A DNA stretch of 25,674 nucleotides from a virus, in IMG/VR virus record IMGVR_UViG_3300035665_000220, positions 1 to 25,674 of that record. The stretch is one strand, 5' to 3'. Below are positions 1-25,674 of this stretch, one piece after another. A model generated the notes under the pieces. The model did not search any database. It saw only the letters and a list, made by a program, of their open reading frames with translations, and had not been told where the DNA came from. How positions within the stretch are numbered: the first letter of the stretch is position 1; each line of letters starts with the position of its first letter. The position numbers were made by a program, and so were the translations under genes.

Positions 1-74
1 GAGAAGAGCCGTTGGCCCAAGTCCAAGAATCGTGCGATGGTTGCGTTCTGTTTGATACCCATGTCAGTTGTCAT
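1..74 (-). CDS. Start of an unidentified gene running off the left edge
   Basis: An ORF opens at the ATG at 74, with GGAG six bases upstream, inside the end of the previous ORF. Only 24 residues are visible (MTTDMGIKQNATIARFLDLG...). An ATG at 62 is an alternative start. Too little is visible to assign a function; its position after a small membrane protein would suit a lysis gene. Confidence 0.5.
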   Translation of the reverse strand, partial: MTTDMGIKQNATIARFLDLGQRLF

Positions 75-240
75 CTCCGTCTCCCTGTGTTGCTGTTCCT
101 GCCAAGTGTAGTGCCAGTGAAAGGAACGTGAAGAAGAGCGCCCAGTTTTGGATGGGTCCTGAGAGGGTCATGATGGTGATTGCTGACGCTCCGAGGGTGA
201 AGCCGAGCGCCAAGATTTCATGCCCTATTTTCTTGAACAT
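64..240 (-). CDS. Small two-helix membrane protein, possible holin-like
   Basis: A 58-codon ORF starts at the ATG at 240, two bases after the PA14 stop. It has a basic start (MFKKIGHEI), two hydrophobic segments (about 9-26 and 32-49), and an acidic tail ending GDGDDN. Size and topology would fit a small holin or spanin partner, but such proteins cannot be assigned by sequence alone. It overlaps the next ORF by eleven bases, supporting operon membership. The plus-strand ORF on top of it is a shadow. Confidence 0.62.
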   Translation of the reverse strand: MFKKIGHEILALGFTLGASAITIMTLSGPIQNWALFFTFLSLALHLAGTATQGDGDDN

Positions 241-242
241 TT

Positions 243-1649
243 CTAATTCCGTCTACGCAGGCTCGTTCCAACTGCGACAAGTGTAGAAGAGACGGCAACC
301 AATGTTCTACGTTCGTCAACGGGAATCGTTGAACCGATCATCACATACGAGTCGAACAGCCCGGTGAACACGTTGATGGCTGACTCGAACGCTTTGCGTA
401 CCTTGGTTGGTGCGTCTTGAACTGCGGCCACGATGGCTTCACCGTCTGCTGCGGTGAGGTCTTCAACGGTGATGGTCTCGAAGATGGCTTCGGCTTGTTG
501 TTCGGTGATGGCGGCGAGGACTTGTGGGCTGGTGGCAAGTTCGGTGGCCTGTTCTGAGGTGGGTGTGGCTGCGAGAACTTGGTTGATGGCTTCAACGATT
601 TGGTCGTCGGGGAGGTTGGTGATGTCTTGGAGGAGTTCTTGGATGGCGGTGTCAACTTGTTCTTCGGAGAGTACGGTGGCTGGTTGTGATTCTTCTTCTG
701 GCTGTGGCTGTTCTGTTGGCTCCTGGGGTGTTGTGGTTGTGGGTGTTGGTTCGCTGGTTGTTGATTGAGGAAGCTCAGGTTCGGTTGGCTGAGTCGTCTC
801 AACAACTGGATCGGGAGTCTGGGTTGTTGTAGTTGTCTCCGGTTCTGGTTCGGAGGTTGTGGTTGTTGGCTCGGGTTCGGTGGTCGTGGTTGTGGTGGGT
901 TCGGGTTCGGGTTGGGTGGTGCTGGTGACGGGTGGCGTGTAGACCGTCGTTGTTGTGGTGGTGAGTTCTGTGGTGGTGGTTGATTCGATAGTGGTGGTGA
1001 CTGGCTCAGTTGTTGTGGTTGTGGGTTGAGTGGTTGTGGTGACGGGCTCAGTCGTTGTGGTTTCGGGTTGAGTGGTTGTGGTGACGGCTTCAGTTGTGGT
1101 CGTTGGTAGTTCGGTGGTGGTGGTTGGTGGGGTGTTGTTGCGGGTGAATGCTTCGTCGGGGACGATGGCCCAGCCGGTGTTGTTGATGTTCCAGGCGAGC
1201 ATGTAGCAGGTTCCGCCACCCCACTCAAAGAACCAGCCGTCCAACGGCTGTGAACCAGGCTCGACGTTGAGGGTGACTTGTTGGCTCCACTGGCAGCCTT
1301 TCAGGTTCCATGTGCCGAACTCTGTTCCGGCGATATCTACGGTGCCACCGTCGTCGGCTGCAACCATGAACTGAATCGTCTGATGTTCAGGGATGGTGAT
1401 GAACCCTGTGTAGTGAACCATGAAAAAGTCATAGCCGCAGTCTTGGAATGGTTCGCCGTTGAAGTTGCGATTGATGTTGTTCTCCACCTCCGATCCGCAC
1501 ACCGGGTAGAGGTCATCGGTGCGTTCAGGTATGCCTGTCGGCTGGAAGGTGTAGCCGACGGCGTTGAGACCGGGCTGTGGTTCAGCTTGCGCCTGGATAG
1601 GCCAGAACGCAAACACAATGGCGGGAAGCGCAATCAGCGCCCGCTTCAT
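243..1649 (-). CDS. Secreted PA14-like protein with Thr-rich linker
   Basis: This is 468 residues. A signal peptide (MKRALIALPAIVFAFWPIQAQA, cleavage near 22/23) is followed by a PA14-like beta-sandwich (about 28-165: FFMVHYTGFITIPEHQTIQF, VAADDGGTVDIAG, and paired cysteines). A mucin-like Thr/Pro/Glu linker spans about 170-320. A helical C-terminal region (about 320-440) ends in a short hydrophobic stretch and RRRN. PA14 domains bind glycans. The linker style is common in secreted proteins of Acidimicrobiia-type actinobacteria. It may be a secreted or surface-displayed carbohydrate-binding protein, or a lysis/exclusion factor, rather than a virion part. The ATGA overlap shows operon expression. 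Confidence 0.78.
   Translation of the reverse strand: MKRALIALPAIVFAFWPIQAQAEPQPGLNAVGYTFQPTGIPERTDDLYPVCGSEVENNINRNFNGEPFQDCGYDFFMVHYTGFITIPEHQTIQFMVAADDGGTVDIAGTEFGTWNLKGCQWSQQVTLNVEPGSQPLDGWFFEWGGGTCYMLAWNINNTGWAIVPDEAFTRNNTPPTTTTELPTTTTEAVTTTTQPETTTTEPVTTTTQPTTTTTEPVTTTIESTTTTELTTTTTTVYTPPVTSTTQPEPEPTTTTTTEPEPTTTTSEPEPETTTTTQTPDPVVETTQPTEPELPQSTTSEPTPTTTTPQEPTEQPQPEEESQPATVLSEEQVDTAIQELLQDITNLPDDQIVEAINQVLAATPTSEQATELATSPQVLAAITEQQAEAIFETITVEDLTAADGEAIVAAVQDAPTKVRKAFESAINVFTGLFDSYVMIGSTIPVDERRTLVAVSSTLVAVGTSLRRRN
994..1119 (-). repeat. 42-bp tandem repeat in the Thr-rich linker
   Basis: Three diverging copies start at 994, 1036 and 1078, each opening (plus strand) with GTGGTGAC followed by a GGCT(C/T)CAGT-like block. 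They encode a 14-residue unit of the TTTTEPVTTTTQP kind. The repeat number could vary by slippage and change linker length. Confidence 0.6.
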
Positions 1650-1966
1650 TCCTGTGGTCTATTTATGAAGACGTCATTGTCTTCGTCGTACAAATCGCCA
1701 ATGGATGCAAACTTGCCACGAAACGGGTTTTTGCCATCTCTATGCTTGCTGTTGGTTTCGGTCACACCAATCGCTTCACCGTTTCCGTCAAAGATTGTTT
1801 CTCCGTCGTAGTAGGTGTTGTAAGAAGTTCGCTTACATGTCAGGCCACGAATGTTGCCGTAGTAAATTTCCCAAGACGTAATGCCTTCAGGCAAATCATT
1901 TTCGTCTCGTCCAGTAATGACCTCAACGACGAAGTTGTTGGAATCAAGAAATGCGTAGTGAGCCAT
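1646..1966 (-). CDS. Small phage protein of the 'HYAFLD...TCKRTSYNT' type
   Basis: This is 106 residues from the ATG at 1966; its stop overlaps the next start (ATGA). The sequence (MAHYAFLDSNNFVVEVITGR, WEIYYGNIRGLTCKRTSYNT, GKFASIGDLYDEDNDVFINR) follows a pattern widespread in aquatic phages beside tail-fibre genes. No function is established to my knowledge; a small virion or fibre-associated protein is likely. It contains one conserved Cys. The insert between TSYNT and FRGKFASIG is longer than in many relatives I can recall. Confidence 0.75.
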   Translation of the reverse strand: MAHYAFLDSNNFVVEVITGRDENDLPEGITSWEIYYGNIRGLTCKRTSYNTYYDGETIFDGNGEAIGVTETNSKHRDGKNPFRGKFASIGDLYDEDNDVFINRPQE

Positions 1967-1968
1967 GT

Positions 1969-2787
1969 CTATACCGTTATTGAGTCCGTTCCTGCGGTGA
2001 ATGTGTAGACACGGAAACCAGTTCGACTACTCGTTGAAACTGTGTATGTCAGACCTGCGCCGATTGATTTGAGAGGGGCAAAGGAATCAGGGTAGGCGAT
2101 GATGACGACTCCGGACGCTCCGTTAGCTCCTCCGGGTGTGGTGTTGCCGTTTGATCCGCCACCGCCACCACCACCGAGGTTGGCAACACCACCGCCACCA
2201 TTGGCCGCCACTGTCGTATCTTTCCAACCTCCTTCTCCACCTTGAGCACGAGTTACAGATGCACCAGTAATGCTTGATGCGCTACCTGCACCCTGTGCGC
2301 CACCGTTGGGGTTGCCGCCTAGCCCACCTGCACTACCAGCGCCACCGCCACCGCCACCAGTTTCTTGTGTTGCGTTACCAGCACCACCGTTGTTGCCTTG
2401 TCCGACTGTGCCAGTACCACCAGCCTTGGTAAATGAACCGCCACCGCCTGATCCCCCGTTTTCTCCAACAAGATTGCCTCCGGCGTTGCACCCACCGCCA
2501 CCGCCTCCACCAGTTGACGTGATGCTGCTGAACACCGAGTTGTTGCCGTTGCCACCAGATAGTCCCGAGTTGTTTGCTCGACCTGCTCCGCCACCACCAA
2601 TAGTCACGGTGTATGCAGTTCCAGGTATTACTGCAAATGATGAACTTGTCTGATATCCACCAGCGCCGCCACCACCACCGGAGCCGTTTGTGTTGCGTTG
2701 ACCGCCGCCTCCGCCGCCGCCAGCGAGAACAAGATACTCAACGCTCGTTGGAGCCTGAGCACCAGAAGGCACTGCAAGGATTTGCAT
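1969..2787 (-). CDS. Glycine-rich tail adhesin
   Basis: This 272-residue protein starts SVEYLVLAGGGGGGG after a short leader. Residues about 23-225 are a Gly/Asn/Ser-rich domain with many GGGG runs and the closing GASGVVIIAYPD, typical of phage glycine-rich domain proteins. The last about 35 residues (GLTYTVSTSSRTGFRVYTFT) form a beta module seen at the ends of phage fibres. In phages such as S16, poly-glycine runs pack as PGII helices and carry receptor-binding loops, and this is a candidate for the same use. The DNA is correspondingly repetitive. Confidence 0.82.
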   Translation of the reverse strand: MQILAVPSGAQAPTSVEYLVLAGGGGGGGQRNTNGSGGGGGAGGYQTSSSFAVIPGTAYTVTIGGGGAGRANNSGLSGGNGNNSVFSSITSTGGGGGGGCNAGGNLVGENGGSGGGGSFTKAGGTGTVGQGNNGGAGNATQETGGGGGGAGSAGGLGGNPNGGAQGAGSASSITGASVTRAQGGEGGWKDTTVAANGGGGVANLGGGGGGGSNGNTTPGGANGASGVVIIAYPDSFAPLKSIGAGLTYTVSTSSRTGFRVYTFTAGTDSITV

Positions 2788-2790
2788 TGT

Positions 2791-3174
2791 TTAGCTCGCT
2801 ATGTTTCCGAGAAGCAGCCAAGCGTTTGTGTCGTATTGAACACAAGTGGCGACTGCGTATTGACCTTTCGTTTTGCGTGCCGTTCCGTCAGAGACAAGAG
2901 TGACTCCCGACGCAGTACCGAACGTGATTTGTGCAGTGCCAAGTTGTGCAACATTTATCTGATCGCCAATAGCCAAACCAGATGATGCCACAGTTGGAAT
3001 CGTGACCGTTGCAGAACCGCCCGTGAATGTAACCAGTTTTCCTGCGTCGGCTGAACCGAAAGTGTAGGAGGTTGCTGTGCCTTGTGCATTCACAGCAATG
3101 ATGGCTTCGGCCAGACCGTTGGCCTGCGCTGCTGTGAACACCTGTCCAGAAGAGAAGCTCTGTCGTGCAGTCAT
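2791..3174 (-). CDS. Small tail-fibre-like protein
   Basis: This is 127 residues starting MTARQSFSSGQVFTAAQANG, a pattern common at the start of phage tail-fibre and tail-tip appendage genes. The remainder is a beta-sandwich-like stretch (KLVTFTGGSATVTIPTV, then QINVAQLGTAQITF and YDTNAWLLLGNI). It sits between the tail-tip gene and a glycine-rich adhesin, so it is probably part of the receptor-binding apparatus. No enzyme motif. Confidence 0.7.
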   Translation of the reverse strand: MTARQSFSSGQVFTAAQANGLAEAIIAVNAQGTATSYTFGSADAGKLVTFTGGSATVTIPTVASSGLAIGDQINVAQLGTAQITFGTASGVTLVSDGTARKTKGQYAVATCVQYDTNAWLLLGNIAS

Positions 3175-3181
3175 ATCGTGC

Positions 3182-4435
3182 CTATCCTAGCCCAACAGTT
3201 GTGTCATCAAGTTCGCTGGTGTCAAGGATGAATTGGGTGATGAGTTGGGCTTGACCGAGACCGAGTCGGATGCGATGAAATCCTGGCGTGATGTCATGAC
3301 TCAGGTTCTCGATATACATCGTTTTGGTGACGGTTCCCGGTGCGCCCTGCTGGTAGGTCTTGCTGATTTCTACGAGGTCTCCGATGTCGAGGATGGAGAC
3401 GGCTTGGCCGTTGCTGGCGCTGAGTCCGTTGACGAGGATGCTCATTTCGTTGAAGCGGACGACGGGGTCTTTATATTTGGCGAGGAGGTTGGCAGCCAGG
3501 GTGTCGCCTGCTGCTTGGGTGTTGAGTGGGACGTCGGAGAGGCTGAGTGTGTTGACGCCGAATTCGGTGGTGCTGGTGGTGTCGACTGCGGTGGAGACGG
3601 CGAAGCCTTGGACGCCGACTTGGATTCGGTTGTAGAGGGTTTCTGCGCCGTAGCCGACAGAGAGTTCTTGGTAGGGGATGACGGTGCCGGCTGGCGTGTC
3701 CGAGAATTGGATTCCTGCGGTGTCAAAGGAGTAGGAGATGCGAGGTTGGAAGACTGCTGTACCGCCACGATCTATATAGAAACGCCCGTCTTCTGCGAGC
3801 ATGACTGCGTCAATGGCTGATTTGACGTTGTCGTTGGCCTCATAGGCGACGGTGCCAACGGTGGCCACCCCGGTACCGATGCTCCTGGTGGCAGTCGAGT
3901 ACGCCACTTCTGGGCGATCCAGGATGGCGGTGACTCGGGCGGAGGTGAGTTGGCTGGATGGATTGAAGGCAGTGAGGTTGGTGCGACCTAGGGCGGAGAG
4001 GTCGTCGACGCAGGTGATGATGGCGAAGCTGTTGTCTGGTTGCTGATAGTCGATGTCGAGGTCGTTGACTCGTCCGACAAAGAGTGGTTCTTGTCCGGCT
4101 GTGCCTGCATAGATTTGGACGAAGCGTCGTGGGGCGATGCCGTAGCCGTTCTGAACGTAGGGGGATGCGGTGTTTGCCGGGTCAAATGATCTGCCTGATG
4201 CTTTGTCGTCAAGCACGATGGTGGCTTGTCCAACTGGCATGGATTGAAGTTGGTCAGAACGTCCACGGCGAATAGACACGCTGGTCACATACTCAGTAAC
4301 GTCAGCAAAATCCGTTGAACCGTCCAATACGTCAGGGCCGTCGAGTGTGGATGAATCAAGGGTGAACGCATCTTGCAACAACCCGGTATCCATCAACACC
4401 CTGTAGGTCTGCCCCCAAATAGATGTTTTAGCCAC
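3182..4435 (-). CDS. Minor tail / tail-tip protein
   Basis: This is 417 residues from a GTG at 4435, with GAGG seven bases upstream and two bases after the tape-measure stop. The beta-rich N-terminal region contains VTEYVTSVSIRRGRSDQL, GQATIVLDD, and PLFVGRVNDLDIDY followed by ITCVDDLSALGR. These resemble baseplate-hub/distal-tail proteins of actinophages. A second half with YNRIQVGVQG and IGDLVEISKTY fits a tail-hub fold. As the only large tail protein after the tape measure, it may combine distal-tail and tail-associated functions. No lysozyme or peptidase motif is seen. Confidence 0.8.
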   Translation of the reverse strand: MAKTSIWGQTYRVLMDTGLLQDAFTLDSSTLDGPDVLDGSTDFADVTEYVTSVSIRRGRSDQLQSMPVGQATIVLDDKASGRSFDPANTASPYVQNGYGIAPRRFVQIYAGTAGQEPLFVGRVNDLDIDYQQPDNSFAIITCVDDLSALGRTNLTAFNPSSQLTSARVTAILDRPEVAYSTATRSIGTGVATVGTVAYEANDNVKSAIDAVMLAEDGRFYIDRGGTAVFQPRISYSFDTAGIQFSDTPAGTVIPYQELSVGYGAETLYNRIQVGVQGFAVSTAVDTTSTTEFGVNTLSLSDVPLNTQAAGDTLAANLLAKYKDPVVRFNEMSILVNGLSASNGQAVSILDIGDLVEISKTYQQGAPGTVTKTMYIENLSHDITPGFHRIRLGLGQAQLITQFILDTSELDDTTVGLG

Positions 4436-4437
4436 AA

Positions 4438-7245
4438 TCAGACCTCAACGTATTGAGATAACGGACCAGAAACTTTTGTGTACGCACGCAGAAAATCAAC
4501 TATCTCTTGACCAACCTGAGTACCTGAAGCACCCATACCCGCATTGACAACAACCTGAACATTCACGCCCCCACCACCAAGTTTGTTGTTCGGCACAATG
4601 TTTCCACTCCCTGATGGAACAAACATTTCTGGACCACGTTCACCAACAATGTATGGTCGCCCAGACACTACAGGACCACCAAAAGCACGCCCAGGAGCAC
4701 CAGTGCGAGCCACACGCAACTCTCTACGGCTCGCACGCAACTCCTCCTCCGCTTGACGAAGATTGTCTGTAGCAGTCGCAGCACCCTCACGAGCATCACG
4801 AAGATCCCTTGAAGCAGCAGCCTGATTTTCTTCAGCCGTCACAATGTCTTTAGACAACTCCACATATTCTTCATCACCCTCACGAATACCCTCAACAATC
4901 TTGCGGTATTCCTCCTGTGCAGTAGTAAGATCCTCAACTGCCTTGGTTTGATTATAAATTGCATCCTCAACAGCAGTTTTAGCATCTCGAAGTTCCAGTT
5001 CAGCTTCAGCCAACTCATCAGGAGTGGCACCAGTAGCACGAACCTCAATAACCTTTCGTTCAGCCTCACCAACATCAAGCAGGGCGTCACGCAAACCAAA
5101 CTTTGCTGACACTAACGCCAACTCAGCACGACGCTTCTCAATCGGTGAAGCTTCGGGATCTTGCAATGTTTTGGCAAGAGCTTCTTCAGCCTCTTGAACA
5201 GCAAGAGTTGCTTCCTCTACATCAAGTTTTGATTTCTCTAATCCAAACTCAGCATTCGTCACTTCATTTGGGTCGGCTGCCTTAGCTCGTAATTCAGCCA
5301 ACTTTTTCTCTGCCTGAATGACTCGATCTTGAGCATCTTTGACCTCGGTATTGGCCTTGCTCAAATCTCTTTGGGCCATCGTCAAGGACCTTGAAGCGGC
5401 AGCACCTTTCTTGGACTCTAAACCAAAACCACGAATCGCTTGAGACAATTTTTCCTTTGCCTTGATAACCGACTCATTTGCTTGATCCAAACCTTTTTGA
5501 GCGTCCGTAACTCGCTCAATTGAGTTTCTTTCGCTAATTTGTGCAGAGGAGAGACTTCTTGTAGCAGAATCAAGTTTCTTTTTAGCATCAGCAATTTTGT
5601 CTGTTGCAGAAGCACCAGATTTCAGTGAGTCAGCCACCTTTTTTGCAATGTCATTGAATTGCTTTTCGTTCGTTATATAACGAGTTGAGGCGTCGGTGAC
5701 CTTGCCACGAGCCAGCGCACTTTGCAACAAAGCTTGTGAAGTTGTCCTAACAATAATTGGAGTCTGTTCAATCTCATCATTGAGACGACCTTGAGCAGCA
5801 ATCGTCAAATTGACCGAAGCACGATAACGCTCAATAGCATCTTTCAAGTCGTTGTAAGAACGACTTGATGGGTCAGTAACTTTGAGTTGAGCTTCAAGTG
5901 CGTCAACAATTTGAGCCGCTTTTGTTGGGTCACTATCTAAGAACTTTCGGAATGTTTTATCAAGCACTTCAATGTCAAGTTTGATGTCATCAGACAACAA
6001 CTTGAACTGTCGACCAAACGACTCAAACTTGACCACACCACCGATTGCACCAATCGGATCCAATTTTCTCAAATCCGCTTGTGCGACACCAATGAACTCT
6101 CGAATCGCATCCTCTGCTGTTTGCGTACCAGACTCAAAACCATTCAATGCGGCAGCAGTCTTTTTCATTTGATCTTCAAGACGTCGGGTCCCACCGGTGA
6201 CTTCATTTAGAACACTCGCTACTGCTTGAGCGGCCAACAAACCGGTCAAAGCTGAACCCAACCCTCGAACCGCTACGCCCGTACGAGTAATTTGACCTTC
6301 AGCATTTCGCATTGTGATGAGACCCCTGGTGAACTCATCATTCATCAGACGTTTCTGAAATGCGGCAATCTTCAAGTATCCGGCAAGTGCCAACACAGTT
6401 GTCGATAGAACACCCAAGACACCGCCAAGTACGCCAACTGCCGCACTGTTTCTGGCAGCAAAATCAGCAAATGTTCCCAAAACTTTGACGAATGTCTCAA
6501 ATACTGGTAGAAGTGCTTTGCCAATGTCTTCCTGTAGTTTGCCTAATGAATTTCGGAAAGCCTGCATTCGGCCTTCCGTGGTTTCACGCAAAGAAGCATT
6601 GAAGCCTTTGTAGGTTGAATTGAGAACCTCAACCAGAGCAGCAGACCGTTCAGACTCAGTTCCATTTTCAATCGTCGCTTTTGTGGCCTCATCAAGAACA
6701 AAACCAACACGAGTAAGCGCACCGAATTGGCCATTCAGGGCTTGAGCCAAGCCATTGGTCATTGCCTTGAAATCTTCCGCAGTAGCAGATGCACCTTTTT
6801 CGGCTACGACATAGTCAACGATTGCGGGCGTCAATCTGGCAATCGTGTCAGCCTGCAAATCAAAAGTTGCGAGTTGGGATTGCAAAATTGTGATATTGCC
6901 ACCAGCAACAACACCAACCTGCTCCAAGGCGTTTGCCTGATCGTTTAGTGCATCAACCTGAGATGCAGTCGCTTTACCAGTAGTCAGAAGGATTTGACGT
7001 AGACGTTGCTGCTGAGCCTCCTGCTCTGCTGCTGCTCTGACCGCCATGCCAGCACCAGCAACTAAACCACCAAAAACACCTGCTGCTGCAGTAGTGAGTA
7101 TCTTGAAGGTGGGAAGTAGTTGTTGAAGTTTGGCGTTCGTGATGCCGAATGTTTTTTCAGCTTCACCACGGACTGTCTGAAAATCCTTGATGAGTTGGGT
7201 TGGGTCAGCCAACAACTTGACAACGAATTGACGCTCAACGGCCAT
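4438..7245 (-). CDS. Tape measure protein
   Basis: This is 935 residues from the ATG at 7245; a TTG three codons earlier is possible. The start (MAVERQFVVKLLADPTQLI) is tape-measure-like. Two hydrophobic stretches occur (about 49-70 and 265-292). Residues about 480-850 are a long charged coiled coil containing three diverged tandem units of about 40 residues near 657, 694 and 737 (DPNEVTNAEFGLEKSKLDVE, DPEASPIEKRRAELALVSAK, ATPDELAEAELELRDAKTAV). The C-terminus bears the common GGPVVSGRPYIVGERGPEMF motif. It sets tail length and is thought to help DNA cross the membrane. At the usual 0.15 nm per residue it predicts a tail of about 140 nm. Confidence 0.93.
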   Translation of the reverse strand: MAVERQFVVKLLADPTQLIKDFQTVRGEAEKTFGITNAKLQQLLPTFKILTTAAAGVFGGLVAGAGMAVRAAAEQEAQQQRLRQILLTTGKATASQVDALNDQANALEQVGVVAGGNITILQSQLATFDLQADTIARLTPAIVDYVVAEKGASATAEDFKAMTNGLAQALNGQFGALTRVGFVLDEATKATIENGTESERSAALVEVLNSTYKGFNASLRETTEGRMQAFRNSLGKLQEDIGKALLPVFETFVKVLGTFADFAARNSAAVGVLGGVLGVLSTTVLALAGYLKIAAFQKRLMNDEFTRGLITMRNAEGQITRTGVAVRGLGSALTGLLAAQAVASVLNEVTGGTRRLEDQMKKTAAALNGFESGTQTAEDAIREFIGVAQADLRKLDPIGAIGGVVKFESFGRQFKLLSDDIKLDIEVLDKTFRKFLDSDPTKAAQIVDALEAQLKVTDPSSRSYNDLKDAIERYRASVNLTIAAQGRLNDEIEQTPIIVRTTSQALLQSALARGKVTDASTRYITNEKQFNDIAKKVADSLKSGASATDKIADAKKKLDSATRSLSSAQISERNSIERVTDAQKGLDQANESVIKAKEKLSQAIRGFGLESKKGAAASRSLTMAQRDLSKANTEVKDAQDRVIQAEKKLAELRAKAADPNEVTNAEFGLEKSKLDVEEATLAVQEAEEALAKTLQDPEASPIEKRRAELALVSAKFGLRDALLDVGEAERKVIEVRATGATPDELAEAELELRDAKTAVEDAIYNQTKAVEDLTTAQEEYRKIVEGIREGDEEYVELSKDIVTAEENQAAASRDLRDAREGAATATDNLRQAEEELRASRRELRVARTGAPGRAFGGPVVSGRPYIVGERGPEMFVPSGSGNIVPNNKLGGGGVNVQVVVNAGMGASGTQVGQEIVDFLRAYTKVSGPLSQYVEV

Positions 7246-7260
7246 AAGCGGCAATTCTAC

Positions 7261-7998
7261 TCAGTCAAGAACCCAGGACTTTCGCAGGTCACGAAACTCA
7301 CCCAACAATTTCGCTGCAATCTGAGGTTGAGTTAGTCCAGCAAATCGACTCAAATCCTGTGGTTCATTCCACCAAGATTCGGGGCGCCAATGCTCATTTC
7401 TGCTTTGACGAGTTTCTGCAGTTCTCGGCGAAGGATAAGTGCGAACTGTCGGAGGTACGAACAACTCTCCCAACTCGGCATCCAGAAACTCACCATGCCC
7501 ATATTTCCGAGACGACCAATCAAAGTGACCAACCGGATGCTGGGGGAGATAGAAGATTCGAGCAGGATCCTTAGTTGCTGGGTCGCCCACGATGTTGATT
7601 CGTTCATGCAACCGAGTCCATACTTCACCCCAACGATGCGCAGGAACCGGGTCTTTGAGTGGTAGAACCAAGTGCCAGTGTTCGTCATTTGGGCGATGTG
7701 ACCAAGTGGTGTAGGCAAACCATTCCAAACCATCCAAACGAGCGTGGTCAAACGATTCACCGTCCATGTCAACCACCAGACAGGTCACTGCTTCCACATT
7801 GTGATTCCCTCGTGTCGTGCCTGGTGCATAGATGACTGGTGACCACAACGCACGCTGATCCTTGCGTTTGGTTTCCTTGCGGATGCAAAGACGAGACCAC
7901 AACTGAATCCACGAACCTGCAAACGGCTTCGGGACTATAGATTTTACATAATCAAATCTGACAGCACGAACGTGGTCAAAACTGACTTCTGGGAACAT
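7261..7998 (-). CDS. Stand-alone archaeo-eukaryotic primase (PrimPol)-like protein
   Basis: This is 245 residues from the ATG at 7998, which has a perfect AAAAGGAG six bases upstream; a longer TTG-started frame is rejected. AEP-type motifs: motif I LVVDMDGES with metal-binding D77 and D79; motif II around YTTWSHRPNDEHWHLVLPL with H107/H109; motif III GDPATKDPARIFYLPQ with D139/D144. This is the pattern of replication-type primase-polymerases in phages and plasmids, here without a fused helicase. It would make primers or act as a polymerase on DNA. Its place between a gp10-like gene and the tape measure is unexpected. A relaxase-like or inactive relative cannot be excluded. Confidence 0.7.
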   Translation of the reverse strand: MFPEVSFDHVRAVRFDYVKSIVPKPFAGSWIQLWSRLCIRKETKRKDQRALWSPVIYAPGTTRGNHNVEAVTCLVVDMDGESFDHARLDGLEWFAYTTWSHRPNDEHWHLVLPLKDPVPAHRWGEVWTRLHERINIVGDPATKDPARIFYLPQHPVGHFDWSSRKYGHGEFLDAELGELFVPPTVRTYPSPRTAETRQSRNEHWRPESWWNEPQDLSRFAGLTQPQIAAKLLGEFRDLRKSWVLD

Positions 7999-8026
7999 GG
8001 CGGGCTCCTTTTGCTTCAGCGTAGTA

Positions 8027-8632
8027 TCAAGTTGCGCCTTTGGCAAGCTCTTTCAGAATGCGCTCAATTTCATTGGAGTATTCCTCAACAATGAATGATT
8101 TGCTATCCCGCACTGCCTGCCAAAAGAAATAGCCCTGACGGCCTCGATGACGCAAGAACTGTTGCGTCGTAGGTCGACGACGACCACCAAATTCAGCGCC
8201 GTAAAACACGTCACCCATTGTGACTTTACGAGTCAATCCAGGTCCGAATGCTTTACCTCTAGTTCGCTTGGTATTAGAACGAGATTTTGATGGATACAGT
8301 CTTTGATGGTCAAGTTTGATTGTTGGAATTCGATCACGTCGAGCACGCAAGGCATTCGCCACCACTTGTGCTTGTGATCGGCCTGAAGAGCCAGGACGTT
8401 GTGCTCCATGAGGAGGCTGTCCAGACGCATTCTGTTTCGCCTTGTCAACTACATGTTCAGCTATTTTTTCTGATGCTTTGCGCAGTGCCTTGGAAAATCC
8501 TTCTTGTGCTTGACTTGCATCACGCAAAAACTCCATAAGACCCGGTGCGGCAAATGCAACTTCACCTGCTCGACCTGCCGCAACTCGTGTATATGTGTAG
8601 CCCTGAGATTTTGGTCGTGGTATAAGTGCCAT
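8027..8632 (-). CDS. HK97 gp10-like virion/tail protein
   Basis: This is 201 residues from the ATG at 8632, one base after the chaperone-extension stop; no separate ribosome binding site is seen, so coupling is likely. An N-terminal helix (FSKALRKASEKIAEHVVDKAKQ) and the segment VFYGAEFGGRRRPTTQQF, followed by RHRGRQGYFFWQAVRD, match HK97 gp10-type neck/tail-completion proteins. The middle is basic. Such genes usually come before the tube protein; here the gene lies after the chaperones, an unusual order. Confidence 0.65.
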   Translation of the reverse strand: MALIPRPKSQGYTYTRVAAGRAGEVAFAAPGLMEFLRDASQAQEGFSKALRKASEKIAEHVVDKAKQNASGQPPHGAQRPGSSGRSQAQVVANALRARRDRIPTIKLDHQRLYPSKSRSNTKRTRGKAFGPGLTRKVTMGDVFYGAEFGGRRRPTTQQFLRHRGRQGYFFWQAVRDSKSFIVEEYSNEIERILKELAKGAT

Positions 8633-8633
8633 G

Positions 8634-9055
8634 TCAGCGAGTGTAGGGCGTGTTTGGGTTCTGTTTGATTGAACGCCAATACATGTATTTTTGCATTGTC
8701 CACAACATTCTTGGTGACTCAGCCAACAGTTGAGAAGGGGCGATGCCCGTCTCGCACGCCAAATAGGCGATCATCCAGTGGGCTGAGTCTTCTCCAAAGG
8801 GACAATCTTTCCCTCCCCAGCATCAAGACTGATATTGCTGACAGTCTCTAGCCATTGGTCAAAACTGGTTGTTGTCTTATTGCGTCGTTTTTCTGAATGC
8901 CAAGCCAGCCAGGCAAGATCACGGATTTTGATGTCCTGTTCAACTTTTGACATTGAGACACTGTGAGCTTCCTCGTATTTGACGAAGTCAACAAACTCAG
9001 CGACACATTCTCGTGATTCTTCATCAGGTCCGTAGACCCATAGAACCAATTTCAT
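8634..9055 (-). CDS. Tail assembly chaperone, -1 frameshifted (gpGT-like) fusion
   Basis: The -1 frame is open from the slippery site to a TGA at 8636-8634. It encodes 53 further residues beginning GEDSAHWMIAYLAC and continuing with GIAPSQLLAESPRMLWTM, which is the typical C-terminal chaperone (T) pattern in actinophages. It has no start codon or ribosome binding site of its own. The fused product would be 87 + 53 = 140 residues. The stop is one base before the next ATG (TGACATG). The sequence shows the frame, the slippery heptamer and the domain; the frameshift efficiency is unknown. Confidence 0.85.
8771..9055 (-). CDS. Tail assembly chaperone, short (gpG-like) form
   Basis: This is 94 residues from the ATG at 9055, with GGAGG six bases upstream. 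The middle (IKIRDLAWLAWHSEKRRNKT, then SFDQWLETV) is the recognisable gpG-like pattern of siphovirus tail chaperones. It sits between tube protein and tape measure, as in lambda and most actinophages. It is the zero-frame product; a fraction of ribosomes should shift at CCCTTTG (codons 86-87) to make the longer form. The chaperones bind the tape measure and help the tube polymerise. Confidence 0.85.
   Translation of the reverse strand: MKLVLWVYGPDEESRECVAEFVDFVKYEEAHSVSMSKVEQDIKIRDLAWLAWHSEKRRNKTTTSFDQWLETVSNISLDAGEGKIVPLEKTQPTG
8795..8801 (-). promoter_or_regulatory. Programmed -1 frameshift slippery site CCCTTTG
   Basis: Read on the minus strand in the chaperone frame, this is C CCT TTG, a perfect X XXY YYZ heptamer. 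P-site CCT re-pairs on CCC and A-site TTG on TTT. It lies 24-30 bases before the zero-frame stop. The -1 frame beyond it is open for 53 codons with a family-typical sequence. No strong downstream stem-loop was found by eye; only a short CGCC/GGCG stem lies about 35 bases on. Confidence 0.85.
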
Positions 9056-9086
9056 GTTTTACCTCCGCAGGGTGAAGTGGTTATAT

Positions 9087-9497
9087 TTAGGCGCCGACGC
9101 TCTTGGTAATTCCGCCGGAGATTGGGAAAGTGACATCGGCAGTGGCAAGGTCGCCAACCGCTCCATTCACAGGAGTCCACTCGGTCACGAGCACTGAGCA
9201 GGTGTAGCTCGGGTTAGCCGAAGAGGCAGCAGCAGTTCCGTTTGGCTTGATGACGCAGCTGACTGCGGTTGAGCCGACGAGAGGGAAAAAGATTCCGTCG
9301 ATGGCGTTGTAGTCGTTGTGGATGCTGAACGTCACCGAGTTGTCAATGAGACCTGATACTCGGGTAACTGCTGACGATCCGAAGGCGGTGGTTGCAACTT
9401 CTGCGGCTGTCGTTGACAGCGTGACTGATGCGACGTTTGCCGAGATGTCGGTTCCGTTGAACACGATGTTCGCATCTTTGAGGACAAGCTTTGCCAT
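9087..9497 (-). CDS. Major tail tube protein
   Basis: A 136-residue protein starting MAKLVLKDANIVFNGTDIS. The order of strands (ANVASVTLSTTAAEVATTAFG, SVTFSIHNDYNAIDGIFFPL, SYTCSVLVTEW, VGDLATADVTFPISGG) fits actinophage tail-tube proteins. It polymerises into the tail tube around the tape measure. C-ending codons dominate, in keeping with a highly expressed gene. The chaperone gene follows 31 bases later. Confidence 0.88.
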   Translation of the reverse strand: MAKLVLKDANIVFNGTDISANVASVTLSTTAAEVATTAFGSSAVTRVSGLIDNSVTFSIHNDYNAIDGIFFPLVGSTAVSCVIKPNGTAAASSANPSYTCSVLVTEWTPVNGAVGDLATADVTFPISGGITKSVGA

Positions 9498-9499
9498 GA

Positions 9500-9673
9500 T
9501 TATTTGTCTCCTGCCTTATCGGCTGTTGAGGTTTTCTTTGGTGTTTCTGTAACTGGCGTGAGGACGCCTGCTGCAATCAACAACTCTACATTGTCAATGC
9601 CACTTCCGTCCACATGCCCGCCCGGCTGAATGCCGCTAACTGGAAATGGTCCTGATACGAGATATTTTGCCAT
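9500..9673 (-). CDS. Short structural-operon protein with Lys/Thr-rich tail
   Basis: A 57-codon ORF starts at the ATG at 9673, three bases after the previous stop, and ends two bases before the tube-protein ATG. The N-terminal part has a compact pattern (MAKYLVSGPFPVSGIQPGG, then IDNVELLIAAGVLTPV). The last 15 residues are charged and Thr/Lys-rich (ETPKKTSTADKAGDK). Small proteins with such a beta-turn head and a basic tail recur in phage structural operons. The perfect fit between neighbours supports coding; the function is unknown. Confidence 0.7.
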   Translation of the reverse strand: MAKYLVSGPFPVSGIQPGGHVDGSGIDNVELLIAAGVLTPVTETPKKTSTADKAGDK

Positions 9674-9676
9674 GTT

Positions 9677-10087
9677 CTAAGCGTACACCGTGACCTTGAA
9701 ATCCATCGTCAGATACAACGTGTCATTGGCGTCAATGTTCGTAAAGTTCCCAGCCGAACCGACAATCAAGTCATCACACACACCACCTAGGGTGCGGTCA
9801 GATTCGATGGCTGCACGCAACGACTGCGCACCACTCCACGCCGTGTACTGATCCAACGCATCCTGAGCCGTACGCTCCGACTGGCGATTCACCACGATGG
9901 TGACGGTGAAATCCATGACCACACCACCACTCGCCATACCTGTCTGATGGAATCGAATCTCGTCCAGCGTCGGCCACGCAAACGGAGGGTTCACCTGATC
10001 TGGTTGATAGTCAAAGGCACGCAACCCAGGCACCGACTGAATGGCGGTTTTGAGTCCGTCTTTGACTTGGCTTGGTGTTGCTGGCAT
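9677..10087 (-). CDS. Tail terminator / tail completion-like protein
   Basis: This is 136 residues, its start overlapping the connector stop (TAATG). The alpha/beta pattern (VKDGLKTAIQSVPGLRAFDY, then a VMDFTVTIVVNRQSER strand, AQDALDQYTAW helix, and a final YLTMDFKVTVYA strand) matches tail terminator proteins that cap the tail tube at the head end. Its position between connector and tube protein supports this. Assignment rests on size, pattern and order rather than on a diagnostic motif. Confidence 0.68.
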   Translation of the reverse strand: MPATPSQVKDGLKTAIQSVPGLRAFDYQPDQVNPPFAWPTLDEIRFHQTGMASGGVVMDFTVTIVVNRQSERTAQDALDQYTAWSGAQSLRAAIESDRTLGGVCDDLIVGSAGNFTNIDANDTLYLTMDFKVTVYA

Positions 10088-10713
10088 TAGGCAAACATCC
10101 GCATACGTCGGTAAGGCTCAACCAACTGAGCCATGTCAGGGTCAAGGAACCGAGATACACGAATCGCACCCAAGTCACCGAACCCAGCCACACCGAGCGG
10201 GGAGTCGTAACGCTTGAAGATACGGGAAGCCTGGATGATGCAAGCTTGGGTGATTGGCTCCGGTATCGTCGCCCAACCCCATCTGGCAGTCACCTGCACC
10301 AACGCCTGCTCACCATAGTTCGCATTCACCGTCGGGAACAGATATGCGCCAACGGCACGAATCTTGTCATAAGACCAAGTGAGCCCGTCAAGGATGCCGT
10401 TCAACGGCTCCAACTGATAGTCACTCGTTGACCATGTCGTATCAAAGTTGCCGTCAGCAAACGACGAAGTCTTCAACACGAAACCTGTGGTCGTATAGAA
10501 ATCGTCCACATCACACACATACTCAGTGTTCGCTTGGAACACACGAGCGGTAGCGGTAGTGGCAGCCCAGAACTGGCGGTTGCAATAACCGTCAATTAGA
10601 CGAGAAGCAGCACCAACACAGTTGTCAATCAACGTGTCGTCAATCGTGTCACCGACCCCAATTCTCAGAGCCGACTTCACCTCATTGACTGTCGCATAAC
10701 CGTTAGTCGCCAT
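10087..10713 (-). CDS. Head-tail connector (HK97 gp6-like adaptor)
   Basis: This is 208 residues from the ATG at 10713, with AGGA ten bases upstream. The N-terminus (ATVNEVKSALRIG, DDTLIDNCVGAASRLIDGYCNRQF) is the helical signature of gp6-like connector proteins. A beta-rich middle and the C-terminal helix ITQACIIQASRIFKRYDSP complete the fold. These proteins form a ring under the portal. The gene resumes the standard head-to-tail order after the inserted glycan cassette and ends in a TAATG overlap with the next gene. Confidence 0.85.
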   Translation of the reverse strand: MATNGYATVNEVKSALRIGVGDTIDDTLIDNCVGAASRLIDGYCNRQFWAATTATARVFQANTEYVCDVDDFYTTTGFVLKTSSFADGNFDTTWSTSDYQLEPLNGILDGLTWSYDKIRAVGAYLFPTVNANYGEQALVQVTARWGWATIPEPITQACIIQASRIFKRYDSPLGVAGFGDLGAIRVSRFLDPDMAQLVEPYRRMRMFA

Positions 10714-10725
10714 ACTCGGTCAATC

Positions 10726-11391
10726 CTACTTGCCAACAAGCCACTGATTCCCAACAACCTCAACCTGAGCACCAACCGACCCAGCAAACTTGTAGACATC
10801 ATTCCTCACAGCAGGCCAATCCAAATCATCACCCATCAACAACCCGCCCTTCACCAAAAAATCCCACGCCGTTGACAACTCCAAAAACGTCTCATCCTCC
10901 TCATGAGCCGAATCCACATACACCACATCGGGCCGATAGTTCGACACCCGCTCCAACACATTCATCCCCACAATCCCCGTCGCAGGCAACGGAGTAATCA
11001 CATCCTCAAACCCGGCATCCTTCACGTTCGCCAAGAACCGTTGCCGAATCGTCGGAGCACCATTCACCAACCCAAGAAACCGCCACTTCCCAGACCGAAC
11101 CAAATCCTGCTCCCAAGCCCACATATTCACATCACCCGTGAACGGATCAACACACACAATGTCCAACTCACACCCAAGACGCTCAGCCACACGAGCCACC
11201 AACAACGCCGACCCACCCAACATCGACCCCACCTCAACCCAATACTGAGGCTGCCGCTCACCAATCACACGCTCAACCAACGCCTCCGAAAGATGCGTAT
11301 GCGGATACCCGTTATCCGACGGGCCAGCATCCGCATACACATCCTGCGAACCGAACAACACCCGACGAATCTCCTGACCGATCAGCCCCAT
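10726..11391 (-). CDS. Class I SAM-dependent methyltransferase
   Basis: This is 221 residues from the ATG at 11391, overlapping the previous gene by ten bases. Rossmann methyltransferase motifs: motif I YWVEVGSMLGGSALLVARV (50-68), an acidic strand end IVCVDPFTGD (79-87), motif IV-like DVVYVDSAHEEDETF (155-169), then FLVKGGLLMGDDLDWPAV. The pattern fits the Methyltransf_24/TylF-like group, many of which methylate sugars or small molecules. Last in the cassette after three glycosyltransferase-like genes, it most likely caps the glycan by O-methylation. A DNA methyltransferase is unlikely, since no DPPY-type motif is present. Confidence 0.85.
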   Translation of the reverse strand: MGLIGQEIRRVLFGSQDVYADAGPSDNGYPHTHLSEALVERVIGERQPQYWVEVGSMLGGSALLVARVAERLGCELDIVCVDPFTGDVNMWAWEQDLVRSGKWRFLGLVNGAPTIRQRFLANVKDAGFEDVITPLPATGIVGMNVLERVSNYRPDVVYVDSAHEEDETFLELSTAWDFLVKGGLLMGDDLDWPAVRNDVYKFAGSVGAQVEVVGNQWLVGK

Positions 11392-11903
11392 GTTCCCTTG
11401 AACTTTCTCAAATAGTCATTCTCCAACACCATGTTCCGACGCCCATGATGCTCCACAAACCCCACATTCCGAGAATCCCGAAACTCAGGAAACACCACCG
11501 GCACCACACCAGCCGCAGCCGCATAACCCCGAGTCCACTCCACCTCAGCCCGAATCGAATCCCGTTGCGTCACCGGCGAATACAACTCCACCCGACCCAA
11601 ATGCTCTCTCGTATAAATCCCCATAAACATTCCAAAAATACCGGGGTCATCAGTCACCGACACCGAACCCTCATGCTCAAACATTCGGTCAAAGAACGCC
11701 TGGTCTTTCACCACCACCGAATCATGCAGAAACAGAAACCGATCCAGTTGAGTGTTCTCATACAGCCACTTGATTTTCCCCAACTCCCACGTCCCACCCT
11801 GACGCAACACCAACACCTCACGCTCAATGCTTGCCAAACATTCAGCCAACCAAGCTTCACGCCCAGGAGTCGTGGCCACCACCACCGTCTCTTTCAATCC
11901 CAC
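11382..11903 (-). CDS. Small glycosyltransferase-like protein
   Basis: The frame is open from a TTG at 11933. A GTG at 11903 with GGAG five bases upstream, and a TTG at 11897 in a TTGA overlap with the previous stop, are more likely starts; about 173 residues from 11903. The N-terminal VVVATTPGREAWLAECLASI resembles the first strand and helix of GT-A enzymes. FLFLHDSVVVKD is a possible acidic metal site. The end (RRNMVLENDYLRKFKGTW) is conserved in style in phage glycan genes. The GT-A core is minimal, so catalytic competence is uncertain; it could be an accessory subunit. Confidence 0.7.
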   Translation of the reverse strand: MGLKETVVVATTPGREAWLAECLASIEREVLVLRQGGTWELGKIKWLYENTQLDRFLFLHDSVVVKDQAFFDRMFEHEGSVSVTDDPGIFGMFMGIYTREHLGRVELYSPVTQRDSIRAEVEWTRGYAAAAGVVPVVFPEFRDSRNVGFVEHHGRRNMVLENDYLRKFKGTWG

Positions 11904-12544
11904 CCCAACTCCAATCGTCGATTCAAGTCCCAATCCAACGGAACATCCTGCACCATACGCTCCTCAAACAACCTACGATTCGCATCAAACGTCGCCTGAT
12001 TCTTCTGCTGAAACTGAGCACTCGACTGCAACGTGCTGGAGTTCCGATGATAAATCGCAGCCGACGAACGCCCAATCTCTACACCCTTACGTTGCGCCCG
12101 AATCTCATAGTCATTGTCCTCAAAATACGCTGGATGAAACCCCTCATGAAATAAGCCAACTTTCTGCACCACACCAGCACCCAACCAGAAACACGACCAC
12201 GGCGGCTTCCCACCCAACACTAAATTGTTCGTCGACGCCAACCGAAACATGTCCTCAACACCGTTCGCACCGAACGCCACATCATGATTTACAATCAACC
12301 AACCCGACGCCTTGCACGTCGCCTTGATTCCCAGATTCCACGACGCAGCCACACCCAAATTCGTTGGCATCCGATAGTGAAATATGCGTTGCGCCTTATC
12401 AGTGAACGGCACCCACTTGGGATGATTCCCATTGTCAATCACCACCAGGTCACGAATACGGCCATCAAACGAAGCCAACATCGAATCCACTCGATGATGC
12501 TCCGTAAGCACCGGGACGACTACGACTGGGACAAGCGGCACCAC
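11894..12544 (-). CDS. GT-A (family 2, rhamnosyltransferase-like) glycosyltransferase
   Basis: This is 216 residues from a GTG with AAGGAG eight bases upstream, located inside the end of the GT4 gene. GT2 marks are VVVVPVLTEH, VVIDNGN, the NLGVAASWNLGI motif (62-73) typical of rhamnosyl/galactofuranosyl-type GT2 enzymes, a WLIVNHDVAFG acidic metal site (H87, D88), and FHPAYFEDNDYEIRAQRKG with the catalytic-base region ED-D. The C-terminus carries VYH-like AIYHRNSST. It is shorter than many GT2 proteins but has the complete GT-A core. It probably adds the second sugar in the same glycan as its operon neighbours. Confidence 0.86.
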   Translation of the reverse strand: MVPLVPVVVVPVLTEHHRVDSMLASFDGRIRDLVVIDNGNHPKWVPFTDKAQRIFHYRMPTNLGVAASWNLGIKATCKASGWLIVNHDVAFGANGVEDMFRLASTNNLVLGGKPPWSCFWLGAGVVQKVGLFHEGFHPAYFEDNDYEIRAQRKGVEIGRSSAAIYHRNSSTLQSSAQFQQKNQATFDANRRLFEERMVQDVPLDWDLNRRLELGWD

Positions 12545-13821
12545 TCAGCAATCTCCTTCATCGCCGGCTTCCAATGCGACTCAAACACAGCATCCGCCTC
12601 ATAACGCTTCGCAAAGTCCACAGCCTTCTTAGAACGGCCACGACCACGGGCATACGCCTGCTCCAACGCATCCAAAATGCTCGGCACCGAAGGCGTCAAA
12701 AACCACGACTTCTGAGCAGCATCCCAAAACGGCTGACCCTCCACAACCCAACCATCCCCAACCAACTCCGGCTGAGCCGTAAAGTTCGAGACGATAACGG
12801 GCGTACCACACGCCTGAGCCTCCACCACAGGGATACCGAAGCCCTCCCCCATGCTGGCCGCCAGAAGCACGTCAGCGCCACTGTAGAGGGCTGCCATAGC
12901 GTTCTGGGGCAAACCTAGACGATATAGGTAGGCGTCGGCATATTTGATGCGATGCGGCTCAATACCGCACATCTCAGCCAACTCCTTCAAGTTGATACCA
13001 CCAGCCGACCCCATCTCCTCAGAATGCATATACAACACCGCATCAGGATGCTTCTGGGCAAACATGCTGAACGCCATAAAGTTCTCAGCGAACGCCTTGC
13101 GTGGCGGATAGACACCCTTGTTCGCTGCGGTCATCATGACCACAAACTGATCCTCAGCAAACCCCATGATTTCACGGCCAGTAATTGACTTGCCACCCTG
13201 GTCTTTGATGCTTGGCGTCGGCTTGAACACCGACTCAATACCGTGAGGAACATACAGGCTGCGAATCCCTAACTGCTCCAACATGCGAGCACCGAACTGG
13301 CTCATCGCAATAGGCATCACATTCGGACGTTGACAAAACGCAGCAACCTCCGGCGGACACGGCTGATGATCCACCGGCACCCACGACGCAATATTCGGAA
13401 CCTTGTCCAAGTTCGGGGCCTTCAACACCCACACATCAAACAACGTCATCAGCAACTTCGGCAGATTTGTTGCCTGCGTCCACTCCATCCAATGCGCAAC
13501 GACCACATCGTCGCTATATGCACTCATTCCCCTCGGGTAGATTTTGATGCCGTTCCACGTCGACGTTGACCCTTCGAGCCCGTAGATTGCGTGGATTGCG
13601 ATTTCGTGCCCGTCTTTGATGAGCCTTTGGACCGCTTGCTGGGTTTGTTGGCCGTAGCCCGTTCCCGCCCACGGGGCGTTCGAGTACCAGAGGGCTCGGA
13701 CTGCGTCCGAGGATCTACGACTGACTCCTCTGGTAAGTGTGCTGCGCCCCGCTGCAAGAGCAGGATCGCCGTCGGGTCGGGTAAGTCCAATGGGACTCCC
13801 TTGATGATTATTCGCATTCAC
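12520..13821 (-). CDS. GT-B (family 4-like) glycosyltransferase
   Basis: This is 433 residues from the only conventional in-frame start, the GTG at 13821 (GAGGAG five bases upstream). The recognisable domain starts only at about residue 43 (ALWYSNAPWAGTGYGQQT). Then come SWVPVDHQP, YVPHGIESVF, a donor-site helix region TAANKGVYPPRKAF, and the GT4 E-x7-E signature GEGFGIPVVEAQACGTPVIV (E326, E334). It would transfer a hexose-like sugar from a nucleotide sugar. Residues 1-42 look like filler and coincide with another plausible ORF start four bases away, so the N-terminus is uncertain. It is the first gene of the glycan cassette and overlaps the next gene by 25 bases. Confidence 0.87.
   Translation of the reverse strand: MNANNHQGSPIGLTRPDGDPALAAGRSTLTRGVSRRSSDAVRALWYSNAPWAGTGYGQQTQQAVQRLIKDGHEIAIHAIYGLEGSTSTWNGIKIYPRGMSAYSDDVVVAHWMEWTQATNLPKLLMTLFDVWVLKAPNLDKVPNIASWVPVDHQPCPPEVAAFCQRPNVMPIAMSQFGARMLEQLGIRSLYVPHGIESVFKPTPSIKDQGGKSITGREIMGFAEDQFVVMMTAANKGVYPPRKAFAENFMAFSMFAQKHPDAVLYMHSEEMGSAGGINLKELAEMCGIEPHRIKYADAYLYRLGLPQNAMAALYSGADVLLAASMGEGFGIPVVEAQACGTPVIVSNFTAQPELVGDGWVVEGQPFWDAAQKSWFLTPSVPSILDALEQAYARGRGRSKKAVDFAKRYEADAVFESHWKPAMKEIAEWCRLSQS
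13524..13817 (-). CDS. Small basic protein ORF overlapping the GT4 gene in another frame
   Basis: This 97-codon ORF opens at the ATG at 13817, behind a good GAGAGGAG nine bases upstream. Its N-terminus (MRIIIKGVPLDLPDP, TAILLLQRGAAHLPEE) looks like a short folded phage protein. Its C-terminal half is Lys/Arg/Ser/Thr-rich, like the basic tails of small proteins that often follow capsid genes in actinophages. The whole ORF lies inside the glycosyltransferase frame. The first 41 codons overlap a glycosyltransferase segment with no recognisable domain; the rest overlaps conserved glycosyltransferase sequence. Either both frames are used, or this N-terminus is the ancestral gene now overrun. Real but unproven. 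Confidence 0.45.
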   Translation of the reverse strand: MRIIIKGVPLDLPDPTAILLLQRGAAHLPEESVVDPRTQSEPSGTRTPRGRERATANKPSKRSKGSSKTGTKSQSTQSTGSKGQRRRGTASKSTRGE

Positions 13822-13861
13822 GCAGTCTCCTCTCGCAGGTAGCAGGTTGTTCTATCAAGTG

Positions 13862-13906
13862 TAGATGGGCCGGGATGACCCTGCGTGTTTCACCCCGACC
13901 CATCTA
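13862..13906 (-). terminator. Terminator-like hairpin after the capsid gene
   Basis: Two 17-base arms, 13862-13878 and 13890-13906, pair along their whole length in the minus-strand RNA with only two G-U wobbles, around an 11-base loop. The hairpin begins about 45 bases after the capsid stop and ends about 40 bases before the next gene. No U-tract follows on the minus strand; on the plus strand a short TTTT follows. It may partly terminate or protect the 3' end of capsid mRNA, making capsid transcripts more abundant than those of the downstream glycan cassette. Confidence 0.6.
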
Positions 13907-13949
13907 ACTTTTGTAGCCCCAATCAAGGGACTTCTTCAACTTGGCTGAA

Positions 13950-15128
13950 TCAGCTGTTGTTGATGAAGTACTTGATGTGGCTTGGTTGTGGCAGGTTACC
14001 GTCCACGCGCATTGACGCACGGAAGGTGACGAGGTCCGCATTGAATGCGTAGTCGTCGCTGCGATCCAAACGGAGACCGCCAGCCATACGGACGTAGTAG
14101 CTGGGGAGGTGTCCGAACAGGACTGACTTGGCTGCCGAAGCCTGCGAGGCCATTGCTGGGTTCTCGTAGACCGGGAAGTTGAGGACCTGGTCGTTGCCAT
14201 CTGCCAGCGCTGGGCTGAAGATGTAGTAACCAGCAGTGTCCTTCAACTTACGGACAGCGCCGAGGGATGCGGTGTTCATCATCCAGCCAACGCCGGGGAG
14301 ACGACGTGCCGCACCGTCCAGGCTGTACGCCAAGTCGATGAGGTTGTCTGCGGTGAAGAGTCCACCTGCGACGGTTCCGAGCACGCCCGAACCTGCGGCA
14401 GCAACGACACCCTTCGGCTGGGTTGTACCAGTTCCGACGGTGAGTGCGTTGTTGACGGCGAAGCCGATTGCGTTTCCGGTTTGCGTGGCAAGGAAGCTCA
14501 AGATGTCAACACCCGAGTCTTCGATGAGTTCACGGCTCAACTGCACCAGGAACGAGTACTTGTAAGCACCCAAGGTGATGAAGCTGTTGAACGTCGGATC
14601 GGACTCGCTGATGGCTGAGCCTTCGGCGGTGATTGCCGCCGTTGACCAACCAGCCTGCGATGGAATCTGGAGGTTCTCGCCACCGGCAGTGCGCAGCACT
14701 GTGGAGGTGTCAAGCATTGGGCCGACAAGGCGAGCCTGCGCAATGACCTGGTCGTAGAACGACGTTGGTACTGGTGCGCCGGTGGATGCCTTGGTGACGT
14801 CACGCTGCTCGAAGGTGAACGAACGGGTCTCGCCACGAGCCATCGAACGGAGCACGTCTGCATCGGTTGACACAGCCTTGGCCGTTGGACGTACTTGGCC
14901 GGAGATTTCACGGGTTGCCGCTTCAATCTTGGCCTCACGCTCCGCATCAGCCTTGAGGGCTTCGATGCGGGCTGCACGCTCGCTGAGTTCGTCGTTCATC
15001 TTCTTGTACGACGCTTCTTCTTCGGAGGTCAGGTCACGCTTCTCGGCAGCAGCCGTGTCGAGAAGAGCTTTCGCTGCTTCCCAAGTGCGCTGACGCTGTT
15101 CGACCTGACGGTCAATATATTCCTTCAT
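13950..15128 (-). CDS. Major capsid protein (HK97 fold)
   Basis: From the ATG at 15128 this is 392 residues; AAAGGA lies eleven bases upstream. A GTG at 15185 with GAGGAG nine bases upstream is an alternative adding 19 residues. Residues 1 to about 80 are a charged coiled coil (MKEYIDRQVEQRQRTWEAAK...) corresponding to the delta/scaffold domain removed by the protease. The mature part shows HK97-capsid features: AGGENLQIPSQAGWSTAA, SEDSGVD-like strands (ELIEDSGVDILSFLATQ), GTGTTQPKGVV, GVGWMMNT, and YYVRMAGGLRLDRSDDYAFN. It forms the icosahedral shell. Codons end mostly in C, consistent with high expression. It is followed by a strong hairpin. Confidence 0.94.
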   Translation of the reverse strand: MKEYIDRQVEQRQRTWEAAKALLDTAAAEKRDLTSEEEASYKKMNDELSERAARIEALKADAEREAKIEAATREISGQVRPTAKAVSTDADVLRSMARGETRSFTFEQRDVTKASTGAPVPTSFYDQVIAQARLVGPMLDTSTVLRTAGGENLQIPSQAGWSTAAITAEGSAISESDPTFNSFITLGAYKYSFLVQLSRELIEDSGVDILSFLATQTGNAIGFAVNNALTVGTGTTQPKGVVAAAGSGVLGTVAGGLFTADNLIDLAYSLDGAARRLPGVGWMMNTASLGAVRKLKDTAGYYIFSPALADGNDQVLNFPVYENPAMASQASAAKSVLFGHLPSYYVRMAGGLRLDRSDDYAFNADLVTFRASMRVDGNLPQPSHIKYFINNS

Positions 15129-15245
15129 TTGAGTGAATGTCCTTTCTTGGACGGTTTTGGGGTACGCAAGGATTTGGTATCGCACCCAGCGAGGCTCCTC
15201 AACTGGCAGTAGCAGCGGCTCCGCACATCAACTGTGCGAAGAATC

Positions 15246-15953
15246 CTAGGCGATGCTCTTCAGCAAATCAAGTTGCTTCTGCAACACACCGATTCGAGAT
15301 GGTGCAGCTTCGGGTTGTTTGCGCAACTTGGCAACAACATCACTCAACAAACCAGCCTGATCGTCATCCAACTCCGAACCAGATTCCAGCATCGTGATTG
15401 CAACAGCCAGTTTGTCTGCGTCAACTTGTGCACGCTGAGCCAACGTGTCAACGCTGCGCACACTGGCAGAGGTGGCTGCGTATGCCGGGAAACCAGTCAC
15501 CACAGAAACCTCATACAGTTTCACTTCCTTCAGTTCACGCACATTGCCATCATCAGACCATTGGTCGCCACGAGCAGGAACAGAGAAACCGAACGACATT
15601 GAGTCCACATCGCCACGCTTGATGAGCGTTGACAAGTCACGCCCAACTGTGGTGTCTGGCAAATCGGCATCAACTTTCAGACCACGCTCATCTTCTTCAA
15701 GACGCAACGTCTTGGCACGAGTTGTTGCCAACAGCATTGACGAGTCGTGGTTGAGGTACATGCGCACATTGTTTCGTGAACGCAACGACTTCCTGAATGC
15801 ACCAGGCAAAATGCGTTCCGTGAACGGCAACGGTTCTGAGTCAGAGTTGAAGACTGCGGCATATCCGCTGAATGCCATGCCGTCACCGGCTGGACCTTCA
15901 CGCAACTCAAACTGGTTGACAGTAAGGCGGCGGGTCTCAATCTTCTCAGTCAT
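15246..15953 (-). CDS. Prohead protease (HK97 / U35 family)
   Basis: From the ATG at 15953 this is 235 residues; a TTG three codons earlier is less likely. Family motifs include FSGYAAVFN, ILPGAFRKSL, the catalytic-histidine region YLNHD (H about 69), RDLSTLIKRGDVDSMSFGFSV with the catalytic serine candidate near 118-120, and LYEVSVVTGFPAYAAT. The C-terminal 65 residues are Leu/Asp-rich and probably contact the scaffold. It cleaves the capsid delta domain and then itself during head maturation. It sits 117 bases upstream of the capsid gene, the canonical arrangement. Confidence 0.93.
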   Translation of the reverse strand: MTEKIETRRLTVNQFELREGPAGDGMAFSGYAAVFNSDSEPLPFTERILPGAFRKSLRSRNNVRMYLNHDSSMLLATTRAKTLRLEEDERGLKVDADLPDTTVGRDLSTLIKRGDVDSMSFGFSVPARGDQWSDDGNVRELKEVKLYEVSVVTGFPAYAATSASVRSVDTLAQRAQVDADKLAVAITMLESGSELDDDQAGLLSDVVAKLRKQPEAAPSRIGVLQKQLDLLKSIA

Positions 15954-15981
15954 GGCAACCAATGCTAGTAGGGGACTGATG

Positions 15982-17097
15982 CTACTTGTCCAAGAGTAGG
16001 CGAGACAAACGAGTCAAGGTCTTGAAGTAGCCGAGGCGGCCTTCTTCTTCTCGGACACGTTCTGCTTGACGCTCAAACCATTGCATCGCAGGACTCGGAT
16101 CTAGCGGGTTGATTCCCCACAGGTAGAACGCCACCGCACCAGCACCGGGGAACATGTCGTTGTTGGCATCAGAGTTTTGTGGGGCTTCCAAGTCGACGAG
16201 ATGTCGAGCACCCCAGGCGTTTGCCCTGATGACTTTGTCTTCGGTGATTCTGCCTGCGGCCATGTCACGAGCTTCACGGATGGTGCGAGCCACAAGCCCG
16301 TCACCGCCGAGGCCTTGACCGTAGTAGTCCAAACCTTTTCTGGCTGCCGCCCGCACATACTCGGGGACATCAAAGGAGAGTTGGCGGTAGATGTTGATGC
16401 CTGGGTCGTAGTAGTAGGGGTTTTCTGAACTGACGTTGCCGGTCTGAACGGTTTGTCCAGGGTTCTCATTTGGCAGTCCGGTGACGGATTCCCATGCGTT
16501 GCAGTAGTACGACGGTGCCACCAACGCTTCCCACCGGAGGCAATAGAAATCTTTGTAGTAGCCGCAGTTGCCGCAATTGTGGTTGGCTGGCACGTCGGCT
16601 GTGACGGCAGGACGATAGTTGTCGGGTAGTTCCCGATCCTCCATGTTGTCCTCATCTTCGTCCTCTGGCTCATCCTCTGGTTCTTCCAATTCCCCGATTC
16701 GAGTGAGGGTAGAGAACTTGTGGCCGACGATGACATCGGTGTCTTCCCAGCCACCTTCAACTTGTTGATATATCTGAATTAGGGCCACCGGGTCATCTTC
16801 TGAGGCTTCCAACTCGAAGTCGGTACCTGGCACCCGCACCGTACCCGAACGGAAGATTTCTTGAATCTCGCCACGAGCACGACCACCCGAACTATTCCAC
16901 GAAACATAGTCACCAACCTGCAACTCATCAGGACGAGCACGCTCGCCACCCGGCTCCATCTCCTCAGCAATAGACACCGCAACCATCTGGTCAATGGCCG
17001 CCTGTTTGCTGGTATGACAGCCGATGACTTCACCGTCATCTTTCTCAACTGCCCAACCTGAACAGTTGGCATTGGAATCAGAAATGAAGTACGGCAT
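15982..17097 (-). CDS. Tudor-like/Cys4 head-region protein
   Basis: From the ATG at 17097, in a TAATG overlap with the previous stop, this is 371 residues; a longer frame to 17118 lacks support. Part 1 (1-47) is an NCSGWAVEKDDGEVIGCHT module with AIDQMVAVSIAEEMEPGGER. Part 2 (about 60-135) resembles DUF2945/Tudor-like domains (VGDYVSWNSSGGRARGEI, GHKFSTLT). An acidic linker follows. Part 3 has four cysteines C175xxC178, C186 and C199 in an aromatic setting (GYYKDFYCLRWEA, YYCNAWE), likely a metal or Fe-S site. Part 4 is helical with DANNDMFPGAGAVAFYLWG. Similar modules sit next to prohead proteases in other phages, as here. Its function is unknown; a scaffold or maturation helper is plausible. 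Confidence 0.7.
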   Translation of the reverse strand: MPYFISDSNANCSGWAVEKDDGEVIGCHTSKQAAIDQMVAVSIAEEMEPGGERARPDELQVGDYVSWNSSGGRARGEIQEIFRSGTVRVPGTDFELEASEDDPVALIQIYQQVEGGWEDTDVIVGHKFSTLTRIGELEEPEDEPEDEDEDNMEDRELPDNYRPAVTADVPANHNCGNCGYYKDFYCLRWEALVAPSYYCNAWESVTGLPNENPGQTVQTGNVSSENPYYYDPGINIYRQLSFDVPEYVRAAARKGLDYYGQGLGGDGLVARTIREARDMAAGRITEDKVIRANAWGARHLVDLEAPQNSDANNDMFPGAGAVAFYLWGINPLDPSPAMQWFERQAERVREEEGRLGYFKTLTRLSRLLLDK

Positions 17098-17360
17098 TAC
17101 GGCGTGATATGCAACCAAGTGACAGTATGACCAGATTTTGTTGAGATTGCGTAGATGACGGTGTCAGCATAAATCGTCAACTCCACATCACCACTCTTAG
17201 GAATGCCATGACCATTTGACGTCGTAACAGCAGAACCGCCGACATACACCGTGTCCGTGTTGTCTTGATTCACCACGTGAATCACACCAGGCTGCGCCCG
17301 TGACGGATTGAGAACAGTCGCCACAGTTCCAACAGCTACTTGACCTTGATACACAGCCAT
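17097..17360 (-). CDS. Small virion-type protein
   Basis: This is an 87-residue protein from the ATG at 17360, with GAGG six bases upstream. It is beta-rich (VGTVATVLNP, VIHVVNQDNTDTVYVGG, AVTTSNGHGIPKSGD, ADTVIYAIST) and resembles short phage proteins with a 'VYVGG-VTTSNG' turn that occur in structural operons. It ends in a TAATG overlap with the next gene. No catalytic motif is seen; a decoration or head-associated role is a guess from context. Confidence 0.65.
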   Translation of the reverse strand: MAVYQGQVAVGTVATVLNPSRAQPGVIHVVNQDNTDTVYVGGSAVTTSNGHGIPKSGDVELTIYADTVIYAISTKSGHTVTWLHITP

Positions 17361-17381
17361 GATTTACCTCAGCCATCAACA

Positions 17382-18158
17382 CTAGCCGTGTGCGAACAGC
17401 CGTTCATCATATTCTACTGAAAGTCGAGCAACTTCAACTTGAATAAGTGCGTTGCGTTGACGCTGTGCAGTATGGGCTCCAATGTGCTGTCTGTAAAGCA
17501 GTTTTGGAATGTGATGACATTTCGTGTGCAGATAGGTGCGCAGGAACAGTTCGTAGTCGTCTGCAACACTCATCGCAGGGTTGTGTCCGCCGATTTGCCG
17601 GTACACGTCTGCACGCCAGGCACGAACATGATTTGGGGCCGAGACGATGTGGCGGACGGTGGTGGCGTTGAGTTCAGGGGCACGCATCACCCACACGCCA
17701 TGCTCATCGTTCCAGTAGTGCGAGCCGTAGCCAAACGCCCATCCTTCGGGATAGCGGCCTGATTCACCTGACGGCAATATCTCGCACCAATCCGAATACA
17801 CGAACCCGACGCTTGGGTCTCGGAACGCTGCCTCAATCTCGCTCAATGCGTCCGGTGTCAACTCATCGTCGTGATCCAGCTCGACCAAGATGTCGCCTTC
17901 TGCGACCATGAACCCGCGTCGCTTGACTTGACCAATCAACCCCGATGGCACATGACTATGGTGGGCGACGATCCGATACCGCTCATCGGAACAGAACCCG
18001 TACACCTGCCGCCACGTTTCATCGTTCGTCGAGTCATCCCAGACAACCCACTCCCAATCTTTATGCGATTGAGCCTTGAGACTTGCCCAGGTGCGAGCCA
18101 ACACAACTGGTGGCGTGTTGTATGTCGGTGTGATGACTGAGATCAACCGAGAACGCAT
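17382..18158 (-). CDS. GT-A (family 2-like) glycosyltransferase after the fibre gene
   Basis: From the ATG at 18158 this is 258 residues; an in-frame GTG at 18173 would add five. The Rossmann-like nucleotide-sugar half is clear: [10 protein letters not shown] at the N-terminus, WVVWDDST, and the metal-binding [12 protein letters not shown] (D95-H-D-D98). The acceptor half carries [13 protein letters not shown]. It would transfer a sugar from an NDP-sugar. The gene overlaps the collagen-like gene end by 16 bases, so the two are made together. The fibre or another virion protein is the likeliest acceptor, though host surface glycan is possible. It is remote from the second glycosyltransferase cluster at 11-13.8 kb. 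Confidence 0.88.
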
Positions 18159-20032
18159 ACTGGCGCAGCCCACTTCAACCCGGTCGCAGTAGATGAGTCA
18201 ACAGTGAGAACATGATTGTTCGTGCCACCAACTGCCAGTCGAACGTTGGTTGTGCTGAACGTCAACAAGTCACCTTTGCTTGTCAACAGCGTGGAGCCTT
18301 GTGGACCTTGTGGGCCTTGAGCACCCGTCGCTCCCGTTGCGCCAGTTGCGCCTTGCGGACCGACAGCACCCTGCGGACCTTGCGCACCTGTTGCGCCTTG
18401 TGCGCCTTGTGCCCCGACATCTCCAGCACGAGAAAAATCAATGACACAGCCGTTGTTATTTGCTGGAGCAGTTCCAGAAATGTACGTCACTGAAATCTTG
18501 CGGTAGCCGGTTGCTGAGGTAACACCAGTGACATTGAACGTCGCAACAGATGTTCCTGTCGTGCGACCTTGAATAACCAATGTTCCTTCAACAGTGTTTG
18601 TCGAATCATCCCAAGAATCAATAAATGCAGTTTGTGTAACACCATCACCATCAACCAGATCGATGAAGATTTGTGTTACTGAACCGATGGTCGCATTGTT
18701 GAATCGGAAATTTCCACTGCCTGGATCAGAATCAGTTGTCGTCGTGCTGAAGGTGTAGAACAATCCGCCTTTGGCACCTGTTGCACCAGTAGCGCCTTGT
18801 GCACCCTGTGCACCTTGAGCACCCGTTGCCCCAGTTGCACCCTGAGCACCGACAGCGCCTTGCGGGCCGACTGCGCCTTGTACACCTTGAGCACCAGTCG
18901 CTCCGGTTGCACCCTGAACACCAGTCGCCCCGGTTGCGCCTTGAGCACCGACAGCACCCTGCGAACCAACTGCACCTTGTGGACCGACAGCACCTTGAGC
19001 ACCCGTGGCACCAGTAGCACCTTGCGCACCAGTAGAGCCCTGCACACCTTGCGAACCGGTATCACCCTGCGGACCTTGAGCTCCCTGCGCTCCAGCAGCT
19101 CCCTGAGCGCCTTGAGGGCCTGTATCGCCCTGTGGTCCTACGGCACCCTGCGGACCAGCATCACCTTGCGGACCTTGCGCACCGACAGCGCCCTGAGCGC
19201 CCTGAGCACCCTGCGGTCCCGTATCGCCCTGCGGTCCAACATCACCTTGTGGACCTTGCGCACCGACAGCACCTTGAGTACCCTGCGGTCCCGTGTCGCC
19301 CTGCGGACCGACAGCGCCCTGCGCTCCCTGCGGACCAGCATCACCCTGCGCACCCTGCGGTCCGCTCGAACCTACGGCACCCTGCGAACCCTGAGCGCCC
19401 TGCGGTCCCACATCACCCTGTGGCCCCACATCACCTTGAGGTCCCTGTGATCCTTGCGATCCAGTAGCACCCTGAGCGCCCTGCGCACCTGCACCACCTT
19501 GCGGACCAACGTCACCCTGCGCACCTTGTGGTCCTTGTGATCCAGTCGCACCCTGAGCGCCCTGAGCGCCTGTTGCACCTTGAGCGCCTTGAGGACCAAT
19601 CGCACCCTGTGGACCAGGAACCGTACTGTCAGCACCTTGAGGACCTTGCGCACCTTGAGAACCGGTTGCACCAACAGCACCCTGAACACCAATCGGACCC
19701 TGCGAACCCTGCGCACCTTGAGAACCAGTTGCACCAACAGCGCCCTGCGCCCCAACATCACCCTGAGCACCTTGAGGACCCTGAGCACCTTGAACACCAG
19801 TTGCACCAACAGCACCCTGCGCACCATGCGCACCTTGAGCACCTTGTGGTCCCTGCGAACCTTGAACACCAGTCGGACCTTGAGCACCTTGTGGCCCAAT
19901 AGAACCAACAGAACCAACAACCGTCACCGACTGCGCCTGCTCCTGAACCGTCACATTGACATCATCCTCAGCAACAACAACCGTGTTGTTTGATTCGACC
20001 ACCGTAACGGCTGTCGTGGTGTCCTGCGCCAT
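18143..20032 (-). CDS. Collagen-like fibre protein with two Gly-X-Y blocks
   Basis: This 629-residue protein has a non-collagenous head (about residues 1-42, Val/Thr-rich). A long Gly-X-Y block of roughly 125 triplets follows (about 43-421, mostly [15 protein letters not shown]). An interrupting globular beta-rich domain spans about 422-537, a second short Gly-X-Y block about 538-579, and a C-terminal cap about 580-629 with [20 protein letters not shown]. Collagen-like phage proteins form trimeric fibres or head/tail decorations. The globular insert could nucleate trimerisation. The Gly-X-Y block makes long imperfect DNA repeats, so assembly errors in repeat number are possible. The overlapping downstream gene is a glycosyltransferase, which makes this protein one candidate substrate. 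Confidence 0.88.
18422..18770 (-). other. Globular interruption between the collagen-like blocks
   Basis: This stretch encodes roughly 115 residues without Gly-X-Y periodicity (about residues 422-537 of the fibre). It is rich in Thr, Asp and beta-forming residues, with segments such as [18 protein letters not shown] and [13 protein letters not shown] similar domain inside phage collagen-like or tail proteins can act as a trimerisation or host-contact head. I did not recognise the family. Confidence 0.55.
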
Positions 20033-20391
20033 CAGCGAGTCACCTCACCTCGCAACTCGAACGTGCCTTGCACGAGGCGAGTCACGACCGAACCAGAAAC
20101 CAATTCCAAATCATAAACATACGTTTTGGCGTCAATCGCAGCCATAGCCGTAGCAGCAACACTCAAGTCAATCGTTCCAGCAGTACCCCCCAGAACAATC
20201 CGATTGTTTTCTGTTGTCAACTCCAACACCGCAGCGCCAGACGCATCAACAGACTGACGCAACTGCATACGAGCCGTATAACCCGTCAAATTCACTACAG
20301 ACCCAGCAGAATCTTTCCACGTCAACTGACGAGTGAACGTCGCCCCCTGATCGGCGGTGATGTTGTAGATACCGGCAGGTGCAGACATCAC
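20032..20391 (-). CDS. Small beta-rich virion-type protein preceding the collagen-like fibre
   Basis: This 119-residue protein overlaps the portal stop (GTG at 20391, or ATG at 20388 in a TGATG) and in turn overlaps the fibre start by one base (TGATG). It alternates short beta strands with turns: [46 protein letters not shown], and [11 protein letters not shown] followed by [19 protein letters not shown] recognise this as a recurring phage pattern just upstream of fibre-like genes, but have no family name for it. The coupling suggests co-production with the collagen-like protein, perhaps as its base or anchor. Confidence 0.7.
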
Positions 20392-21746
20392 TCAACCTCA
20401 TAGACGCTAGAAGGGGCAATCGGGTTGATAGCGGCCACCGGCTGCAATGCAGCAGTCGGAACACCCGTGTGTTCAATGTCTGGCATGTCAAGAGCTTTCA
20501 ACACGGCAGCAGGTTGGAAACCTGATGCGATGAGACGTTGTGCGATAGCCGATTTGCGATCCAAGTCAGCAAGGTTCGCAGCCGTGATGTCAATGTTCGT
20601 CAACGGGACTCGATACACATCGCCACCCTCAATCGGGGTCATGTCCTCAAATCGGCGCACATCATTCACCGACATATAGCCGTTATTCAAGCCCGACTGG
20701 TAGGAGGCGTTGCGTGCTGCGATATCACCACGCAGAAGACCTGCGGTGGAGAATCGGATGAACGCACGACCAGCCAACAACACGCTGTATTCGGATTCAA
20801 CCTTCGCCAAAATTGGGGTCAACGAATGAACCAAGAACGACAAGTTGTTCGCCTCAACCGACGCATACGACATCGCACCTGGTGTCGTGACACCAATCAT
20901 CGACGGTGGGACACGGAAGATTCTGGCAATCTCCTCAACAGCGAACTGTCGAGACTCAATGAACTGAGACTCGTTCGGCGGCACACCAGTCTTCTCAAAC
21001 GTGGCACCACCAAACAAGATGCCGGGACGATGCGCACGACGCAAACCCTTGTGCCCATCCTCAAACGCATCCACAAGATTCTTGGCCTGCTCACGAGACA
21101 AGTTCCCAGGGAACTGAATGATGCCAGAAGTGTTCGACCCCTGACCAAAGAAACGGGAAGCAAACTCTTCCAACGCTCGTGCCAAACCGAGGTTCTCTTT
21201 CATCAAGTCAATGCGTGATTTTCCACGCAACTCACCCGGCAAAGTCAAGTCACGGATATGAATCATGTCCACATCCTCAATGCGGTCACGAGCCTCATAG
21301 ACGTAAAAGAGGCGCCCGTTGTTATCTCGACGAATCTCCACCACCTGCGGATTCAACACCGACAACGCCAACACTTCACCATCCTCATCACGAATGATGC
21401 GAGTGAACGAGTTGCCATTCAGCAACAGCGAAACAATCACCTGCTGAAAGTGATCCTCTTTCGTCACCCCAATATCGGGTGCGTCAAGCCACGCAGGTCG
21501 TGGACGATACTGAAGACGCACACCCTCCTGGCGAATATAGGCATCAACTGGCAAAGTGGAAATCGTGTCGGCAATCAGACGCACACACGCATAGACCGTC
21601 CCAATTTTGATGGAATCGTCCTGCGTGACATAGACACCAGAGTTCGTCGTGAACGTGTACCCGTCACCGAGAGCGAACAACGACTGGAACGAAATCGCAC
21701 GTTCCTCCTCATTGCCACCACGGCCAACTAGACGGTCAACAATCAC
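20388..21746 (-). CDS. Portal protein (HK97 family)
   Basis: This 452-residue protein starts at a GTG overlapping the previous TGA (GTGA). The sequence carries HK97-portal hallmarks: VYACVRLIADTISTLPV near residue 53, LLLNGNSFTRIIRD, LRGKSRIDLMKENL, FFGQGSNTSGII, and the C-terminal stretch EEIARIFRVPPSMIGV followed by YASVEANNLSFL. The dodecameric portal forms the capsid vertex through which TerL pumps DNA and to which the connector binds. Its place directly after terminase and well before protease and capsid is canonical. However, an unusually large set of genes (fibre, glycosyltransferase, Tudor-like) separates portal from protease. Confidence 0.94.
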   Translation of the reverse strand: MIVDRLVGRGGNEEERAISFQSLFALGDGYTFTTNSGVYVTQDDSIKIGTVYACVRLIADTISTLPVDAYIRQEGVRLQYRPRPAWLDAPDIGVTKEDHFQQVIVSLLLNGNSFTRIIRDEDGEVLALSVLNPQVVEIRRDNNGRLFYVYEARDRIEDVDMIHIRDLTLPGELRGKSRIDLMKENLGLARALEEFASRFFGQGSNTSGIIQFPGNLSREQAKNLVDAFEDGHKGLRRAHRPGILFGGATFEKTGVPPNESQFIESRQFAVEEIARIFRVPPSMIGVTTPGAMSYASVEANNLSFLVHSLTPILAKVESEYSVLLAGRAFIRFSTAGLLRGDIAARNASYQSGLNNGYMSVNDVRRFEDMTPIEGGDVYRVPLTNIDITAANLADLDRKSAIAQRLIASGFQPAAVLKALDMPDIEHTGVPTAALQPVAAINPIAPSSVYEVE

Positions 21747-21895
21747 TTCTTATCATCCTTAGTGATTCGAGCCAAACTCCACGCAGACACAAACGCAGCA
21801 ACACCAATCACAGCAAACCCCAACGCCGGTGCCACCAACCATCCTGCAACCACAAGACATACCAATCCAATCAGCTCCAGCCATAAAACTTTCAT
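21743..21895 (-). CDS. Small two-helix membrane protein between terminase and portal
   Basis: A 50-codon ORF starts at the ATG at 21895. It has an excellent AGGAGG five bases upstream and ends in a GTGA overlap with the portal start. The protein has two hydrophobic segments (about residues 4-22 and 24-41) separated by a proline, and a charged tail ending RITKDDKK, so it looks like a small inner-membrane hairpin. The strong ribosome binding site and stop-start coupling argue that it is real. I do not recognise a family. It may translationally couple portal synthesis, or act at the membrane (holin-like or superinfection-related). No function can be assigned. Confidence 0.75.
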   Translation of the reverse strand: MKVLWLELIGLVCLVVAGWLVAPALGFAVIGVAAFVSAWSLARITKDDKK

Positions 21896-21927
21896 CCCAG
21901 CCTCCTATCGTAGTTGAACCAGCCTAC

Positions 21928-23394
21928 TCACACCACGAAGAACCCAGGCTCCGCCACAGGTTCAGGTGTCGTAGTAGCACGATCCGACGCCATCGCCAAC
22001 GCAATCACAGCGTCAATCTTCCGCTTCGACTTGCCTTTCGACAACGTCCAACCATTGTCCTTCATCCGTTGCGCAGCCGACAACACCTGGTCGGTGAACA
22101 ACGGATTCCCATCATGCGCAAGTTTTTGATTCACAATCAACTCATACAAATTCCCACACGCAGGAACCATGCGCTGCGGAGACTGCGGAAACTCCACCAT
22201 CGGAAACCCATCCTCAGCCAACGCCTCAGCAGTCCTCTGAAAAAACGCTGGGTCAAACGCAATCTCCTGCAAGTCATACTGTTGCGCAACCTCACGCAAA
22301 TACGACTCCACCGCAGACACATCCAACACACCACCCTCCGGCAACCAAATCTTCGCCCGAGCCACCAACTTCCCCTCAACATGCTGAACCAACACCACCG
22401 CCGTCGTGTCACGCTTCAATGCCATATCAACCCCAACCCACGTCGCAGCACCAGGCACAAGCTCCAACGTCGAACGACACAACTCCCAAGCACCCTGCGG
22501 CAACCACGAATCAGCAGCCGTCCGCACCCACTGATTCAGACGGTACCTACGCACGCTCACTTCGGAGGTTTGACGCACCGCAATCTCCATATCCTCCGGG
22601 TCAAGCAAACCCTCAGCCAAATTCGGATTCGCCTCCAACCACGCCTGCCGATCATTCAAGTCACAACCCTCAGCAGCCTCCCACCACCAAAACCCAAACG
22701 TCTCATCCTCAATTTCACCACGACACACCTTCTGGCCGTAGCCATACAACAACCCACAAATACTCGTCAGGTCATACCCGGCAGTCGTAATCGCCACAAT
22801 CTGCGGATCACGACGAGCACCCGAACCCAATGTCAACGCATCCCAAAGTTCTGAGTTCGGTTGAACATGCAACTCATCAAACACCACCGTTGACGGATTC
22901 AGACCTTGCTGGAGTTTTGCGTCACTACTCAACACTCGATACACGCTGTGCGTCGAAGGCACCTCAATCGCGTCCCGATACACCTTGCAAATCCCAGACA
23001 ACGCAGGCGACTGCTGCACCTGCCACTTCGCCTCATCAAACACCACACGAGCCTGACGCCTATCACCAGCAGCTGAATACACCTCAGCCCCATGCTCACC
23101 CTCAATCAACCCATACAACGCAATGAGAGACCCAATCAACGACTTCCCGTTCTTACGACCCAACCCAATCACCGAACGCTTATAACGCAACAGGCCGTCA
23201 TTACGACGCTCAAACAAATTGTCAATCAAACTCTTCTGCCACGGCGTCAACACCAACGGCTCACCAGCACGAATCCCCTTGGATACATGCATAAACGTCT
23301 CCGCAAAATCGGCGACCTTATGACCCTCAGTCTTCGGATACTTCCACGGAGTCGACCACCTTGGTGTTGCGACGACGGAATTGGTCAAGCTCAT
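21928..23394 (-). CDS. terL: Terminase large subunit
   Basis: This is the packaging motor ATPase and nuclease, 488 residues from the ATG at 23394. That ATG has AAGGG six bases upstream and is preferred over a TTG two codons earlier. The ATPase domain has a Walker A-like loop GLGRKNGKS (about 77-85) and a Walker B strand with catalytic glutamate, VVFDELH (about 170-176). The RNase H-like nuclease domain has three acidic positions: D323 in VGVDMALKRD, D381 in IAFDPAFF and D461 in KIDAVIALAM. Length and order match HK97/P27-associated large terminases. It overlaps TerS by about 68 bases. The protein would dock on the portal and translocate DNA into the prohead. Confidence 0.95.
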   Translation of the reverse strand: MSLTNSVVATPRWSTPWKYPKTEGHKVADFAETFMHVSKGIRAGEPLVLTPWQKSLIDNLFERRNDGLLRYKRSVIGLGRKNGKSLIGSLIALYGLIEGEHGAEVYSAAGDRRQARVVFDEAKWQVQQSPALSGICKVYRDAIEVPSTHSVYRVLSSDAKLQQGLNPSTVVFDELHVQPNSELWDALTLGSGARRDPQIVAITTAGYDLTSICGLLYGYGQKVCRGEIEDETFGFWWWEAAEGCDLNDRQAWLEANPNLAEGLLDPEDMEIAVRQTSEVSVRRYRLNQWVRTAADSWLPQGAWELCRSTLELVPGAATWVGVDMALKRDTTAVVLVQHVEGKLVARAKIWLPEGGVLDVSAVESYLREVAQQYDLQEIAFDPAFFQRTAEALAEDGFPMVEFPQSPQRMVPACGNLYELIVNQKLAHDGNPLFTDQVLSAAQRMKDNGWTLSKGKSKRKIDAVIALAMASDRATTTPEPVAEPGFFVV

Positions 23395-23869
23395 TAGCAA
23401 CCCTTATCTCGGCGAGACCAAGACGAGCCCGGTCAGACGGTGTGAACCCCAACAACGATAGCCACGCCGTGATCTGCGCATTGAGCTCCCCCTTCTGCTT
23501 GATAAGCGGATGGGTGACCAACTGACCGTTCGCCGTCTCATAAAACCAGCGTGACACATCCGAACCCTGCCACTGCTCAATCAACGCCACCTGCTCAATA
23601 GCCGCACACAACTTCTGCACCAACGCCGAGTCATGCTTCTCCGACAGATGCCGACGGCCTGCATCCCAGAACAACGTCCAATGAGCCCGCCCATACTCCC
23701 CCAACGACACCGGGGCAGGAGGCAGATCGTCGAGGCTGACCGTTGCCAGGGCGAACTCCGGCACCGGCATGGCAGACAGACCGTTACGAATCCTGGCGCC
23801 ACGCAACCGTTTCTTCTCAATCGGTTCGGCCTTGCGGCCTCCGCCGGTTCCTGTTCGTGGCTTGGGCAC
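23327..23869 (-). CDS. terS: Terminase small subunit (P27-like)
   Basis: This 180-residue protein starts at a GTG. It has a basic N-terminus (GGGRKAEPIEKKRLRGARIR), a helical middle, and the C-terminal segment LLGFTPSDRARLGLAE that is typical of the phage terminase small subunit P27 family. The subunit recognises the packaging site and loads the large subunit. Its position right after an HNH gene and overlapping the TerL start by about 70 bases agrees with this. Codons switch here to G/T-ended ones, in contrast to the C/A-ended HNH and helicase genes. No strong ribosome binding site precedes the GTG. Confidence 0.88.
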   Translation of the reverse strand: MPKPRTGTGGGRKAEPIEKKRLRGARIRNGLSAMPVPEFALATVSLDDLPPAPVSLGEYGRAHWTLFWDAGRRHLSEKHDSALVQKLCAAIEQVALIEQWQGSDVSRWFYETANGQLVTHPLIKQKGELNAQITAWLSLLGFTPSDRARLGLAEIRVANELDQFRRRNTKVVDSVEVSED

Positions 23870-23883
23870 GCAACGAGCCTAGG

Positions 23884-23985
23884 CGGTAGGGCGCAACCTA
23901 CCGTGCGTCCATTGCGCACGGCATGGGTCATTTTCGGCTACCCCCGCCCAGATTTTGGGGCACCCCCGTTGATGCCGGGGTGGGG
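23884..23985. other. Structured HNH-TerS spacer, candidate cos region
   Basis: The roughly 116-bp non-coding gap between the HNH and TerS genes holds two overlapping perfect hairpins. The first has arms CGGTAGG/CCTACCG at 23884-23903. The second has arms CCGTGCG/CGCACGG at 23901-23921. They share three bases, so both cannot form fully at once. Further right, ACCCCCG occurs as a direct repeat at 23940 and 23962 within a run of C- and G-tracts. A structured spacer between an HNH gene and TerS is where a cos/TerS-binding site would be expected. No genome end is visible, so this is inference. Confidence 0.4.
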
Positions 23986-24288
23986 TCAGCGTCGTTGGTC
24001 TCGTGCGCCTCGACTGGAGTTGCAACTTCGATGGGCTGCTGCGAGGACGTCGGACTCGGGGCCGAAGACGTGGTCGGCTGTCCAGGGGTCGTCGGGGCGT
24101 GGGCCTTCGCCGCAGATCCAGCAGTGGGTTGCGGTGTCTCTGACTAGGCGGGCTCGTTCTGGGTAGTCGCCTCGGTAGTGAGGTCGTGAGGCGTTGCGGA
24201 TGGCTTGTTGTTTGCCGGTGCAGGTTGGGCACCTGGTGGGTTGGGTGGTGAGTCGTCGGCAGTTGATGCAGGGGCGACGAATGGGCAT
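23986..24288 (-). CDS. HNH endonuclease, packaging-associated
   Basis: This 100-residue protein has two zinc knuckles and an HNH core. An N-terminal pair C7xxC10 and C20xxC23 is followed by C56xxC59, then D72-H73 and H86xxC89-N90. The ADHV and HRSCN motifs are the family's beta-beta-alpha metal site. HNH proteins next to terminase genes are known to help terminase cut concatemeric DNA at cos (the HK97 gp74 group), and this one directly precedes TerS, so a packaging role is more likely than a homing role. The ATG at 24288 has no clear Shine-Dalgarno sequence, so a leaderless or weakly initiated mRNA is possible. A homing-type HNH cannot be excluded. Confidence 0.85.
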   Translation of the reverse strand: MPIRRPCINCRRLTTQPTRCPTCTGKQQAIRNASRPHYRGDYPERARLVRDTATHCWICGEGPRPDDPWTADHVFGPESDVLAAAHRSCNSSRGARDQRR

Positions 24289-24343
24289 AGAGCTTGTATT
24301 GAAGTTAGTGCGTTTGTTCTTTATTTGTGTGGGGACGAGGGAT

Positions 24344-24381
24344 GGGACATGTGTGTAACTACGTTACACACACATGTCCCC
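24344..24381. promoter_or_regulatory. Long imperfect inverted repeat in the helicase-HNH spacer
   Basis: The inner arms are TGTGTGTAAC and GTTACACACA around a TAC centre. The outer arms are GGGACAT and ATGTCCC, with a two-base AC bulge on one side. This is the largest dyad in the roughly 150-bp spacer between the ATPase stop and the HNH start. Its outer arms share the GGGACA core with the palindrome at 24419-24439. It could be a repressor operator controlling the leftward late operon, an origin element, or a hairpin that ends replication transcripts. I could not pick out convincing -35/-10 boxes nearby. Confidence 0.5.
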
Positions 24382-24418
24382 TTATCCACCAACGGTTTCA
24401 GATTGGTGTCCCCGTGTC

Positions 24419-24439
24419 ATGTCCCCGATTCGGGGACAT
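24419..24439. promoter_or_regulatory. Perfect 10-bp palindrome at the end of the helicase gene
   Basis: Arms ATGTCCCCGA and TCGGGGACAT flank a single central T. The element touches the stop codon of the ATPase gene. As RNA it would fold into a GC-rich hairpin, but no U-tract follows, so a classical intrinsic terminator is not clearly supported. The TGTCCCC/GGGGACA core recurs several more times in the next 110 bp, which favours a protein-binding operator or an iteron-like site. Role unproven. Confidence 0.55.
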
Positions 24440-25674
24440 CATTCGAGGGGGTCTCGGAGCCTGTTTTGGGCGATGGCTCGCAGGGCCTTGGACCATTTGG
24501 AGTTCTTGGCTTTGATGCCTCGTGCCCTGGCTTCGTCTCTGAACTTGAGGGTGTCTTCCTGTTTCATGCCGGGCTTCAATTCGGGGAAGGCTGTGAGGAT
24601 GCGTCGGGCGAGGTCGTAGGTGTCTTGGGTGAAGGTTTCTTGGGTTTCTTTGAGTCGGATGGGGTTGTAGTCGTCTTCGAGTTGTTCTTCGACGAGTTCT
24701 ATTTCGTTGGGTGCCCAGCCGATGCGTGAGAAGATGCGGGTGAGTTTGATGGTGTGACCGTCTCGTTGGAGGTGGTAGACGATGTCGACGTCGTCGTTTT
24801 TGGCGCTGGATCCTCGTTGGCCTTGGGTTTTGCCTTTGTCTTTGCCTGCGTGGTCGGTGCGGAGGAGGGCGATGCCTGCGGCTTTGAGGGCGAGTCCTGT
24901 GGTGCGTGCGAATTCTCTGTAGGTGTCGGCTGAGTTTTCTTCGCCTTGTACGGCTCGTCCGGTGGTGTCGATGACGACGACCTGGGCTTGGGTGAGCTCT
25001 ACGAGTTTCATGACGGCGGCTGCGCCTTCGTAGGTGTTGAGTGGGGGGAGTGAGGGGATGAGGGCGTAGTGGAGGTGGGTGAGGTTGTCTTCTCGGGTGT
25101 AGCCGAGGTTGTCGAGGCGTTCGAGGAGGTCGGAGGAGGTCATTTCGTAGTCGAGGTAGAGGACGTGGGTTGGGGGTTGGGCTGGGCGTCCGAAGATGGG
25201 TTTGCCTGTGGCGAGGGCTGCGGTGCAGGCGAGGGCGATGTAGCTTTTGCCTTCTTTGCTGACGGCGAAGAGGGCGGTTTGTCGACCTCGGGCGATGAGT
25301 GGGTAGGCGATCCAGTCTTCGGCTTTGTGGTCTTGGTTCCAGAAGTCTTGCCAGTTGATGAGTTGTGAGAGGAGTTCGTCGGGTGTGCTGGTGGTGGTGT
25401 TGGGGTTGGTGTTGAGGTATTGGGCTGCTGCTTGTTTCCAGGAGCCTTGGTGGTGGCGTTGGGCGTGGTAGCCGAATTTGCTGTAGCCGCCTTCGGGGAC
25501 GGGTGCGTTGCTGCTGAAGACGATGAGGGCGTCGTTGTTGTTGTGGTTGAGGCTGGCGGAGATGCCGGTGGTTTTGCCTGGTCGTCGCCAGTATTCGGTG
25601 CCGTCTTGGCCTTGGTAGACGTAGGTCCAGCCGTCTTGGGTGAGGATGGTGTTCCAGTGGTGTTGGTTGTTGTA
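24439..25674 (-). CDS. AAA/RecA-like replicative helicase-type ATPase (5' end outside window)
   Basis: The frame stays open to the right edge, so the protein is N-terminally truncated here; 411 residues are visible. Visible residues 1-70 resemble the module that follows primase-polymerase domains in phage replication proteins (YWRRPGK, then a conserved GYSKFGYHA). A Walker A-like loop (SKEGKS) lies near visible residues 139-144. A Walker B strand (VLYLDYE) lies near 171-177. A second acidic strand (VVVIDTTG) and a RecA-like RTDHAGKDKG...RGSSAKNDD sensor segment follow. By family this is a RepA/DnaB-like (AAA_25 type) ATPase that would unwind DNA at the phage replication fork. Internal ATG codons exist (for example at 25143), but the Walker A and B motifs lie upstream of that one, so it cannot be the real start. 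Codons here end mostly in C or A, unlike those of the terminase. An N-terminal primase domain may lie outside the window. Confidence 0.85.
   Translation of the reverse strand, partial: YNNQHHWNTILTQDGWTYVYQGQDGTEYWRRPGKTTGISASLNHNNNDALIVFSSNAPVPEGGYSKFGYHAQRHHQGSWKQAAAQYLNTNPNTTTSTPDELLSQLINWQDFWNQDHKAEDWIAYPLIARGRQTALFAVSKEGKSYIALACTAALATGKPIFGRPAQPPTHVLYLDYEMTSSDLLERLDNLGYTREDNLTHLHYALIPSLPPLNTYEGAAAVMKLVELTQAQVVVIDTTGRAVQGEENSADTYREFARTTGLALKAAGIALLRTDHAGKDKGKTQGQRGSSAKNDDVDIVYHLQRDGHTIKLTRIFSRIGWAPNEIELVEEQLEDDYNPIRLKETQETFTQDTYDLARRILTAFPELKPGMKQEDTLKFRDEARARGIKAKNSKWSKALRAIAQNRLRDPLE

Follow-up and report, generated by a model that had tools for sequence, protein, structure and literature searches.

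A predicted stand-alone AEP-superfamily protein, the second AEP of its phages, encoded beside the tape measure gene of small freshwater actinophages

Why should a phage keep a primase-polymerase-like gene among its tail genes? The question is raised by a 245-residue protein encoded in the window, that is, the whole stretch of 25,674 bases analysed here (IMG/VR virus record IMGVR_UViG_3300035665_000220). A reading of the sequence alone had located this stand-alone, AEP-type protein between a gp10-like gene and the tape measure gene, and the arrangement is borne out by the following features, all on the minus strand:

7261..7998, minus: coding sequence of the predicted stand-alone AEP (P0001), 245 residues, ATG start; from profiles, conservation and dN/dS
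7453..7965, minus: predicted AEP catalytic domain, residues 12-182, with D77, D79, H109, D139, D144 and R147; from AlphaFold, Foldseek and invariant residues
7264..7380, minus: conserved C-terminal tail, residues 207-245; from the alignment and AlphaFold
8005..8010, minus: Shine-Dalgarno sequence AAGGAG of the AEP gene, 6 nt 5' of the ATG and kept in relatives
8018..8023, minus: TANNNT element TACGCT, candidate -10 box of an AEP promoter; comparative evidence only
8027..8632, minus: upstream neighbour, HK97-gp10-like protein; weak profile matches
4438..7245, minus: downstream neighbour, tape measure protein; the ATG at 7245 is preferred over the TTG at 7254
7254..7259, minus: TAGAAT, candidate -10 box of the tape measure gene, retained in loci without the AEP
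24439..25674, minus: C-terminal part of a PrimPol-AAA_25 replicase, cut by the window end; from profile matches and relatives

The tape measure protein is recognized by a PHROG tape-measure match (1.8e-9), and the gp10-like protein by weak matches to Pfam HK97-gp10-like (E 0.038) and to a PHROG connector (E 0.036). The gp10-like gene follows the chaperone genes. The tail assembly chaperone (8634-9055, minus) carries a conserved CCCTTTG slip heptamer at 8795-8801, and its -1 frame runs on for about 50 conserved residues (DSAHWMIAYLACETGIAPSQLL...) to the gp10-like start, making a canonical frameshift pair. A collagen-like protein of 629 residues with GxQGxQ repeats (18143-20032, minus) is encoded downstream of the portal gene and is absent from this place in several relatives. 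Several relatives' contigs (G002, G003, G004, G009) begin or end at the junction of the HNH and small terminase genes (23900-24300), a pattern compatible with a cos-type end of the genome at this point. An Rfam scan of the window returned nothing.

The open reading frame at 7998-7261 is not a chance one, since relatives were found at 45 IMG/VR loci in a first scan and amount to 75 distinct proteins of 37-100% identity with low dN/dS (median 0.22 over the whole gene). The strong ribosome binding site credited to the gene is indeed there, AAGGAG standing 6 nt before the ATG and being conserved in relatives. The motifs quoted from the protein are present and correctly numbered: VDMDGES (D77, D79), WHLVLPL (H109) and GDPATKDPARIFYLP (D139, D144).

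Profile searches with the protein gave no Pfam and no NCBIfam match, and no Pfam model, PF09250 Prim-Pol included, matched any of 17 aligned members at E up to 5. AEP-containing PHROG profiles do match, as the sequence-only reading would have it: PHROG 9765 'DNA primase' at 9.5e-13 and PHROG 256 'DNA helicase' at 4.3e-6, each over the N-terminal part of a long profile, and both in 17/17 aligned relatives (best 3e-15). A sequence search of the PDB gave no meaningful match. Two AlphaFold models, built from 17- and 42-sequence alignments, reached mean pLDDT values of 79.6 and 84.7, with a core above 90. The closest PDB match of both by Foldseek is the AEP domain of the cyanophage S-2L PrimPol (2.4e-5 and 4.8e-5), followed by the LigD polymerase domain, PolDom (E 4e-3 to 1e-2); weaker fold matches include RepB', CAPP and archaeal primase, and TM-scores against solved AEP structures are modest (0.3-0.5). 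The predicted fold is thus AEP-like. Viral models matched at E <= 1e-3 in 57 cases, most of the named ones being AEP-helicases or primases; the top match is to a 234-residue phage protein of no characterised function (46% identity). No similarity to a tail protein was found. A reading of H107-W-H109 as the mark of an HUH endonuclease was discarded: H107 is not invariant (A in the relative L045), and the fold matches of this kind are weak (pMV158 RepB, E 1.4) against those to AEPs. Profiles and predicted fold together confirm the assignment of the product of 7998-7261 as a stand-alone protein of the AEP superfamily. Helicase, zinc and PriCT domains are all lacking from it, and beyond the predicted AEP domain there are only a linker and about 40 residues.

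The residues expected at an AEP active site are almost perfectly kept. D77, H109, D139, D144, R147, Y57 and R63 are invariant in 75/75 distinct proteins and D79 is found in 74; the sole replacement of D79, by E, occurs in L029:1524-2252. AEP motifs have been defined as hhhDhD/E (I), sxH (II) and hD/E (III) (PMC5862659). CLVVDMD at residues 73-79 conforms to the first. H109 would provide the histidine of the second, although the position two residues before it is H107, which is not small, in 74/75 proteins (A in L045). For the third, D139 and D144 are both invariant, yet they are preceded by G and K rather than by a hydrophobic residue, so that motifs II and III, judged by sequence, appear to match the textbook definitions only in part. 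The S-2L PrimPol uses E85, D87, H118, D146 and R157 (PMC8065100), and residue order and spacing here (D-x-D, H 30 residues later, D, R) run parallel to it; from spacing alone, Y57 may correspond to Y63, the steric gate of S-2L. Selection is uneven along the gene, with a median dN/dS of 0.108 for residues 67-155, 0.61 for residues 156-206 and 0.25 for the C-terminal tail. The core is therefore under purifying selection (dN/dS about 0.11), and the predicted catalytic face is the most constrained part of the protein. The acidic and histidine residues singled out beforehand (D77, D79, H109, D139/D144) are those under the strongest constraint across the 75 proteins.

The linker at residues 185-205 is modelled with low confidence and predicted to be disordered. 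It leads to a tail in which the motif E.WW..P.D..RF.G.T precedes a helix (224-243). No variation is seen at W210 or G221, and even L045, at about 40% overall identity, retains the motif. The natural reading of this tail would be that of a docking peptide. A beta-clamp-binding peptide in QDLSRF was considered and set aside, Q214 being present in only 58/75 proteins.

The helicase-type ATPase noticed at the other end of the window does exist (AAA_25, E 5.9e-6). It is not a plain helicase, however: the right-end ORF runs off the window at its 5' end, its Prim-Pol domain would lie beyond the window, and in close relatives the complete replicase is a protein of 612-616 residues that fuses a PF09250 Prim-Pol domain (1.9e-39) to AAA_25. 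PrimPol-AAA_25 was found in 7/18 contigs searched, that is, in 7/7 of those that reach the locus; the other long contigs read (G003, G004, G006, G011, G016) end before it. Contigs with the tail-block AEP also carry PrimPol-AAA_25, which makes the tail-block protein the second AEP of these phages. Reading through the larger ORFs in near-complete genomes, we noticed no polymerase of family A, B or C (profile scans covered ten proteins of one genome). The similarity between the two AEPs is marginal in pairwise comparison (E 0.004) and insignificant between profiles; as far as their sequences tell, they are not close relatives, and an origin by recent duplication of the phages' own PrimPol is not supported.

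The same placement recurs in related phages. Among 85 loci with the gene, readable flanks give the order gp10-like, AEP, tape measure, mostly preceded by the major tail protein and the chaperone, L045 being the exception. With the gp10-like and major tail genes as seeds instead, a survey found the AEP in 76/77 distinct slots, a count that rests on the best 80 loci per scan and undersamples more distant relatives. AEPs at 37-41% identity still occupy the slot between the gp10-like and tape measure genes. The gene is near-core in this phage group. A WhiB gene (1e-19) points to an actinobacterial host, and the carriers form a group of small freshwater (lake-water) actinophages. No relatives were found in bacterial genomes by scans of genome contigs, and plasmid matches are weak (four records).

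There are two departures from this pattern. In one lineage (L262/L264/L283-L286) the gp10-like stop is followed, after about 40 nt, by the tape measure ATG, with no AEP between them. A tree of three neighbouring genes nests this lineage within the clade that carries the AEP (local supports 0.97 and 0.99), which makes loss or recombination likelier than an ancestral empty site. In the L045 contig, a 42%-identical relative lies outside any tail block and adjoins a tyrosine integrase (L045:3859-6077), which argues against an obligate tail role, with the proviso that this is a single unverified contig. It also carries an HTH_17 protein, a small terminase and a capsid gene, and is possibly a small prophage or satellite.

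The outgroup, the Pontimonas phage phiPsal1, has no AEP at the tail-block slot. This nearest named phage found shares the gene order of the stretch that runs from the terminase to the tape measure, in which glycosyltransferase and methyltransferase genes separate the capsid from the neck; in the window these lie at 10726-13821 (minus), between the capsid and the head-tail adaptor, and their content varies in relatives. In phiPsal1, however, the gene before the tape measure overlaps the tape measure start, and the replication genes are annotated as RepO-like. An unrelated-looking protein stands there in place of the gp10-like one; phiPsal1 gene 17 was tried as its homologue and rejected, similarity not being detectable.

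Most leaders between the gp10-like stop and the AEP start measure 20-49 nt. A TANNNT element lies 18-27 nt (once 11) before the AEP ATG, and its three middle bases differ from locus to locus; in the window it is TACGCT, about 19 nt before the start. TAGAAT stands 8 nt before the tape measure ATG both with and without the AEP. TANNNT is the usual actinobacterial -10 pattern, so that separate promoters are plausible on this comparative evidence; an ordinary sigma-70 promoter scan did not call the element in the AEP leader. The tape measure and gp10-like (8632) starts each have a TANNNT element 7-8 nt ahead of them, which would fit leaderless mRNAs. The late expression first attributed to the AEP is left unproven by the conserved leader (TANNNT and Shine-Dalgarno sequence) that the gene has of its own.

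What might such a protein do? The absence of a helicase or PriCT domain and the strong selection beside a full replicase are best explained by an accessory role, to which the presence of PrimPol-AAA_25 in every contig that reaches its locus also points. The protein would be an apparently intact nucleotidyltransferase acting on phage DNA beside the replicative PrimPol-AAA_25. D77, D79 and either D139 or D144 would act with H109 and R147 as the binding site for metal and NTP; on single-stranded DNA the enzyme would synthesize or lengthen short primers, and might re-prime or fill gaps during fast replication and concatemer processing. Its C-terminal tail could recruit it to a partner, for example a single-stranded-DNA-binding protein or a helicase. 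With a leader of its own, the gene would owe its site to entry there in an ancestor of the clade rather than to a tail function. Family, fold, conserved residues, selection, placement and the presence of a second AEP in these genomes are what the analysis shows; activity, substrate, partner and timing are inferred. We consider the chances about even that the protein is an accessory primase or gap-filling polymerase recruited in this way. The partial fit of motifs II and III and the modest TM-scores count against it. The strict retention at one tail-block site hints at a link to tail genes or to timing that an accessory enzyme does not need.

A function in counter-defence or host takeover, through an unusual product, be it nucleic acid or nucleotide, or through repair of DNA cut by host defences, would suit an accessory gene with its own short leader that was lost in one lineage. 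We nevertheless regard it as unlikely: near-universality in the clade is unlike the behaviour of typical, variable counter-defence genes, no neighbour is related to defence, and PADLOC profiles, a library with few counter-defence genes, gave no match at E up to 1. The anti-defence idea, already put forward as speculation, thus gained no support.

The gene adjoins that of the tape measure in nearly all loci, and phages often package and inject the products of genes that lie near the late ones, an argument made for polyvalent proteins (PMC5512222). The AEP could accordingly be produced along with the tail, enter the virion next to the tape measure protein and reach the cell with the DNA, priming or filling the incoming genome before phage expression. 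If this were true, DNA synthesis on incoming DNA could start before any phage gene is expressed. Gene position is, however, the sole argument for it, the L045 relative sits beside an integrase, the AEP-less lineage retains the same tail genes, and PrimPol in polyvalent proteins has been reported only for conjugative elements (PMC5512222); we hold virion delivery to be distinctly unlikely.

Assembly factors are often encoded between gp10-like and tape measure genes, and the helical C-terminal tail is conserved, as might be expected had the fold been exapted for tail assembly or chaperoning with enzyme activity dispensable. This is improbable, since the residues of active-site type are more constrained than the tail, the usual chaperone pair with its canonical -1 frameshift site lies upstream, and the lineage without the AEP has the same tail genes. 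As for a tail chaperone proper, the frameshift pair belongs to the gene at 8634-9055 and not to the AEP slot. Finally, that the protein is the main replicative primase, moved away from the helicase and working in trans with the AAA_25 protein, followed from a window that displays a helicase without a visible primase, and is largely refuted and most improbable now that the AAA_25 protein is seen to have its own Prim-Pol domain in relatives, AEP-bearing contigs among them.

Several known systems share part of this picture. The phage primase-helicase or 'virulence-associated E' AEPs (PHROG 9765 and 256; S-2L PrimPol, NrS-1-like) have the profile, the order D-x-D/H/D...R and the fold in common with the tail-block AEP, but they are long, multidomain proteins of replication modules with PriCT and/or helicase domains, whereas here a single domain with a short tail is encoded in the tail block. 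PF09250 Prim-Pol belongs to the same superfamily and occurs in the same genomes, while the tail-block protein has no Pfam match. The LigD polymerase domain shares the AEP fold at 14-17% identity; unlike LigD, the tail-block AEP has no ligase or nuclease domain, and no Ku gene was noticed nearby. A SaPI-type primase, ORF003 of Staphylococcus phage PT1028, is a stand-alone AEP-like protein of similar size (289 residues); its tblastn match is marginal (21.9% identity, E 9e-3) and takes in 80% of the query. ORF003 directly precedes a large ORF, which we take to be of the kind used by SaPIs as Rep; the tail-block AEP, in contrast, lies at a distance from any helicase, and its phage has another PrimPol. 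SaPI primases are AEPs and are not essential (PMC7581432), and so offer a precedent for a non-essential helper AEP.

The AEPs of mobile elements have been well surveyed, and nearly all primase-bearing dsDNA viruses also encode a helicase (PMC5862659); solo primase domains in phages have been mentioned (PMC5512222). We found no description in the open-access literature of a second AEP fixed in the tail block. Phage AEPs are normally fused to a helicase or adjoin one, while here a second stand-alone AEP, no close relative of the first, occupies a fixed tail-block site. The family is compact, consists of a single domain with a distinct tail suggestive of docking, and is covered by no Pfam model. 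It offers a testable case for accessory or non-replicative roles of AEPs, such as end repair, re-priming or delivery with the genome.
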